In this document: piece by piece, positions 1-64,000 of the stretch
How positions within the stretch are numbered: the first letter of the stretch is position 1
How the letters are laid out: each line of letters starts with the position of its first letter
Source of the DNA: an uncultured Sulfitobacter sp.
GTDB lineage: Bacteria; Pseudomonadota; Alphaproteobacteria; Rhodobacterales; Rhodobacteraceae
Assembly: GCF_947497275.1 (NCBI RefSeq)
Contig: NZ_CANMFS010000006.1
Coordinates: 1-64,000, forward strand
Direction of reading: 5' to 3'
Length of the DNA stretch: 64,000 nt
The notes under the pieces: generated by a model
Database searches by the model: none
The model's input: only the letters and a program-made list of their open reading frames with translations
What the model was told of the DNA's origin: nothing
Made by a program: the position numbers and the translations under genes

Positions 1-771
1 GGCTGCCGGTGGTGTCCCCGGTGAGGGTGACGCCGGTGCCGCCGGTCTGGGTCCAGGCGTAGGTCAGGGTCTGGCCTACATCACCCGCGTCCGAGCCGGA
101 GCCGTCCAGCCTGACGGATGCGGCGGGGTCGACTTCTTGATCGAGGCCCGCATCTGCGGTGGGCGCGGTATTGGCGGGGGCGGTGACGGTGACGGAAACG
201 CTGTCAGCGGGCGAAGGATCGAAACCGTCGTTGACCACGAGCTGGAAGGTCAGCACCACATTGGCAGCACCCACGGCCAGGGTCGGCGCGGTGAAGCTGG
301 GGCTGCCGGTGGTGTCCCCGGTGAGGGTGACGCCGGTGCCGCCGGTCTGGGTCCAGGCGTAGGTCAGGGTCTGGCCTGTGTCGTTTGCGTCCGAGCCAGA
401 GCCGTCCAGCCTGACGGATGCGGCGGAGGCGACTTCTTGATCGAGGCCCGCATCTGCGGTGGGCGCGGTATTGGCGGGGGCGGTGACGGTCACGGTGACG
501 CTGTCGGCGGGGGAGGAATCGATGCCGTCGTTGACCACGAGCTGGAAGGTCAGCACCACATTGGCAGCACCCACGGCCAGGGTTGGCGCGGTAAAGCTGG
601 GGCTGCCGGTGGTGTCCCCGGTTAGGGTGACGCCGGTGCCGCTGGTCTCGGTCCAGGCGTAGGTCAGGCTCTGGCCCGCATCGTTTGCGTCCGAGCCAGA
701 GCCGTCCAGCCTGACGGATGCGGCGGAGGCGACGGATTGATTCAGGCCCGCATCTGCGCTCGGCGCGGTGT
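1..771 (-). repeat. 300-bp in-frame tandem repeats coding PKD/REJ domains
   Basis: The sequence recurs with a period of exactly 300 bp (100 codons): bases 1-60 reappear unchanged at 301-360 and with a few changes at 601-660. In coding order the copies run about 771-472, 471-172 and 171-1, the last cut by the window edge. The near-identity at DNA level points to recent duplication or gene conversion. Confidence 0.9.
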
Positions 772-1825
772 TGGGCAAGCTGCCGGACGCGGTATTGGAC
801 GCCGTATTCTGGATATTCGCACCGTTGGTGAATGCGCCTGCACCCACACGCACCGTAAATGTACCAACATTGGCCGGGGTCACCGTGATCGTATAGGACG
901 TGTTTGATCCGGTGAGACTGGCACTTGACGTGTTGGTTGTGATCAAATCAGCGGATGTAAAGTTCGCCGACGGATCGGACAACGTGACCGGTGCGGTGAA
1001 CGTGCCGCTCCCGCCCGGCGAAAATGATCCGATGGAGATCGTGGGCGGCGTAGTGTCGTAGCTGTAGGGTTGGGAATTTATTGTGTTGGCAAGGGTGTTT
1101 CCAGCAAGATCCTCAATGCCGCCTCCGCGATTTCCCACTTCGACATAACCATCCAAGGCACTGGAGTTTCGGGTGAACTGTGCCGTCAAATTGTAAGCGC
1201 GTGCGTCGATCGGTGTGAGCGAGAGGTTTAAACCGCCAGTTACCACACCGGTCGGAACATCCCTCAACCCGAAGTCGCCGACATCCACGTTCTGCACATC
1301 CTCGCTGAATGTAACGCGCCATGTCAGTGTCGTCGCCGTTGTGAATTCGGTCGATGGGGTTAGCCGGTTGATCGACTGGATGGTGGGGGGTGTTGTGTCG
1401 GTTGGGCCTGATGGTTTGACCGATGTGCCGGATACCGTTGCGCTGATGGGTGATCCGCCGTAGGTGCCCGAAAGGCTACAACCGGATGGGCAAGAGACGC
1501 TGGATGTAAAATTACCCTCGGTGAGGGTTATACCTGCGAATGAGACGGTCCCGAAAGATTGGGCATTCGGCGGCGAGGCTGAAAAGTAGGCCACACGGTA
1601 TGTCTGGGCGCCGGAGTTGTATTCGATCGTTATCACGTCCGAAGAAAACGGCGGCTCAGGGTTGGAGCATTGGTTAAGTGTCAGGTCCAACCAGACAGTG
1701 CCGCCGCCGGCTCCGCCAGTGAGGGGAGGACAATTGTTGTATTGCGCCTGGGCAGGGACCGCCGCCGTGAACCAGAGCATCAGGCCCAATAGCGCCGGGA
1801 GGCAGGACCGCGTCAGCCTGGACAT
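1..1825 (-). CDS. Secreted Ig-like/PKD-REJ repeat protein, N-terminal part (runs off window)
   Basis: The reading frame is open on the minus strand to the window edge, so the C-terminus is missing. The chosen start gives a good Sec signal peptide (basic MSRLTR, hydrophobic core, cleavage after AQA). An in-frame ATG at 1909 would add 28 residues, including a second hydrophobic stretch before the signal peptide; neither start has a clear ribosome binding site. After a unique N-terminal domain come two Ig-like segments that open with DTTPPTI, then 100-residue repeats beginning NTAP.ADAG and containing GQ.LTYAWT, typical of REJ/PKD beta-sandwich domains of cell-surface or exported proteins. Such domains usually act in adhesion or as spacers; no enzymatic domain is visible in the part seen. 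Function beyond surface display is unknown. Confidence 0.85.
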   Translation of the reverse strand, partial: MSRLTRSCLPALLGLMLWFTAAVPAQAQYNNCPPLTGGAGGGTVWLDLTLNQCSNPEPPFSSDVITIEYNSGAQTYRVAYFSASPPNAQSFGTVSFAGITLTEGNFTSSVSCPSGCSLSGTYGGSPISATVSGTSVKPSGPTDTTPPTIQSINRLTPSTEFTTATTLTWRVTFSEDVQNVDVGDFGLRDVPTGVVTGGLNLSLTPIDARAYNLTAQFTRNSSALDGYVEVGNRGGGIEDLAGNTLANTINSQPYSYDTTPPTISIGSFSPGGSGTFTAPVTLSDPSANFTSADLITTNTSSASLTGSNTSYTITVTPANVGTFTVRVGAGAFTNGANIQNTASNTASGSLPNTAPSADAGLNQSVASAASVRLDGSGSDANDAGQSLTYAWTETSGTGVTLTGDTTGSPSFTAPTLAVGAANVVLTFQLVVNDGIDSSPADSVTVTVTAPANTAPTADAGLDQEVASAASVRLDGSGSDANDTGQTLTYAWTQTGGTGVTLTGDTTGSPSFTAPTLAVGAANVVLTFQLVVNDGFDPSPADSVSVTVTAPANTAPTADAGLDQEVDPAASVRLDGSGSDAGDVGQTLTYAWTQTGGTGVTLTGDTTGS

Positions 1826-2139
1826 CAGAGCATCGCGTTGACAGGGCTGCCCACTGCGGGATGCAAGACCAAGAATTACCGCAATAAAATATGCGAATGA
1901 AAACTTCATGACTGTCAGACCCATTCCAAAAAGCTTCGGGCAAGCGAGCTTTGTTAACTTGCGCAAGAAAATATCGTAGATCGCTGGCCTTACGGTCACC
2001 AATTTAACAACTTAGAGTAGTTAGCCGAAGCCTCCCTTCAAACACAACATTCTGAACGGCTCATGATAATTTTCTCCTAGCTGGGGCATTCTTAACACAA
2101 TACATTTCCGACTCTCTCAAATTGAACGCGCCTCGGATT

Positions 2140-2430
2140 TCATGGTGGGCGATACCTAGTGATTGGCTGGAGAAAAAAATAATGGCACAGCTTCGCGGCA
2201 AAACCCGTACGTTTCTGCCACTGGCTAAATAGAGGGTTTGGTGTCGCGAGCCTATCAGGCCGCCTGCTGTTCGTCTTGCCTCGTCGAACCCACGTACGCA
2301 GCGTGTCCGGCCCACATCCAATCTTGCCCGCAATCGATTTGATCGCAGCAGATTGATGCTCAAAAACCATCCGCACAGCACGCTCGCGCACTTCTGGTGA
2401 ATATCTGTTTCCACATTTGTTCTTTTCCAT
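2140..2430 (-). pseudogene. IS3-family transposase OrfA remnant
   Basis: The first 55 or so residues ([20 protein letters not shown], then [18 protein letters not shown]) are the helix-turn-helix region of IS3-family OrfA. After the WVRRG motif the similarity stops, and neither the leucine-zipper part nor OrfB follows. Twenty-odd bases upstream lies the element's terminal repeat (2452-2478). This is a truncated end fragment, not a functional element. Confidence 0.8.
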
Positions 2431-2451
2431 AACCCAGTATCGTTACTTCTC

Positions 2452-2478
2452 GGACTCCGGCAAACAAGGGGCGGTTCA
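2452..2478 (-). mobile_element. IS3-family terminal inverted repeat
   Basis: Read on the minus strand it starts TGAACCGC and contains TTTGCCGGAG. The same end sequence occurs at 6334-6360 and 53619-53645, so three copies of one IS group have left ends in this window. Confidence 0.65.
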
Positions 2479-2627
2479 TGAAGGCTCTGAATGTGAACGA
2501 GCGGGTGAAGGTGATGCAGTCCGGGTGAGTTTCATCTTGCTAAAAATATTCCTCCGGACCAAAGTCCCCTTGGAAAACTGAAGTGGTCCCACTAATTAGG
2601 ACAGTTTAAATCGCGAGGAGGCGACAG

Positions 2628-3716
2628 ATGGACAGACGTAAATTTCTAACCCGCTCGGCAGTGGCTGGAACAGGAGTAGCAGCGTTTGCAGCGCCAGCTT
2701 TGGCGAAGGATAATATTACATGGCGCATGGTCACGACATGGCCTAAGAATTTCCCTGGCCTTGGGGTCGGCGCACAGCGTCTGGCCGATCGGATTACCGC
2801 TGCATCGGGCGGGCGTCTGACCGTGCAAGTCTATTCAGCCGGTGAACTTGTACCGCCACTTCAGTCCCTTGACGCCGTCATCGACGGGTCCGCCGAGATG
2901 AGCCATGGTGCTGCCTATTACTGGCAGAACAAATCAACCGCGCTGTCCTTCTTTACCGGTGTGCCCTTCGGAATGACGTCGCGCGAGCTGACAGGCTGGG
3001 TTCGCCACATGGGCGGCCAGGAACTGTGGGACGAAATCTACGACCAGTTCGGCGTGCAGGGGTTCCTTTCGGGGGATACCGGAACGCAGGCTGGCGGTTG
3101 GTTCCGCAATGAACTGACCGGCGTATCCGATGTGCAGGGTTTGCGGTTCCGCACGCCCGGCCTTGGTGGTCAGGTTTGGGAGAAGCTGGGCGCAAGTGTC
3201 ACGAACATGGCCGCTGGCGAGATCTTTCAGGCGCTGCAATCGGGCACGCTTGATGCCGCAGAATTTGTCGGACCGTACAACGACCTCGCACTTGGGTTCT
3301 ATCAGGTCGCAAAGAACTACTACTTCCCGTCCTTCGTGGAGCCGGGTCTGGCGACAGAACTTGTAGTGGACAAGGCCAAGTATCAGGATCTGCCCGATGA
3401 CTTGCAGGCATTGATCCGCGACATCTGCCAGGCTGAGTACGATCAGGTTGCGTCCGACTTCGCAGCCAACGATCCGCGCGCGTTGCAAACGCTTATCAAC
3501 GACCACGATGTCAACGTTATGCAGTTCCCCGACGAGATCATTCAGGCAGGTGCCGAAGCGGCCAAGGAAGTGCTGACAGGCCTGCGCGACTCGAGCGACG
3601 ATCTGACCAAGCGCACCGCCGAAAGCTTTATCGAGGCGCTGAACATCATGCGCGTCCGTACCGAAGACACCGACGGTGCCTTTGTCGAAGCACGGCGGAA
3701 GTACTTCACCATCTGA
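2628..3716 (+). CDS. dctP: TRAP transporter periplasmic solute receptor, DctP/TakP family
   Basis: The 362-residue protein starts after a strong GAGGAGG ribosome binding site and has a twin-arginine type leader (DRRKFLTR, hydrophobic stretch, ALAKD cleavage region). The mature part shows family landmarks: YSAGELVP, GGWFRNEL, the Arg-bearing RFRTPGLGG segment, and AAEFVGPYND, which lines the ligand and metal site in TakP-type receptors (TakP has Trp where this protein has Phe). It should bind a carboxylate, possibly a 2-oxoacid, in the periplasm and hand it to a DctQ/DctM membrane pair. Those genes lie immediately downstream but on the opposite strand, which is unusual. An intrinsic terminator follows. 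Substrate is not predictable with confidence. Confidence 0.93.
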   Translation: MDRRKFLTRSAVAGTGVAAFAAPALAKDNITWRMVTTWPKNFPGLGVGAQRLADRITAASGGRLTVQVYSAGELVPPLQSLDAVIDGSAEMSHGAAYYWQNKSTALSFFTGVPFGMTSRELTGWVRHMGGQELWDEIYDQFGVQGFLSGDTGTQAGGWFRNELTGVSDVQGLRFRTPGLGGQVWEKLGASVTNMAAGEIFQALQSGTLDAAEFVGPYNDLALGFYQVAKNYYFPSFVEPGLATELVVDKAKYQDLPDDLQALIRDICQAEYDQVASDFAANDPRALQTLINDHDVNVMQFPDEIIQAGAEAAKEVLTGLRDSSDDLTKRTAESFIEALNIMRVRTEDTDGAFVEARRKYFTI

Positions 3717-3738
3717 TTTCTGGAAGAGTAGGTATCAG

Positions 3739-3763
3739 GGGCGGCCTTCGGGCCGCCCTTTTT
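3739..3763 (+). terminator. Intrinsic terminator after dctP
   Basis: A perfect 8-bp GC stem (GGGCGGCC / GGCCGCCC) closes a TTCG tetraloop and is followed by TTTTT. It points rightward only, so it ends the dctP transcript before the convergent dctM. Confidence 0.9.
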
Positions 3764-3801
3764 CGTTTACGACTTACGGCAAAAAATGCCGCCGCACGAA
3801 C

Positions 3802-5184
3802 TTAGCCGCGCGGCAACCACAGCACGATCTGAGGGAAGACGAACAACAGCACGATTGCAATAAGCTGCAATACCACGAACGGAATGATGCCCCGGTAGAT
3901 GGCGCTGGTCGGCAGGCTGTCCGGGGCGACGCCTCGCAGATAGAACAGCGCGAACCCGAAGGGGGGCGTCAGGAATGAGGTTTGCAGGTTCACCCCGACC
4001 ATCACCCCAAGCCAGATAGGGTCGATATCCAGTGCAAGCAGGACCGGAGCCGTGATCGGGATCACGATGAAAATGATCTCGAACGTGTCAAGAATGAACC
4101 CCAGCACGAACATGATCAGCATGACGACCACCACAGCCGTCATGGCGCCGCCCGGCAGGCCGGTCAGCAGGGCATGCACCAGGTTGTCCCCCCCCATCAA
4201 CCGGAACACGATCGAGAAGACGCTCGCACCGAACAGGATGATGAACACCATCGAGGTGATCGTCGCCGTCGCAACGATCGTTTGGGTGAGAATGCCAAGA
4301 GACATCCGCCAGCGCAGGATCGCAAGGACCATCGCGCCGACAGCACCTACCGAAGCGGCCTCTGTCGGTGTGGCGATGCCACCCAGAATCGAGCCAAGCA
4401 CTGCCAGGATCAGCAGGAACGGCGGGATAAGGGCCACCGCTACCTCTCGCAGCAGACCACTGCGTTCTTCAGGCGGAACCGGCGTAGCAGGGCAGCTTGC
4501 CGGGTCGGTGATCGCCTTGAAAATCACATAGCTGGCGTAAAGGCTGACAAGCAGAACCCCGGGCAACAACGCTCCGGCGAAAAGATCGCCGACGGACACC
4601 GGCACCGGGGCAAAATTGCCTTTTTCCATCTGTACCTGCGCGTTGATACCCGACAGCATGTCGCCCATGAAGATCAGCACGGTCGAGGGCGGGATGATCT
4701 GGCCCAGCGTGCCCGACGCGCAGATGACACCTGTGGCGAGTTTCGGGTCGTACCCGGCCCGCAGCATCGCAGGCAGCGATATCAGGCCCATCGTCACAAC
4801 CGTGGCACCGACAACCCCCGTCGAGGCGGCCAACATCGCGCCCACCAGAACCACCGAAAGCCCCAGCCCGCCGCGCACATTGCCAAACAGCTTTGACATC
4901 GTCAGCAGCAATTGTTCGGCAATGCCGGATTTTTCCAGCATGACCCCCATGAAAATGAACAATGGCACGGCGACCAACACTTCGTTGGACATGAAACCGA
5001 TATAGCGGTTGGGCAAACTGCCAAAGTTCGACGGATCAAAAACCCCGAACGACCAGCCCACCAGTGCGAACAGCAGTGACACGCCGGCCAACGTGAAGGC
5101 GACCGGAAAGCCAAGCATCAAAAAGCCGATGATGCCAAAGAACATGAGGCTGGCGAGCAACTCTCCAAGCAGAACCGGATCCAT
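3802..5184 (-). CDS. dctM: TRAP transporter large permease DctM
   Basis: A 460-residue polytopic inner-membrane protein. The family hallmarks are visible: an N-terminal FLMLGFPVAF segment, PLFIFMG, the GxxxAxSTGVVGATVV re-entrant-like segment, PPSTVLIFMGD, and a C-terminal NLQTSFLTPPFG. It forms the ion-coupled transport pathway (12 predicted helices in the family). ATG at 5184 is preferred over an in-frame TTG one codon upstream; it overlaps the dctQ stop as TGATG, so the two are translationally coupled. The pair probably serves the receptor gene at 2628-3716. Confidence 0.93.
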   Translation of the reverse strand: MDPVLLGELLASLMFFGIIGFLMLGFPVAFTLAGVSLLFALVGWSFGVFDPSNFGSLPNRYIGFMSNEVLVAVPLFIFMGVMLEKSGIAEQLLLTMSKLFGNVRGGLGLSVVLVGAMLAASTGVVGATVVTMGLISLPAMLRAGYDPKLATGVICASGTLGQIIPPSTVLIFMGDMLSGINAQVQMEKGNFAPVPVSVGDLFAGALLPGVLLVSLYASYVIFKAITDPASCPATPVPPEERSGLLREVAVALIPPFLLILAVLGSILGGIATPTEAASVGAVGAMVLAILRWRMSLGILTQTIVATATITSMVFIILFGASVFSIVFRLMGGDNLVHALLTGLPGGAMTAVVVVMLIMFVLGFILDTFEIIFIVIPITAPVLLALDIDPIWLGVMVGVNLQTSFLTPPFGFALFYLRGVAPDSLPTSAIYRGIIPFVVLQLIAIVLLFVFPQIVLWLPRG

Positions 5185-5780
5185 CAAAGAGTTCCTTCGT
5201 GACCGGTCTCACCGGGTGTCTGCAATTCTGCGGCGACGTTTGGCGGATAGCGCAACTGTTCAGGCAGCAGATATTCACGATCGGCCAACACCAGGATCGC
5301 GCGCAATGCCATCGCAATCCCCTGCAAGGTTACCAGCATGGCGAATACAATGATGAACGATTTCAGGATGAACAGGCCCGGCATCCCGCCAACATTCGAA
5401 GACCCTTCCCAGTAGGACCAGGAACGCGTGACGAACGGCCAAGAATAAACCACGACAATGGCCATGAAAGGCAAAATGAAAACGAGCACGCCAAACAGGT
5501 CGATTATGGCTTTTCGGCGCACGCTTGCGGGACGGTAAAAGATATCCACACGGACATGATCGCCCCGTGCCAGCGCAAAGCCAGCAACCCCGGTAAACAT
5601 CGCTCCATTCAGCCAGATATAGAGATCGCGCAGCCACAGGTAACTGACACCGAACAGATAGCGCTGCACCACGACGGTAAAGCAGGCAATCACAATGCCA
5701 AGGGCAAGCCAAGATACCACGCGACCGATCACCGCATTCAACGCGTTGATGCCGCGCACGATCGCTGCCATAGCTTGCAT
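5184..5780 (-). CDS. dctQ: TRAP transporter small permease DctQ
   Basis: This 198-residue membrane protein has four predicted hydrophobic helices; WLALGIVIACFTVVVQRYLF is the first, and the family motif around RDLYIWLNGAMF and GDHVRVD follows. DctQ stabilises DctM and docks the receptor. The ATG at 5780 has an AGGA ribosome binding site. A longer open frame reaches upstream to 5990, but that part runs into IS6 debris and is not DctQ-like. The upstream region for this operon is only about 80 bp before the IS6 end at 5861. Confidence 0.88.
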   Translation of the reverse strand: MQAMAAIVRGINALNAVIGRVVSWLALGIVIACFTVVVQRYLFGVSYLWLRDLYIWLNGAMFTGVAGFALARGDHVRVDIFYRPASVRRKAIIDLFGVLVFILPFMAIVVVYSWPFVTRSWSYWEGSSNVGGMPGLFILKSFIIVFAMLVTLQGIAMALRAILVLADREYLLPEQLRYPPNVAAELQTPGETGHEGTL

Positions 5781-5860
5781 GAATTCCTGCCCCCCTGTTT
5801 TCCCCAATGAACCGTTTTTCATATGTACCGACATTTCACAACGGAGCACACAAAAAATAA

Positions 5861-6290
5861 GGGACTGTTGCATTAACCGGCACTTTTCCCAATCGTGTTC
5901 GAAAAACGGAGGTGATCGATGTCCAGCCCGCAACCGTTCAAGCACCACCATTTCGCCGCGAGCGTCATCCTGTCTGCCGTTCGCATGCATCTACGCTATC
6001 CCCTGTTTTAACCAAGACACTGCGGATTTGCAGGTCGAACGCGGGGTGACTGTTGATCGCGCGACGGTCTACCGCTGAGTGCAGAAGTTCGGGCCGCGTC
6101 TGGCTGACCAGATTGACAATCGGCGGCGTTGAATCAGCCTGGATTGGCACGTGGACGAGACTTGTGTCGCGTCAGTAGGAAGTGGCGCTACCTCTGGCGG
6201 GCGATTGATCGTCACGGAAAGATGGTCGATTTCAGACTTACGACCTGGCGCGATGCGAAAGCTGCGAAGGCTTTTTTTTGTGAAAGGCCC
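5861..6290 (+). pseudogene. IS6-family transposase remnant
   Basis: The debris begins with an IS6-type end (GGACTGTTGCATTAA at 5862) and an ATG at 5919 reading MSSPQPFKHHHFAAS. The transposase can be followed as HLRYPL, DLQVERGVTVDRATVYR, QKFGPRLADQI, LDWHVDET and LWRAIDRHGKMVDF, typical of the IS26/IS6 group. It needs two frame changes and contains in-frame stops where the family has Trp. It stops before the catalytic glutamate region and abuts an IS3 end at 6334. Inactive. Confidence 0.85.
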
Positions 6291-6333
6291 CCCATTATCA
6301 GGGCATTGGCGTAGCATGGCCGATAAAGGGAAC

Positions 6334-6360
6334 TGAACCGCGCAGGGTTTGTCGGAGACT
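6334..6360 (+). mobile_element. IS3-family terminal inverted repeat
   Basis: TGAACCGCGC followed by TTTGTCGGAGACT matches the ends at 2452-2478 and 53619-53645. It marks the right end of the element whose OrfB fragment lies at 6373-7344. Confidence 0.65.
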
Positions 6361-6372
6361 GATTTGTATTCG

Positions 6373-7344
6373 TTACGCGGCCATGTCTGATCTTTCCAGA
6401 GCGGCGTAGAAGTTGGCCTCGGCTTCTGCGGGCGGGATATTCCCGATAGGCTCCCCCAGGCGGCGGTTGTTGAACCAGTCCACCCATTCCAGCGTTACAT
6501 ATTCCACGGCCTCGAAGTTGCGCTAAGGTCCGCGTCTGTCAATGACCTCGGCTTTGAACAATCCGTTGATTATTTTGGCCCGCGCGTTTTCATAGGAAAC
6601 CCCGACGCTGCCGACAGATGGTGCAACTTTTGCCTCGGCCAATCGATCAGTGTACTTTATCGACAGGTATTGCGAACCGCGATCCGTGTGATGCTCCAGC
6701 TGATCGCGCGCGGGTCTACGTTGAGGAATGGCCTTTTCCAAGGCATCGAGGAGGAAGCCCGCATTGGGCGTGCGACTGGCGCGCCATCCCACGATCCGTC
6801 GTGCGAACACATCAATGGCGAACGCCACATAAACGAAGCCCTGCCATGTAGCGACATACGTGAAGTCACTGACCCACAAGACGTTTGGGGCTGGCGCATG
6901 GAATTGGCGGTTCACACGGTCCAGTGGACAGGGCAGCGCCTTGTCAGGCGCGGTTGTTCTGGACTTCTTGCCGCGAATGACATCTTCGACCCCGATATCC
7001 TTCATCAGGCGGGCAACGGTGCAACGCGCGATGTCAAAGCATTCTCGGCGCATCTGATGCCAGAGCTTCCGCACACCGTAGACGCTGAGATTTTGCTCAA
7101 AGGCCCGTTCAATCTCGTGCTTGAGTTGCTCATCACGCTTGGCACGATCCGAAAGGAGGAACGGATCTGTCCGCTTGGCCATGTTGTCATAGAAAGTGGC
7201 TGGGGCAATCAGCAGAACCCGGCAAATCGACTCGACCCCATGGTCTGCGCGGTGATCTTCAATGAACTGGATCATTTCTTGAATGCGCGGTCGAGCTCCG
7301 CCTGTGCAAATACGCTGATGCTTTGCGAGAGGAAACTGAAACAA
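6373..7344 (-). pseudogene. IS3-family transposase OrfB, disrupted
   Basis: Most of a DDE integrase-type transposase is readable: the HTH_21 region (VESICRVLLIAPATFYD), VYGVRKLW, then VLWVSDFTYVATW with the first Asp and HHTDRGSQYLS with the second. A TAG stop near 6523 replaces a conserved Trp, and the remaining NFEAVEYVTLEWVDWFNNRR...DMAA tail continues in frame to 6373. The segment that should hold the catalytic Glu (ALAET in relatives) reads ARAKI, so the active site is lost even without the stop. OrfA is missing. Confidence 0.88.
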
Positions 7345-7475
7345 GTGGGAGCGTCTTCTTTAAGATCAATCGAAAAAATTCTTGCCTATTCTGGGGTTAG
7401 CGGGCACGTTCGGACAAAGCAATGTATCACAGTCGTTGTACCGCTCTTATACAAATTCTAGATAGGGATCGAGCG

Positions 7476-9464
7476 ATGTCGAATGTTCAGTTGGTAACTG
7501 TTGGAGAGCCGTTTCAGATCAACACTTACTTTCGAGGCGAACAGATCCAGCCAACAATCGCAACGCTAAGCAGTGGGGCCTTTGCGACGGTTTGGCAATC
7601 ACAAGGGCAAGATGGCGACGGCTACGGGATCTACGGACAGCTTTTGAACAGCGACGCAAGTCGGCGTGGCGCGGAGTTCAGAATCAACAGCCATACCGAT
7701 GGTAATCAAACCAATGCTGCTGTGGCACAACTGGATGGTGGTGGTTTCGTTACCTTGTGGAATTCCGGTGATGCTGATGGAGATCACGTTGGTACCTACG
7801 GGCAAATTTTTGATGCGGCAGGCGTAGCAATCGGTGACGAGTTTCAGGTATCTGTCTCAACTGGAGCGTTTTCGGTATCCGCCCTGACCGAAGGCGGCTT
7901 TGTCGTTTCTGGAACAAATTCGGCTCAACGATTTGATGAATCGGGAAACATGGTCGGCGAACCCTCCACTGTGGAAAGAGTAGATTACTGGATAACAAAT
8001 TCCGTGGTTCAGGGACTTGAAAACGGTGGCTTCATAGTAGCCTCGGGTGGATCGTATCTTTTTTCGGAATCTGTGTTCTTGCAGGTTTTCGATGAAAATG
8101 GTGCCGCAGTTGACGAAACTCAGATTGTGGCAAGCGCCGGTTCGTCAGGTGGTGATATAGGACTTCCTAAAATTTCACCGGCGGAATCTGGCAGAGTTCT
8201 GGTCTCATTCGATTACAGGGCAGACTACTGTTGTAGCATACCACAAACAACCTACACACGTGGTGTCTTCTTTGGCGAGAGCGGAAAGAAATTCGAAGAC
8301 ATCGGGCTTGGTCCGTATGATGTGATCTTGCAGACTTTGGCGGCAGAGGCGCGCACGCAAACCGTGCTCGTCAGTACAGTCATTGGCGCAGATGGCGACC
8401 CGCAAAGTTCCTCAGGTGTATTCGGGCAGCGCTTTGTTATAAATACACTGCCGCAAGGTGAAATTTTCGTTTCTGGTCGCTATGCTCAGGGTTCTGATTT
8501 GATCGCCGAGACAGACGGCATCACCGATGCAGATGGGATCGGAGATTTTACATTTCAATGGCTGCGAAATGGTACCGAGATCGTCGGCGAAACAGATAGA
8601 ATATATACTCTGACGATTGATGATGCGAACGACATTGTTAACGTACGAGTCAGCTACGAAGACGGTCACGGTGTCGTTGAATCTCTTCTTTCTGAACCAC
8701 CCAGCATAATCGTCGGGGGAGTATTCGAAGGAACCCCCGGTAACGACATACTCCGTGGATATCGTGGTAACGATACCGTGTCGGGAGGCACAGGAAACGA
8801 CAAAATTGAAGGGCATGAGGGCGACGATCGCATTCTGGGCGGCGATGGGTCTGATTATCTGGGCGGAGGGACAGGAAACGATACGATCATCGGGGGGGAT
8901 ACCGAGAATGATCGCCGCGACGAAATCTTTGGTGGCGACGGCGATGATGTAATCGATGCTGGCTATGGAAACGACGCCGTTTTTGGTATGGACGGCAACG
9001 ATAGTATTCTTGGCGGGTTCGGCGCGGATTTCCTCGCTGGTCAAAACGGCAACGATACTCTTACCGGATCGGCATTGGGTGATACCCTATTCGGCAATGA
9101 CGGTGACGATTTCATCAATGGGGGATATGGCAGCGACAGGATGAATGGCGGGACTGGGGCCGACGTTTTCTATCACCTTGGCTCACGCGGTCACGGATCC
9201 GATTGGGTACAGGACTATTTTTACGGTGACGGCGACATACTGCTTTTGGGCCGGGAAGATGCGCAGATGTCTGATTTTCAGGTTAACTACGCCAATACAG
9301 TCAATGCGGCCGGCGTCTCTGCAGGAAACGCTGATGTGGAAGAAGCTTTTATCATCCACAGACCAAGCGGGCAAATTATCTGGGCTCTAGTCGACGGTGC
9401 AGGGCAGTCATCAATCAACATGCAGATTACAGATATCGGAGATGTGTTTGATTTGTTGGTCTGA
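7476..9464 (+). CDS. RTX-type calcium-binding exoprotein
   Basis: A 662-residue protein that starts at the ATG after an AGGGA ribosome binding site. The N-terminal 130 residues carry two copies of a motif seen in many roseobacter exoproteins (WQSQGQDGDG.GIYGQ and WNSGDADGDHVGTYGQ). The C-terminal third has about a dozen nonapeptide repeats of the GGxGxDxhx type (for example GGTGNDKIEG, GGDGDDVID, GGYGSDRMNG), which form a calcium-binding parallel beta-roll and usually precede a type I secretion signal. There is no N-terminal signal peptide, in keeping with type I export. No protease or lipase motif is seen and no type I exporter genes lie nearby. Base composition is more AT-rich than its neighbours. 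Confidence 0.85.
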   Translation: MSNVQLVTVGEPFQINTYFRGEQIQPTIATLSSGAFATVWQSQGQDGDGYGIYGQLLNSDASRRGAEFRINSHTDGNQTNAAVAQLDGGGFVTLWNSGDADGDHVGTYGQIFDAAGVAIGDEFQVSVSTGAFSVSALTEGGFVVSGTNSAQRFDESGNMVGEPSTVERVDYWITNSVVQGLENGGFIVASGGSYLFSESVFLQVFDENGAAVDETQIVASAGSSGGDIGLPKISPAESGRVLVSFDYRADYCCSIPQTTYTRGVFFGESGKKFEDIGLGPYDVILQTLAAEARTQTVLVSTVIGADGDPQSSSGVFGQRFVINTLPQGEIFVSGRYAQGSDLIAETDGITDADGIGDFTFQWLRNGTEIVGETDRIYTLTIDDANDIVNVRVSYEDGHGVVESLLSEPPSIIVGGVFEGTPGNDILRGYRGNDTVSGGTGNDKIEGHEGDDRILGGDGSDYLGGGTGNDTIIGGDTENDRRDEIFGGDGDDVIDAGYGNDAVFGMDGNDSILGGFGADFLAGQNGNDTLTGSALGDTLFGNDGDDFINGGYGSDRMNGGTGADVFYHLGSRGHGSDWVQDYFYGDGDILLLGREDAQMSDFQVNYANTVNAAGVSAGNADVEEAFIIHRPSGQIIWALVDGAGQSSINMQITDIGDVFDLLV

Positions 9465-9539
9465 TCTTACTGAAAGGCCAAGACACCACAGCCAGATATC
9501 GATGCTAGTGTTCAGTCCCGTCAATTGGCGGCTCGGATC

Positions 9540-10150
9540 TCAGCTGAATCGATCTGGCTCTGAAGTCCAGTTTTTGTAGACGTATTCGTAGGGCGTGAGA
9601 CCGTCAAGGGTCTCACGCCTGCGTGCGAAGTTGCATGCGTCCATGAAGTCGGTAAGGTGCGTGCGTAGCTGATCACGGCTGTCGTGGTGGTATCTTCTTA
9701 CCGTCGCATCCTTGATCGTGCGGTTCATTCGCCTTGGCCATTGGTCCACGGATGGTTTGGGCTGGTCAGTCGATGCTCGATCCGGTTGGGCTCGCAGATC
9801 ATGTCGAAGCGCATTTGCCGCGGGTATGCTGTGTTCCGGTTGCGGGGCTGCCCGGCAACATATGCCTGCATGTGTGAGAGGGGCCATCGACATCTGGCAA
9901 GCGAGAGATGCCATGCCTGTGAATGCGCCGATGTAGTGCCGACCGGGCCAGATGTGGGATCAACGGTTGAAGGACATAGAGGCAGTCGTCCAGCGGTAAA
10001 AGCGTGTGCCGTCGGAATGTGGCGTCCTCTTCTTCGTTGAGACCCGTTGAGCACGGCTCCTCTGGACCGGTCTTCTGATCCTCGACCGTCCGGCGCTTGC
10101 GCCACTTGGCGCCTGTCTTGAGATTGATGTCGCGTTCTTGGCTCAATTCC
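9540..10150 (-). pseudogene. IS481-family transposase with internal deletion
   Basis: The N-terminal part (RRHTLLPLDDCLYVLQP, ARSALHRRIHRHGISRLP) and the C-terminal part (FDMICEPNRIEHRLT, NHPWTNGQ, RMNRTIKDATVRRYHHD, LTPYEYVYKNWTSEPDRF) of an IS481 transposase are both recognisable but lie in different frames. The middle, which holds the first two catalytic Asp residues, is absent. It is a dead element just downstream of the RTX gene. Confidence 0.85.
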
Positions 10151-10470
10151 AAGAGCGAAGCCCGCGCCTCTCATCGTTTGCTTTGCAAACGACTGCCGGC
10201 CAGTGGATCGCTGTATTGCAGCTCTGACGGCGTACGTGCCCTCTCGGCAGAACTGCCTTGCAAATCACCTGCAGGGTAACAGGGCGTGGTGCTCCCGTGA
10301 CGAACTTGTTCCATAAGGCTTCCGTCCATTCCTGAAAAAAGATCACACCATCAAACCGTGGGATCGAAGACCTAAAGGTCGTCAATGGTCCGGGAGGGTA
10401 GATACGAAGGTCGCGGAGCATCGTCTTTGCGATCTCGTTTACGCGAATTTTTATCGCAAGGAGAACACTA
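10151..10470. other. Non-coding stretch, nothing recognised
   Basis: Between the IS481 debris and the cfa fossil. Six-frame reading shows no family I recognise; it may hold the decayed upstream partner of the cfa fossil. A possible ribosome binding site (AAGGAG) precedes the ATG at 10471. Confidence 0.4.
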
Positions 10471-11575
10471 TGCTGCACCGGGTTTTTGACAATTCTGAAT
10501 GCGAAGATGACCTTCGATCAGTTGACGGTCCGCTTCCCGGATGCAACCACGCATGTCTTTGACCCATCCACTGGAAAACAAGCAGCTATTCATATTGCTG
10601 ACGATACAACTGTCAATGCGCTCTGCCTTAGTCAGCCACTCGAAGGCTATATGAACCAAAGCATCACGCTGCCATTTGACGATCGAAGAAACGTTGAAGC
10701 TGTTTTACCGCAACCGTATGATAGGAACATAGCCTAGTTGACAGCGCGCGGCCAATCGGTTCCGGTTTCTCATCCGCAACTTAGTTCAGCGGAATGCACC
10801 GCAACGCGCAAAGACCAATGTCGCGGACCATTACGATATTTCCGATGATCTCTATGCAGTGTTTCTGGACGGTGATCTGCAATATCCCTACGCCTATTTT
10901 ACCAACCAGACTTGGATCTGGACGCCGCCCAGAGGGCAAATAAAACTCATATCGCAGCCAAATTACTGCTTGAGCCGGGCGCAAGGGTACTCGCCATCGC
11001 GTTGCGGTTGGGGCGGCATGACGCTTACACTCGCGCGCGATTGCGCCGTAAGGGTCACGAGAATTACCCTGTCAGAAGACCGAACAGGAAGGTCTGTCTG
11101 AACTGGCGACATTTGAACTGCAGGACTACCGTGCCACGACTGGCACATATGACCGGACCGTGAGTGTCGGCCTGCTGGAGCACGTCGGTGCGTCCAATTA
11201 CGGCGAGTAATTCGAACGTGTGGCGGATTTGTTGGCGCCGGGCGGCGTTGCCTTGATTCAAGCAATTGGCCGCAGCGGTCCGCCGACATTCCATGATCCG
11301 TGGATAAACAAACTATGTGCAATCCCTGTTAGAACTTGTGCCTTCAATGGAAGGCGCGGGACTGTGGCAGACAGACATTGATATCTGACGTTTAAATTAC
11401 GTGCGCACGCTGCGTCATTGGCGCGCACGGTTTTTGAACCATCATGGTGACGAAACGTACGACGCCCAACGAACGATTCGCTCATAATAGCAAGATGCCA
11501 AGTGCAGTGGGCTTGCTTTTCCAATTTTGTGAAACTGGCAGACGTGCGATTGGGCCAACCGCACTATAGAACCTG
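10471..11575 (+). pseudogene. cfa: Cyclopropane-fatty-acyl-phospholipid synthase fossil
   Basis: Pieces of a CFA-synthase-like SAM methyltransferase follow one another in the right order but in all three frames: LNAKMTFDQLTVRFPDATT, then VADHYDISDDLYAVFLDGDLQY, HIAAKLLLEPGARVL, the SAM-site region GWGGMTLTLARD with ITLSED, FELQDYRATTGTYDRTVSVG, LEHVGASNYGE and VADLLAPGGVALIQ, and IGRSGPP. At least five frameshifts and several stops separate them and the C-terminus fades out. CFA synthase modifies unsaturated membrane lipids under stress; this copy cannot be functional. Confidence 0.85.
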
Positions 11576-11622
11576 TCTCACTTTTGCATGACTTACATCC
11601 GGCGTGGTTTCGAGATCGGTCT

Positions 11623-11647
11623 GGAACATTTTTCTGTTTTAACCGTT
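11623..11647 (+). promoter_or_regulatory. EcfG-like promoter upstream of sodC
   Basis: GGAAC at 11623-11627 and CGTT ending at 11647, with 16 bases between GGAAC and CGTT. This fits the alphaproteobacterial EcfG (sigma-T/RpoE4) consensus. It ends 49 bases before the sodC start. Confidence 0.6.
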
Positions 11648-11696
11648 CTATCTTAACAGCTGATGTTCATGTCGGCGCGGGATTTTGGAGGATAAA

Positions 11697-12203
11697 ATGA
11701 AAACACTTACTGCAGCCATTCTTGTCGCCGGTCTGGCGGCTCCGGCACTTCAAGCCGCCGAGGTCAGCGCGGATGTCACGGATCGCGATGGCAACCGTCT
11801 TGGCGCTGTTCGTGTGCACGATACCCCTTCGGGGGTGGCCGTCGCAACGCTCACGCTCAACAGTGTTCCTGCGGGGATTCATGCAGTTCACCTGCACGAA
11901 ACTGGCGACTGTTCCGCGAGTGATTTCAAATCCGCTGGCGGCCATGTGGCTGGGGACCGTGCGCATGGTGTCATGACCGAAGACGGACCGCATCCCGGCG
12001 ATATGCCGAATCTTACGGTGAAATCCGATGGAGTCGGTGAGGTAGAGGTGTTCTTGCCGTTCCTCAACGTAAGTGAACACCTTCTTGATGAAGACGGAGC
12101 AGCATTTGTCATCCATGAGGGGGTTGACGATTATGAAAGCCAACCCGCCGGAGATGCAGGCGAGCGGATTGCGTGCGGAGAGCTTACCGAGCGAACACAA
12201 TAA
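11697..12203 (+). CDS. sodC: Periplasmic Cu,Zn superoxide dismutase
   Basis: A 168-residue protein with a Sec signal peptide (cleavage near LQAAEV) and a GGAGG ribosome binding site. The copper ligands are in HAVHLHETGDC, the zinc loop in GGHVAGDRAHG and GPHPGDMPNL, and the fourth copper His in VIHEGVDDY. The disulfide partner and active-site Arg lie in ERIACGEL. All metal ligands are present, so it should dismutate superoxide in the periplasm. It is monocistronic and flanked by fossils on both sides, so it has been selectively kept. A match to the EcfG stress promoter precedes it. Confidence 0.95.
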   Translation: MKTLTAAILVAGLAAPALQAAEVSADVTDRDGNRLGAVRVHDTPSGVAVATLTLNSVPAGIHAVHLHETGDCSASDFKSAGGHVAGDRAHGVMTEDGPHPGDMPNLTVKSDGVGEVEVFLPFLNVSEHLLDEDGAAFVIHEGVDDYESQPAGDAGERIACGELTERTQ

Positions 12204-12509
12204 AAACCGGGCGGCAGGATCATCGCAGCCTTCCGCCCCTGAATCAGCAGCACTTCGCCCACACAACGGTACGATTTCGCACTAAGCGCAGTAGCATAAG
12301 AAAGCGCTTCTCAAAAATCCAGTTCGGGTTACTTCAACTTTTCCAAGAATCACCCCGCTTTCGAAACCGGGTTGGGGAAACATCGGCGTGACAACAGCAC
12401 TGAATACAGAATTTGGCCCTGGCAAGAAAACTGTCTTAGACACTTAGTTGCGTACCAATGATGCGCAAAAAAGGGAAACCGATCATCGGATTGCCAACCG
12501 CCACCGCGC
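12204..12509. other. Intergenic stretch after sodC
   Basis: A GGGCGG.AGG / CCTTCCGCCC hairpin at about 12210-12239 could cap the sodC transcript, but it has no T-run. Nothing else is recognised. Confidence 0.4.
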
Positions 12510-12961
12510 TGCTGCGATACGAGAGGCCAGATAACCAGTGTCGCTGCGGCGCGCGGCGCACTGATCAAGGGGGCGGACCGCTTGGGCACCATAGCACATA
12601 TACACCGAAAATTCAGCCCAACTCTGCCAGACCGTGACGTCGACCTCGTCGAATTCATCGCGCCCTTTTGCGAGCATATTTGCCGGAGCATCGGAGCGGT
12701 AGTGAACGTCGTATCGGATGCTGTGACGCCGCGCGCCCATGTCGAGGGTCAAATCTGTATCATACTGAACGAGTTGGCGAGAAACGACGTGAAACACAAC
12801 GGACACGATCAAAAGAAGAGTACTCTGGCACTGAAAATGTTGTGCAACAGTTCCGATTGTCGGCAGCTTACGGTTCAGGACAACGGCAGTGGTCTGCCCG
12901 AAGGATTTTCAATGCATGACAGGATTCCAGAGGCATTGCCGAGTTTGTTGCAAGGCTCCTG
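12510..12961 (+). pseudogene. HWE/HisKA_2-type histidine kinase fossil
   Basis: From about 12582 the frame reads TIAHIHRKF, VDLVEFIAPFCEHI, then IILNELARNDVKHN (the N-box of the ATPase domain, relatives NELVTNAFKH) and LTVQDNGSGLPEGF (the G1 box). The phosphoacceptor His region and the C-terminal G2 box are missing or unreadable. It is the end of a kinase related to those that feed the general stress response. Confidence 0.7.
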
Positions 12962-12972
12962 AAGACGTGGAC

Positions 12973-13469
12973 TCAGCATCTTGTCCAATCGCAAAGCGAG
13001 AGAAGTAGCGCGGAGCCGATCGTCACGCCCCTGCGATGCACCCCCAACATAATCGACAGAAACTCATGGGTCAGGTTCATCTCGTCGCTGTTGATACGGT
13101 AGCGACACATCAGCAGCCACCGCTCTTCTAGTTTGGCCTGTCTGTTCGACAATGCGGTTTGCGAGGTCTGCGTCATCATCGTCTGAACATATCGCATGGG
13201 CGTAAATTCGGTTTGCAGGATCACTGCGGTCCCCGACAAGCGTTCATAGCCGAACAGCCCGGTTTCGATGCGGCGACCATTGTTGCTGAAGGCCACCGTC
13301 GACCCGACACCGGTTTCCAGAAAAAATAGACAAATTCGATAGGCTCGTCGGGTTCTTCCAACATAATGCCAGTGCCCATTTTCACCGATGTCAAATGCGG
13401 CCTGATCAGAGGACGGTCTGCCTCAGAAAAAGTCGAAATGAGATTAGACTGACCGAGTGGACAAGACAA
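12973..13469 (-). pseudogene. Crp/Fnr-family regulator fossil
   Basis: Two overlapping frames give one decayed regulator. The first reads FSEADRPLIRPHL, then MLEEPDEPIEFVYF (cNMP-binding fold). After a frameshift it continues GRRIETGLFGYERLSGTAVIL, a deletion, then RYVQTMMTQTSQTALSN, KLEERWLLMC and LTHEFLSIMLGVHRRGVT (the helix-turn-helix). The C-terminal wing is lost. Not functional. Confidence 0.8.
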
Positions 13470-13695
13470 GGCTTAGGGCAGACGTACTCGCGCGCTTGAG
13501 CCAAGAGCACGGAGTGCGACGTTCCTCAACCGGGGCCGCCCTTACGGAATAACACCGGCGTTTCACTCTACCAGAAGCCCATCATATCGTAGAGAGTCAA
13601 CTTGTCAGCGTGCCGTTCCGCACCGGGCGCCTTTCAACCGAAACTGACATCCGCGCGTTTCAGTAGCAGGTCAGATCCTGAGCCTTCTACCGCTC

Positions 13696-14466
13696 CTAGC
13701 AAGAGTTTTCCGGCGCCCTGCGCGGTGCGGTGTGGCGGCTTGACCGGCGGGTCAGACGGCGTTCGATCTGTAGGAAAGCATCATAGGTCAGCACCGCGAA
13801 CAACCCCACGATCAAACCGCCTTGAAGCACATAAGCCGTGTTGTTGGTCAGCAGCCCGGCGATGATCGGTTCGCCCAGGGTGCGCGCCGCGACGGTCGAA
13901 CCGATGGTGGCGGTGCCAAGCGCGATCATCACGGAAATACGGATACCGGCCAGGATGACTGGGGCGGCCAATGGCAACTCCACCTGCACCAAACGCTGCC
14001 AGCGGTTCAGGCCCATGCCGCGTGCGGCCTCCATCGTGGCTGCTGGCAGGGTTGATAATGCAGTCAGTGCGTTCTCGAATATCGGCAAAAGACCGTAGAG
14101 GAACAGCGCCACAAGTGTCGGACGCGCGCCGAACCCCAGCGCCGGCACCGCCAATGCCAGAACCGCGACCGGCGGAAAGGCCTGCCCGACATTGGTGATG
14201 GTACGAGACAGAGGCCCAAAGGCGGCTCCCACTGGGCGGGTGACAAAAATCGCCAGCGTCACAGCAATCAGCGTTGCGGCAAGGCTTGCGGTGGCGACCA
14301 GCGCAAGATGATTGAGCGACAGCGACAATAGCGAAACCCGGTCGTAGATCACCGGGCCGCGTTCGGGTGCGAAGGGGGCAAACACCGCCGTGAAAAGATG
14401 CGGCTGCACCACCAGCGCCAGCAACAGGGCCACAAGGGCGATGCGGATGACATGTGACGCCGTCAT
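13696..14466 (-). CDS. yehW: Osmolyte ABC transporter permease, YehW-like
   Basis: A 256-residue inner-membrane permease with about six helices and the BPD_transp_1 EAA loop (EAARGMGLNRWQRLVQVELPLAAP). It is the last gene of a four-gene operon in the same order as the E. coli yehZYXW (OsmU) system. Its ATG overlaps the stop of the ATPase gene by four bases (ATGA). It would pair with the YehY-like permease to form the membrane channel for a compatible solute such as glycine betaine; the substrate is inferred from the family only. Confidence 0.88.
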   Translation of the reverse strand: MTASHVIRIALVALLLALVVQPHLFTAVFAPFAPERGPVIYDRVSLLSLSLNHLALVATASLAATLIAVTLAIFVTRPVGAAFGPLSRTITNVGQAFPPVAVLALAVPALGFGARPTLVALFLYGLLPIFENALTALSTLPAATMEAARGMGLNRWQRLVQVELPLAAPVILAGIRISVMIALGTATIGSTVAARTLGEPIIAGLLTNNTAYVLQGGLIVGLFAVLTYDAFLQIERRLTRRSSRHTAPRRAPENSC

Positions 14467-15398
14467 ACGTACCGCCTTACCCGCTGGCGGATTGCCTGCA
14501 ACGTCACGCGGCCAGCCTGAGTGCCGTCGCGCTCAACCGGAATCGCATCGCGTCCCGACCATAGGCAGGCCGACAGCGCATCGCGCAGACTGGCGGTTTC
14601 GGGCAGGGGATCGCCGTCGGCGGTCCCGTTTTCTGCCAGTTCCGACACCGGGATCAGCGACAACAGGCGCATCGGACGTTCGGCATCCCCAACCATATCG
14701 GCCACAAAGCTGTTGCCGGGGTGCGCGACGATATCTTCGGGTGGGCCGTATTGCACCAGCCGTCCCTCATCCATAACGCCGACGCGGTCGCCCAGACGGA
14801 TCGCCTCTTCCATGTCGTGGGTGACCAGAACGATGGTCGATCCCAGTTTGCGCTGGATCTGTTTCAGATCGTCCTGCGCTCTTGCGCGGATGATCGGATC
14901 AAGCGCACCGAAAGGTTCGTCCATCAAAAGCACATCTGGCCTCGAGGCCAGCGCACGCGCCACACCAACCCGCTGTTGCTGGCCGCCCGACAATTCCTGC
15001 GGATAGCGGTCGCGAAACGCCGCCGGGTCCATGCCGAACAGCGTCAACAGTTCGTCCACCCGGTCGCTGATCTTGGTGGTTGACCAGTTCAGCAGGCGCG
15101 GCACTGCGGCGATATTGCGCGCGACCGTCTGGTGCGGAAACAACCCGTGCCCTTGAATGGCATAGCCGATGCGCCGCCGAAGCAGGTGCGGGGCGACGGC
15201 GTGGGTTGGCTCGCCGTTGATCCGAACCTCGCCGGACGTGGGTTCGACCAGCCGGTTGATCATCCGTAAAAGCGTGGTCTTGCCCGACCCCGAGGTGCCG
15301 ACGACAACTGTGATGGTACCTGTGTCCATCTGCATCGACACTTCGTCAACCGCGTTGATGGTGCCATAACGCTTGGTAATCTGGTCAATTTCGATCAT
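14463..15398 (-). CDS. yehX: Osmolyte ABC transporter ATPase, YehX-like
   Basis: This 311-residue protein has a complete ABC ATPase domain: Walker A GTSGSGKTT near residue 34, Q-loop AIQGHGLF, signature LSGGQQQR, Walker B VLLMDEPFGALD and the switch His in VTHDMEEA. About 80 residues follow the nucleotide-binding domain, where OpuA-type ATPases carry regulatory CBS domains; this tail (LRDALSACLWSGRDAIPVER) resembles a single degenerate CBS-like unit. It is translationally coupled to both neighbours by four-base overlaps. Confidence 0.92.
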   Translation of the reverse strand: MIEIDQITKRYGTINAVDEVSMQMDTGTITVVVGTSGSGKTTLLRMINRLVEPTSGEVRINGEPTHAVAPHLLRRRIGYAIQGHGLFPHQTVARNIAAVPRLLNWSTTKISDRVDELLTLFGMDPAAFRDRYPQELSGGQQQRVGVARALASRPDVLLMDEPFGALDPIIRARAQDDLKQIQRKLGSTIVLVTHDMEEAIRLGDRVGVMDEGRLVQYGPPEDIVAHPGNSFVADMVGDAERPMRLLSLIPVSELAENGTADGDPLPETASLRDALSACLWSGRDAIPVERDGTQAGRVTLQAIRQRVRRYV

Positions 15399-16570
15399 GT
15401 GGTGTTCCGGTTCTGTGCGGGCTGCGCGAATTCAACAAAGATATCCATGAGGATGGCGGCAACGATGGCCATGGCGACCGTGGGCAGCGCCCCCAACAGG
15501 ATCAGATCGGTCGCGGTCTGGTTGAGCCCCTGAAAGACGAAGGTGCCGAACCCGCCACCGCCGATCAGCCCGGCAATGACCGCCAAGCCGATATTCTGCA
15601 CTAGCACGATGCGCAGCCCCGCGAGGATCACCGGCAGCGCAAGCGGCAGTTCCACCGCCCGAAGCCGTTGGCCCATCGTCATGCCCATGCCGCGTGCGGC
15701 TTCGATGGCGGGGGCGGGAACGGAGGCAAAACCGGCAACGGTATTGGAAACCACCGGCAGCAGCGAATAAAGCAGCAGTGCGACGAATGCGGGCGCAAAG
15801 CCGATCCCGGCAATACCAATGTCGCGCGCCATGGGCACATTGGCCCCGACCCAGCCCAGTATCGGGATCATGATGCCGAACATCGCAAGTGACGGAATGG
15901 TCTGGACAAAGCTGAGAACTGGCAATGTTGCGGCGCGCAGACGCGCATTGCGGTGGCACCAGATGCCCAGCGGAAAACCGATGACGCCGGCAACACCGAG
16001 CGACCCTAGCGCAAGTGCGACATGCCGCGAGGCGGCGGTCCAGAAACTGCTGGCGCGGGTATGGTATTCCTGAAGCGGTGACAGGTCGTCCAGAACGCCC
16101 GACCAGAACAACAGCGCCATCGCGACAAGCGCGCCGCTCAGCAGTGCAAGGCGCAGGCGCGGTCCCGGTGCAAACCCGCCCACCGCATCGGCGATGAGCA
16201 GCATCGCAACCGCGAACAGGCACCAAAACCCCGCACCCGGCGACAGGCGCGCCAGATCTCCGGCTTCTGGCAGTTGCACGCTGGCCGCTCGCGACAAAAG
16301 CAGCAGGATACCGCCAAGGCAGACAAGCCCGCCAAGCATCCGCAGCCAGGGACGAAGCCGTGACAATCCGCACGCTAGCCCCGCCAGAATAGCCAACAGG
16401 GCCACTGCCGTCACCCCCGGCCCGGCCGTTGCCCATGCCGCCAGCCCGTCACCTGCCACGATCCGGTTGGCCCGCAGCGTTACGAACGGCAGCAGCAGCG
16501 ACCCAAGACCAAGGGCGGCAAACAGCGCGCCGGGTGGGGAAAGCGGAAACCGCGCAGCCCGCGCCGCCAT
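15395..16570 (-). CDS. yehY: Osmolyte ABC transporter permease, YehY-like (long form)
   Basis: 391 residues, close to E. coli YehY. The N-terminal half is a block of four to five hydrophobic helices without the transport motif. The C-terminal half is a canonical BPD permease with the EAA loop EAARGMGMTMGQRLRAVELPLA. The long N-terminal extension is characteristic of YehY and helps assign the operon. It lies eight bases downstream of the receptor gene and overlaps the ATPase gene. Confidence 0.9.
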   Translation of the reverse strand: MAARAARFPLSPPGALFAALGLGSLLLPFVTLRANRIVAGDGLAAWATAGPGVTAVALLAILAGLACGLSRLRPWLRMLGGLVCLGGILLLLSRAASVQLPEAGDLARLSPGAGFWCLFAVAMLLIADAVGGFAPGPRLRLALLSGALVAMALLFWSGVLDDLSPLQEYHTRASSFWTAASRHVALALGSLGVAGVIGFPLGIWCHRNARLRAATLPVLSFVQTIPSLAMFGIMIPILGWVGANVPMARDIGIAGIGFAPAFVALLLYSLLPVVSNTVAGFASVPAPAIEAARGMGMTMGQRLRAVELPLALPVILAGLRIVLVQNIGLAVIAGLIGGGGFGTFVFQGLNQTATDLILLGALPTVAMAIVAAILMDIFVEFAQPAQNRNTT

Positions 16571-16578
16571 CGCCCCGC

Positions 16579-17487
16579 TCAGTCAAACACTCCTGTACTG
16601 ATCAGATGATCCCGCGCAACAGCTTCGGATGCCTCGCCGCCAACTTGGATACGCCCGTTCAGTTTTTGCAGTGTGGTCATGTCCAGCCCGCCAAAGATCG
16701 GGTTCAGCACGTCGGCGATCGCGGGATATTCGTCCAGCACCTCGGCGCGCACGATCGGTGCGGGTTCATAGACCGGCTGAACGCCCTTGTCGTCCTCCAT
16801 CACCACCAACCCGGTCGCGCCGACACCGCCATCGGTGCCGTAAACCATTGCCGCATTCACCCCCGAGGTACCGCGCGCGGCGGCTTGGATGGTGGCCGCC
16901 GTGTCACCCCCTGAAAGGATCACTGTCTGATCCTGACCCAGGTCGAACCCATAAGTTTCCTGCATCGCTGGAAGCACAGCGGGCGAGGATACGAATTCGG
17001 TCGAGGCCGCCAGCTTGACCTCGCCGCCACCCGCGACCCATTTGCCGAAATCGCTCATTGTGGTCAGGCTGTTCTGTTCGGCCAAAGGACCGGTCACGGC
17101 AATCGCCCATGTGTTATTGGCCGGTGCCGCCTGAAGCCAGACGATGTCATTGGCCTCTCCGTCCAGTTCCTTGGCGCGCTCATATCCGTCGCTGGCGTTC
17201 TTCCACAAATCCTTGTCCGCCTCGTTGAAAAAGAATGCTGCATTGCCGGTGTATTCGGGATAAATGTCGATCTGATCGGCGAGAAGCGCCTCACGCACGA
17301 CCTGTGTGCCGCCCAGTTGCAGACGCCGCTCGACCGGTAGCCCAGCATCCTCAAGCGCAAGTGCCACGATATTGCCCAGCAATCCGCCTTCTGTGTCGAT
17401 TTTCGATGACACGACGATATCAGCCTGCGCCAGGGTACCAACACCCGCCACGAGCCCGAGGGTCGCGAGAAATTTGTCTACGATCAT
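16579..17487 (-). CDS. osmF: Osmolyte-binding periplasmic receptor, OsmF/YehZ-like
   Basis: A 302-residue receptor with a short signal peptide (MIVDKFLATLGLVAGVGTLA-QADIVV) and an AGGAACAGG ribosome binding site. It is an OpuAC-type fold: SSKIDTEGGLLGNIVALALE at the start, IYPEYTGNAAFFF, AAPANNTWAIAV and MVYGTDGGVGATGLVVMEDDKG. First gene of the osmF-yehY-yehX-yehW operon. In enterobacteria the system is induced by salt and stationary phase; no EcfG-like element is seen directly upstream here. Confidence 0.9.
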   Translation of the reverse strand: MIVDKFLATLGLVAGVGTLAQADIVVSSKIDTEGGLLGNIVALALEDAGLPVERRLQLGGTQVVREALLADQIDIYPEYTGNAAFFFNEADKDLWKNASDGYERAKELDGEANDIVWLQAAPANNTWAIAVTGPLAEQNSLTTMSDFGKWVAGGGEVKLAASTEFVSSPAVLPAMQETYGFDLGQDQTVILSGGDTAATIQAAARGTSGVNAAMVYGTDGGVGATGLVVMEDDKGVQPVYEPAPIVRAEVLDEYPAIADVLNPIFGGLDMTTLQKLNGRIQVGGEASEAVARDHLISTGVFD

Positions 17488-17559
17488 GACCTGTTCCTTT
17501 CTTTCCCATGCACGTTGTTTGATCTAGCGTCGGGTCGGTTGACGCCAAGTGCTTTTTTG

Positions 17560-17970
17560 CCTGCAATGAAGTTTGCCCGCAAACCGATATAAACTGATCG
17601 CGAAAGCGGTTGAAAAATTCTTCTGAATGATAGTGTAGATGGCAACCAGCCCGCCGGCGATCATTGATCCGATGGCTGGCACGAGATCAGCAGAAACGTC
17701 AGCAACGCCACATGAGCAAAGGCTCAAGCCCGAAGAACCAAAGCCAAACCGCATAGAGCCCGACGGTCACCATCCCCGAGGATCGTGCGGATCAGCAGGT
17801 AACGCCGCAAGCGCGCTGCGACGACAGAGACGGCATGACGTAAACGGCGAAGATCACCGGCACGCTGATACTGGCCGTTGCCCAATGCGATCACATCGAC
17901 AGGATGACCGCGAAGAGTGTCAGCAGCCAAAGTATTACCGAACGAATGTTGATCGCGTCTGATCTAGATG
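17560..17970 (-). pseudogene. Possible decayed small membrane protein
   Basis: Reading leftward from about 17970, hydrophobic segments appear in succession (SVILWLLTLFAVILS, ISVPVIFAVYVM, RRYLLIRTIL with GLYAVWLWFFGLEPL, then LVPAIGSMIAGGLVAIYTI) in different frames and with in-frame stops. This looks like a broken four-helix membrane protein. I do not recognise the family. Confidence 0.4.
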
Positions 17971-18534
17971 CCTTTGACTCTTCCATCAAACGTTGCCCGG
18001 GTCAGTTTGGGAATCTGTTCTGGCGACAATTTATAGACCGGCAAACGGGAATGCTCGTTCCCAGACCTTCGATGGGTAATTTCATCGTGCATACATGCAA
18101 GCGTCAGACACGCGTTGATCCACCGCCCGTTCAAAAGAATGGTACAGGCCCCGCATTACCCGTGATCGCATCCCTTTTTTGCCCCAGATTGTTGCGCAGG
18201 ATGTCAAGCTCGGGGGTGGGCGGATCGTGTTCGACCTAATGGTCCGGTCGTTAAGGCTAATGGTCCGGTCGTTAAGGGTGAGCGTCGTACGCATGGCAGG
18301 TTTCTTCGTTACGGTGAGGCGCTTTGCTTGGCGATCGGACCGCAGATCCCCGAAGAACTGGGGTCCAGTGGCGGCCCGCTGCCAGTCATGGAACCATTTC
18401 CACTCACGGTTGTTTCACTCGTATGTGAATGATTGCGCTCCGGATGACACGCAGTGCCTTTGTCGGATCATGTCGATCCACCAACGACCGGTAAACGTTC
18501 GGGCCGATACGGAATGTTCGGACAGGAGATATCC
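17971..18534. other. Intergenic region upstream of the amine oxidoreductase
   Basis: No coding family is recognised. It contains a perfect 21-bp tandem repeat (18236-18277), listed separately, and a GGAGA ribosome binding site just before 18535. Confidence 0.5.
18236..18277. repeat. Perfect 21-bp tandem repeat, operator-like
   Basis: Two identical copies of a 21-base unit (18236-18256 and 18257-18277) abut with no spacer. Within each, TAATGG...CGTTA is an imperfect palindrome. Two turns of helix per unit would put bound proteins on the same face. It lies about 260 bases before the oxidoreductase start. Confidence 0.6.
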
Positions 18535-20106
18535 ATGACACAAATTACACGTCGAAATCTTTTGAACATGATCGGCACCGTCGCAGGCGGTACAGCGATG
18601 TACCATGCCATGGCCGCAATGGGGCATGCCGCGCCGTCCAGTTACACAGGTCCACCGAAACTGGATGGCGATCCGCAGGGTACCAAAGTTCTGATTCTGG
18701 GCGCGGGTCTTGCCGGGATGACGGCGGCGCTCGAAATGCGCGCCGCAGGTTATGAGGTCGAAATTCTGGAGTTCCGCGAGAAAGCTGGCGGACGCTGCTG
18801 GACGCTGCGGTCCGGTGATGAATTTACCGGACTGGGCGAAAAGAAGCAGACCGTGGATTTCGCCGAAGGGAACTATATCAACCCCGGACCGTGGCGCATT
18901 CCGCATCATCATTATGCGGTGTTGGACTACTGCCGCAGGCTGAACGTGCCGCTGGAAGTCTTCGTGCAGCAGAACTTTAACAGCTATCTGCACCGCAGCG
19001 ATGCTTATGACGGCAAACCACAACGTCTGCGTGAGATCGAGACCGATTATCGCGGCCATATTACCGAGTTGCTTGCGAAGGCGGTCGATCAGGACAAGCT
19101 GGATGAGTTGGTCACGCCCGAAGATCGCGAAATGTTGCTGGAAAGCCTGCGCAGCTATGGCGTGCTGGATGACCAAAACGAATATGTCAAAAGCCTGCAA
19201 ACCAGCGAATATCGCGGCTTTGACAGAAGGCCCGGTGGCGGTGTTGACGGTGCACCCATCGCATCGGACCCGATGGATCCCCAGCAGATCATCAAGTCAG
19301 GCCTGTGGGCGCATCTCTCTACGCATTATTCGCTTCAGCACCAGGCACCGATGTTCCAGCCGGTTGGTGGCATGGATGGCATCGCCAAGGGGTTCGAGCG
19401 TGAAGTCGGCGATCTGATCACCTACCACGCCAAGGTTGTGTCACTACAACAGGACGACGAAGGCGTGACCGTGACTTGGGAAGATACCCAAGGCGGCGGA
19501 CAACGCACATCAACGGCGGATTGGTGCGTCTGCACGATCCCGTTCTCGATTCTGGGCCAGATAGATCACAATCTTTCGGGCGATCTGGCAACCGTCGTGG
19601 ACACGATGTATTACAACGGTTCCGTCAAATGGGGTTTGGAATTCAAGCGTCGCTTCTGGGAGCAGGACGAGCACATCTACGGCGGCGTCTCCTACACTGA
19701 TCAGGCGATTTCGGAGATCAGCTATCCGTCCACGGGTTATCATTCCGAAGGGCCGGGCGTGCTGCTCGGGGGCTACACTTGGCGCGGTGCCAATTCGTTC
19801 AAGTTCAACGCGATGTCGCCGGAGGACCGGATCAAAGTCGCGCTTGATCAAGGGGCGAAAATTCATCCGCAATACCATGACGAATTCAAGACCGGCGTCA
19901 CCGTATCCTGGCACAAGGTGCCTTGGGTGCTGGGCTGCGGTGGCGTTTGGGAAAACCGCGACCAATATCCCGGCGCAGTGGAAATCGACAATCGCGTGGT
20001 CTGCGCAGGCGAGCATCTGTCCTATCTGCCAGCCTGGCAGGAAGGCGCGATCCTGTCCTCGCTTGACGCGATTTCGCGTCTTCATGACAAAGTTATCAAC
20101 GGGTGA
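18535..20106 (+). CDS. FAD-dependent amine/L-amino-acid oxidoreductase, Tat-exported
   Basis: A 523-residue flavin amine oxidase family protein. The start at 18535 follows GGAGA and gives an N-terminus with paired Arg (TRRNLL) and a hydrophobic segment ending near HAA, consistent with Tat export of a folded flavoprotein. The FAD-binding Rossmann motif GAGLAG is at residues 56-61, followed by the EF...AGGRCWT segment; the C-terminal flavin-binding motif is AGEHLSYLPAWQEGAI. The likely reaction is oxidation of an amine or L-amino acid to an imine. The next gene, five bases downstream, encodes a cytochrome c joined to an imine hydrolase (RidA), so electrons probably go to cytochrome c rather than to oxygen. 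Substrate is unknown. Confidence 0.88.
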   Translation: MTQITRRNLLNMIGTVAGGTAMYHAMAAMGHAAPSSYTGPPKLDGDPQGTKVLILGAGLAGMTAALEMRAAGYEVEILEFREKAGGRCWTLRSGDEFTGLGEKKQTVDFAEGNYINPGPWRIPHHHYAVLDYCRRLNVPLEVFVQQNFNSYLHRSDAYDGKPQRLREIETDYRGHITELLAKAVDQDKLDELVTPEDREMLLESLRSYGVLDDQNEYVKSLQTSEYRGFDRRPGGGVDGAPIASDPMDPQQIIKSGLWAHLSTHYSLQHQAPMFQPVGGMDGIAKGFEREVGDLITYHAKVVSLQQDDEGVTVTWEDTQGGGQRTSTADWCVCTIPFSILGQIDHNLSGDLATVVDTMYYNGSVKWGLEFKRRFWEQDEHIYGGVSYTDQAISEISYPSTGYHSEGPGVLLGGYTWRGANSFKFNAMSPEDRIKVALDQGAKIHPQYHDEFKTGVTVSWHKVPWVLGCGGVWENRDQYPGAVEIDNRVVCAGEHLSYLPAWQEGAILSSLDAISRLHDKVING

Positions 20107-20111
20107 GAGCA

Positions 20112-21086
20112 ATGAGAAAGCAAACCAGAGTTTTTGCGGCGGCCCTGCTTTTCGCGGGTTCTATTGCCAATGCGCAGTCCAGCAACGAAATCGTGGGGGA
20201 CGACGCGGCGCCGAATGTCGATACCCCGATGGAAGAAGCCATCGCGCCGGACCGGCATGTACCGGATTTCGGCAAGGCGGGTTATTCGGCGACCGATGGC
20301 AAGGCGCTTTACGAGTCACTTTGCGCGGGATGCCATATGCCCGACGGCAAGGGAGCTATTGGAGCCGGTGAATATCCGTCGCTCGCAGGGAACGACTTGC
20401 TGTTGTCCGCTGCCTACCCAATCTATCTGATCATCAATGGCCAGGCCGCAATGCCGAGCCTCGGCCATCTGCTGGACGATGAGCAGATCCTGGCAGTGAC
20501 CGATTATATCCAGACTAATCTGGACAATGATTATGAAACCGACGGCACGCTGGAACTGGTGGCGGACTCGCGTCCCGAAACGGAGGAAGAAATGGCAACC
20601 GAAGAACATGCCATTCCTCAAGAGTCAGCTGAACCTTCAGCGAAACGCGACACCGTCGCAAACGTGGTGCGTCACGGTTTGCCCAATTCAGATTTCCCGA
20701 TCCTGCAAGCCGTGGAAGTGCCCGCCGATGCGACGTTAGTCTATCTCAGCGGCACGGTTCCACAGGTGCTCGACGATTCCGCGTCCGAAGGGGCGCCGGA
20801 GCGTTTTGGCGACACGGCGGCCCAGACGGACAGCACGCTTACCTCGATCCGCTCCAAGCTGGAGGCGCTCGAGCTCGGGATGGGCGATGTGATCAAGATG
20901 CAGGTCTATCTGGTCGCACCTGACGGACAAGACAGCATGGATTTTTCAGGCTTCATGGAAGGATATACCAAGCATTTTGGCACCGACGCCCAACCCGAAC
21001 TTCCCACCCGGTCGGTTTTCGAGGTGGCGGGTTTGGCCAATCCCGACTGGCTTGTCGAAATCGAAGTGGTCGCGGTGCGCCCGTGA
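20112..21086 (+). CDS. Periplasmic cytochrome c-RidA (imine deaminase) fusion protein
   Basis: 324 residues. Signal peptide 1-22 (cleavage after NAQ). Residues about 55-137 form a monohaem class I cytochrome c: CAGCH at 71-75 binds haem covalently and Met114 in AAMPSLG is the likely sixth ligand. After an acidic linker (about 140-180), residues 185-324 are a YjgF/YER057c/UK114 (RidA) domain ending PTRSVFEVAGL...LVEIEVVAV; Arg300 matches the conserved catalytic Arg and the Glu residues of VEIEV are present. RidA hydrolyses reactive 2-imino acids or enamines to ketoacid and ammonia. Physically joined to a cytochrome and encoded five bases after an amine oxidoreductase, it should both take that enzyme's electrons and hydrolyse its imine product. 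The ATG at 20112 is preferred over a GTG at 20103. Confidence 0.9.
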   Translation: MRKQTRVFAAALLFAGSIANAQSSNEIVGDDAAPNVDTPMEEAIAPDRHVPDFGKAGYSATDGKALYESLCAGCHMPDGKGAIGAGEYPSLAGNDLLLSAAYPIYLIINGQAAMPSLGHLLDDEQILAVTDYIQTNLDNDYETDGTLELVADSRPETEEEMATEEHAIPQESAEPSAKRDTVANVVRHGLPNSDFPILQAVEVPADATLVYLSGTVPQVLDDSASEGAPERFGDTAAQTDSTLTSIRSKLEALELGMGDVIKMQVYLVAPDGQDSMDFSGFMEGYTKHFGTDAQPELPTRSVFEVAGLANPDWLVEIEVVAVRP

Positions 21087-21227
21087 CAACGCGCGCGCAA
21101 CCTTGAGATCGCTGGCTTTCCGAGCACACCGACTGGGAGGGTCAGCAACGTCCCGAAAACGTGATAACTTCGCTTACTTAAGCCGTTTTATCAGCGGCGA
21201 CTCGAAAAAAGAAAGACGAAACCAACA

Positions 21228-21812
21228 ATGGATATCCCTCTCGAAATCGCATGGCGCAACGTCGAAAAATCAGAACCGCTTGAGACGATCATCAGGGAAA
21301 GAGCCGAAAAGCTGCATCGTTATTTCAGCCGCATCAACTCCTGTCGTATCGCTGTCGAAGTGCCGCATCGCAGCCAATATCATGCGCACGAATTTCATTT
21401 GCGAATTGAGGTGCGGGTGCCAGAGGATGAAATCGTGGTCAGTAACGATCCCGGCGACCGAAATGACCATTTCGACCCCAATATCGCGGTGCGGGATGCG
21501 TTTAACGCGATGGAACGTCGGCTGGAAACCCATTCGCAGAAGATGCGCGGTGAAATCAAGACACTGTCAGGCCCGCCACAAGGCCGGGTGATCCGCAAGT
21601 TCGACGGTTACGGCTTTGTCAGGATGAACGACGGGCAGGAGATTTATTTCGCGCCCAACGCGGTGGTGGCGGACGATTTCGAAAGCTTGGACGTGGGCGA
21701 CGCGGTCGAGTTGACGGTGGCTGAGGGTGAGGGCGCAATGGGGCCGCAGGCCTCCATGGTGCGGCCGATCAGTGATTTGCAGATCAATCCCGACAAGCGC
21801 GAAAACATCTGA
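21228..21812 (+). CDS. HPF/RaiA ribosome-hibernation domain fused to cold-shock domain
   Basis: 194 residues. Residues 1-110 are a ribosome-associated hibernation factor (sigma-54 modulation) domain: WRNVEKSEPLETIIRERAEKL, then HRSQYHAHEFHLRIEVRVP. Residues about 115-180 are a cold-shock-type RNA-binding domain: GRVIRKFDGYGFVRMNDGQ with the FGF-like YGFV patch, then IYFAPNAV. The HPF part would sit in the ribosomal A/P site region and the second domain would contact RNA. It is a known alphaproteobacterial arrangement and distinct from long HPF, which carries a dimerisation domain instead. The ribosome binding site is weak. Confidence 0.88.
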   Translation: MDIPLEIAWRNVEKSEPLETIIRERAEKLHRYFSRINSCRIAVEVPHRSQYHAHEFHLRIEVRVPEDEIVVSNDPGDRNDHFDPNIAVRDAFNAMERRLETHSQKMRGEIKTLSGPPQGRVIRKFDGYGFVRMNDGQEIYFAPNAVVADDFESLDVGDAVELTVAEGEGAMGPQASMVRPISDLQINPDKRENI

Positions 21813-21854
21813 CAACTGCAAGAACCAGAGGGTTCACTAAACGAGGGAAAGCTG

Positions 21855-23393
21855 ATGCAAGGCGACGCCCATCATGAAACCGATCAGGCCGAGGCCATCG
21901 CATTTTGCGAAAATGGCGCGGGGATTGGGGCGGAGGCTGATCGGACAGACACCCACGGCGCAATCATATTCCTGATCGGCGACCGCGCGCTCAAGATGAA
22001 GCGCGCGGTGCAATACGACTATATGGACCTGTCGACTCTGGAAAAGCGCAAGGCATTGCTGGAGCGCGAATTCGAATTGAACAGCAAGACAGCTCCCTCG
22101 ATTTATCGCGGTGTCATCCCGCTGACGCGCGAAGCGGATGACAAGCTTGCCCTTGATGGTGATGGCGATGCGGTGGAGTGGGTTCTGTCGATGTGGCGGT
22201 TCCCGCCCGAGGCCGAGTTGACGCATATCGCCAGCAACGACGGCATTGATGACACGCTTGCCCAGGATCTGGGAGAAGCGATTGTGCGCTATCACGGGGA
22301 TGCCCCGGTGAAAGACGCCGACGGGGTTACGCTTATCACGGAAATTCTGGATGAGCTGGACCGCGTATTCGGCGCTATGGAAAACGAATTTCAGGACAAT
22401 GCGCTGCGGTTCGTCCGGCAGGGCAGGGCGATGCTTTCTGATCGTGCCGGGGTGATGCGGGCGCGGTCGCGCGCGGGCTTTGTCCGCCGCTGTCATGGCG
22501 ATCTGCACCTACGTAATATCGTGCTGCTTGAAGGTGTGCTTACACCGTTCGACGCGCTGGAATTCGATGAACGTCTGGGCACCTGCGATACGCTCTACGA
22601 CTTCGCGTTTCTGCTGATGGACCTGTTGCACCGCGGCTTCGCCCATCCGGCAAACATGGTACTGAACACCTATTTGAACGGGGTGTCCGATCACATGGAA
22701 GATGCCGGATTGGATATCCTGCCGCTCTTCTTGGGAATTCGTGCGGCTATCCGTGCCATGGTCAGCATCCAGACCTCCGAATTCTCCTCAAGCTCGGAGA
22801 AGATGCTGACCGACGCCCGTGACTATCTGCAAGAAGCGCTTGACTATCTGGACCCTCCGGCCCCGGTCCTCGTTGCCATCGGCGGGCTGTCGGGCAGTGG
22901 TAAAACCACAATTGCCCGCGCCATTGCGCATCGCATCGGCGCGTTCCCGGGCGCGATCCATATCCGCAGCGATGTGGTGCGCAAGAAAATCATGAAGGTG
23001 GATCCGCTGGAACCGTTGGACTCCGAAGGCTATGCGCCGCCGATCACCGCCCAAACCTATGAATCGATCCGCCAGCAGGCCACACAGGTTCTGGCGCAGG
23101 GCCATGCCGCGATTCTCGATGCCGTGCATGACAATGCCGAAAGCCGCGCGGCAGCCAGAGATGTGGCCCAAGAGGCGGGATGTGAATTTATCGGGATCTG
23201 GCTTGAAACGCCGACAGATGTCCGCAGCAACCGTGTCACAGGACGCGGGCCTGATGCATCGGATGCCGACCCGTGGGTCGTCAAGCAACAGGAGCGGATC
23301 GACCCCGGGCCGCTCGACTGGCAGCAGATAGATGCGGACCGCCCGTTGGCAACGGTTATTTCGGATATAGCGGCAAGGCTGCCGAAGCGTTAA
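21855..23393 (+). CDS. Bifunctional APH-like phosphotransferase / P-loop kinase fusion
   Basis: 512 residues, start after GAGGGAAAG. The N-terminal 330 residues have an aminoglycoside-phosphotransferase-like fold: the catalytic loop is CHGDLHLRNI (near residue 213) and the metal motif region is FDALEFDERLGTCDTLYDFAF. The C-terminal 175 residues are a gluconate-kinase/AAA-type P-loop kinase, Walker A GGLSGSGKTT at about 343-352, with IRSDVVRKK and a later Arg-rich lid. This two-kinase fusion is widespread in proteobacteria but its substrates are unknown; resistance to aminoglycosides should not be inferred. It follows the HPF-cold-shock gene by 42 bases and may be co-transcribed. Confidence 0.85.
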   Translation: MQGDAHHETDQAEAIAFCENGAGIGAEADRTDTHGAIIFLIGDRALKMKRAVQYDYMDLSTLEKRKALLEREFELNSKTAPSIYRGVIPLTREADDKLALDGDGDAVEWVLSMWRFPPEAELTHIASNDGIDDTLAQDLGEAIVRYHGDAPVKDADGVTLITEILDELDRVFGAMENEFQDNALRFVRQGRAMLSDRAGVMRARSRAGFVRRCHGDLHLRNIVLLEGVLTPFDALEFDERLGTCDTLYDFAFLLMDLLHRGFAHPANMVLNTYLNGVSDHMEDAGLDILPLFLGIRAAIRAMVSIQTSEFSSSSEKMLTDARDYLQEALDYLDPPAPVLVAIGGLSGSGKTTIARAIAHRIGAFPGAIHIRSDVVRKKIMKVDPLEPLDSEGYAPPITAQTYESIRQQATQVLAQGHAAILDAVHDNAESRAAARDVAQEAGCEFIGIWLETPTDVRSNRVTGRGPDASDADPWVVKQQERIDPGPLDWQQIDADRPLATVISDIAARLPKR

Positions 23394-23484
23394 CAAGCCA
23401 AGACTGCCTAAACCGCGATCAGGACCTGCACGCGATCAATTCGGTCGCCGCCACAGTCCAGTTCGTGCCAGGTGCCGTCCAACG

Positions 23485-24834
23485 TCAACTGTTCAGGACA
23501 AGCGCGCCGGGGTCGTCCAGCAGCGCCTTGACCCGTTGGACGAAACGCGCGGCTTCTGCACCGTCGGCAACGCGGTGATCGAAGGTTAGGCAGACCGGCA
23601 AGCAAAGCGCGACTTCGGTAGTGTGTTCGTCGATATCGCCTCGAACGACATGCCGCAACTCGGCCCGCGCCACACCAAAGATCGCGGTTTGCGGCGGGTT
23701 GATGATGGGGGCGAGGCCGGTACCGCCGATCGCGCCCACATTGGTCAAGGTAAACGTCGCGCCGCGCAGATCATCGCGCGTTGCAGCGTCTTCGCGCAGT
23801 CGGTCGCCCAGCTTTTTCAGGTTCACTGCCAGTTCCGCGATGCTCTTGGCCCCCGCATCGCGTAACACCGGCACCAGAAGGCCGCGGTCGGTGTCGAGTG
23901 CAACACCGATATTGACGTCGGGTAGCTGATGCACGGCACAGGCGTCCGCGTCGAAAGTGGCATTGAAATTGGGAAAATCGGCCAGCGTGATGGCCAGTGC
24001 CTTGACGATGAACGGCGTCAGGGTCAGTGCGCCACCCTGCTGTTCGATCTCGGCCTCATGTTCCCGCCGGAGACGTTCCAGCGCCGTGATCTCGATCACG
24101 TCCTGATGGGTGACATGCGGAATCTCGCGCCAAGCCTGCGCCATACGGCGTGCCGTGGTGCGCCGCAGCGAGCGCAGTTCGACGATTTTCGCACCTTCCG
24201 CCCGTCCTGCGTCTCCTTTGTCTCCAGCGGCGTCCTGGACATCCTTTTTTAAAACCCGGCCGTCCTTACCGCTGCCTTTGACATTCGCCAGATTGATCAC
24301 CAATTCCCGCGCCAACCCGCGCACGGCGGGTGTGGCCAGCGGTTTTTTAGCGGCGGAAGATGTCGTGTCGCCGCTCTTTTGCGTGCTACCATCTTCTGTG
24401 ACCTCATTGTCTTGCGTGTCTGTGTCGTCATGCCCGGTATCCGCGCCATCACTCTCGCCGGACGGTGCCTCATCTGAGGTCTCGCCATTCTCGTCGTCTT
24501 TCCTTGCGTCCTCGGCGCTCTTCTTCTCATCCGTATCCGTGTCGCTGTCTTGCTCGGCCGCGCCACTTCTATCGGCGTCCTGCTCTGTATCATCACCGGC
24601 CTCGCCGAACACCATCAGCACGTCGCCCACTTCTGCGATGTCGCCCACGGCGACGCGGATCTCGCGCACCTCACCATCCACCGGCGCAGGAATTTCGACC
24701 GCTGCCTTGTCGGTTTCGGCCACGACAACGGTGTCGCCTTCAGAGACATGATCGCCTTTGCTGACGGTGATTTCGAGGATTTCCGCCTCGTGAATGCCTT
24801 CGCCGGGATCTTGCAAGCGAAATTCATGTGCCAT
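23485..24834 (-). CDS. 2-oxoacid dehydrogenase E2 (dihydrolipoamide acyltransferase)
   Basis: 449 residues. Lipoyl domain 1-78 with the lipoylated Lys43 in ETDKAAVE; a long acidic, Ser/Thr/Asp-rich linker (about 80-165); the peripheral subunit-binding domain (ATPAVRGLARELVINL, GSGKDGRVLK); and the chloramphenicol-acetyltransferase-type catalytic domain ending with DHRVADG, which carries the catalytic His and Asp. It takes an acyl group from E1 and passes it to CoA. The parent complex could be pyruvate- or branched-chain-specific; the single lipoyl domain is more usual in the latter. The E3 subunit is not in this operon. The linker is much more acidic than the usual Ala/Pro-rich linkers. Confidence 0.92.
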   Translation of the reverse strand: MAHEFRLQDPGEGIHEAEILEITVSKGDHVSEGDTVVVAETDKAAVEIPAPVDGEVREIRVAVGDIAEVGDVLMVFGEAGDDTEQDADRSGAAEQDSDTDTDEKKSAEDARKDDENGETSDEAPSGESDGADTGHDDTDTQDNEVTEDGSTQKSGDTTSSAAKKPLATPAVRGLARELVINLANVKGSGKDGRVLKKDVQDAAGDKGDAGRAEGAKIVELRSLRRTTARRMAQAWREIPHVTHQDVIEITALERLRREHEAEIEQQGGALTLTPFIVKALAITLADFPNFNATFDADACAVHQLPDVNIGVALDTDRGLLVPVLRDAGAKSIAELAVNLKKLGDRLREDAATRDDLRGATFTLTNVGAIGGTGLAPIINPPQTAIFGVARAELRHVVRGDIDEHTTEVALCLPVCLTFDHRVADGAEAARFVQRVKALLDDPGALVLNS

Positions 24835-24845
24835 TTACACGCCTC

Positions 24846-25823
24846 CTAATAGTCGAGAACCGATTTGCAGACACCCAAGATGCGGGCGCAATCAGGCAGA
24901 TACCGCTGTTCGCGGGCGAAATAGGGAACATGCACATCCGGTCCCGCAACCCGTCCCACCGGCGCCTCAAGGCTGAGAAACGAATCCTCCATCACCCGCG
25001 CTACGATCTCGGCGCCGGGACCATAGCTTAGCGGCGCCTCATGCACGACGACACAGCGTCCGGTCTTGCGAACCGAGGCCGTGACCGTCGGCCAGTCGAG
25101 CGGTGAAATTGTCAGGAGGTCGATCACCTCAGCGCTGACGCTATCCTTGGCCAGTGCCTCCGCAGCCTCTATTGTGCGCGGCAGCATGGCACCGTAGGCG
25201 ACAATCGTGATGTCTCCGCCCTCTCGCACCGTGACCGCCTTGCCAATTTCGGCAATTTCTTCGTCGTCCGGCACCTCCTCACGGAAGGCGCGGTAGCTGG
25301 CTTTAGGCTCGAAAAACACCACCGGATCGGGGTCGCGGATCGCCGCCAGCAGCAGGGAGCGCGCGTTGCGCGGCCCCGACGGCACGACGATCTTCAGCCC
25401 CGGCATATGGGCATAGAACACCTCGCGGCTTTCCGAGTGATGTTCGAGCGCGCGCACTCCCGCACCGTAAGGCATGCGTACCGTCATTGGCACGCTCAGA
25501 CCGCCCTGCGAGCGCCAGCGCATTCGGCTGGCGTGCGATTCAAGCTGGTGAAACCCTTCATATGCGAAGCCGGAGAACTGCAATTCGGGCACCGGGATCA
25601 TGCCGCGCATCGCCATGCCGATGGCAAACCCGAGGATCCCGCTTTCGGCCAGCGGCGTGTCCATCACGCGAGCCTCGCCGAATTCCTCGATCAGGTCCTT
25701 GGTGACACGAAAGATCCCGCCGTCGACACCGACATCCTCGCCCAGCAGCACGACGCGTTCGTCGCGCTGCATTTCTTCGCGCAGCGCCAAGTTGATTGCC
25801 TCGACCATAGTCAGTTCAGCCAT
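24846..25823 (-). CDS. 2-oxoacid dehydrogenase E1 beta subunit
   Basis: 325 residues, full length for the family. Landmarks: ERVVLLGEDVG near residue 20, TPLAESGILGFAIGMAMRG, ELQFSGFAYEGFHQLESHASRMRW, MPYGAGVRALEHHSES and VVFFEPKASYR. It completes the thiamine diphosphate active site with E1 alpha, whose stop codon it overlaps by eight bases. Second gene of the E1alpha-E1beta-E2 operon. Confidence 0.93.
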   Translation of the reverse strand: MAELTMVEAINLALREEMQRDERVVLLGEDVGVDGGIFRVTKDLIEEFGEARVMDTPLAESGILGFAIGMAMRGMIPVPELQFSGFAYEGFHQLESHASRMRWRSQGGLSVPMTVRMPYGAGVRALEHHSESREVFYAHMPGLKIVVPSGPRNARSLLLAAIRDPDPVVFFEPKASYRAFREEVPDDEEIAEIGKAVTVREGGDITIVAYGAMLPRTIEAAEALAKDSVSAEVIDLLTISPLDWPTVTASVRKTGRCVVVHEAPLSYGPGAEIVARVMEDSFLSLEAPVGRVAGPDVHVPYFAREQRYLPDCARILGVCKSVLDY

Positions 25824-26916
25824 CGGACCATCCTCCGGGGTTCTGGCCCTGCTCCATGCGCTTGCGCTGGCGGGCCAGTTCGGGCGTTTCTTCGGCGTAG
25901 ATATGGGCGAACATCGGGTCGGTGTCTTTCAACTCCTCGATCCGGTCGGACGCGGTCTGCCATGCTGTCTCGATTTCGTCCTTGATCTCGTCCTCCATCG
26001 TGGCGATGGCATCGTCATCGAGCAGGTCGCGTCCCTTCAGCCACTTGCCGAACCGCTCGATAGGGTCGCGCTTGCGCCATTTATCGACCTCATCGTCTTC
26101 GCGGTAACGGGTGGGATCATCGGCGGTGGTGTGCATTTCCATCCGGTAGGTCACACATTCGATCAACGTCGGCGTGCCCGTGTCGCGGGCGCGCTCAACC
26201 GCCTCATGGGCGGCAACATAGCAGGCGAAGATGTCGTTGCCGTCCACCTGAATGCCGGGCACACCGTATGCGACAGCCTTCTGCGCCAACGTCTCGGACC
26301 GGGTTTGGCGCGCGCGAGGCACGGAAATCGCGTACTGGTTGTTCTGGCAGACGAACACCACGGGGCAATCAAACACACCGGCAAAGTTCATCGCTTCATG
26401 GAAATCGCCCTGACTGGTGGCACCATCGCCGAAATAGGTCATGGCGATGTCATCCGCTCCCAGCATCCGCGCCGCGTGGGCGATGCCTGCGGCCTGAAGC
26501 ATTTGTGTGCCGACCGGCACCGACAGCGGCGTCAGCCGCCCGTCCTCGGCCAGCTTGCCGCCTTCGTTGTAGCCGGCGTCGTAAAGAAGCATGTCGGCTG
26601 GATCGGTGTCGCGCCAGAAATGCGCCGCTGTTTCCCGATAGGACGGAACGAACCAGTCGTTTTCGGCCAACGCTGCAATGGTACCGACTTGCGCAGCCTC
26701 CTGCCCGGTGACCGGGGCAAAGGTGCCGATACGTCCCGAGCGTTGCAATTTCAGCCGCCGTTCGTCAAAGCGACGCGCCTTGATCATAGTGCGGTACCCT
26801 CGCAGCAGCATGTCGTCTGGAATCTGCGGCACCAGTTCGTTGTCGGCCTCGCCGGATGGGTCAAGAATGGACAGATGTTCGATCTCAAGGCCGAGATCCA
26901 GCGTCTTTCTGGGCAT
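25816..26916 (-). CDS. 2-oxoacid dehydrogenase E1 alpha subunit
   Basis: 366 residues from the ATG at 26916, which has a perfect GGAGGTTGTC ribosome binding site; the open frame extends further upstream but that part is non-homologous. Motifs: GQEAAQVGTIAAL, WFVPSYRE, the thiamine diphosphate motif GDGATSQGDFHEAMNFAG...CQNNQYAIS and HTTADDPTRYR. It decarboxylates the 2-oxoacid and reductively acylates the lipoyl group of E2. The sequence is of the PdhA/BkdA Gram-positive-like type, so pyruvate, branched-chain oxoacids or both are possible. An EcfG-like element lies 28 bases upstream, suggesting induction by general stress, unusual for a central metabolic complex. Confidence 0.92.
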   Translation of the reverse strand: MPRKTLDLGLEIEHLSILDPSGEADNELVPQIPDDMLLRGYRTMIKARRFDERRLKLQRSGRIGTFAPVTGQEAAQVGTIAALAENDWFVPSYRETAAHFWRDTDPADMLLYDAGYNEGGKLAEDGRLTPLSVPVGTQMLQAAGIAHAARMLGADDIAMTYFGDGATSQGDFHEAMNFAGVFDCPVVFVCQNNQYAISVPRARQTRSETLAQKAVAYGVPGIQVDGNDIFACYVAAHEAVERARDTGTPTLIECVTYRMEMHTTADDPTRYREDDEVDKWRKRDPIERFGKWLKGRDLLDDDAIATMEDEIKDEIETAWQTASDRIEELKDTDPMFAHIYAEETPELARQRKRMEQGQNPGGWSDG

Positions 26917-26944
26917 GACAACCTCCGTAAATCCGTACAACTGA

Positions 26945-26970
26945 AACGCGAAACTGCTTAAGAAAGTTCC
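26945..26970 (-). promoter_or_regulatory. EcfG-like promoter upstream of the E1alpha-E1beta-E2 operon
   Basis: On the minus strand GGAAC (26970-26966) is followed after 17 bases by CGTT ending at 26945. Spacing to the E1alpha start (28 bases) gives a short leader, as at the other EcfG-like sites in this window. Confidence 0.6.
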
Positions 26971-27040
26971 GACCGGAACCGCGCGGGTGAGTACGCCTTG
27001 GTTCAGAACCAGTCCACGCGACACGACAGGCCAACCCTCT

Positions 27041-28123
27041 ATGCCCAAGAGCCCCACCCAAAAGCTAACTGCCGACCATCTGGCAGAAAATAAAATGACC
27101 CGGGACGATTTGATTGGTTTGCGGATCGACCAGACCTTGGCACAGGATGCGACGGGAACGTTGGAGATGCTGGCACTGGGGGCGTTGAAGCTGCCGCACA
27201 TGCAGACCGAGCTGTCGGTGCAATATGTCGATCATAAACTTTTCCCGACCGACGATCATCTGTTCCTGCAATATGCTGCGACGCGGTTCGGCTTGTAGTT
27301 CAGCCCGCCCGGAAACGAGGTCAGTCATCCGTTGCACATGAAATATTCTAGCCCTCCGCGGCGCACGCTTCTGGGCTCCGATAGCGACGTTATCGCCAAT
27401 ATGGGCACGGAACTGGACGCCACTCGACGGTGTTCCGCCGGATGATGCGGTCAGGGATTTCCTCGTGCGGCATGGTCGCGGTAATGAATGGCAGCCGCGC
27501 GCCCGCCTCTATCAACGCCGCAAGCCGACCATCGGGGATAAGATCCGACACCAGATTCATATCGAACGATTCAAACGATACGCCAGCCGGCGCGCGTCGC
27601 CCCGGACCATGTCGGCCACAACCGCGAAATCGCAAAACCCCGGATTGGCGGATGAGCCGATATAGGCCGCGAGCGGCTGCCAATCATCGCCACGGTGCCC
27701 GAGGCCGAAGCGCAGCGACGGAGTTAATCAAGGGGCCGATTAAAACCGATTTCCCGATGTCCAAACCCTTGCAAGACACGCGCGAGATGCCGGTTGTGCT
27801 CAGGGTCGGTGACGATACATCGACCGACGAGATCATGCCGCGAAGGCCGCGGTGCTGCTCTATCGCAGCAGCATTCTGAAAATTGCGGATTTCGAGTTTC
27901 GCGTGGTGGATAAAAACTATCTCTCGCGCGCGCTGGAGGCCCGGGATGCCGATGGTCATCTAGTCGTGGCAGACGAGAATAATGATCAGGAGTCGAGCCG
28001 CGAACATGCGGTGGTGGCACCGCGCTTCCTGGGCCTGCGCGCCGTGCTGGCAAAGTCCGTTGCCCGAATTCACTACCAGAACCTCGTCAACTACGGCATC
28101 ATCACTAGCCTTTCAGTGTCGTA
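27041..28123 (+). pseudogene. Aconitate hydratase fossil
   Basis: The N-terminus is intact for about 85 residues: LTADHLAENKMTRDDLIGL, RIDQTLAQDATGTLEML and TELSVQYVDHKLF. After a stop only scraps of the central Fe-S domain survive (LLGSDS, NMGTELDAT). The swivel domain returns at the end in changing frames: VVLRVGDDTSTDEIMP, VLLYRSSILKIADF, VVADENNDQESSREHAVVAPRFLGLRAVLAKS and ARIHYQNLVNYGI. The full enzyme is about 650-900 residues, so most of the cluster-binding core, including its Cys ligands, has been deleted. Confidence 0.88.
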
Positions 28124-28124
28124 G

Positions 28125-28400
28125 GCAAATCTTAAATGGGGCAAAGATGCTGATGGTTAAAGACGAGTTCAGCCCGACGATGATGTTCATTGGGATGCCG
28201 ATCTTAAGAAAATCCGTGAACCGGTAGTTTCCGGCTCCGTAAACCAGCGTGTTTTGTTAGATACCCGATAGGTGTGGCGAAGCTTGCGCTGGACGCAATC
28301 ATCACCGCGACACGGCATATAGCCCTGTGACGACCGATATCGCCAAGAACAAAGATATGGTCGCGAGTTCCGCGAATGCATCGCGCCTGTCCGCTATACC
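28125..28400 (-). pseudogene. SLC13/DASS-type anion symporter C-terminal fossil
   Basis: Leftward reading gives [19 protein letters not shown], then after a frameshift [19 protein letters not shown] and [18 protein letters not shown]. The SASFATPIGYxTN segment is the second signature of SLC13 dicarboxylate/sulfate permeases. The rest of the gene is not readable. Confidence 0.75.
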
Positions 28401-28704
28401 AAACCCCTCGCGGTCGGGATCGTTTTTTCCGCCAGCTACGACTGGCGTTTCGGCAATGATGTCTCGCCGACCCTGGATGGTGGCCCGATGGGCTCCTGCG
28501 TCGTTGCAATGATGGCGTGAGAAGGGAGATAAAGCTGCGTAGCCCGGAGGCGCGCCCAACGGCCGGTTCGCCTACCCCGCCGCGCATTATTTTTCGCCGG
28601 CGGTGAAGCTGCCGGGAGTTCAGGTCACAAGCACCGATCCGAACGGGAACATTCCGCTCATCTCACTCGTTAAAACCTAAAAGAGGTTGCTGGAGAGCGC
28701 GCAG
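28401..28704. other. Decayed stretch before the DUF2231 gene
   Basis: An open plus-strand tail reading GRFAYPAAHYFSPAVKLPGV and ending LVKT* at 28680 may be the C-terminus of a lost gene that I do not recognise. The promoter-like element at 28646-28671 lies inside it. Confidence 0.35.
28646..28671 (+). promoter_or_regulatory. EcfG-like promoter upstream of the DUF2231-PQQ dehydrogenase operon
   Basis: GGAAC at 28646-28650, 17 bases, then CGTT ending at 28671; the DUF2231 start is 33 bases further on. Confidence 0.6.
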
Positions 28705-29190
28705 ATGACCCACAACATCAAACCCCGAACGGAGACTACGAAGCCGGATCATGCCGCGACCGCCGCCATAGCTGGGCACCAGGTCCATGCGGCGCTGGTT
28801 CCGGTCCCGATTGTCTGTTTCGGCCTCGTTCTCGTGACCGATATTCTCTACTGGCAGACCGCCAACCTGATGTGGAGCGACTTTTCATCCTGGCTTCTGC
28901 TTGCCGGGTTGGTCGGCGCCGGTCTGGCCGCAATCGCCGGTCTGATCGATTTACTGGTGCGCCGCGCGCTGCGCAAACGCGGGATCGCGTGGGTCCACGG
29001 TCTAGGCAATCTGGCGGTGATGGTGTTGGCCTTCTTCAATGCTCTTGTCCATGCGCGCGACGGCTGGACGGCTGTCGTGCCCACCGGCATGATCCTGTCG
29101 GTCCTCACCGTCCTGATCATGCTGGTCACCGTCTGGCTGGGGCGCGAGATGGTCTACCGTCACGAAATCGGAGTACGTTCGGATGACTGA
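28705..29190 (+). CDS. DUF2231 integral membrane protein
   Basis: 161 residues with four hydrophobic helices and the family's N-terminal GHQVHAALVPVPIVCFGLVLV segment (a conserved His-x-x-Leu-x-Pro-hPhxP-type motif) plus a C-terminal helix pair. The family is uncharacterised; some members are thought to bind haem or quinone, but nothing here proves it. Its last codons overlap the start of the PQQ-type dehydrogenase (ATGACTGA), so it is probably that enzyme's membrane partner, possibly an electron acceptor. The ATG at 28705 is chosen at the point where DUF2231 similarity begins. Confidence 0.82.
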   Translation: MTHNIKPRTETTKPDHAATAAIAGHQVHAALVPVPIVCFGLVLVTDILYWQTANLMWSDFSSWLLLAGLVGAGLAAIAGLIDLLVRRALRKRGIAWVHGLGNLAVMVLAFFNALVHARDGWTAVVPTGMILSVLTVLIMLVTVWLGREMVYRHEIGVRSDD

Positions 29191-30640
29191 GTTCACCTAC
29201 ATCCTCCTCGCCTGCGCTGGGCTGTTACTGGCCGGGCCCCTTGCTGCTCAGGACGAGATCGAGCCACAGGACCAGATCGGCTTCGATCCGGTGCTGCCCG
29301 AACCCCGCCAGCCTTTGTTCGCCGAGATGAAACTGGCCGAGGTGGTGGGCTGGCAAGACGGCCAGACGCCCGATGTGCCCGACACTTTGACCGTCACGGC
29401 CTATGCCACCGATCTCGTCAATCCGCGTACCGTTCATACTTTGCCCAATGGCGATGTGCTCGTCGTGCAGTCGCGCGGGCCCGGAGGCAAGCCGGTGTCG
29501 CGGCCCAAGGACCTGATACGCGGTTGGGTTATGTCGCTGGCCAAGGGATCGGGCGGACCGGAACGCGACAGCAACTTGATCACGCTGCTGCGCGACACTG
29601 ACCGGGACGGAACCGTGGACGCCCGTCACGATATCCTCACGGACATGAATTCGCCGTTTGGAGTGGCTTCGGCCGAGGACACGCTCTACGTTGCCGTCGC
29701 CGATGCAATCCTGTCCTATCCATATGAACTGGGTCAGACCGAATTGCCCGACGAACCGATCGAGCTGACCGGGCTGCCGGGTGGACCCATCAACCATCAC
29801 TGGACGAAGGACCTTGCGCTTGGCCCTGATGGTACGCATCTCTACGTCTCGGTCGGGTCGAATTCCAATGCCGGTGAGCGCGGCATGCAGGCCGAAAAGG
29901 GCCGCGCCGCAATCTGGGAGGTCGACCGTCAGAGCGGCGCGCGACGGCTGTTTGCCACCGGTCTCAGAAATCCCAACGGGCTGACCTTTCATCCGGACAC
30001 CGGCACGCTCTGGACCGTGGTGAACGAACGCGACGAACTCGGCCCGAACCTGGTGCCGGATTACCTGACATCGGTCGAGGAGGGCGGGTTCTATGGCTGG
30101 CCATGGAGCTATTTCGGCGGTCATGTGGATATCAGGGTGCGTCCCGAGCGTCCGGATATGGTGGAAAAGGCGATCAAACCGGACTACGCGTTGTCCAGCC
30201 ACGTCGCGCCGCTAGGTCTGACGTTCACCCGTGACGCCGCGATGCCTGAGGCCTATGCCCATGGTGCCTTCGTCGGCGAACACGGCAGTTGGAACCGCAA
30301 TTCTTTCAACGGATACAAGGTGATCTATATCCCCTTTGAGGACGGATCACCGGCAGGGATGGCGCAGGACGTCGTGACAGGCTTTCTTGTCGGCGATCAG
30401 GCCCGTGGACGACCGGTCGGCGTAACCATCGACGGGACCGGCGCCTTATTGATTGCAGATGACGCCGGGAACACGGTTTGGCGGGTGGCCGTCGCAGATG
30501 GATCGGTGACGGATGCGCCGCTGGGGTCGGATGGCGGCGCCGCGCCGCCCGAAGAAGACGTTGATTCACTTGCACCCAAGCCGCTTGAAAGCGACCCTGT
30601 GGGGGACGAAATGCCGCGAAGCCAGAAGAACAATCCCTAG
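29183..30640 (+). CDS. Periplasmic PQQ-dependent sugar/sorbosone-type dehydrogenase
   Basis: 485 residues with a signal peptide (LLACAGLLLAGPLAAQDE). It is a six-bladed beta-propeller of the glucose/sorbosone dehydrogenase family. Blade landmarks include VTAYATDLVNPRTVHTLPNGD, LVVQSRGPGGKP, NHHWTKDLALGPDGTHLYVSVG, FATGLRNPNGLTFHP, VNERDELGPNLVPDYL and AFVGEHGSWNRNSFNGYKV. The conserved His and Arg residues of the PQQ pocket appear present. It probably oxidises an aldose or other sugar alcohol in the periplasm and passes electrons through the coupled DUF2231 membrane protein. The C-terminal 50 residues are acidic and Pro-rich and look disordered. Confidence 0.87.
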   Translation: MTEFTYILLACAGLLLAGPLAAQDEIEPQDQIGFDPVLPEPRQPLFAEMKLAEVVGWQDGQTPDVPDTLTVTAYATDLVNPRTVHTLPNGDVLVVQSRGPGGKPVSRPKDLIRGWVMSLAKGSGGPERDSNLITLLRDTDRDGTVDARHDILTDMNSPFGVASAEDTLYVAVADAILSYPYELGQTELPDEPIELTGLPGGPINHHWTKDLALGPDGTHLYVSVGSNSNAGERGMQAEKGRAAIWEVDRQSGARRLFATGLRNPNGLTFHPDTGTLWTVVNERDELGPNLVPDYLTSVEEGGFYGWPWSYFGGHVDIRVRPERPDMVEKAIKPDYALSSHVAPLGLTFTRDAAMPEAYAHGAFVGEHGSWNRNSFNGYKVIYIPFEDGSPAGMAQDVVTGFLVGDQARGRPVGVTIDGTGALLIADDAGNTVWRVAVADGSVTDAPLGSDGGAAPPEEDVDSLAPKPLESDPVGDEMPRSQKNNP

Positions 30641-31147
30641 GCGTCCCGCTACAATGTTCGGATCACGTCATATCTGGCGCCACGTTCAGCGGCCTCTCCA
30701 TCCGCAAGCGCGGCGGTTTTGTCCCGGCGATCGTACGTCTTTGTACGCTTGCCCAGTTCCGGATCGAACTCGCTTGTAATAGCCAAGCACTGCGACCGCA
30801 TCCTTTGCCGGTATCACTCCGCTTTCGGACCACGGATAAGAGAATGTTGTCGTGACGGGAGCATGTAGTGACGAATTCGACAGAAGGGCGTGCTCCGTTC
30901 AGGATATCGCTATGCGCGTCAGCCAGGCACGGCAGCGCGAAGCCGACTACCAGCGACGCCATTTCCGAGAAGTTGTGTATCGTGTCCGCGATCAGCGCGA
31001 AACTGGCTCGCCAGAATACCGGCCACGATGTGGGCGACGGTCAGAAGGCCATGGTAGACAGATTCGCGGAGCGCAAAGGTCACGAAAACGGGTCACGATC
31101 ACACCTCCCAAATTGCGTTCCGCTTTTTACCAAAGCGGGCAGGTCAT
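30641..31147. other. Intergenic stretch with a transporter fossil
   Basis: Apart from the cation-diffusion fossil at 30900-31085, a minus-strand tail (30650-30790) reads FDPELGKRTKTYDRRDK..YDVIRTL*, the end of an unrecognised protein. Nothing else is seen. Confidence 0.4.
30900..31085 (-). pseudogene. Cation diffusion facilitator (CDF) fossil
   Basis: The minus strand reads FALRESVYHGLLTVAHIVAG and ILASQF, then after a one-base shift FALIADTIHNFSEMASLVVG and FALP. The A(D/H)xxHN/S-type helix 2 metal motif (ADTIHNFSEM) is diagnostic of CDF zinc/cobalt exporters. Only the first two or three helices remain. Confidence 0.75.
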
Positions 31148-31173
31148 GGAACAAGGACACGATGAAAATCGTT
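31148..31173 (+). promoter_or_regulatory. EcfG-like promoter upstream of the SDR gene
   Basis: GGAAC at 31148-31152, 17 bases, CGTT ending at 31173; 36 bases before the ATG at 31210. Confidence 0.6.
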
Positions 31174-31209
31174 ATCCTAGTGAAGCCATTTTGGAAAACG
31201 GAGGTTGAC

Positions 31210-31974
31210 ATGGGACGGCTCAATAACAAGACAGCGATCATTACAGGCGGTGCGGGTGGTATCGGGTCGGAGACGGCCAAACTGTTCCTAAAGGAAGGCG
31301 CGAAGGTTGCGCTGGTTGATCTGGATCAGGATGCTTTGAATGACGTTGCTGAAACGCTTGAAGAGCACGGCAAGGTTGTGGTCATTGCCGCCGACGTGGC
31401 GAATGAGGCGGACGTTGAGCGTTACGTTCAAGAGGCGAAGGAGAAGTTGGGCGGTATAGACATTTTCTTCAACAACGCGGGTATCGAAGGCACTGTCGCA
31501 CCGCTGACTGAGCAAAAGGTAGAGGATTTTGACCAGGTCATGGCCGTAAATGTGCGGGGCATGTTTCTGGGCCTTAAGCACGTAATGAGGGCCATGAGCG
31601 AAAGTGGCGGAAGCATCATCAATACGTCGTCGGTAGCGGGCTTGTCAGCCGGACCGGGCCTGACACCTTATGTTGCGTCCAAACATGCGGTCGTCGGTCT
31701 CACACGTAACGCATCCGCCGAGGGTGCGGGTCAGAATATTCGCGTAAATTCGGTGCATCCCGCACCGGTGAACACCCGGATGATGCGCTCTATCGAAAAG
31801 GGTTCGAGACCCGAGGATGCGGCTGCTGCAAAGGCGGAGTATGAAAAACGGGTTCCGCTGGGCCGCTATGGCGAACCCAACGATGTGGCGCAGCTTGTTC
31901 TGTTTCTGGCCTCCGACGAGGCAAGCTTTATCACTGGTGCGCAATATGTCGTCGATGGGGGCATGACCGCATAA
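31210..31974 (+). CDS. SDR-family oxidoreductase
   Basis: 254 residues, start preceded by GGAGG. Classical short-chain dehydrogenase: cofactor motif GGAGGIGSETA near residue 14, Asp after beta-2 (VDLDQD) favouring NAD over NADP, NNAG, catalytic Ser in INTSSVAG, YVASK (Tyr and Lys) and the C-terminal ITGAQYVVDGGMTA. Substrate cannot be told. It is monocistronic behind an EcfG-like promoter and so probably general-stress induced. Confidence 0.92.
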   Translation: MGRLNNKTAIITGGAGGIGSETAKLFLKEGAKVALVDLDQDALNDVAETLEEHGKVVVIAADVANEADVERYVQEAKEKLGGIDIFFNNAGIEGTVAPLTEQKVEDFDQVMAVNVRGMFLGLKHVMRAMSESGGSIINTSSVAGLSAGPGLTPYVASKHAVVGLTRNASAEGAGQNIRVNSVHPAPVNTRMMRSIEKGSRPEDAAAAKAEYEKRVPLGRYGEPNDVAQLVLFLASDEASFITGAQYVVDGGMTA

Positions 31975-32141
31975 TTTAAGACTGACATGCCCCAGAAGCC
32001 TTCCGGCAATTCGAGGCATTTCGCCTCCGCCGAATAGGTGCGCGAAAGTCCCAGCGCCTGCCGCAAGCGTCCTGACAGAACTCGTAGCGGCACTCACATG
32101 GTTCATTGAAGGTAAAAGCGGCAAAAATTGAGGCAAGACCC

Positions 32142-33398
32142 ATGACACTCAACAACGCCAGACATACCCCAATCAATCTGCGCCAAAGCGGTGCACCGCG
32201 TATCGACATGCTCGTTGGAACCCGGATCCGAAAGTCGCCGTTCTGGCACAAATCGCTGGAGCACGGCGTCCGCGTCGTGACGGTATATAATCGCATGTAT
32301 CATCCCCGGCTGTATTTTTCGCCCGATCAGGGAGGGCTGTTGGGCGAATACGAATATCTCACAAAGCATGTCACCCTGTGGAATGTGGCGGTTGAACGCC
32401 AAATTCAGGTGAAGGGGTCGGATGCCACGGCCTTCATCGATTATCTTGTGACCCGCGCCATGACCGGCGAAAAGGAACTGGCGCCGGGCAAGGCACGCTA
32501 TGTCGTTCTTTGCAATCGGGACGGCGGCATCGTCAACGACCCGGTCCTGCTGCGGATCGCACAGGATGAATACTGGCTGTCAATCTCGGATTCGGATGCC
32601 GGGCTCTGGGCCCAGGGGGTGAATGCTGAGGGCCGTTTCGATGTCACCATCCGCGAGCTCGATGTCGCCCCGGTTCAGATTCAGGGGCCCGACAGCGCGG
32701 CCCTGCTGACCGATGCCGGCGTGAAGGATGTGCAGAGCCTTAAATTCTTCAATCTGGTCGAGACGACCCTATTTGGCAGCGACGTGATTATTTCAAAGAC
32801 CGGATTCTCCGGCGAGGAAGGTTACGAAATCTATCTGCGCAATGCCACCCGGGACGCGGACGCTCTCTGGGACGGGCTGGTGGCCGCCGGAGAACCCCAT
32901 TCCCTACGTGTGATCGCGCCCGGCCATATCAGTCGGCTTGAAGCCGGGATTCTCTCTTATGGGCAGGACATGGATCTGGAAACCTCTCCTTATGAGGTCG
33001 GGCTCGACTGGCAGGTGGATCTGGACAAGCCACACTTCATAGGCAAGGCAGCACTGACGGATATCGCAAGGCAAGGAGTCAGTCACAAGCTGGTCGGGCT
33101 GAAATTTGGCGGTCGCCAGATCGACTGGTACAACGCTGATTTCTGGCCGGTGCTGAACCCGCAGACAAAAGACCGGATCGGCTTTGTCACCTCGGCATTC
33201 TTCTCGCCGCGTATCGGTACGAACATTGCTCTCTCAAGGGTTCCGGTTAGCCTGACCGAGCCGGATACGGAGGTGCTGGTACAAATTCCGGGCCGGGTTG
33301 AACCGCTGGAGGCACGTGTTTGCACCACGCCGTTTCACGAACCGGCACGCGGGATGAACAGGCCCGTGGGCGGGGGCAGTCAGCCAGCCCAAACCTGA
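32142..33398 (+). CDS. GcvT/DmdA-like aminomethyltransferase-fold protein
   Basis: 418 residues, start at 32142 after GAGG. The GCV_T domain shows VTVYNRMYHPRLY, EYLTKHVTLWNVAVERQIQV, GKARYVVLCNRDGGIVNDPV, YWLSISDSD, VQIQGPDS and TGFSGEEGYEIYL, which bind tetrahydrofolate in the family; the C-terminal GCV_T_C barrel contains IGFVTSAFFSPRIG. The architecture and the VWDVACERQ-like segment resemble DMSP demethylase (DmdA) and related tetrahydrofolate-dependent demethylases more than glycine cleavage GcvT. It stands alone, without gcvH/gcvP. The methylated substrate is unknown; DMSP or a methylated amine or aromatic are candidates. Confidence 0.83.
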   Translation: MTLNNARHTPINLRQSGAPRIDMLVGTRIRKSPFWHKSLEHGVRVVTVYNRMYHPRLYFSPDQGGLLGEYEYLTKHVTLWNVAVERQIQVKGSDATAFIDYLVTRAMTGEKELAPGKARYVVLCNRDGGIVNDPVLLRIAQDEYWLSISDSDAGLWAQGVNAEGRFDVTIRELDVAPVQIQGPDSAALLTDAGVKDVQSLKFFNLVETTLFGSDVIISKTGFSGEEGYEIYLRNATRDADALWDGLVAAGEPHSLRVIAPGHISRLEAGILSYGQDMDLETSPYEVGLDWQVDLDKPHFIGKAALTDIARQGVSHKLVGLKFGGRQIDWYNADFWPVLNPQTKDRIGFVTSAFFSPRIGTNIALSRVPVSLTEPDTEVLVQIPGRVEPLEARVCTTPFHEPARGMNRPVGGGSQPAQT

Positions 33399-33480
33399 TT
33401 GTCGTAATCACCGGTGCCGTGGGAAATATCGGTAGTGAGCTGAGAGAAAAACTGTCGCGCAAGTATCGTGTAAGCGACCA
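33392..33480 (+). pseudogene. NAD-dependent epimerase N-terminal scrap
   Basis: LIVVITGAVGNIGSELREKL followed by SRKYRV is a Rossmann-fold start with a GxxGxxG motif, as in NAD-dependent epimerases. Similarity ends after about 28 residues. Weak but specific. Confidence 0.45.
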
Positions 33481-33829
33481 GCAAATCAGAACGTGCGCGA
33501 TTGATCGGCGGTTCCATATGCAGCCTCTGGGTGGTTATCGAACGGCAATAACAGTTCTTTCCGGAACCCACACCGTCAAGATTGTCGGTGAATTGCCGAA
33601 CGTCGTTAAGGAGTGACGTCCAATGTCTCGTCTGCCGGACATCAACAAGACGCATTCGGAGATGTCCGTCGCCTCCGCAGGTTTGGATGTGTCGTATTAC
33701 CGCTCATTAAACTCGTTTAACGAGCATCCTGTCGTGGTCCGTTATGAAACGGCATGCGCTGCTTTCCGCGCATCGCTGCCAAAATAGACCCTATGGATTT
33801 CCACAACACATGATCCTAACGTTGTCATC
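33481..33829. other. Upstream region of the CheB-CheR kinase
   Basis: Mostly unrecognised. It holds a 24-bp near-perfect palindrome at 33702-33725. Confidence 0.45.
33702..33725. promoter_or_regulatory. Palindrome upstream of the CheB-CheR-kinase gene
   Basis: GCTCATTAAAC and GTTTAACGAGC flank a central TC: 11-bp arms with one mismatch. A decayed version (GCTCATTAAA, then TTTTAAGACGCGC) occupies the same relative place upstream of the duplicate fossil, at 40311-40336. This suggests a regulator-binding site that was copied with the gene. Confidence 0.5.
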
Positions 33830-36800
33830 ATGAATATTGATCAGCCCCTCATCGTCGGAATAGGTGCCTCTGCCGGGGGAATCGACGCATTATCGCAACT
33901 CTTTGAAAACATGCCGATCCGATGCGGGATGGGTTTTGTCATCGTGACCCATCTCAGTCCGGATCGCGAAAGCATGCTGCATTCCGTGTTGGCGCGCCAG
34001 ACCGACATGGTCGTGAAGGTAGCGAAAGACGGTGAAAGGGTCGATGCTGACACTGTTTATGTCATGCCCGAAAAGGCGTTCCTACGGATCGAAGGGGGCC
34101 GTCTGAAGTTGACGGAGACTGCTGCGGGTGCCCGGACCCACAAGCCGATCGACATACTCTTTGGCTCTCTGGCTGAGGATCAGAAGGAAAACGCAGCGGC
34201 CATCGTGCTGTCGGGGGGTGACGGCGACGGAACGCTGGGCGTCAAGATTATCAAGGAACAGGGCGGCGTGACCTTTGCCCAGATCGCCGATGGCGACCCG
34301 CCGCTCAACAGGGAAATGCCGCAAAGTGCCATCGCCACAGGCTTTGTTGATTTTGCCATTCCCGCCGGACAGATGGCCGAGAAACTGATCGAGATCCGCG
34401 ACGGCCGGGTTGCGCTGGACGCATTGGTCATCGCGGCGGACCCTGACCACGAGGTCAATTCCGCACAGGTGCAAAAGATCATTTCCGGAATTCTGTTGAG
34501 GGAATCCGGCCATGATTTTTCCGGCTACAAAAGCAAGACATTCTTCCGGCGCGTGGCACGCCGCATGCAGGTGCGCCAGATTGGCGATCTGGAAGAGTAT
34601 TGCGCGTTGCTGAAAAAGGACGGTGACGAAATTACCGCGTTGTTTCGCGATCTGCTGATCAGCGTCACGAATTTCTTTCGCGACACCGATGCTTTTGCCG
34701 CACTGGAAGAGAAGGTCATTCCGAACCTCTGCGAGAACCGCGACGCCAGAAACCCCGTCCGCGTCTGGGTGCCGGCCTGCACCACGGGCGAAGAAGTGTA
34801 TTCGCTCGCGATCCTCATCTGCGAACATATGGAGAAGAAATCAATCACCGCACCGGTGCAGATATTCGCGACCGATATCGACGATCCGGCGCTCGCCGTG
34901 GCGCGGCAGGGGCGTTATCCCGAGCAGTTGCTCCGCGAAGTCAGCCCCGAACGGCTGGACCGGTTTTTCCATCGTGACGGCGCCAGCTACGTCGTTTGCA
35001 AGAAGGTGCGCGAGATGTGCATTTTCTCACCGCACAACGTGATCAGCGACCCGCCGTTTTCGCGCATGGACATGGTCTCGTGCCGCAACCTGCTGATCTA
35101 TTTTGGTCCCGAACTTCAGCGCCAGGTGATCCCGACGTTTCATTATGCGCTAAAACCCGAGGGCTATTTGTTTCTCGGCACGTCCGAGAGCATCAGCCAA
35201 TACAGCGACCTGTTTCATACCGTGGATAAGCGCAACCGGATCTTTCAGGCGCTGGAACAGGTCAACCGCCGCTGGAATCCGGCGAGCATGCTCCAGACTC
35301 TGCCGGATCGTGATTCGCGTCCGAACGACGGCGAAGGTTTGTCCGACATCCAGTTGCGCCACAAGGTCGAACGCCACATCATTGAGCAGCATACGCCGGC
35401 CCATGCGGTCGTGCGCAGGGATGGCGAGATCGTATTCGTATCCGGCGGCACCGGCGGTTTTCTGGAAATGCCGCGTGGAGCGCCATCGCACGATCTGCTG
35501 GACATGGTGCCGCGCGATCTGCGCTTGGAGCTGCGCGGAACGTTGCGGCAGGTCGTCGAAAGCCGGCGCGCCGTGACCCGGCGCGATTTGTCCATCGTAA
35601 CGGCGTCAGGCGACACGCAGCGCCTGACCCTCAAGGTGGAGCCATTACGCGCAACAGGGGCGAGCGACGGGCTGTTTATCGTGTTCTTTCATCCCACCGT
35701 TGCGCCCGCGCCAAAAGCGCAAGTGCAGACCGATAACAACCGGCGCAGCGAGGCGGCGGAAAATGAATTGCGCGACATGCGCGAACGCCTGCAATCCACC
35801 GTCGAAGAATATGAGACCGCGCTAGAAGAGCTGAAATCCTCAAACGAAGAACTTGTTTCTGTGAACGAAGAGGCCCAATCGACGAATGAGGAACTGGAAG
35901 CCTCGAAAGAGGAAATGCAGTCTTTGAACGAGGAACTGAACACGATCAACATTGAACTGAACGGTAAGATCGAGGAACTGGACCACGCCAATGCCGATCT
36001 GCGCAATCTGTTCGATGCGACCCAAATCGCCACAGTGTTCCTTGACGGCGATCTGGTCATCCGCAATTTCACCCCGGCGGCGGCAGAGCTGTTCAACCTT
36101 CGCGTTGCCGATCTTGGCCGCCCGCTGCCGGAACTGGCCAGCGTCAGCGATTATCCCGAACTCAGGGAACACATCAACGAGGTGTTCGAGTCCGGAACGA
36201 TCTATGAGCACCGTCTTGCACGCGATGCGACCAAGACCGATTATCTGGTCCGGATCACGCCGTATCTGGGTGGCAATGAAAAGGTCGAAGGCGCGGTCGT
36301 GACGCTGGTGGATGTCACGTCACTGGCCAAGGCCGAAGAACATCAAAAAGTTCTGATCGCGGAACTCAACCATCGCGTTAAGAACATGCTGGCAGTGATC
36401 GTCACCATCGTAAAGACCACGCTGCGGGGCAAGGGCGTCGGACGCGATGTCATGGATACCTTGACCAATCGTCTGCAGGGGTTGGCACGGGCCTACGGTC
36501 TGCTGTCCGAGCGATCCTGGACGACAGTGGGCCTGCGCGACATCATAGAGGGAGAAATGGCGGCGTTCGATGCCGAACGCCTCCATCTCAGCGGGCCGAA
36601 TGTCGATCTGGAACCGGCGCAGGCGCTGGCGGTGAGCATGGTCATGCATGAACTTGTTACCAATGCCGTCAAATACGGTGCTCTTTCGAACAGTCACGGA
36701 AATCTGGATGTTCGATGGAAAGCTAAAGACCACCGGCTGTCGCTGGAATGGATGGAACAGGACGGCCCGGAGATGGAAAACCCGGAACGAAACGGTTTTG

Positions 36801-36904
36801 GATATGTTCTGATACAAGGACAGGTTGAGCAACAGCTGGGCGGTAACCTTGAGACCGATTTCGGCCCTGATGGCTTGTGCGTGAAGATGGAGTTTCCATT
36901 GTAG
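33830..36904 (+). CDS. CheB-CheR-PAS-HWE hybrid sensor histidine kinase
   Basis: 1024 residues. 1-190: CheB methylesterase fold with the catalytic triad regions GIGASAGG (Ser14), VTHLSP (His41) and SGGDGDGTLG. 205-465: CheR-type methyltransferase (RRVARRMQVR, FFRDTDAF, WVPACTTGEEVYS, CRNLLIYF). 640-727: heptad-rich coiled coil (repeated SNEEL, STNEEL, LNEEL). 728-835: PAS domain. 845-1024: HWE/HisKA_2 kinase with the phosphoacceptor in LNHRVKNML, N-box MHELVTNAVKYGAL and C-terminal G-box FGYVLIQGQVEQQLGG. No CheB receiver domain and no membrane helices, so it is cytoplasmic. Kinases of this type feed PhyR/EcfG or single-domain receivers. The cognate receiver directly downstream is dead (36922-37158); an intact one lies at 40999-41370. 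Confidence 0.92.
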   Translation: MNIDQPLIVGIGASAGGIDALSQLFENMPIRCGMGFVIVTHLSPDRESMLHSVLARQTDMVVKVAKDGERVDADTVYVMPEKAFLRIEGGRLKLTETAAGARTHKPIDILFGSLAEDQKENAAAIVLSGGDGDGTLGVKIIKEQGGVTFAQIADGDPPLNREMPQSAIATGFVDFAIPAGQMAEKLIEIRDGRVALDALVIAADPDHEVNSAQVQKIISGILLRESGHDFSGYKSKTFFRRVARRMQVRQIGDLEEYCALLKKDGDEITALFRDLLISVTNFFRDTDAFAALEEKVIPNLCENRDARNPVRVWVPACTTGEEVYSLAILICEHMEKKSITAPVQIFATDIDDPALAVARQGRYPEQLLREVSPERLDRFFHRDGASYVVCKKVREMCIFSPHNVISDPPFSRMDMVSCRNLLIYFGPELQRQVIPTFHYALKPEGYLFLGTSESISQYSDLFHTVDKRNRIFQALEQVNRRWNPASMLQTLPDRDSRPNDGEGLSDIQLRHKVERHIIEQHTPAHAVVRRDGEIVFVSGGTGGFLEMPRGAPSHDLLDMVPRDLRLELRGTLRQVVESRRAVTRRDLSIVTASGDTQRLTLKVEPLRATGASDGLFIVFFHPTVAPAPKAQVQTDNNRRSEAAENELRDMRERLQSTVEEYETALEELKSSNEELVSVNEEAQSTNEELEASKEEMQSLNEELNTINIELNGKIEELDHANADLRNLFDATQIATVFLDGDLVIRNFTPAAAELFNLRVADLGRPLPELASVSDYPELREHINEVFESGTIYEHRLARDATKTDYLVRITPYLGGNEKVEGAVVTLVDVTSLAKAEEHQKVLIAELNHRVKNMLAVIVTIVKTTLRGKGVGRDVMDTLTNRLQGLARAYGLLSERSWTTVGLRDIIEGEMAAFDAERLHLSGPNVDLEPAQALAVSMVMHELVTNAVKYGALSNSHGNLDVRWKAKDHRLSLEWMEQDGPEMENPERNGFGYVLIQGQVEQQLGGNLETDFGPDGLCVKMEFPL

Positions 36905-36921
36905 AACAGGGGTATCGATCA

Positions 36922-37158
36922 TGCCGTGACCGGAAAATTCTTACAATGGTCGTCGAAGATGAATGGCTGATCGCCCTGGACATCGAGATGATGATTGAAG
37001 AAGCAGGCCACACTGTCGTGGGCCCGGCGCAAATTGTCGCCGCGGCTTTGACCATGATACAAGACAACGCGATCGAGGCCGCGTTGCTTGGTGTCACATT
37101 GGGATCGGAGAAATTTCTCTCATTGCTGAAAAACTCGATGAGGTGTGCGTTCCGCTGA
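36922..37158 (+). pseudogene. Single-domain response regulator, decayed
   Basis: Starts ATGCCGTGA, a stop at codon 3 where the paralogue at 40999 has CGA (Arg); then a frame change. The receiver is readable as VVEDEWLIALDIEMMIEEAG, then HTVVGPAQIV and LLGVTLGSEK. The phosphoacceptor Asp of the paralogue (FLDITLG) is Gly here. The last third, including the conserved Lys, is missing. Confidence 0.85.
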
Positions 37159-37188
37159 CGTTCATTTGCATCCAGACCGGAAGGCCAA

Positions 37189-37514
37189 TTGACCGTTGCG
37201 GAACTGCTCGTACCGGGCGCGGATCATTTGCCCTATGTCTACCCTTTCGCCGAACTCTGGACGGGTTTGGGCATGATGAGCTTGATCGGCACCGGGTCGA
37301 CCCTGATCTGGCTGATGGCCCCTGTGGGCATCCTGATTGGCACGATCAATGCGATCAGCGGATGTTAGGCCGTCTATATCGACAAGCGCGAATTAACCTG
37401 CGCCGGCGTCGCGGTGGCTCGAACGTGCCGCTCCGATTCATCTCGCTCAGCGAGAATCTAATCATGCTGGGCATGGGCATCTGGATGCTCGCAGGATGGT
37501 TCGTCGGGCTATAA
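37189..37514 (+). pseudogene. Decayed small membrane protein
   Basis: YVYPFAELWTGLGMMSL, LIWLMAPVGILIGTINAISG, a TAG stop, AVYIDKREL, a frameshift, then GGSNVPL, FISLSENLIMLGMGIWMLAG and WFVGL*. The joined product would be a roughly 110-residue protein with three helices. I do not know the family's function. Confidence 0.6.
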
Positions 37515-37568
37515 AATCAGCCAAATTGGAAAAAATCCGCTGGATTTCCGGTCCTCACAACCGCACGC

Positions 37569-37594
37569 GGAACCACCCAACACACTTAGTCGTT
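37569..37594 (+). promoter_or_regulatory. EcfG-like promoter upstream of the stress SDR
   Basis: GGAAC at 37569-37573, 17 bases, CGTT ending at 37594; 26 bases before the start at 37621. Confidence 0.65.
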
Positions 37595-37620
37595 TTTCAA
37601 ATACACCTACGGAGGCTCAG

Positions 37621-38475
37621 ATGACAAACGATAACTTTGAACCGATGAACAGCCCACAGCGTCAGCCCGGGCTCGAGCATAAAATGAATCCCGAACCGGA
37701 CTACATGCCACGGTTTGCCGGGTCAGAGCGGCTGGTAGGTAAAGTCGCGCTGATAACGGGCGGGGATTCTGGCATTGGTCGGGCAACGGCCATTCTCTAC
37801 GCCCGCGAAGGCGCCCAGGTGGCCATTGTCTATCTTGACGAGGACCGTGATGCCGAGAAAACCAAAGAAATGGTTGAACAAGAAGGTAGTGAGGCCTTGC
37901 TGATCCGTGGTGACATAGGCGAAAAATCGTTTTGTCAGGACGCGGTGAAGCAAACCGTCGAAAAATTCGGCCGACTTGACATTCTGGTCAATGATGCAGG
38001 TGAACAACACGCTCAGGACGATCCTGAAGACATTGAAGAAGCACAGATCGAGCGGACTTTTCGCACGAATGTTTTTGGCATGATGTTCATGACGCAAGCA
38101 GCGTTGCCGCATTTGAAAAAAGGCGCGCGCATCATCTGTCTAACGTCGATTACCGCCTACAAGGGGCAGGACCTGTTGATTGACTATGCTTCGACCAAGG
38201 GTGCAATCCTCGCGTTCCTGCGGGCAATGTCGAGCAAACTGGCATCGAAAGGAATTCTGGTAAACGGTGTGGCCCCGGGGCCCATCTGGACACCTCTGAT
38301 ACCGGCATCGTTCCCCAAAGAGGCGGTTGAAGATTTCGGACAGGATGCGCCGCTAGGTCGTCCGGGCCAGCCGAATGAGGTTGCTCCCAGCCTGTTGTTC
38401 CTCGCTTGCGAGGATTCCTCTTACATGACAGGCCAAGTGCTTCATCCCAACGGTGGAACCTTGGTGGGAAGCTGA
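37621..38475 (+). CDS. SDR-family oxidoreductase, general stress protein 39/YghA type
   Basis: 284 residues, start after GGAGG. The 40-residue N-terminal extension (PQRQPGLEHKMNPEPDYMP) followed by GKVALITGGDSGIGRATAIL is typical of the GSP39/YghA subgroup, not of ordinary SDRs. Catalytic Ser in LTSITAYKG, YASTK (Tyr/Lys), C-terminal YMTGQVLHPNGGTLVGS. The motif NDAGEQ contains the usual N-x-A-G. Bacillus homologues are general stress proteins. The EcfG-like promoter supports the same regulation here. Confidence 0.92.
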   Translation: MTNDNFEPMNSPQRQPGLEHKMNPEPDYMPRFAGSERLVGKVALITGGDSGIGRATAILYAREGAQVAIVYLDEDRDAEKTKEMVEQEGSEALLIRGDIGEKSFCQDAVKQTVEKFGRLDILVNDAGEQHAQDDPEDIEEAQIERTFRTNVFGMMFMTQAALPHLKKGARIICLTSITAYKGQDLLIDYASTKGAILAFLRAMSSKLASKGILVNGVAPGPIWTPLIPASFPKEAVEDFGQDAPLGRPGQPNEVAPSLLFLACEDSSYMTGQVLHPNGGTLVGS

Positions 38476-38483
38476 CAATTACA

Positions 38484-38509
38484 GGAACTGACCGGACCCT
38501 TCATTGGTT
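38484..38509 (+). promoter_or_regulatory. EcfG-like promoter upstream of the split Crp/Fnr gene
   Basis: GGAAC at 38484-38488, 18 bases, GTT at 38507-38509 (preceded by G rather than C); 33 bases before the start at 38543. Confidence 0.5.
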
Positions 38510-38542
38510 TAATCCCTATCAGAATGCCGTGAGGAAAGGCGA

Positions 38543-39307
38543 ATGGCCCATCTGCCGGATATCAGTAATAGGGATGCGACAACTTCCGTCGCTGCCGCAA
38601 TCCGGTATGCTTTGAAGAGACAAAATATTGAGCCGGTTTCTCTTGGTGCGCAAGTCGACATTCAACATGAAGGAGACCGCCCCAAGTCGATGTATCTGGT
38701 TAAATCAGGTTGGATTTACTCCTACGCCTTACTTGCAGACGGACAGCGGCAAATTCTCTTTCTTCATCAGGCAGGTGATATTGCAGGTCTGGCGGATTTC
38801 GGCGTGGAGCGAGTCAGTTGCTCGTTGCGCAGTATGGGCGGTTGCGTGGTTCTCCCAATCCCGATCACGGCCATTGCGACAGCGGATTTTTTGACGCCTG
38901 AGATAATCACCTACTTCTTGCAAAAATCGGCCTAAATGCAATCTATCTTGATGCGAACTCTTATCGCAGTCGGGCGCATGGACGCACGGCACCGGATAGT
39001 TTGGCTTATCCTCATGTTGGACGATCGGCTTCCTCATTCTGGAGATCAAAGGCCGATCGTCGAAATTCCCTTAAACAAATCTGAAATTGGCGATCTCATT
39101 GGTTTGACAAACGTGTCGGTCAGTAAAATGCTGTGTCAGCTATCCGACGAAGGGTATATTGAACGGAAAGGAAGAAAGATTTTGATCCGGCGAAAGGCCG
39201 ACCTGCAGACCATGATCAATTATGAACCGATGGGATTTTCTGCCGCTCCACTTTCAAACCCGAAAGCTATTTCGCAAGATACAAACGATAAAATTCGAAA
39301 TTTTTGA
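38543..39307 (+). pseudogene. Crp/Fnr-family regulator split by an in-frame TAA
   Basis: Codons 1-130 encode the cyclic-nucleotide-binding-like domain (VDIQHEGDRPKSMYLVKSGW, QRQILFLHQAGDIAGLADFG). A TAA at 38933-38935 is followed at once, in the same frame, by ATG and 122 further codons with the dimerisation helix (RTLIAVGRMDARHRIVWLIL) and the helix-turn-helix (LNKSEIGDLIGLTNVSVSKM). The joined 254 residues equal a normal Crp/Fnr protein, so one nonsense mutation has split it. No other lesion is visible. The TAA-ATG junction would permit termination-reinitiation, so two half-proteins may still be made. No FNR cysteine cluster is present. Confidence 0.85.
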
Positions 39308-39340
39308 TTTTGTTAGGAGAATTACTTCTTGGGATGAAAA

Positions 39341-39372
39341 GAAAAAAAGGCCATGCCGCATTGGCATGGCCT
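39341..39372 (-). terminator. Intrinsic terminator of the BON-protein gene
   Basis: Perfect 9-bp stem GGCCATGCC / GGCATGGCC with a five-base loop. Read leftward it is followed by seven T residues. It lies 30 bases after the BON-protein stop. Confidence 0.9.
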
Positions 39373-39401
39373 GACCTGCTGAAATCACTTGGAGCTGAAA
39401 T

Positions 39402-40235
39402 TTACTTAGGCTTCTGCGTGTTCGAACTGTCATCTTCCTGACCGGACTGCGATTTTTTCACGCGCAGGTTATTCTGGACATGTTCCACACCGGAGCACCC
39501 ATCCGCGCAATCTTCGGCGTAGCGTTTGGCCTGTTTTGAATCGACCTCACCTGACAAGGTGACTTCACGGTCGGACACGGAAACGTCGATGTTTGATGCG
39601 TCGACGTCATGATCGTCCGACAGGCGGTCGCAGACATCTTCGCTGATGCGGTCGTCGGAGCGCTGATAGTTTTTCGGTCCCCGGCCACGGTGGGACTGCC
39701 CGCCACTATCATTGCCTCGTTGCATGCCACCATTCTGACCCCAAGACGAACCACCCTGATTTCCGGCCTGCTGATAACCGCCGCCTTGATTTGGACCATA
39801 TTGGCCTTGCCCGCGATCATACCCGCCGCCACCTTGAAAGTTGCCGCGCTTATAGCTGTCTTGCTGATAGCCGCCCTGACCGCCCTGCGCGTAACCGGAG
39901 CCATATTCATCACGCTCAAACCCGTAATTCCTATCGGACTGACCGCCACGATTACCGCTCCGGCCGCCTTGATGGTGCCCGCCGCGTTGATTTTGACCAA
40001 AGTTTTGCTGGCCATAGTTGTCCTGACCATAATCGTCTTGCCGGTAGTTGCCTTGATCGTAGTTGCCTCGATCCCAGTCTTGAGGGCCGCCGCGTCCCTC
40101 TTGTTCGCGTGAGCGATAATTGCCGCGATCCTGATACTGACCCCGCGAACCCTGCTGGTCACGTGGATCGTCCCAACTGCCTTGGCCGCGATCTTCATTA
40201 CGGGAACGTTCTTGGCGATAATTTTGGTTACTCAT
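39402..40235 (-). CDS. BON-domain protein with long Gly/Gln/Asn/Tyr/Arg-rich N-terminus
   Basis: 277 residues from the ATG at 40235 (GGAGGAG upstream). The first 190 or so residues are a low-complexity tract of repeated DRGNY, GQDNYG, GQNQRGG and YGPNQGGGY-like units, rich in Gly, Gln, Asp, Arg, Tyr and Asn, with no signal peptide or membrane helix. The last 75 residues are a BON domain (ISEDVCDRLSDDHDVDASNI, VSVSDREVTLSGEVDSKQAK, AEDCADGCSGVEHVQNNLRV). BON domains usually bind membranes or lipids and occur in osmotic-stress proteins. The N-terminal composition is that of phase-separating RNA-binding proteins. A strong terminator follows. No EcfG-like element was found upstream. Confidence 0.85.
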   Translation of the reverse strand: MSNQNYRQERSRNEDRGQGSWDDPRDQQGSRGQYQDRGNYRSREQEGRGGPQDWDRGNYDQGNYRQDDYGQDNYGQQNFGQNQRGGHHQGGRSGNRGGQSDRNYGFERDEYGSGYAQGGQGGYQQDSYKRGNFQGGGGYDRGQGQYGPNQGGGYQQAGNQGGSSWGQNGGMQRGNDSGGQSHRGRGPKNYQRSDDRISEDVCDRLSDDHDVDASNIDVSVSDREVTLSGEVDSKQAKRYAEDCADGCSGVEHVQNNLRVKKSQSGQEDDSSNTQKPK

Positions 40236-40440
40236 TTTGTATTTCTCCTCCAAGTGAGTCGTCTGCATGATGCTGACTGACCCTTGCAGCCTTCGCCGTT
40301 TTGCAGCGGCGCTCATTAAAGTGTTTTAAGACGCGCTTCGATCCGGTGGGCTGGAAAGAGGGATGCGCCATTATCCGCGCATTGGTATCAGAACAGTCCT
40401 TTGTGGATTTACCTTCGACAAAACCGTAGCGTGATCCACA

Positions 40441-40982
40441 TGAATACTGATTTGCCACTTATCGTCGGTGGCGGTGCCTCTACCGGGGGCATCGTGCACT
40501 GTCATAGCTTCTAGAAGTGGTCCTGTCGCAATGCGGCATGGCCTTCACCGTCGTGACCCACCTCAACCCCGATCGTGAAAGCATGCTTCACGCCGTGTTG
40601 GCGCAAAAAACCGGAATGAGATGAAAGTCGCTCGGGACGGTGAACGGGTTGAGGCGGACACGGTCTATGTCATGCCTAAGGAGGTATTTCTTCTGATGAA
40701 GGGTGGCCGAATGCACTGATGAAGTCCACGAACTATTCACCAACGCGATCAAATACAGTGCGCTGTCCAAAGGTGACGGCGCGCACGAGGTGAGATGGAA
40801 CGGCAAACAGCCGGTTGGCTCTTGAATGGCATGAACGTGACGGCCCGACGGCGGTTGAGCCGGAACGAAACGGCTTTGGATACGTTTCTATAGAAGGTCG
40901 CATCCAGAAACAGCTTAACGGTAGACTGGAAACCAAATTCGAACCGGAGAGGTTGAACCTGAAAATGGAGTTCCCTCTGTAA
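40441..40982 (+). pseudogene. CheB-CheR-PAS-HWE kinase duplicate, gutted
   Basis: The start MNTDLPLIVGGGASTGGI matches the intact kinase at 33830 (MNIDQPLIVGIGASAGGI); the frame then breaks, but VTHLNPDRESMLHAVLAQK, VKVARDGERVEADTVYVMPK and FLLMKGGR remain readable in shifted frames. About 850 codons are then missing; the sequence resumes in the ATPase domain (ELFTNAIKYSALS), and LEWHERDGP, PERNGFGYVSIEGRIQKQLN and LKMEFPL* at 40982 finish it. A single internal deletion plus small lesions explains the structure. Confidence 0.9.
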
Positions 40983-40998
40983 GACAGGAGTGCCAACC

Positions 40999-41370
40999 AT
41001 GTCGCGACCAGAAAATTACCGCAACATTTTGGTCGTTGAAGATGAATGGCTTATCGCTATCGATATAAAAATGATGATCGAGGAATTGGGTCACCGCGTG
41101 ATCGGACCTGCACGCGATGTTGCCTCAGCCATGACCCTGATCGGTTCCCATCAGATCGACGCCGCCTTTCTTGATATCACGCTTGGGACAGAGAAATCTT
41201 ATCCTGTAGCGGACAACCTTGATGATCTCGGCGTGCCATTTTCCTTCGTCAGCGCCTACGCGAAAAACCAAATTCCCGCACGCTTTCATGGGTTTGATTT
41301 GCTGCCGAAACCTCTCATGCCGCATAATCTTACCCGTCAATTGACCAAGATGCTCGGCAAAGCTCCCTAG
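40999..41370 (+). CDS. Single-domain response regulator
   Basis: 123 residues, receiver only. Acidic pocket in ILVVEDEWLIAID, phosphoacceptor Asp in AAFLDITLG, conserved Ser in PFSFVSAYA and Lys in LLPKPL. It lies 17 bases after the gutted kinase and is clearly the paralogue of the dead receiver at 36922. The PFSFVSAY segment is a variant of the FATGUY motif of single-domain regulators that act in the alphaproteobacterial general stress response. It probably works with the intact kinase at 33830-36904, possibly as a phosphate sink or relay. The ATG at 40999 is preferred over a GTG at 40990. Confidence 0.88.
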   Translation: MSRPENYRNILVVEDEWLIAIDIKMMIEELGHRVIGPARDVASAMTLIGSHQIDAAFLDITLGTEKSYPVADNLDDLGVPFSFVSAYAKNQIPARFHGFDLLPKPLMPHNLTRQLTKMLGKAP

Positions 41371-41393
41371 GTTTTATGCGCTAGAAGTTTTGA

Positions 41394-41477
41394 ATGTATA
41401 AGATCGACGCTGACGAGCGTCAGGTCATGGACGAGGACATGGGTGAAGGCGGTCGCTACATGAACACTGTTTCGTAA
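41394..41477 (+). CDS. Possible 27-residue small protein
   Basis: MYKIDADERQVMDEDMGEGG and seven more residues, acidic, followed 18 bases later by a strong terminator. There is only a poor ribosome binding site (AGAAG). It could be a real short gene, a fragment, or chance. Confidence 0.3.
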   Translation: MYKIDADERQVMDEDMGEGGRYMNTVS

Positions 41478-41494
41478 TTTTTCGGAATCTTCAG

Positions 41495-41518
41495 GTGGCC
41501 CCAAAGGGCCACTTTTTT
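41495..41518 (+). terminator. Intrinsic terminator after the response regulator
   Basis: Perfect 7-bp stem GTGGCCC / GGGCCAC with a CAAA loop and TTTTTT. Confidence 0.9.
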
Positions 41519-41947
41519 CCTTGCTGACGTTGCAGGAACTCACTGCAAGTGTTTCACACAGAGCTAGGAAGAACCGATGTTGCCTCCCGACTGAAAAGTC
41601 GCTTGCGAAGGTAGCTAACCCGGAGGGACCTTGCCAGGTGGTTCAGGGGCTGAATCATCAGTATTCCTGACCGGAATTTCGTCTAGGTAAATCACCGGTT
41701 CCTCCCAAGATGGGCGGACTGGAGTTTGGATGGCTTGCAGACAGGTATTTCAGGACGAGCCGGGTTTGGGCTGTCCGTTATCATCAGTCCGCCAACCGCG
41801 ACCGCTCAATGGGGTTCGGATCACTAGCTGGCGTAGGATCCCTTAGCCGATCTGAGGTAGTGACAAGCGCAGATGAACCGGACGTTCAATATTCGCGCGC
41901 AGCGTGATGCCCGCTGCTCCCGGTACGTGCCGGGACAGGTATGATCA
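41519..41947. other. Intergenic stretch, nothing recognised
   Basis: No convincing coding family, repeat or RNA structure seen on either strand. Confidence 0.4.
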
Positions 41948-42565
41948 TCATTTCATCAAGTTTTCCTGCAGCTCCCGCTTAAGCCTGTAGCGACCCCACC
42001 AAGACCGAATTTGCGTCGCATAAAGCGTTTTTGGTCGGATTTGATATTCATTCGCGGAACACTCGACGTAAAACTGCCGTTTGGATGCCACCACGGCGGA
42101 ACTGGCCGCAGAGATTGCTGCAACCTTTACCTCCACACGGTTGATCGCCCCAGGATCCAGATCGTCTGAGGTGTTCCAGCGGGCGCGTTTCAGCAGGTCT
42201 TCAAAGCTCCCGATATCGATAAAATCCCCGCTATTCAGAGGACCTTGAAAGGTAGCTGCGCTCGGGTTCGATAGATCGCCTTTTGCCGTTTCAGTGCGAT
42301 CAGCGATAGAGGTCTCGCGTTCGCCATCCGTGGACCAGATTGTCAGGAGGATCTCAAGAATGTAGATTGGCTCGAAGCCAAGGTTGCTGATGAAGACGCG
42401 AGCATCCAAGCTCTGACTGCCACCCAGATGGATCAGAACCTCGGTGCGGCGTTGCCGGCGTAGTCCTGACACAAGAATCTGCAGATAGACGATCCACACC
42501 AGAGCGGTGATCGCACCTACAGTCGCTTGGATGGATGACGCATTCTCGGACAACCAGTTCCACAT
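41948..42565 (-). CDS. Hypothetical membrane-anchored protein
   Basis: 205 residues. One N-terminal transmembrane helix (TVGAITALVWIVYLQILVSG) is followed by RRQRR, which favours an N-out, C-in topology, and a soluble domain of about 160 residues that looks beta-rich (VFISNLGFEPIYILEILLTI, GPLNSGDFIDIGSFEDLL, INRVEVKVAAISAASSAVVA). The C-terminal WWGRYRLKRELQENLMK is basic. I do not recognise a functional family. It is the only gene between two terminator-bounded stress genes. Confidence 0.65.
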   Translation of the reverse strand: MWNWLSENASSIQATVGAITALVWIVYLQILVSGLRRQRRTEVLIHLGGSQSLDARVFISNLGFEPIYILEILLTIWSTDGERETSIADRTETAKGDLSNPSAATFQGPLNSGDFIDIGSFEDLLKRARWNTSDDLDPGAINRVEVKVAAISAASSAVVASKRQFYVECSANEYQIRPKTLYATQIRSWWGRYRLKRELQENLMK

Positions 42566-42611
42566 GATACCTCACAAACTTAATAGAGCATTCTCAATGA
42601 GATATCGGCTG

Positions 42612-42642
42612 TACGAAAAGGCGGCTCTCTAAGAGAGCCGCC
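42612..42642 (-). terminator. Intrinsic terminator of the PRC-barrel gene
   Basis: Perfect 10-bp stem (GGCGGCTCTC / GAGAGCCGCC) with a three-base loop. Leftward it is followed by TTTT. Confidence 0.85.
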
Positions 42643-42667
42643 ACCGATACTCTCGGTGCATTTGCCA

Positions 42668-43021
42668 TCAGAGCCAATAATGTGGAACGCCGTAATGCTC
42701 GTGCGTCCGACGCTCCCAGTCTCGGTCTCCATACCAATTGTCGGTACGGGTAGGGGCACCTTTTACTTCTTGCTCCGTGATGTCTGTCATGAAGCCGTTC
42801 TTGGACGTATCGTAACGAAGTTTTCCCCACGGGACCGGATGATGGTCTTCGCCCAGACCCAGAAAACCGCCGAAGCCCATCACCGCGTAGGCGACCTTAC
42901 CAGATTGCTTGTCGATCATGAGGTGATCAATTGTGCCGATGTGGGCACCATCGTTAGCATAAACGTCAGTCCCGTTCACATCGTTTGATGAGACTAGATT
43001 TGAATGTGCAGAATTAGTCAT
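42668..43021 (-). CDS. PRC-barrel domain protein
   Basis: 117 residues, ATG at 43021 after AGGAGG. Small beta-barrel: VSSNDVNGTDVYANDGAHIG, TIDHLMIDKQSGKVAYAVMG, FGGFLGLGEDHHPVPWGKL. The C-terminal tail (DNWYGDRDWERRTHEHYGVP) is aromatic and charged. Such stand-alone PRC proteins are common stress genes in alphaproteobacteria, function unknown. Bounded by an EcfG-like promoter and a terminator, so monocistronic. Confidence 0.88.
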   Translation of the reverse strand: MTNSAHSNLVSSNDVNGTDVYANDGAHIGTIDHLMIDKQSGKVAYAVMGFGGFLGLGEDHHPVPWGKLRYDTSKNGFMTDITEQEVKGAPTRTDNWYGDRDWERRTHEHYGVPHYWL

Positions 43022-43048
43022 TTGATTTCCTCCTTTTTCTAACAGGAA

Positions 43049-43074
43049 AACTGAGACGCAGGCAGAATGGTTCC
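43049..43074 (-). promoter_or_regulatory. EcfG-like promoter upstream of the PRC-barrel gene
   Basis: On the minus strand GGAAC (43074-43070), 18 bases, GTT (43051-43049), followed by TT; 27 bases before the start at 43021. The base before GTT is A, not the usual C. Confidence 0.5.
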
Positions 43075-43141
43075 GTTGGGCGGGTGCGGCTGGCAGCATT
43101 TCGCTGTTTTGGCGGGAATTGGTCCGAGGGTAAAAGCGCAG

Positions 43142-45601
43142 CTATTCTTCCGAAAGAGCCTGAAGCGCGTTGATCACGTTCTCGCTTAGGGTCTGCAGAT
43201 TGTCCTGCACCATTGCCGCAGGGCAATCCGCCTTCAGCCGCGCATCCATGTCAGACATTGTGAACCGGTTGGCGCCATCCAGTTTACTAAGCTCGTCCCA
43301 TGTCACGGGCACGGCCACCGGGGCGCCGGGGCGGGCGCGAAGGGAGTAGGGGGCGATTGCTGTCGCACCACGTTCATTGCGCAACCAGTCGATGAAGATA
43401 CGCCCCCGGCGTTTGGATTTCGACATGGTGGCGGTGTAGCGGTCGGGGTGGTGTGCCGCCATCACATGCGCAAATGTCTTGGCGAAGAGCTTGACCGTAT
43501 CCCAGCCGCGGGTGCGCCGCAGCGCCATCCAGACATGCACGCCCTTGCCACCCGTGACGATGACGCCGCTTTCCAGCCCCAGACCCGACAGCGTATCGCG
43601 CATTTTGAAAGCCGCGTTTTGCACATCGGCCCAGTCCAGCCCTTCATCAGGGTCCAAATCGAACACCAGCCGGTCGGGTCGCTCCAGCCGGTCGGTGCGG
43701 GCGCCCCAGACATGGAATTCGATACTGCCCATCTGCGCTGCCGCGATCAGGCTTTCTGCGCGCGTGGCATAGAGATAATCGGCCGTGTCGCCGTCACTTT
43801 CTGTAATGCTGATGCGGGACAACTGGTGAGGCATGCCCCCACCGTCATGTTTTTGGAAAAAGCACGGATCGTCGATGCCGGATGGGCAGCGGTAGAGCGA
43901 CAGGGGCCGGTTTCCTGCCAGGGCAATCAGCCGCTTGCCCACCCGCGCGTAGTGGCGTGCGACATCCCCCTTGGTGCAGCCCGCCTCAGGGAAAACAGCG
44001 CGGTCCGCGTTGCTGATGCGGATGCCCTGAACGGTGGTGTCGCTGCCGTTCGTCATCGGTTCCTCCAATCGTACATCGTCGGCTTCTTTGTCATCGCGCA
44101 GGCCAAGGAAACTGCCGTGCCGGACGTTTCCGTCAGAGGTGAATTCCGAAAACTCGACCTCTGCAACCAGATCGGCGCGCACCCATGTCGCATTGCGCGC
44201 GATATCGTCGGGAACGTTGACGCAGGGCGGGGTGTTGCGCAGGGTCATCGCCTGTTTCACATCCGCCATCGCAGCGTCGGAAAACCCGGTGCCGACCCGA
44301 CCTTTGTAGCGCAGGCTGTCGCCTTCGTGACTGGCGAGCAGAAGCGAGGCAAAGGGCCGCCCCGCCTTGTCCGAAGGGGAATAACCGACGATGACGAATT
44401 CTTGCCTACGGGTGCATTTAACCTTGCGCCACGCTTTGTTGCGGGTGCCGCGATAGGGCGCGTCAATGCGTTTACTAATGATGCCCTCTGCGCCCGCCTT
44501 GCAAGCATTGGCAAAGACTACCGCACCGTTGCCGACAATATGCTCGCTTAGCCGCAGGGCGCCGCCGGTCGGCACACCTGAGAGCAGCTTTGCCAGCCTT
44601 TCGCGGCGCTCGATCTGGGGCTGCTTGCGCAGATCCTCTCCGTCGATGCGCAGCACGTCAAAGGCGAAGAACACCAGCGCATTGCCCTGTTTCAGTGCCT
44701 TTTGAAGTGAGGAAAAGGCCGAGCCTTGGATGCGTGCGGCCATCACCTCGCCATCGATTAGGGCAGCGTCGCAGGGCAGGGGGTCAAAGGCACCGTCGAG
44801 CGCGTTAAACCTGTCGGTCCAGTCCTTGCCCGACCGGGTGTAAAGTCGGGTGCCGCCCTTGCCGAGTGCCGCGAGGCAACGATAGCCGTCGAATTTGGTT
44901 TCGTGCAGCCAATCGTCGCCCTCGGGGGCCGCATCGACCAGAGTTGCCAGTTGCAGTTTGGTAAAGGCAGGGTGTTTGCGGGTTCGGTTCGGAACAGGAT
45001 CAGGCGTTGTCTTGGCAGGGGCGTCATCGGCGATCTGCTTCATGGTGCGGCCGGTCTTTACCGAGACGGCATTGTCCTTGGTAAAGGCATCCGCCTCGTC
45101 TCTCGCGTAATCGTCACGTTCCTTGATCAGCAGCCAGTTTTCGCGTTTCTTACCCGGTTTCCCGCGCATCCGCACCAGCGCCCAGCCGCCTTTCATCCGC
45201 TGACCTTGTAGGGTAAATTTCAGTTTGCCGTCGGTGAGCCCCTGCTCGAAATCCTCCTGAGGCACCCAGCCGCCGGTGTCCCACAGCATTACAGTGCCGC
45301 CGCCATATTCGCCTTTCGGGATCGTGCCCTCGAAATCGCCGTAGTCCAGCGGATGATCCTCGGTCCGCACCGCCAGACGCTTCTCGCCCGGATCGGGCGA
45401 CGGCCCCTTTGTGACCGCCCAGCTGAGCAGCACGCCGTTCCATTCCAGCCGGAAATCATAGTGCAGACGGGAGGCCGCATGTTTTTGCACCAGAAAACGG
45501 CGTTTTGTGCGACCCTCGCCTACTTGGCCGCGCGGCTCTGACGTGCGGGAAAAATCCCGCTTGGTGTTGTAATCGGCCAGTGGATCAGGGGACTTGGCCA
45601 T
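43142..45601 (-). CDS. ligD: NHEJ ATP-dependent DNA ligase LigD (PE-LIG-POL)
   Basis: 819 residues with three modules. Phosphoesterase, 1-190: FLVQKHAASRLHYDFRLEW and DHPLDYGDFEGTIP. Ligase, about 215-510: nucleotidyl Lys in HETKFDGYRCLA (near 236), EGIISKRIDAPYRGTRNKAW and KVKC. Polymerase/primase, about 525-819: AVFPEAGCTKGDVARHY, catalytic VFDLDPDEGL near 650, and TGGKGVHVWMAL. The order phosphoesterase-ligase-polymerase is that of Pseudomonas-type LigD. Acts with Ku in non-homologous end joining. Its ATG directly follows the Ku stop codon. Confidence 0.96.
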   Translation of the reverse strand: MAKSPDPLADYNTKRDFSRTSEPRGQVGEGRTKRRFLVQKHAASRLHYDFRLEWNGVLLSWAVTKGPSPDPGEKRLAVRTEDHPLDYGDFEGTIPKGEYGGGTVMLWDTGGWVPQEDFEQGLTDGKLKFTLQGQRMKGGWALVRMRGKPGKKRENWLLIKERDDYARDEADAFTKDNAVSVKTGRTMKQIADDAPAKTTPDPVPNRTRKHPAFTKLQLATLVDAAPEGDDWLHETKFDGYRCLAALGKGGTRLYTRSGKDWTDRFNALDGAFDPLPCDAALIDGEVMAARIQGSAFSSLQKALKQGNALVFFAFDVLRIDGEDLRKQPQIERRERLAKLLSGVPTGGALRLSEHIVGNGAVVFANACKAGAEGIISKRIDAPYRGTRNKAWRKVKCTRRQEFVIVGYSPSDKAGRPFASLLLASHEGDSLRYKGRVGTGFSDAAMADVKQAMTLRNTPPCVNVPDDIARNATWVRADLVAEVEFSEFTSDGNVRHGSFLGLRDDKEADDVRLEEPMTNGSDTTVQGIRISNADRAVFPEAGCTKGDVARHYARVGKRLIALAGNRPLSLYRCPSGIDDPCFFQKHDGGGMPHQLSRISITESDGDTADYLYATRAESLIAAAQMGSIEFHVWGARTDRLERPDRLVFDLDPDEGLDWADVQNAAFKMRDTLSGLGLESGVIVTGGKGVHVWMALRRTRGWDTVKLFAKTFAHVMAAHHPDRYTATMSKSKRRGRIFIDWLRNERGATAIAPYSLRARPGAPVAVPVTWDELSKLDGANRFTMSDMDARLKADCPAAMVQDNLQTLSENVINALQALSEE

Positions 45602-46429
45602 CTAGGATGCCTTCTTGGCCGGTTTCTTCTTCTTTTTGCCGTCGGCATCCTTCAGGCTCTGCTTCAGCGCGCTCATCAGATCAACCACGTTGTCGCTACC
45701 GCCGCTGTCATCATCGTCTGCCCGGACGCGCGGGGTCTTTTTGTTCTTGATCTTGGCATCCAGCATCGTCTGCATCGCCTCGGCATATTTGTCATGATAG
45801 GCGCCGGCATCGAACGGCGCGCTTTTGCGATCGATCAGCGAGGTCGCAACCTCCAGCAGCTCCTTGTCTACCTTCTCATCCTCGATGTCGGTAAAAATCT
45901 GGTCGGCCTCGCGCAATTCATCCTCGTAATGCAGCGTTTCCATCAGCAACCCGTCACCGCAGGGCTTCACGGCTGCCAGATATTCCTTGCCGCGCATGGT
46001 CACCTGCCCAAGGCCCACCTTGCCCGCCTGTCGCAGCGCGTCGCGCACCACGCGGTAGGCATCCTGCGCCAGATCGTCCGATGCGGTGATGTAATAGGGT
46101 TTGTCGAAGTAAAGCGGGGAAATCTCGCAGGCATCGACAAATTGCACCAGTTCGAAAGTTTTTTTCGTCTCCAGCTTGATCGCGTCGATCTCGTCAGGAT
46201 CCAGCAGGATGTATTCGTCGTCATCGACCTCGTAGCCCTTGACGATTTCGTCGGTCTTGACCGGCCCGATACCGGGAACGGACTTTTCATAGCGGACACG
46301 CTTGCCCGAGGGTTTGTGAATCTGGCGGAACGAAACACGGGCGCCCGATTTGGTGGCCGAGAATATTTCCACTGGGATCGATACCAGCGACAGGCGAAGC
46401 TGTCCTTTCCAAAGTGCGCGAGCTGCCAT
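45602..46429 (-). CDS. ku: NHEJ DNA end-binding protein Ku
   Basis: 275 residues from the ATG at 46429 (AAAGGA upstream); the open frame extends further but without similarity. Bacterial Ku core: WKGQLRLSLVSIPVEIFSAT, FRQIHKPSGKRVRYEKSVPG, EIVKGYEVDDDEYILLDPDE, FDKPYYITASDDLAQDAY, TMRGKEYLAAVKP and ETLHYEDELR. The C-terminus is Lys-rich (KKKKKPAKKAS), as in Ku proteins that thread onto DNA. It forms a two-gene operon with ligD. NHEJ repairs double-strand breaks in non-growing cells. Confidence 0.96.
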   Translation of the reverse strand: MAARALWKGQLRLSLVSIPVEIFSATKSGARVSFRQIHKPSGKRVRYEKSVPGIGPVKTDEIVKGYEVDDDEYILLDPDEIDAIKLETKKTFELVQFVDACEISPLYFDKPYYITASDDLAQDAYRVVRDALRQAGKVGLGQVTMRGKEYLAAVKPCGDGLLMETLHYEDELREADQIFTDIEDEKVDKELLEVATSLIDRKSAPFDAGAYHDKYAEAMQTMLDAKIKNKKTPRVRADDDDSGGSDNVVDLMSALKQSLKDADGKKKKKPAKKAS

Positions 46430-46601
46430 GTCGGTCCTTTCCCGGCGGGTTTTACCGGTATGATCGCAAAGGGGGTATCTTAGTATATAGATTTGAACCG
46501 ACAATCGTTCCACAAATTAGACACGGATCCTATTTTCGAGCCCTTTGTTTCAGAGTGAAGTGCAACTTTGCGGCGGCTGCACCGAATTTGCAGGAACACC
46601 C

Positions 46602-46749
46602 GTGCGCTCACTAACGACCTCCTCTCAATTGTTGCGCGCCCTCGTCGCGGCGCTGACCCTGTCGCAGTTGTCCGCGTGTAAATTTCCGGACGATCCCGAA
46701 GGCACGACGCAAGAAGTAACTGGCGGTGTTCTCGAGGTCGCGGTGTGTT
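46602..46749 (+). pseudogene. Substrate-binding lipoprotein, N-terminal fossil
   Basis: From a GTG at 46602: a signal peptide with lipobox LSAC, then KFPDDPEGTTQEVTGGVLEV and a TGA at 46747. The DPEGT...V.GGVL.V start is typical of a transporter-type substrate-binding domain family. The rest is not readable and the minus-strand glycosyltransferase fossil abuts it. Confidence 0.55.
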
Positions 46750-47150
46750 GATCCAACCCCTCGACCAAGTGGATGCCGCAGCGGTAGCGCGGCGCATCCA
46801 TATCCACGGAGGGCATAGAGCTTTTGCACGAGATTTTTGTATTCCCCTCGCTGGTGGCAGGCTCCGTGTCCATGCGGTCCAGATCGCCCGCCTCTGCGGG
46901 GATAAGATAAACTCTGCCACAGACCGCGTCTGCAGATTTCAGCGGGTTAATATCGGCCGAGACTCATTCAGGGGCTACGACGCAATCGGCGTCCGTCGTG
47001 AGCAAATATTCCAGCCCTGGCATCACATGCCGCGCAACATCACATCCCATGCGGCGGGTAAGTCCGACGCGGTGTTCCGTAGGCAAAACGCAGTCCGGTA
47101 TCTCCAGACCCAGTCCATGCCGCACAGCAAAGTCCCGCGCGTTATCGGCA
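46745..47150 (-). pseudogene. Family 2 glycosyltransferase fossil
   Basis: Leftward reading: ADNARDFAVRHGLGLEIPDC, ARHVMPGLEYLLTTDADCVV, AP, E, stop, VSADINPL, SADAVCGRVYL, then EYKNLVQKLYAL. The DADC motif with TTD is the metal-binding DxD region of a GT-A fold. Start and C-terminus are missing, and it joins the Crp/Fnr fossil at about 47150. Confidence 0.7.
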
Positions 47151-47154
47151 GAGG

Positions 47155-47402
47155 CAGACCTCCTCTACCGTGACAAGGGTGATGGTAAATTGTCTGAGCG
47201 CCACATCCGGGAATCCGACAATATCACCGGGGTGGTGAATCTTGATGATCTGGCGTCTGCCGTCCGGCAGGTCCGTATAGCTGAACTTCCATCATATTTG
47301 ACCCCATAAAGATTGCTGCTGACATCGCCCCCTTGATAGACATCCTGCCCCGCGCGGAACGTGCGTTCGGATTATTCCAGCATCGCCAGTTTGCGACAGC
47401 TT
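47155..47402 (-). pseudogene. Crp/Fnr N-terminal fossil
   Basis: CRKLAMLE, stop, SERTFRAGQDVYQGGDVSSN, LYGVKY, frameshift, FSYTDLPDGRRQIIKIHHPG, DIVGFPDVALRQFTITLVTV, EEVCLC, stop. This is the first two-thirds of a cNMP-binding domain; the helix-turn-helix is lost. Third Crp/Fnr gene in the window to be broken. Confidence 0.8.
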
Positions 47403-47405
47403 AGT

Positions 47406-47870
47406 TTACTCATCGGCTAAACCCACTTGTTTGCCGCCCCGGATGTGAAGCCAGTCGAAAATGTTCAGCACGATGAATATCAATGCTGACAAAAACGCCG
47501 CTTCTTTAAGAAAGCCTAATCCGCAGGCGATACCGATGGAGCCCACCGCCCAGATTGCTGCCCCACTACGCACACCTTTCAGACGCCCGTCCTTGCTGGG
47601 CGACATGATGGCACCTGCACCCAGAAAACCGATCCCACCGACGATTCCCTGGATCAAACGTGTTGGATCGATTGAAATCGCATCGTCCTCGACCGTGCCA
47701 CTGAGTGCAAAACTGAGGGTAACGCTCATGAGCGCTGCGGAACCGATCGCAACCAGAACGTAGGTGCCCGCGCCCAGAGGTTTGCCCTTGACCTCGCGAT
47801 CGATCCCGACAAGCAAACCGCACCCACCCGCAAACAACACCCGAAGAATAAATTCACTGAATTCGACCAT
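47406..47870 (-). CDS. MgtC/SapB-family inner-membrane protein
   Basis: 154 residues with about five helices. Family motifs: FAGGCGLLVGIDREVKGKPL, GAGTYVLVAIGSAALM, RLIQGIVGGIGFLGAGAIM and VRSGAAIWAVGSIGIACGLG. It lacks the C-terminal ACT-like cytoplasmic domain of true MgtC, so it is the short SapB/YhiD-like form. Role in bacteria: acid, magnesium and envelope stress, mechanism unclear. Confidence 0.92.
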   Translation of the reverse strand: MVEFSEFILRVLFAGGCGLLVGIDREVKGKPLGAGTYVLVAIGSAALMSVTLSFALSGTVEDDAISIDPTRLIQGIVGGIGFLGAGAIMSPSKDGRLKGVRSGAAIWAVGSIGIACGLGFLKEAAFLSALIFIVLNIFDWLHIRGGKQVGLADE

Positions 47871-48024
47871 TTAAGAACGTCTCCTACCCTGTGCTTTTGC
47901 ACTTATGCCCGTCTATCTTGTCCATAGACATTCCAATTCAATATAGATGCAAACAGGTTGATGAGGGCCGGTGTAGGATGCCCAAACCGACCAATTTCAT
48001 AATATTTTCGATGAGGGTTCAGCC

Positions 48025-48555
48025 ATGTTTTTTGAAGGACAGATCGTGGACGCGGTCGCCAAGGGCGCGTTGCTGAGCGCATTCGGACTGTGTTGGATAA
48101 TACTTCTTGTCCGTATTGTCGGACTTCGGTCTTTTTCCAAAATGACCAATTTCGATTTCGTCATGACGGTGGCAATGGGATCCCTGCTGGCAGGTGCATC
48201 ACAATCGGATACATGGCCAGGACTGGTTCAGACACTGACCGCGATGGTCTGCCTGTTTGCAACACAGTTCACTGTTGCGAAGTTACGCCTGAAATCCCCC
48301 CGATTTGACGAGTTGGTGCAGAACACCCCTGAGCTGCTCGTAAAAGACGGGGTGATCCTGCAGGATGCCCTGCGCCGGACCCGCGTGTCCGAGGAAGACC
48401 TGATCGCAAAACTGCGTGAAGCGAACGCGCTGGAGCTTTCATCGGTGCGGGCCGTGGTCCTCGAGACTACGGGTGATGTATCCGTGCTTCACGGCGATCA
48501 AGTTGATGACCGGCTATTAATGGGTCTGGCCGAAACCTCTCCTCCGACAAATTGA
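48025..48555 (+). CDS. DUF421/YetF-family membrane protein
   Basis: 176 residues, start after GAGGG. Three N-terminal helices (LLSAFGLCWIILLVRIVGLR, NFDFVMTVAMGSLLAGA, LTAMVCLFATQFTVAKLRLK) and a cytoplasmic YetF domain (VQNTPELLVKDGVILQDALR, RVSEEDLIAKLREANALEL, VRAVVLETTGDVSVL). The YetF family includes spore-germination-related proteins and many of unknown role. Followed 19 bases later by a cation/proton antiporter gene, probably one operon. Confidence 0.9.
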   Translation: MFFEGQIVDAVAKGALLSAFGLCWIILLVRIVGLRSFSKMTNFDFVMTVAMGSLLAGASQSDTWPGLVQTLTAMVCLFATQFTVAKLRLKSPRFDELVQNTPELLVKDGVILQDALRRTRVSEEDLIAKLREANALELSSVRAVVLETTGDVSVLHGDQVDDRLLMGLAETSPPTN

Positions 48556-48574
48556 AAGCAGCCAAAGAACGCTC

Positions 48575-49816
48575 ATGGAACAGGAACCGTTTTTCGAGCT
48601 CAGTTCATATCATCTGATACTTGCCATCGTCGGGACCATCATCATCCTGTCCCGCTGGATACCCCGGCTGATATCATCGCGTGATCCGGCGGCAGCTTCC
48701 TTGATGATCCTGTTCGGCGCTGCGGCAGTCTTGATCTTTCCCGATATCCCCGCACCACCCGACCCAAGGGACAGCCCGAAACTGTGGGAAGTTGTTGCCG
48801 AAGTGACCGTTATCGTGGCCCTGTTCGGCGCCGGCATGCGCGTCGACAGCATCGGTCCGCTCCGGAAATGGGCCCCGACCTTGCGGTTGCTGATCATTGC
48901 GATGCCCCTGACGATCCTGGCCATCACCCTGCTGGGTGTCACTATCGGCGGGTTGACCGTGGCAGGGGCGGTTCTGCTCGCGGCGGTGCTGGCCCCAACC
49001 GACCCGGTTCTGGCCGAGGAGGTGCAGATAGCACCCCCTCAGGAGGGCGAGGAACACCCCGTAAGGTTCGCTCTGACCACGGAGGCCGCATTGAACGATG
49101 GGCTCGCCTTTCCGTTCGTGTATCTGGGCCTGATCATCGCGGTGCAGGGGCTGGCAGTCTATGATTGGGGTCTGCAATGGCTTCTGCGGGATGTGATCTA
49201 TAGGATCGGTGTCGGTGCCTTGATGGGATGGGCCGGGGGATGGTTGTTGGGTCAGGTGTTGTTCAACCTGCCGCGGGAAAGCCGGCTTGCCGATACCGGA
49301 TCGGGCGTCATCGCCATCGCGGGTGTGTTTCTGTGCTATGGAACAACGGAACTGGTTGAGGGTTACGGGTTTATTGCCGTTGCCGTCTTGGGGCTTTCCT
49401 TGCGCCGGATCGAAAGTGATCACGGCTATCACCGACACTTGCATGATTTTTCGGAATCGATTGAACACGTGTTGACCGCCATACTGCTGACCGCCCTCGG
49501 CACGGCGCTCCCGATCCTGATGATGGATCTGACCTGGCAGCATGTGGTGATGTCGGCAATCGTCTTGTTGGTCGTGCGTCCGGTGGCCGGTTGGGTGTCG
49601 TTGACTGGAACCGGCTTGCAGCGCCCCGACCGCGCGGTCATCGCAGTTTACGGTGTGCGCGGCATTGGTTCGATCTATTATCTTGCCTACGCCGCGACAT
49701 ACGTTGAGCTGTCCAACATATCAGACCTGTGGCTGATCATGGCTTTCACAATCCTTGCATCCACCATCCTGCACGGATTCACAGTAGGTCGGGCGATGGA
49801 TTGGATTAATCGCTGA
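48575..49816 (+). CDS. Cation:proton antiporter, NhaP/CPA1 type
   Basis: 413 residues, about 12 helices. CPA1 features: LFGAGMRVD (helix 3), the AAVLAPTDPVLAEEV segment with the ion-binding Asp, and TTEAALNDGLAFPFVYLGL with the conserved ND pair. It lacks the long cytoplasmic tail of eukaryotic NHEs and ends IN-R. Expected to exchange sodium or potassium for protons in pH/salt homeostasis. Follows the DUF421 gene. Confidence 0.92.
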   Translation: MEQEPFFELSSYHLILAIVGTIIILSRWIPRLISSRDPAAASLMILFGAAAVLIFPDIPAPPDPRDSPKLWEVVAEVTVIVALFGAGMRVDSIGPLRKWAPTLRLLIIAMPLTILAITLLGVTIGGLTVAGAVLLAAVLAPTDPVLAEEVQIAPPQEGEEHPVRFALTTEAALNDGLAFPFVYLGLIIAVQGLAVYDWGLQWLLRDVIYRIGVGALMGWAGGWLLGQVLFNLPRESRLADTGSGVIAIAGVFLCYGTTELVEGYGFIAVAVLGLSLRRIESDHGYHRHLHDFSESIEHVLTAILLTALGTALPILMMDLTWQHVVMSAIVLLVVRPVAGWVSLTGTGLQRPDRAVIAVYGVRGIGSIYYLAYAATYVELSNISDLWLIMAFTILASTILHGFTVGRAMDWINR

Positions 49817-49995
49817 AAAGCCGTTTGCTTGGAAAACGAGGTGTAGCATTCAAATGCAAAGACCGGCGTAGCGCCCTTCAAAAGAGGCGTGGGGAACAAG
49901 CCCATTCGCGCAGACGCGGTATTGATATCTCCATACCAAAGACTGACCCACCTGTGTGCGAGCCAGTGCCCTACACTCCGATTACGATAAACTAT

Positions 49996-50021
49996 GGAAC
50001 CTTTCACACGCCGGAGTCGTT
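49996..50021 (+). promoter_or_regulatory. EcfG-like promoter upstream of the nitrilase-family gene
   Basis: GGAAC at 49996-50000, 17 bases, CGTT ending at 50021; 77 bases before the start at 50099. Confidence 0.55.
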
Positions 50022-50098
50022 ATGGATTGATTGCAAAGCGCCGGTGGCAGCCATGCGGGCCGTTAGATAATCAACTTGAACCTCACACAGGAAATTTC

Positions 50099-51034
50099 AT
50101 GGACTATGTTTCGATCGACCTTTGGGCTGCCAATCTTGAACCGGTCGTGCCGGATCTGAAGTCGTGGCTGGCAAAGTTGGAAGCGCGCGTTGCCCAGACC
50201 GCAGCACGAGGCGGGCATATGCTTGTCCTTCCCGAATTTGCCTGTGCCCAGTGGTTAGGTTTTGCTCCTGCCGACATGCCGAAATCCGACACCCTTGGCT
50301 GGCTGTTTGAATGTGGAGAGACCGCACTGGATGCGATTGCTGCCATGTCCGCGACCTATGGCGTTTCGATCCTTGCCGGCACCATCCCCTTCCCAACCGA
50401 AACGGTGGATGGCGACACGCCGTATTTTAATCGGGCGTGGTTACTAACACCGGATGGTGTGCGTCACAGCCAAGACAAACTGAGCCTGACCCCCCTCGAA
50501 GAGCAGGGCGCCGGCGGCGTAACCGTCCACGGCAAATCGATCAACGTGATAGAATGGAATGGTCTGCGGATTGCCATGATCATCTGTCTCGACAGCGAGT
50601 TTACGGACTTGTGGTCCCGCCTGGGGATGCTCGACCTTGATCTGGTGATCATTCCGGCCAAGACTGACATGATCACCGGCTACAACAGGGTTTTCAGCTG
50701 CGCGCGGGCACGCGCCATCGAACTTCAGACGGTCGTTTGTGTTCTTGGCGCAGTTGGCGTGCCTTTTGGTCTCGCTTCGACAGATACCGGCGTAGGTGGC
50801 GCCAGCGTCTTTACGCCTTGTGATGTCGGTGTATCGCTTGATGGCATTCACGCGGCACTCGCGCCCCAGACTGCGGCGATGATGACCGACCATGTCTTGG
50901 CTGCCGTCGATATTCCCGTTGGGGCGTGCCGCAGGCTGCGCAACGGCCATGCCGAAGCAGAGGTTTGCCCTGCCCTTTGGGATGCAGGTCATTTGACGGT
51001 GAATGATCCTGCTTCACCGGAACCAGTGACGTGA
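50099..51034 (+). CDS. Carbon-nitrogen hydrolase (nitrilase superfamily)
   Basis: 311 residues, ATG at 50099 after AGGA. The catalytic triad is complete: Glu in MLVLPEFACAQW, Lys in RHSQDKLSLTP and Cys in AMIICLDSEFTDL. The RARAIELQTVVCVLGAVG segment is the usual oligomerisation/active-site support. It would hydrolyse an amide or nitrile; the closest general class is that of omega-amidase/aliphatic amidase-like members, but substrate is not inferable. Monocistronic and with an EcfG-like promoter. Confidence 0.9.
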   Translation: MDYVSIDLWAANLEPVVPDLKSWLAKLEARVAQTAARGGHMLVLPEFACAQWLGFAPADMPKSDTLGWLFECGETALDAIAAMSATYGVSILAGTIPFPTETVDGDTPYFNRAWLLTPDGVRHSQDKLSLTPLEEQGAGGVTVHGKSINVIEWNGLRIAMIICLDSEFTDLWSRLGMLDLDLVIIPAKTDMITGYNRVFSCARARAIELQTVVCVLGAVGVPFGLASTDTGVGGASVFTPCDVGVSLDGIHAALAPQTAAMMTDHVLAAVDIPVGACRRLRNGHAEAEVCPALWDAGHLTVNDPASPEPVT

Positions 51035-51056
51035 TTGTAGCCTCCGCGTAAATCGC

Positions 51057-52181
51057 TCATCCGGTCTGGGGCAGCGTCGCCCGTCGTTTTTTGGTGGTTC
51101 GATGCCGCATAAAAAAGCGCACCATCTCGCGTGAGGCGTCTGGGCCCTTGGGATCGGTATAACTTCCCGCCACATGGCCACCGGACCATGCGTGGCCGGC
51201 TTCGTGAACGACCCACTGTTCGACATATGGACGCCCTTTACCAATGCGATATTGAATACGTGTGTATCCCCGTCCGTTGGCTCCGCTTCGTGTCTGCTCA
51301 TTCTTGGAAAGCGCCGCAAAGGGCTCCACCGCGCGCATGGTGACGAACCTGCCGTTGCGTGGATTGACGACCTTGTCCGCATCACCGTGAAAAATGATCG
51401 TGGGTGTGGGAATTTCCTGACGCTTGCCGGGATCTCCGCCTTGCATGGCGCGCGTGGCAGAGCCCGCATCATGGGCAGCACCTGCGGCCATACCGGAATG
51501 GACCCCGACAGCGGCAAAAATATCGGGATATGCAGTAGCAACGATCATTGCCGCGGCCGCACCTGCCGACAGGCCCGCAACATAGACTCTGGCAGGGTCG
51601 ACGTTGTGTTCAGCAATAACTGTGCGGGTAAGGCTGGCGATTAAAGCGGGCTCTCCCGCGCCCCGCATCTGGTCACCGCGCCTGAACCAGTTCCAGCAAC
51701 GATTCAGATGCGCTTTGCGGGCTTGGGCCGGATAAAGGACGATAAAGCCGAATTCTTCCGCCAAAGTGTTCATACCCGTCCCGCGGGCGAAATCCTGCGG
51801 TGTTTGCCCACAGCCGTGCAGCATGACGACCAGAGGTAAGGGGCCGGAGTTCTTCCCGGCGACGACGGGCAAATACAGCTTGAAAGTCCGAGTGCCAAAG
51901 GCACAATCATGCGTCCCGCTCTGAAATGAAGCCCCTCGTGGCACGGTCGAGCGAGATCTCGAAGTGGCCGGTGTCTTCGACTTGACGGGTGCCGCGCCCG
52001 ATTTTCTGTTGCGCGTGGTAACGCTCGACGTGTTGGCTTTCTTTTCCGTCTTGGACTTCGTCCGCTTAACGGATTTGGCGGGGCCGAGCAGGTTGCCCCA
52101 TGTGTCTGTCACCGTCGAAGCGACCGATCGTCTTATTTTTTTCGCCGCTCGGACACGCGCGCGTTTGAAAGGATCAAACAT
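51057..52181 (-). CDS. PHB depolymerase-like alpha/beta-hydrolase esterase
   Basis: 374 residues. Residues 1-75 are a basic, Ser/Thr/Lys-rich leader without a signal peptide (AKSVKRTKSKTEKKANTSSV), as in intracellular PHB depolymerase-like esterases. The catalytic domain has an oxyanion motif MLHGCGQTPQDFARG, nucleophile GLSAGAAAAM, the Asp in FHGDADKVVNP and the His in HEAGHAWSGG. Likely acts on short polyhydroxyalkanoates, feruloyl/acetyl esters or similar. Convergent with the nitrilase-family gene (23 bases apart). Confidence 0.88.
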   Translation of the reverse strand: MFDPFKRARVRAAKKIRRSVASTVTDTWGNLLGPAKSVKRTKSKTEKKANTSSVTTRNRKSGAAPVKSKTPATSRSRSTVPRGASFQSGTHDCAFGTRTFKLYLPVVAGKNSGPLPLVVMLHGCGQTPQDFARGTGMNTLAEEFGFIVLYPAQARKAHLNRCWNWFRRGDQMRGAGEPALIASLTRTVIAEHNVDPARVYVAGLSAGAAAAMIVATAYPDIFAAVGVHSGMAAGAAHDAGSATRAMQGGDPGKRQEIPTPTIIFHGDADKVVNPRNGRFVTMRAVEPFAALSKNEQTRSGANGRGYTRIQYRIGKGRPYVEQWVVHEAGHAWSGGHVAGSYTDPKGPDASREMVRFFMRHRTTKKRRATLPQTG

Positions 52182-52434
52182 CCTGCCTCAATTGCTGTTG
52201 GAACGTATGATGAATGCTTGCCCAGCCAAGCCCACAGCGATGTCTCTATCCGCTGCGCAAGTGCAGGTCGCATGGCTGGATGTTCCGGACAAGCCATAAG
52301 TCAGACGATGCCACTGACACCAGCACTGCGCGCAGCTTTCCGCCTGAAAACGAGCCGACTTTGGCAAAGCAGAACCAGCCACCCGTCAAACAGATTTCTC
52401 CAGTAATGGAAAATCATTCAAAGCGAGGTTACCA
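52182..52434. other. Intergenic stretch, nothing recognised
   Basis: No coding family or structured element seen, apart from an AAGCGAGG ribosome-binding-like site before the fossil ATG at 52435. Confidence 0.4.
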
Positions 52435-52748
52435 ATGGGCCATTCCAAACACACCTCCCTTCGCCCCGACGAATTGAATTCCGAGTCCGCCGATGGCGCG
52501 AACGTATACGGCCCGAGGATAGCCATATCGGCGATGTGTCTCATTTTCACGGAACCGGCCAGACCGCACAGGCGGTAGTCGATGCCGGTGGCTTTCTGGG
52601 TCTCGGTGCGAAGCCTGTTTCCCTACCAGTTTCCAGTTTGAATTTCATGCGTGACGAAAATGCCAAGGTGCATTCGACAACGGTCTCGGCAAAGCGGAAC
52701 CTCTGCCCGCAATTTTCCCTAAGGGAACAGCCCTACCATAAATCCTGA
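52435..52748 (+). pseudogene. PRC-barrel protein, frameshifted
   Basis: Begins MGHSKHTSLRPDELNSESAD and GANVYGP; one base is then missing and the other frame continues DSHIGDVSHFHGTGQTAQAV, VDAGGFLGLGAKPVSLPVSS and LNFMRDENAKVHSTT. The tail is scrambled. It is a paralogue-type relative of the intact PRC gene at 42668. Confidence 0.8.
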
Positions 52749-52769
52749 TCGAGGTGCGGACCGCGCCCT

Positions 52770-52990
52770 TTGGAACACGCATAGGGGCTTCCTGCTTCTA
52801 CGAACCTTTAAAAAGACAGGCAAACCGATCCAGCGCAGAACGGTAAACAATGCCCGTAATGACAAGTTGCGCACTTCATCATTTTTGGAAAAAGACCTCA
52901 CGGAGCGTCTATGCCTGATCCCTGCCACCAGTTTCTACGAGGCCAAGGGGCGTAATCCGGCAAATCCTATGCTGGTAATCCTTTGCTGGC
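52770..52990 (+). pseudogene. SRAP/YedK (HMCES-like) protein fragment
   Basis: KKTGKPIQRRTVNNARNDKL, RTSSFLEKDLTERLCLIPAT and SFYEAKGRNPA correspond to the SOS-response-associated peptidase core around INARSET...RRCLIPADGFYEW. The catalytic N-terminal Cys and the C-terminal half are absent. Confidence 0.65.
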
Positions 52991-53084
52991 GCGGGATCAG
53001 TCTAGACAGCTACCGGATAAACAGCAGTTTAGAGCAAACCATGAACAATAAGAAGTCTCTATGCCGGTGCATTGCGCCGACCAA

Positions 53085-53429
53085 CTTGTAATTTCCTGCG
53101 GTATCCGCGCATGGGGGGGCAGCGACAATGGAACGGAACTGACATCAAACGCCATCCTGAGATGGCAGGAGGAACGGAAGGTCGAGTGGCACTACATCGC
53201 TCCCGGAAAGCCCATGCAAAACGGCTTCGTCGAAAGCTTCAACGGCCGTCTGCGCGACGAGTGCCTCAACGAGCACCTGTTCGCCCACTTGCGCCACGCC
53301 CGGGATCTGATCTCTGCTTGGCGCGACGACTGCAATCACCATCGCCCACACACGAGTCTTGATGGGCTCACCCCGTGGGAGTATCACCAAAGGTCAGTAG
53401 AGGACCAAAACCTGAACAGAGCGAACTAA
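53085..53429 (+). pseudogene. IS3-family OrfB C-terminal fragment
   Basis: [47 protein letters not shown] and [20 protein letters not shown] are the end of a DDE transposase, holding the second Asp and the Glu (in FVESFNG). The N-terminal half is missing. The gene belongs to the same subgroup as the element at 55165. Confidence 0.85.
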
Positions 53430-53449
53430 AAACCGAGGTCTCTTCGGGG

Positions 53450-53592
53450 AGCAGGTCACGGCGCACAGCCGATCTTCGCAGAAATCGACAAATCACAGCC
53501 CAACGCCTCTCATGGTGCCCTGCGCCATCCAAAACCAGCTGAACCGCTCGTTCGCGTACTTCTGGTAAGTATTTGTTCGTTGTCTTGTTCAT
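53450..53592 (-). pseudogene. IS3-family OrfA N-terminal fragment
   Basis: [22 protein letters not shown], then RRWAVICRFLRRS mark an OrfA helix-turn-helix start that soon loses the frame. With the terminal repeat at 53619-53645 it forms an IS left end facing away from the OrfB fragment. Confidence 0.75.
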
Positions 53593-53618
53593 GATGCTCC
53601 ACCCTACTCATGAGTTGG

Positions 53619-53645
53619 AGCCTCCGGCAAACACGGCGCGGTTCA
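53619..53645 (-). mobile_element. IS3-family terminal inverted repeat
   Basis: Read leftward TGAACCGCGCCGTGTTTGCC then GGAGGCT; same end as at 2452-2478. It lies just before the methyltransferase frame. Confidence 0.7.
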
Positions 53646-53694
53646 GTTCTTCATCGTAAATTTCCTCAGATATCTTTCCGAGAAAACTCGACTT

Positions 53695-54657
53695 TTGAAC
53701 ACCACTAATTTTGGAGCGGATTATCATAGTCTGTGGGTTCTAAGCAAAAATAGTGCTATTGGGCAGGTGGCCTCTGAAGAACTTTGGTACTATACCGTGG
53801 TTTATCAGTCTCACCAAACAGGATTTTTATACATGTATCGTGTTGCAAGAGCTTTCCCTTTTGATGACCTTGATCGCCCTTTCCTGTCTGATGTTCCCCC
53901 CGACCTGATCAAGCATACCGCTGGCCCCAAATCCTTTGAAGAGTTTCAAAAGACAGCGTTCGAAGTAGCAACGATGTTTGAGGCAGCGACTACCAAACAT
54001 GCTGGCAAAAGGCTAACGGACTTTGATTCCGTCCTTGATTTCGGTTGTGGAGCAGGGCGTCTTCTTCAATTCTTTTCGCCAGAGAAGCAGAAAATCTCAG
54101 GATGCGATGTTAACAGACCACTAATTTCGTTCATGGAGAAACACTTCCCAAAGGCTGATATCTACCAGAACAAAACAGAGCCAAAGCTCAAATGGGCTGC
54201 AAACAGCTTCGATCTAGTTATCAGCTTCTCGGTATTCTCCCATCTCACGAGGGATAGCGAGGACCGATGGCTTACCGAACTAGAGCGCGTGGGGCGACCC
54301 GGTGCCATTTATCTGATTACATTTCAAGGTGATTGGTGTATTGAATCCAAGTTTCCGATTCCGGTACAGAACAAGCTTCGTAAAGCAGGTTTCCACTACT
54401 TTGATATTCATACTCCCAAGGGTAGCGTTATGGACTTTCCGTCGAACTATGGGTCCTCGGTCCATACCGCTGACTATGTTAGAAACGAGTGGAGCCGGAC
54501 ATTCGATATCCTTGAAGTTTACAAGGGTCGTCCTCCGTCTTTGTATGATCACGAAAACCTCACCTCTGTTCATCGAAAGGCGCTCGCAAACGTGCGCTCT
54601 ATGGGGCAGGATATGGTAGTTCTGCGCAAACGATTGAGTGGAACATCTGAGCCATGA
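53695..54657 (+). CDS. AT-rich class I SAM-dependent methyltransferase, probably 5'-truncated
   Basis: Up to 320 residues from a TTG; no ATG start with a ribosome binding site is present before MYRVARAFPFDD at 53833. The coding frame continues upstream without a stop to the IS end at 53645, so the true N-terminus was probably cut off by the insertion. SAM-binding motif I is SVLDFGCGAGRLL (about residue 112), then SGCDVNRPLISFMEKHF, WAANSFDLVISFSVFSHLTR (motif IV/V) and PGAIYLITFQGD. Much more AT-rich than its neighbours, with non-roseobacter codon use, and walled in by IS debris on both sides: likely acquired, perhaps from a surface-polysaccharide cluster. Functionality uncertain. Confidence 0.75.
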   Translation: MNTTNFGADYHSLWVLSKNSAIGQVASEELWYYTVVYQSHQTGFLYMYRVARAFPFDDLDRPFLSDVPPDLIKHTAGPKSFEEFQKTAFEVATMFEAATTKHAGKRLTDFDSVLDFGCGAGRLLQFFSPEKQKISGCDVNRPLISFMEKHFPKADIYQNKTEPKLKWAANSFDLVISFSVFSHLTRDSEDRWLTELERVGRPGAIYLITFQGDWCIESKFPIPVQNKLRKAGFHYFDIHTPKGSVMDFPSNYGSSVHTADYVRNEWSRTFDILEVYKGRPPSLYDHENLTSVHRKALANVRSMGQDMVVLRKRLSGTSEP

Positions 54658-54661
54658 ATTA

Positions 54662-54970
54662 AGGTCAGCGTCCAATAGCAACGGTACGCTGTTTCCGGTC
54701 ACGCAGCTCCGGCGCAACACCATCGCACCAGTTTATCAATACGCGTGATTTTGTGATCGGCGATGCGGCCCAGGACATCCGTGACCATGTCTGCGGATCT
54801 ACGCCGTTCAGCTTGGCCGTTTCGATCAGTGTATAGGCGATGGCGGTTGATCGGCAGCCGCGTTCGGACTCGGCGAAAAGTCAGTTTTTGCGAACTATAG
54901 CGATGGCCCGCATGCCTCTTTCGGCCATGTTGTTATTGATCTCAAGGATGCCGTTTTCAAGGTAGGGCAT
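54662..54970 (-). pseudogene. IS66-family transposase C-terminal remnant
   Basis: Leftward: MPYLENGILEINNNMAERGM, RAIAIVRKN, stop, LFAESERGCRSTAIAYTLIE, TAKLNGVDPQTW. The EIDNNxAERAIRPIALGRKNYLFAGS-type segment is diagnostic for IS66 TnpC. A stop replaces the conserved Tyr or Trp and the rest of the element is gone. Confidence 0.85.
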
Positions 54971-55164
54971 ATGACAGAAACGGCCGATACTGGTGAAAAA
55001 CTCTGCTCGTTTTCGGTAGTTGTCACACGAGGCCGTGGGCTTGCGCAAAAGGGTCCCAGTTCTTATCCGGGTGCCAGTCGTACTCGCTCCACGTCGCTAC
55101 CCGTGACCTGCCACGAGATTTTTCCTCCATCTGCGATTAGAGTCCGCCCCAAGGAAGGGGGGGC

Positions 55165-56278
55165 CATGAAGCGAACGAGATACACGGAAGAACAGATCAT
55201 CAGCATTTTGAACGAGCATGTGGCAGGCGCGAAGTGTGCCGATCTATGCCGCAAGCACGGGATGTCGGAAGGCACCTCTTATTCCGGGAAGGCGAAGTTT
55301 GGTGGGATGACGGTGTCGGATGCCAAACGGCTCCAGGCGCTCGAAGACGAGAATGCAAAGCTGAAGAAGCTCTTGGCCGAGCAGATGCTGGACACGGCGG
55401 CGATGAAGGAACACTTGTAAAAAAAATGGTAGGGCCCGCGGTGAAGCGCGAAGCCGTTGCGCATCTGCAGGCCAAGCTGGGCCTGTCGGAGCTGCGCCAG
55501 CGGCTGCGGGATCTGGCCAATGAACGCCGTCGGTTTGGCTATCGGCGTCTGTTCGTGTTGCTGCGCCGCGCGGGCGAGCCGTCAGGGATCAATTGAATCT
55601 ACCGGCTGTATCGAGAAGAAGGGTTCACGGTGCGCAAACGGCGCGCCAGGCGCAAGGCGGTAGGAACCCGGGCACCGATCTTGGTCGAGGCCCGGCCCAA
55701 TGCGCGTTGGTCACTGTATTTTGTCCATGACCCGATCGCCTGCGACCGACGGTTCCGCATCCTGAACGTGGTTGATGATGTGACCCGGGAATGTCTGGCG
55801 GCAATCCCGGACACTTCGATCTCCGGGCGGCGTGTTGCGCGGGAATTGGCGGCCCTGATCGAACGGCGTGGAAAGCCTGGCATGTTTGTCAGCGACAACG
55901 GCACCGAACTGACCAGTAACGCGATCTTAAGCTCTGCCGCGGATCGCAAGATTGAATGGCACTACATCGCACCGGGCAAGCCCATGCAAAACGGTTTCGT
56001 GGAAAGCTTCAATGGGCGCATGCGCGATGAGTTGCTCAAAGAGACGATGTTCCGAAACATGGCGCATGCTTGTGCCGTGATCCGGGCCTAGGTTGCAGAC
56101 TTCAACGAAGCACGCCCGCATTCGGCGCTCGGCTACCAGACGCTCAAGGCATTCGCCGAATACCTCATTACCGTGACCGACACCCGCGCCGCGCGATCTG
56201 CAAGCTACGCGCGGATGTCGGTTGCTCCACTTGCGCCAATCGGGGTATCAACTCAAAGGGCTCTGGTTCCAAGTGGAT
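55165..56278 (+). pseudogene. IS3-family transposase (OrfA + OrfB), multiply disrupted
   Basis: OrfA (55165-55420) is nearly whole: MKRTRYTEEQIISILNEHVA, CRKHGMSEGTSY, LQALEDENAKLKKLLAEQML. OrfB continues from about 55425 (KREAVAHLQAKLGLSELRQR, NERRRFGYRRLFVLLRRAGE) with a TGA at 55594; [79 protein letters not shown], a TAG at about 56090 where Trp is expected, then VADFNEARPHSALGYQT. All three catalytic acidic residues are still readable, so this is the least decayed transposase here. Confidence 0.87.
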
Positions 56279-56289
56279 GAAAGTTCATT

Positions 56290-56430
56290 GGCAGGTCACC
56301 CGCTATAGCGCTGCGGCCTTGCGCAATGCATCGTTGATCCGTCTTTGTCAGCCAGAACCTTCCGCCTTGAACGCCTCGATGATGTCCAGGTCAAGGCGGA
56401 TCGTGATAGATACCTTCGTGACATCTGCCC
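56290..56430 (-). pseudogene. BrnA-type antitoxin fossil
   Basis: Leftward: ADVTKVSITIRLDLDIIEAF, KAEGSG, stop, QRRINDALRKAAAL*. This is the C-terminal ribbon-helix-helix of BrnA antitoxins, with TGA replacing the conserved Trp of the GKGWQTRIN segment. No BrnT toxin is found next to it. Confidence 0.7.
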
Positions 56431-56906
56431 TCGGCCGTGTGCGGCGCCGGAAAGATCTGCGACCGGACACACCGCAACAAAAAAACATCCCAAAAAGGCG
56501 TTGTTTGCCGCGGATTTCATCGCTGACCGCTATATTTCAGTCCGCAAAACCCTGGTGCAGACAGAATGATCCGATCAGCCGACGCGCGACAAACCGCAAA
56601 CTGCGGAATGAAGTTCCGATCTGCGGTATTGGCACAACGTAATTATCCCCCTAAGCTGATTCCATGATCGAGTCGGATCCCTTCGGGAGGAAGGTGTCCG
56701 GCGATGTGAGAACATCGGGTTGGATCGGGTGTGCCCGATCTCGCTGGAAAAAGCGATCTGCTTTGGGGAGGGCAAGTTTCATGAACAGAAAGACGCACCG
56801 TTGGCATCTGGAGCTTGGAACAGCATCCAGTGCGCTGATTCCTGCGCCGTACATGACTGTGGCTTTCCCGAACACCTTTAAAAAAAGCAAACGGGAGTAA
56901 ACGTGT
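56431..56906. other. Intergenic region upstream of the TAXI receptor
   Basis: No recognisable genes. It presumably holds the promoter of the TAXI-TRAP operon; a GGGAG ribosome binding site precedes 56907. Confidence 0.4.
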
Positions 56907-58088
56907 ATGAATGGATTTATGAAATCTGCTGTCGGAGCCGCCGTTCTGGCGGTCGGGCTGTCAGGCGGTGCCCACGCGCAGGATTATGATTGGCCGCGCC
57001 TGATGGTCATCGCCACGCCGGGAACGTCGACAGGCAGCTTTGCATCGACCAACGGTTGGGGTCCCGTGTTTCAGCAAGAGACAGGCACCACCGTCCGAAT
57101 CGTCCCTGAAGACAGCGAATTGATGCGCAACAAGCGCCTGACGGACCGCAAGGACGTTGCGATCGCATCTGTTTCTGCCGCCGAGATCGCGTCGCAGACC
57201 GAAGGCATCGGCGGGTATGCGTCGGCAAAAGCCATTCCGCAGCGAATTTTGTGGCACCACAACGATACGCCATGGGGCTTTGTCGTGGCGGGCGATTCCG
57301 ACATCGAAACGCTCCAGGACATCGGCAAAGGCGGCGTGCGTGTGACGTCGGGTGTATTCTCGCCCGCGATCGTATCGGTTGTGACAGAGGCGTTGCCGGG
57401 GTTTATTGGCCTGACGCCCGAAGAAGCGCAGGAAACGATCACTTACGTGCCTGCGTCGAGCTATGGCGAGAACTGCCGTTCCGTGATCGAAGGCAAATCT
57501 GATGTGGCCTATTGCTCGCCCATTTCGTCGGTCCTGTCCGAGATGGAAGGCGCACCGGGCAGCATTCGCTGGTTGGAAATGGACCCTGCGGACAAAGAGG
57601 GCTGGAACCGGTTTCTGGATTATCGGGGGATGACTATACCCACGAATGTCTCCATGGGCGTCAAGACGGCGCAAGGCGTGGATTCGATGACATCCAACTT
57701 TGTCTACGCCGTTCCGGTGACGGCGGATGCGGATTTTACGTACAACATGGCGAAGTGGCTGCATCAGTCGCATGATGCCTACAAGGGAACGCACGCGCTT
57801 GCCTCTCGGATGTCCATCAAGCAATTCCGCGATTTCCTGAATGCCAATCCCATTCCGATCCACGAAGGAACCGTGAAGTACCTGCGCGAGATCGGTGAAT
57901 GGAGCGATGAGGATGATGCGTGGAATCAGGAGGCCATCGAGAAGATGGATGCTTGGGTTGCGGCGCGTCAGGCCGGAATGAAAGCCGCGATGGAGCAGGG
58001 TGTCGAAATCAACTTCGAAAACGAAGAGTTTCTGAACATCATGGCCGACCACACCGAAGGCCTGAAGACTTTCCGCTCACGCCTGTAA
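56907..58088 (+). CDS. TAXI-family TRAP transporter solute receptor
   Basis: 393 residues with a Sec signal peptide (cleavage at AHAQDY). TAXI-type receptor: LMVIATPGTSTGSFASTNGW at the start, TTVRIVPEDSELMRNKRL, TPWGFVVAGDSDIETLQDIG, GKGGVRVTSGVFSPA and a C-terminal Trp/Glu-rich helical tail about 60 residues longer than usual. It binds a small organic anion or similar in the periplasm. The next gene is the matching fused permease; a strong hairpin lies between them. Confidence 0.9.
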   Translation: MNGFMKSAVGAAVLAVGLSGGAHAQDYDWPRLMVIATPGTSTGSFASTNGWGPVFQQETGTTVRIVPEDSELMRNKRLTDRKDVAIASVSAAEIASQTEGIGGYASAKAIPQRILWHHNDTPWGFVVAGDSDIETLQDIGKGGVRVTSGVFSPAIVSVVTEALPGFIGLTPEEAQETITYVPASSYGENCRSVIEGKSDVAYCSPISSVLSEMEGAPGSIRWLEMDPADKEGWNRFLDYRGMTIPTNVSMGVKTAQGVDSMTSNFVYAVPVTADADFTYNMAKWLHQSHDAYKGTHALASRMSIKQFRDFLNANPIPIHEGTVKYLREIGEWSDEDDAWNQEAIEKMDAWVAARQAGMKAAMEQGVEINFENEEFLNIMADHTEGLKTFRSRL

Positions 58089-58107
58089 GCGCGTTCTTAT
58101 AACTTTC

Positions 58108-58134
58108 GGACGGAGCGGTGATGCCGCTCCGTCC
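58108..58134 (+). terminator. Hairpin between TAXI receptor and permease genes
   Basis: Perfect 11-bp GC-rich stem (GGACGGAGCGG / CCGCTCCGTCC) with a five-base loop, followed by TCTTTC, 20 bases after the receptor stop. The T-run is imperfect, so it may attenuate rather than end transcription, or protect the 3' end of receptor mRNA so that more receptor than permease is made. Confidence 0.7.
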
Positions 58135-58180
58135 TCTTTCGCAACGCATGCCGACAGGCTTTCATATCGGGGACCAGCAC

Positions 58181-60118
58181 ATGTCAGAAACGCAGACCAA
58201 TGCCGCCACGCAGCCGGATCAGGATGAAAGCGGGGAAATGTCGCGTCTCGGGGGGCTGTTTTCCTGGACCAGCATTGCATTTACTGTTCTGTGTACCGGC
58301 GGAATCGGCCTTGGTCTCGCCTATGCGTTCGGTGTTCCGATCGCGGGCCAGCGTCTGATCGAAGGTCAGTATTACTGGGTCTTCATCGGCATATTTCTTG
58401 CAGCGTCCTTCATCGCGCTGCCAGGTCGGCGCGCGCAGACTTCCGTTCCGATCTATGACGTCATCGCGGCGCTGGTGTCTTTCGGAATCTGCATGTGGTT
58501 TTCGGCCCATGCGTGGGAGATCGTCCAGGCCGGATGGACCAATTTCTACGCCGGTGTCGTGCTTTGGGTGCTGATGCTGGAAATTGCACGGCGCTCTGGC
58601 GGGTTTCCCTTCCTGCTCGTGGTTTTCATTCTCGGATTGTATCCGCTTTTCGCGGATTACTTTCCGGGTCTGCTCATGGGGATCCCCTATAGTTTCGAAC
58701 GTATGATCGAAGCCCATGTGTTCCGCACCGAAGGTTTGATGGGCATCACAACCAAGATCGTGGCGGAAATCGTACTCGGCTTTCTGGTTTTTGCGGGGGT
58801 TCTGATCGCGACGGGGGCGGGGCAGTTCTTTATCGATATCGCAAACGCGGGTTTCGGCAAATACCGCGGCGGGTCGGCCAAGGTCTCGGTCGTGGCAAGC
58901 GCATTTTTCGGCTCCCTTTCGGGGTCGATTTTTTCGAATATCGCGGGCACAGGCTCCATCACCATTCCGACTATGAAAAAGGCCGGCTACCCGCCCCATT
59001 ACGCGGGCGCTATCGAGGCGTGCGCCTCCACGGGCGGCGTCGTGATGCCGCCGGTGATGGGTGCCATCGCCTTTGTCATGGCGATCACGATCGGCGTTGA
59101 TTACGCCACGATCATGGTTGCTGCGATCCTGCCGTCGTTCCTGTTCTATTTCGGCCTGTTGCTGCAAGTTGACGGGTATGCGGCGCGCAAGGGTCTGGTT
59201 GGCATCGCACCGGAAAACCTGCCGTCCGCGCGCAATGTGATGAAGCGCGGCTGGCCGTTTCTCATCGTCATGGTGTTTCTTGTCTGGGGGCTGCTGTGGA
59301 TGCGGTGGGAGTATTACGCGCCCTGGTACGCAAGCGGCCTCATGATCGCGCTGAGTTTCCTGCAGCGCGAGACAATGATGACCCCGAAACGGTTGTTCGA
59401 GACACTGCGCCAGGTCGGTATCCTCGTTACGCAGACCGCAGCCATCATCATGCCCATCGCCTTCGTGGTCAGCGCGCTGACGATCACCGGTGTGACCGGG
59501 TCGATGACATCGGGTCTCGTCGCGCTGGGTGGCGACAACGTCTTTCTGATCATCGCGCTGGGTGTACTGGCATGTTTCATCATGGGTATGGCTGGCCTGG
59601 CGATCGTCGCGTACATCTTTCTTGCTGTGACGCTTGCACCCGCGATCATCGAAATCGGTGGGCTCAATACGGTCGCCGTCCACTTCTTTATCGTCTACTA
59701 CGCCATGCTGTCGGTCATCACGCCACCGGTAGGGGCGGCCGCATTCCTTGCGGCAACAATTGCAGGAGCCAGACCGATGAAAACTTCCTTTACAGCGATG
59801 CGCCTTGGCGTGGTGATCTATTTCATACCGCTGTTCTTCATGTTCCAGCCCGCATTGGTGCTGCAAGGGGATCTGACGCCGCTGATCTATGTCCTGCCGT
59901 CAATCATCGTCGGCATCATCCTGCTGTCCGGCGGATTGGAGGGGTATTTGCTAGGTGTAGGTAGGGTAAAACCCCTGCTGCGGCTGCCGCTCGCTGTGGC
60001 TGGCTTTGCCTTCAGCTTTCCGGGACTCATCACGACGCTGGTCGGCGGCATCGCTTCCGCAATCCTGATCATGCTGGTTTGGAAGGAGAACAATAAACAA
60101 ACAGAGGCCGCGACTTAG
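58181..60118 (+). CDS. TRAP transporter fused 4TM/12TM permease
   Basis: 645 residues from the ATG at 58181 (GGGGA upstream; an in-frame ATG at 58148 is possible). The N-terminal 170 residues are the DctQ-like unit; the rest is DctM-like, with GAGQFFIDIANAGFGKYRGG, SAFFGSLSGSIFSNIAGTGS, TIPTMKKAGYPPHYAGAIEA, CASTGGVVMPPVMGA and the second half HFFIVYYAMLSVITPPVGAA. Some 16-18 helices. The QM fusion is the usual partner of TAXI receptors. Together with the gene upstream it forms a sodium-coupled importer of unknown substrate. Confidence 0.92.
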   Translation: MSETQTNAATQPDQDESGEMSRLGGLFSWTSIAFTVLCTGGIGLGLAYAFGVPIAGQRLIEGQYYWVFIGIFLAASFIALPGRRAQTSVPIYDVIAALVSFGICMWFSAHAWEIVQAGWTNFYAGVVLWVLMLEIARRSGGFPFLLVVFILGLYPLFADYFPGLLMGIPYSFERMIEAHVFRTEGLMGITTKIVAEIVLGFLVFAGVLIATGAGQFFIDIANAGFGKYRGGSAKVSVVASAFFGSLSGSIFSNIAGTGSITIPTMKKAGYPPHYAGAIEACASTGGVVMPPVMGAIAFVMAITIGVDYATIMVAAILPSFLFYFGLLLQVDGYAARKGLVGIAPENLPSARNVMKRGWPFLIVMVFLVWGLLWMRWEYYAPWYASGLMIALSFLQRETMMTPKRLFETLRQVGILVTQTAAIIMPIAFVVSALTITGVTGSMTSGLVALGGDNVFLIIALGVLACFIMGMAGLAIVAYIFLAVTLAPAIIEIGGLNTVAVHFFIVYYAMLSVITPPVGAAAFLAATIAGARPMKTSFTAMRLGVVIYFIPLFFMFQPALVLQGDLTPLIYVLPSIIVGIILLSGGLEGYLLGVGRVKPLLRLPLAVAGFAFSFPGLITTLVGGIASAILIMLVWKENNKQTEAAT

Positions 60119-60905
60119 GTCTCGCCGCGCTGACCGGATCTTTCTGACCGCAGGGAAACGATCCAGTCGCCCCGGTGATCCCGCCCATGTGATGCCTGTC
60201 ACTCACAGCTGATCAGATGATCGCCTCGAGCTGTCGCCGATCCAACGTGCTCAGCGACAATCTGGCTTCCCGCCATATCAATCAAAGTGGCGTATGTAGC
60301 CAATTCGGGCCGAGATGCCCGCTAAGCTGGCCAGACGCGCAACTCGGTTTCCAGAACAGGTCTCACCTTGATCCAGAAGGTCGTCGCGCAGCTTGCGATA
60401 CCCGTAAACCTTGCGCCTAACTGTTCATGCCCGGTGAATCAGGCCCATTTGACGCGCGTCTTCCTGCACGTGCTGACGCAACGGTTCTTTAAGCCATGCA
60501 TGAGCTCACGGAAACGCTCAGCCAGCACACGACACAATGACCGCACGGAAAAACTGCGCAAGATGCGCCTCAATAACTGCGTACCCCACCAAGGCTACCC
60601 CTCGAAGTACTCGCTCGCCTTTATTCAGATTGTGGGCTCTGAGGTAACTCTTGCAAATTCCCGCTTCAACCGTGTCATCTCGTCCAACTGTTCCAATTCG
60701 TCTCGTACAAGCCGGAGGCTTCGAAAACTGCGGTTTCCATATGTGCAATGATCTGGTGCTGACACAGATAGTATGAAGCTCGGTTCCAAGACATCTTCCA
60801 ATTAGGCTGTAAGATGTGAACGTCACAGGCAATGCGGGGCAACTTCACGGAAAATTCGTCGAAAACCTTCAAAATCGAGTATACTCGACTTCAAGGGTTG
60901 GCGAG
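60119..60905. other. Decayed stretch between the TRAP permease and the tRNA
   Basis: Holds the IS3 fossil at 60240-60540; the remaining 360 bases show nothing I recognise. No integrase is present beside the tRNA. Confidence 0.4.
60240..60540 (-). pseudogene. IS3-family OrfB N-terminal fossil
   Basis: Leftward the strand reads ERFRELMHGLK, RQMGLIHRA, stop, VRRKVYGYRKLRDDLLDQGE, TCSGNRVARLAS. The VYGYRKLxxDLxxQGE...NRVARL segment is the HTH_21 region of IS3 OrfB. Nothing of the catalytic core remains. Confidence 0.6.
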
Positions 60906-60991
60906 TGGTGCCCAGGAGAGGACTCGAACCTCCACACCGTTGCCAGTACTAGCACCTGAAGCTAGCGCGTCTACCATTCCGCCACCTGGGC
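60906..60991 (-). tRNA. tRNA-Leu (anticodon CAG)
   Basis: 86 nt including an encoded CCA. Acceptor stem GCCCAGG / CCTGGGC, D-arm with GGAATGGTAGAC, anticodon arm CTAGC-TTCAGGT-GCTAG (anticodon CAG), a long variable arm as in class II tRNAs and T-loop GGTTCGAGTCC. Confidence 0.97.
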
Positions 60992-61158
60992 ACATATCGT
61001 GTGGGGTGCGTCTACGGCGGGAATACGGTGGTGTCAACGGGATTTCACAGCAGGATCGCAAAGTTCTGGCCAGCGAAACGGGCAGCACCTTTTTGCGCCT
61101 TGTTTGGAGGGCCATGGAACGGTACATCAGGGCCTGAAAAGCGGCGGAAGGACATGGC

Positions 61159-62145
61159 ATGTCGAAACTCGTGACTATTTATGGCGGCTCCGGCTTTGTC
61201 GGGCGTTATGTTGCCCGGCGGATGGCCAAGGAAGGTTGGCGCGTCCGCGTGGCCGTGCGCCGTCCGAACGAGGCGATCTTTGTCCGTACCTACGGTGTCG
61301 TCGGACAGGTTGAGCCTGTACTGTGCAACATTCGGGATGACGCTTCTGTCGCCACCGTGATGCGCGGCGCGGATGCTGTTGTGAACTGCGTCGGTGTTCT
61401 TGCCGAAAACGGGCGCAATACCTTCGATGCGGTACAGTCGACCGGACCGGAGCGGATTGCACGGATCGCAGCCGAGACTGGTATCGGGCGCATGGTTCAT
61501 ATCTCCGCGATCGGGGCCGATATGCAAAGCGATAGCGATTATGCGCGCACCAAGGCGGAAGGCGAGGCTGGCGTGCTCAAGCACCAGCCAGACGCGGTGA
61601 TCCTGCGCCCGTCGATCGTCTTCGGGCCCGAAGACGCGTTTTTTAACCGCTTTGCGAATATGGCGCGCTTCGGCCCGGTCCTTCCTGTTGTCGGTGCGAA
61701 AACCATGTTCCAGCCGGTCTATGTAGATGATGTCGCGCGGGCGGCGGTCGAGGGTGTATTGGGCAATGTCGGGGGCGGGGTCTATGAACTTGGCGGTCCG
61801 CAGAAAATGGCGTTTCGTGATCTGATGAAGATGATGCTTCAGGTAATCCGGCGTCGCCGTGCTGTCATGAATATCCCGTTCTTCGTGGCCTCCGCGATGG
61901 CCTTCGTGTTCGATATGGTGCAGACAATGACTGGGGGCATTGTGCGTAATGGCATGATCACGCGCGATCAGGTCAAGAATCTGCGGAACGACAATGTTGT
62001 GGCGCAGAATGCGACAGGGTTCGAGGCGTTTGGCATCGAACCGACCGAAATGATTCTGGTCTTGCCGGAGTATTTATGGCGTTTCCGGCCATCGGGTCAG
62101 TATGACGCGATCAAGGAATCGGCCCGCAACCTGCGCTCCAGCTGA
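61159..62145 (+). CDS. NDUFA9-like NAD(P)-binding protein (complex I-associated)
   Basis: 328 residues, GGAAGGA upstream. Atypical SDR with Rossmann motif [15 protein letters not shown] at the N-terminus, [70 protein letters not shown] and VYVDDVARA. The Tyr-x-x-x-Lys is present in YARTK. This subgroup is the bacterial counterpart of the mitochondrial complex I subunit NDUFA9, which binds NADPH structurally. Its stop overlaps the uppP start (TGATG), so the two are co-translated. Confidence 0.9.
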
Positions 62146-62948
62146 TGGAGAGTACGACGCTCGTCGCGGCCTTTCTCGGGCTGTTGGAGGGGCTGACCGA
62201 GTTCATTCCCGTTTCTTCGACGGGTCATATTCTTTTGGCCGGCCATTTTCTGGGGTTCGACAGCGCGGGCAAGACCTTTGAGGTCGTTATCCAGCTTGGT
62301 GCGGTGCTGGCGATCCTGACGATATACGCGACACGCCTGGTTTCCATTTTCGCGGCGGCGCCCCATGATCCGAAGGCGCGGCGCTTTATCCTGTCCGTGC
62401 TGGTGGCGTTTCTGCCCGCCGTTTTCATCGGCGTTCTCGCGCATGACTTTATCAAGACGGTGCTGTTCGAGACGCCCAAGCTGATCGCGATCATGCTCAT
62501 CCTCGGCGGGATTGTACTAATTTTCGTGGACCGGATTGCACCTGAGCCGGTGCATGAGGATGCGATGGAACTGCCGATTCCGATGGCGATCAAGATCGGA
62601 TTTATTCAGTGTCTGGCCATGATCCCGGGCGTTTCGCGGTCGGGGGCGACCATTGTCGGCGCCCTGATGCTGGGTGCGAGCAAGCGGGCGGCGGCAGAAT
62701 TCTCTTTCTTCTTGTCGATGCCTACGATGGCAGGTGCCTTCGCCTACGATCTCTACAAGAATCGCGAAGTTCTTGATATTTCCGCGATGGGAGAGATCGC
62801 CGTCGGCTTCGTCATGGCGTTTATCAGTGCGGTATTTGTCGTGAAATGGCTGCTTGGCTATGTAAGCCGGAATGGATACGCTTTGTTTGGCTGGTGGCGT
62901 ATTGTGGTGGGATCTGCTGCTTTGATTTTTCTTTTCAGCGGGTTCTGA
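62145..62948 (+). CDS. uppP: Undecaprenyl-diphosphatase UppP/BacA
   Basis: 267 residues, typical length, polytopic membrane protein. Catalytic motifs: [20 protein letters not shown] with (E/Q)GxTEFLPVSSTGH, and [17 protein letters not shown] with the essential Arg and Ser. It dephosphorylates undecaprenyl diphosphate to recycle the lipid carrier for peptidoglycan and O-antigen synthesis. Low-level bacitracin resistance is a side effect of the family. Confidence 0.95.
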
Positions 62949-63107
62949 CCCAAAAGGGATTGATCGGACCTAATTCGGACGCGAAAATTGATGCGGACTA
63001 CAGCAAAAGCGAAAAAATCTTTAATATAGGTCAGCATTGCTGCCTTTTATTCCAGTCAACGATCCGATATGCGGTGAGCCTGACGGGAATCTTAGGAACT
63101 GTGCGCC

Positions 63108-64000
63108 ATGGCCAAGCAACCGATGTTGAAATTCACGAGTGTCGAACGGGATATGCCGGAGAAGCGGCCTCCCAATCTGCGCCGCGAGGATTTCAACGAG
63201 ATTTATGCGGAATACGCCGATGCGAAGGCGAAGGAGCAGTCGAGCCGGTGCAGTCAATGTGGCGTACCCTATTGTCAGACCCACTGTCCGCTGCAAAACA
63301 ACATCCCTGACTGGCTGCGACTGACGGCCGAAGGACGGTTGCACGAAGCGTATGAAGTTTCACAGGCCACGAACACCTTCCCCGAAATCTGTGGACGCAT
63401 CTGTCCGCAAGACCGTCTGTGTGAAGGCAACTGCGTGATCGAGCAATCGGGCCATGGCACCGTGACCATTGGGGCGGTCGAGAAGTACATCACCGATACC
63501 GCGTGGGAAAAGGGCTGGGTCAAGCCCATTTCGCCCGCTCAGGAGCGCGCGGAGAGCGTTGGTATCATCGGCGCGGGCCCGGGTGGGCTGGCCGCGGCGG
63601 ATGCGTTGCGACGGCAGGGCGTGCAGGTTACGGTCTATGATCGTTACGACCGCGCGGGCGGGTTGCTGACCTACGGCATTCCCGGTTTCAAGCTGGAAAA
63701 GGACGTGGTTATGCGGCGCAATGCGCAGCTTGAAGAAGGCGGCGTGACGTTCAAGCTGAATTGCAACGTGGGTGAAGATATCACCTTTGACGAGATCCGC
63801 AGCACCCATGACGCGGTGATCATCGCGACCGGCGTTTACAAAAGCCGTGATTTGCAGGCGCCGGGTGTCGGTGTCCCCGGTCTGGTGCGGGCCATTGATT
63901 TCCTGACCGTGGCGAACAAGAAAAGCTTTGGCGACGAGGTGGCCGAATTCAACGACGGCAGCCTGAACGCGCAGGGCAAGAAGGTGGTTGTCATCGGCGG
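63108..64000 (+). CDS. gltD: Glutamate synthase small subunit GltD, N-terminal part (runs off window)
   Basis: The frame is open to the window end (297 codons). The N-terminal ferredoxin-like domain has the Cys clusters CSQCGVPYCQTHCPL and CGRICPQDRLCEGNC that hold the 4Fe-4S centres; FAD-binding follows in VGIIGAGPGGLAAADALRRQ. YGIPGFKLEKDVVMRR is also typical. It transfers electrons from NADPH to GltB for glutamate synthesis from glutamine and 2-oxoglutarate. gltB is not in the window; it would be expected beyond the right edge. Confidence 0.95.
   Translation, partial: MAKQPMLKFTSVERDMPEKRPPNLRREDFNEIYAEYADAKAKEQSSRCSQCGVPYCQTHCPLQNNIPDWLRLTAEGRLHEAYEVSQATNTFPEICGRICPQDRLCEGNCVIEQSGHGTVTIGAVEKYITDTAWEKGWVKPISPAQERAESVGIIGAGPGGLAAADALRRQGVQVTVYDRYDRAGGLLTYGIPGFKLEKDVVMRRNAQLEEGGVTFKLNCNVGEDITFDEIRSTHDAVIIATGVYKSRDLQAPGVGVPGLVRAIDFLTVANKKSFGDEVAEFNDGSLNAQGKKVVVIG

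Follow-up and report, generated by a model that had tools for sequence, protein, structure and literature searches.

What do a Tat-type flavoprotein, a cytochrome c and a Rid domain accomplish together when the last two are carried on one polypeptide? This question is raised by two adjacent open reading frames on the + strand of the window, which is the whole stretch of 64,000 nucleotides that was analysed. The first frame runs from an ATG at 18535 to a stop at 20106 (523 aa) and encodes a putative Tat-type FAD L-amino acid oxidoreductase. After a gap of 5 bases (20107-20111), the second runs from an ATG at 20112 to the frame end at 21086 (324 aa) and encodes a cytochrome c-Rid fusion protein. 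An alternative GTG at 20103, in the frame of the fusion protein, would overlap the oxidoreductase stop. The first-pass annotation had placed a Tat-type FAD amine oxidase gene, the 5 bases and the fused frame at exactly these coordinates, and the Pfam matches and motifs agree with its description of a single polypeptide carrying a signal, a CxxCH cytochrome c with a Met ligand, and a Rid domain with the catalytic Arg300. Its interpretation as a periplasmic cytochrome-linked dehydrogenase with imine handling stands in part: comparison gives good support to the predicted export of both proteins, to cytochrome coupling and to handling of the imine, but much the same scheme had already been put forward for a split operon, as described in the available text of PMC5053998. 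The window holds a fused variant of this known three-part system, and most of the mechanism is that proposed for the split operon.

We consider it probable that the two genes constitute a periplasmic L-amino acid:cytochrome c dehydrogenase whose acceptor protein also hydrolyses the imine. The flavoprotein would be exported in the folded state via Tat and would oxidise an L-amino acid to the imino acid with reduction of its FAD. The electrons would then be taken up by the haem in the cytochrome domain, rather than by O2, and handed on to the respiratory chain, while the Rid domain on the same polypeptide as the cytochrome would convert the imino acid, the enzyme's own product, to a 2-oxo acid and ammonia. 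Destruction of the imine right where it is released, an additional claim, is speculation.

The oxidoreductase matches Amino_oxidase (PF01593) with an E value of 1.3e-51 and 176.7 bits against a cut-off of 19.8, and it carries the FAD-binding motif GAGLAGM at residue 56, a combination that places it in the superfamily. Its N-terminus reads by eye as a Tat-like signal (18535..18633, + strand), with TRRNLL, a hydrophobic stretch and an AxA-like end at about residue 33; RR occurs at the oxidoreductase N-terminus in 89/92 cases and KR in the other three. The best solved relative in sequence is the Rhodococcus opacus L-amino acid oxidase (2jae/2jb1; E 1.2e-90 for 2jae, the next being 1e-39). The structure model is good (mean pLDDT 89.3), and among the 50 fold matches listed the same enzyme is at the top with TM 0.86/0.94 and 35% identity, followed by the snake enzymes as the next family (TM ~0.65), the monoamine oxidases shown reaching 0.58-0.60. 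In a hand-counted alignment, Arg121 (18895..18897, + strand), Tyr414 (19774..19776, + strand), Trp464 and Trp501 fall on chain positions 83, 370, 425 and 466 of 2jae, which we take to be the published Arg84, Tyr371, Trp426 and Trp467; all four R. opacus substrate-site residues (Arg, Tyr and two Trp) are kept in the window oxidoreductase. Arg121, aligned with the substrate-carboxylate Arg, is conserved in 34/34 aligned relatives together with Tyr414, Trp501 and Lys365. At the site of Trp464, the counterpart of a substrate-site Trp, 23/34 have W, which counts against our reading, and the likeness to the R. opacus enzyme extends to fold, identity and most substrate-site residues. On the basis of this nearness in fold and sequence and of the conserved substrate-site residues, the substrate is likely to be an L-amino acid. 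The R. opacus enzyme itself is known as an oxidase, which counts against a dehydrogenase, and we know of no cytochrome or Rid partner for it.

The fusion protein (20112..21086, + strand), identified by Pfam and by PDB sequence and fold matches, begins with what reads by eye as a Sec-type signal peptide of residues 1-21 with the boundary ANA-Q (20112..20174, + strand). Its Cytochrome_CBB3 domain (PF13442, E 2.1e-13) combines a CAGCH haem-binding motif at residues 71-75 (20322..20336, + strand) with Met114 (20451..20453, + strand), the likely axial (sixth) haem ligand, as in class I cytochromes c, and both CxxCH and Met are present in 88/88 cytochrome rows. The linker A167-N184 (20610..20663, + strand) occupies the place that a stop codon and a second signal peptide take in the split relatives, and the junction is not hydrophobic. 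It is followed by the Rid domain (Ribonuc_L-PSP, PF01042, E 4.3e-16; 20664..21083, + strand), in which Arg300 (21009..21011, + strand) is the equivalent of the RidA catalytic Arg105 and is found in 79/80 Rid rows, the 80th (L135) being cut at a contig end. Residue conservation in all three protein parts is far beyond chance. The mean pLDDT of the fusion protein model is 75.9; values are mostly >=90 in the Rid part from residue 201, with a block at 73 for residues 291-300, and they fall to 47-60 in the linker region of residues 161-180.

The solved chains nearest to the Rid part, in sequence and in fold alike, are PSPTO3006 (9bka; E 7.5e-29, TMt 0.92) and PFL1385 (9bkc; E 2.6e-22, TMt 0.86), with 41% and 36% identity in the fold alignment and the same catalytic Arg. 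Both are Rid3, a subfamily to which the domain in the window may be assigned tentatively from these nearest chains, and both are free-standing, unlike that domain. They lowered semicarbazone formation from the imines of snake L-amino acid oxidase according to the available text of PMC5619798, which makes no mention of signal, export, periplasm or secretion. Rid3 genes at times cluster with amine oxidase genes, as stated in the accessible part of PMC4433059.

The closest known system is the operon of lao, cccA and ridA (GDI2456-2454) in G. diazotrophicus PAL5, reported in 2016 (PMC5053998, here and below in its available text), which likewise unites an L-amino acid oxidase-like Tat protein, a cytochrome c and RidA. 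The same three protein families occur in the same order in the window, where the counterparts of cccA and ridA are fused, unlike the separate genes of G. diazotrophicus. With Tn5 inserted in lao, no indoleacetate was made, more tryptophan remained unused and the lao, cccA and ridA transcripts were all reduced; earlier cytochrome c maturation mutants, cited in the same paper, made 5% of wild-type indoleacetate. In the authors' hypothesis, the Lao enzyme is aided by cytochrome c and RidA. As only lao was hit and neither cccA nor ridA was disrupted singly, this work also counts against the reading that we prefer. The G. diazotrophicus genes could be compared through the printed primers only, which read YPSHGYF, IHPNY, AIYQHV, NYVRSH, ASTIYL and LGKID in a frame chosen by eye and resemble the window proteins or their relatives, NYVRSH loosely. 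The spacings of the window motifs from start to start are 138 and 198 bases, against amplicons of 152 and 220 including primers, and the third pair spans 216 bases to the motif end, against an amplicon of 214; this comparison is weak.

A second precedent is the NicA2/Pnao-CycN type, in which a Tat flavoprotein is paired with an adjacent Sec-exported cytochrome c, and the window pair has the same combination of a Tat signal and an adjacent cytochrome c gene. That some flavin amine dehydrogenases use cytochrome c is established (PMC12224317, cited throughout from the text available). Among the flavin amine oxidoreductases tested in that study, a Tat signal with a neighbouring cytochrome was a good predictor of a dehydrogenase, with exceptions, and O2 reactivity is not predictable from the residues around the flavin. 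The clade 1 enzymes were only modestly reactive with their partner cytochromes, which counts against the dehydrogenase reading, and one subclade fuses the flavoprotein to the cytochrome. Unlike the window, the systems named in the main text include no Rid partner and no L-amino acid enzyme. Chlamydomonas LAO1 with LAO2/RIDA is also comparable: the L-amino acid oxidase is periplasmic, and a putative RidA gene belongs to its gene cluster. It differs in that it makes peroxide, and a cytochrome is not mentioned in the available text (PMC10805672).

The first-pass annotation had suggested that the gene pair and the fusion be looked for in other genomes, and both were found. A contig scan with the fusion protein matched 79 loci, of which 76 have an oxidoreductase relative within the fetched stretch, the three others being L067, L083 and L099. 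The three-protein set is found in Alpha-, Beta- and Gammaproteobacteria and in Campylobacterota; cyanobacterial loci were also matched, but without a cytochrome. The 95 oxidoreductase rows of the tree comprise 65 with three separate genes, 17 with the cytochrome only, 5 with Rid only, 4 with neither and 4 with the fusion, proportions that are no census since the rows mix searches seeded with the oxidoreductase and with the fusion protein. This tree omitted L004, L005 and L116-L132 (duplicates, cut loci and a broken operon) as well as rows with <430 aligned oxidoreductase residues (e.g. L007, L107 and L147). The same loci, L121 excepted, were left out of the residue-conservation and signal counts.

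A less biased sample is given by the searches seeded with the oxidoreductase alone, which yielded 54 loci, all used for the count of downstream genes. At E 1e-50, matches occurred in 16/394 genomes of the family, 11 of them at >=50% identity with the window included; at E 1e-90, they occurred in 23/398 genomes of the phylum and 16/385 of the class. At >=47% identity there are 31 loci, the window included, and a CxxCH cytochrome lies downstream on the same strand in 30 of them, within a flank of ~1.5 kb. The 31st locus, L171, has the cytochrome and Rid upstream and faces, in convergent orientation, another oxidoreductase of this kind from its own genome. Rid is downstream in at least 15/31, a lower bound given that the fetched flank was short and ended earlier still at contig ends (L135, L143 and L147). 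For the 23 loci with <47% identity, in contrast, a downstream cytochrome was found in 5, and Rid in 7. From 30/31 against 5/23 it follows that the cytochrome is nearly obligatory in the close oxidoreductase branch and that Rid is a frequent extra; the optional presence of Rid counts against the preferred reading.

RidA has been studied mostly as a cytosolic guard against stray imines, and the first-pass annotation accordingly regarded an exported Rid as an unusual feature of the fusion. This view proved too narrow. With a home-made signal rule (an 11-residue stretch of mean hydropathy >=1.5 preceded by K/R), 67/72 Rid ORFs in oxidoreductase loci have a signal-like N-terminus, and the remaining five have the hydrophobic stretch with K/R not in view. 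Three of the four lone operon-type Rids also pass, the fourth having no residues ahead of the match, whereas none of 14 control Rids does; the three further Rid genes of the source genome have N-termini without a signal-like stretch by eye. The count of 67/72 makes an exported Rid the common state of the operon, and Rid export appears, from these N-termini, to be general in oxidoreductase-cytochrome-Rid operons and not peculiar to the fusion. No printed statement of such general export was found among the matches listed for the open-licence PubMed Central literature, as far as its accessible text goes. A lipobox-like end was seen in five Rids.

The fused cytochrome-Rid frame occurs in four genomes, namely the window and L035, L036 and L037. 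All four fusions found belong to one Rhodobacterales clade, in which the last three represent three other genera, and no second fusion besides that of the window is present among the 54 oxidoreductase-seeded loci. Two plasmid loci, H13 (Comamonas) and H15 (Komagataeibacter), each gave a single tblastn piece suggestive of a fusion, but they are annotated as separate genes and were rejected. In 10 split relatives of the same clade with Rid (L085, L051, L056, L057, L115, L047, L061, L050, L049 and L052), the cytochrome ends in EHE-stop and the ATG of rid overlaps the stop (GAATGA). The fused proteins continue past the same EH, in the window by 18 residues to the Rid start, and the linkers of L035, L036 and L037 are polar or acidic. 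None of the four fused junctions passes the signal rule; the internal signal peptide is lost and the front signal kept. The frames would have been joined from such overlapping split genes.

In a focused tree of 23 rows and 753 columns, the four fused rows stand in three places in a 15-row clade with support 100/100; the set was chosen after inspection of a first tree, and L037 is on a long branch. Holding the fused rows together is rejected (AU p = 0.0138) and is seen in 0% of 200 bootstrap trees. The parsimony count of 3 changes was not below that of 94/500 label shuffles. Two or three independent fusions probably fit better than one, and a single origin is disfavoured, one gain followed by reversals being a conceivable alternative. 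A cytochrome-RidA fusion was not found in print among the matches listed for the open-licence PubMed Central literature in its available text. PMC4433059 mentions multi-Rid fusions and a method step for fusions with other families, and the word 'cytochrome' is absent from its main text. New here are the fusion, which probably arose repeatedly, the disappearance of the internal signal from the fused proteins and the apparently general export of Rid.

Several other explanations of the locus could be considered. The enzyme might be a periplasmic L-amino acid oxidase that passes its electrons to O2 and produces peroxide; the cytochrome would then serve elsewhere or be a partial acceptor, and Rid would still clear the imine. 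The closest solved relative is the R. opacus L-amino acid oxidase, L069, L076, L097, L103 and L104 pair a 33-41% relative with a signal-bearing Rid and show no cytochrome by BLAST in the fetched stretch, and one flavin amine oxidoreductase that has a partner cytochrome was fairly fast with O2 too (PMC12224317, available text). Against this, nearly every close relative has the downstream cytochrome, and a Tat signal with a neighbouring cytochrome generally went with a slow O2 reaction in the same study, so that we regard an oxidase as unlikely. The substrate could instead be an amine without carboxylate, as for NicA2 and Pnao, with the Rid domain acting on the resulting imine; the known cytochrome c-using flavin dehydrogenases of the superfamily do act on amines (PMC12224317, available text). 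This appears quite improbable in view of the invariant Arg and Tyr at the sites of the carboxylate-binding pair, of the TM of 0.86 for the R. opacus enzyme against those of the monoamine oxidases among the 50 fold matches listed, and of the tryptophan left unused by the G. diazotrophicus lao mutants (PMC5053998, available text).

The Rid domain could also lack a catalytic role and serve to form trimers, as a scaffold on which three haems are offered to the oxidoreductase. Rid proteins are typically trimers (PMC4433059, in its accessible part), by which fused cytochromes would be held three per complex. Such a purely structural role is very improbable, because the catalytic Arg is kept in 79/79 readable rows and the exported Rid of the split operons is unattached to the cytochrome. 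Finally, the overlap by ATGA in the split relatives of the clade means that a small change could join the frames, as would happen by a sequencing or assembly error or in a decaying gene. Fused frames with signal-free linkers in three other genera, together with intact catalytic and haem residues, make this hardly credible.

If the two proteins do form a dehydrogenase coupled to imine hydrolysis, the haem might dock to take up electrons and, in the same encounter, the imino acid might go to the tethered Rid trimer, such that neither peroxide nor free imine escapes, and the repeated fusion would reflect selection for a coupled hand-off rather than chance joining. We offer this as a tentative and rather doubtful extension. 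A widespread Rid branch appears to be exported and dedicated to a single enzyme; Rid would then be an integral component of a periplasmic dehydrogenase that serves catabolism. The substrates of the cytochrome c-using flavin dehydrogenases would come to include amino acids besides amines, energy being conserved and peroxide avoided. With just two proteins, the fused form offers a simple setting for studying acceptor use apart from the handling of the imine.

The surroundings of the locus were also considered. Conserved neighbour genes were rejected as a substrate clue, none of the shared families naming a substrate: over 78 loci (the 76 and 2 plasmid loci, single linkage), the largest common family covers 23 loci and looks by eye like ABC-transporter ATPases; the next-largest occur in 7 loci. 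Indoleacetate as a product in the source organism is without support via indolepyruvate decarboxylase (TIGR03394), for which nothing in the source genome scores above the cut-off (best 99.9 bits against 554.5), and all 14 control genomes also score below it. The source genome encodes TatC and cytochrome c assembly genes, which supports the export and cytochrome readings.

The module is followed at a distance of approximately 2.4 kb by a 2-oxoacid dehydrogenase gene set on the opposite strand, in which the E2, E1 beta, and E1 alpha genes occupy positions 23485-27201 of the window (- strand), and the E1 alpha gene exceeds the TIGR03181 cut-off. The 2-oxo acids made by the module could conceivably serve as substrates of this dehydrogenase complex. 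In a comparison of neighbour sharing across 78 loci holding the oxidoreductase, 2-oxoacid dehydrogenase families were absent from the 14 most shared neighbour families. Between the module and this gene set lie a single frame in which a ribosome-associated S30AE domain is fused with a cold-shock domain (21228-21812) and a gene for a 512-residue protein with an AAA/zeta-toxin-like kinase domain at its C-terminus (21855-23393). Upstream, and again on the strand opposite to the module, an ABC transporter set of the glycine betaine type was found at 13696-17487 (- strand), within which OsmF exceeds its cut-off.

Among relatives in other genomes, the Rid proteins of five loci (L039, L044, L075, L079, and L114) carry lipobox-like signal ends, suggesting from their sequences that these proteins are membrane-anchored. 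At two cyanobacterial loci, L069 and L076, a signal-bearing Rid lies beside a related oxidoreductase, and no cytochrome was found by BLAST beside the oxidoreductase in the fetched stretch; these enzymes are perhaps an O2-using version.

The oxidoreductase-cytochrome pair and a signal-bearing Rid of genome G236 (L121 and L138) sit on separate contigs, and genome G651 (L156 and L171) holds two module-type oxidoreductases in convergent orientation, one with a cytochrome downstream and the other with a cytochrome and Rid upstream. On a plasmid of Sulfitobacter sp. W074 (L116, 4789-6793), the oxidoreductase, cytochrome, and Rid gene set appears to be disrupted, with a 299-aa oxidoreductase frame followed by a small hypothetical gene and then by short cytochrome and Rid frames.
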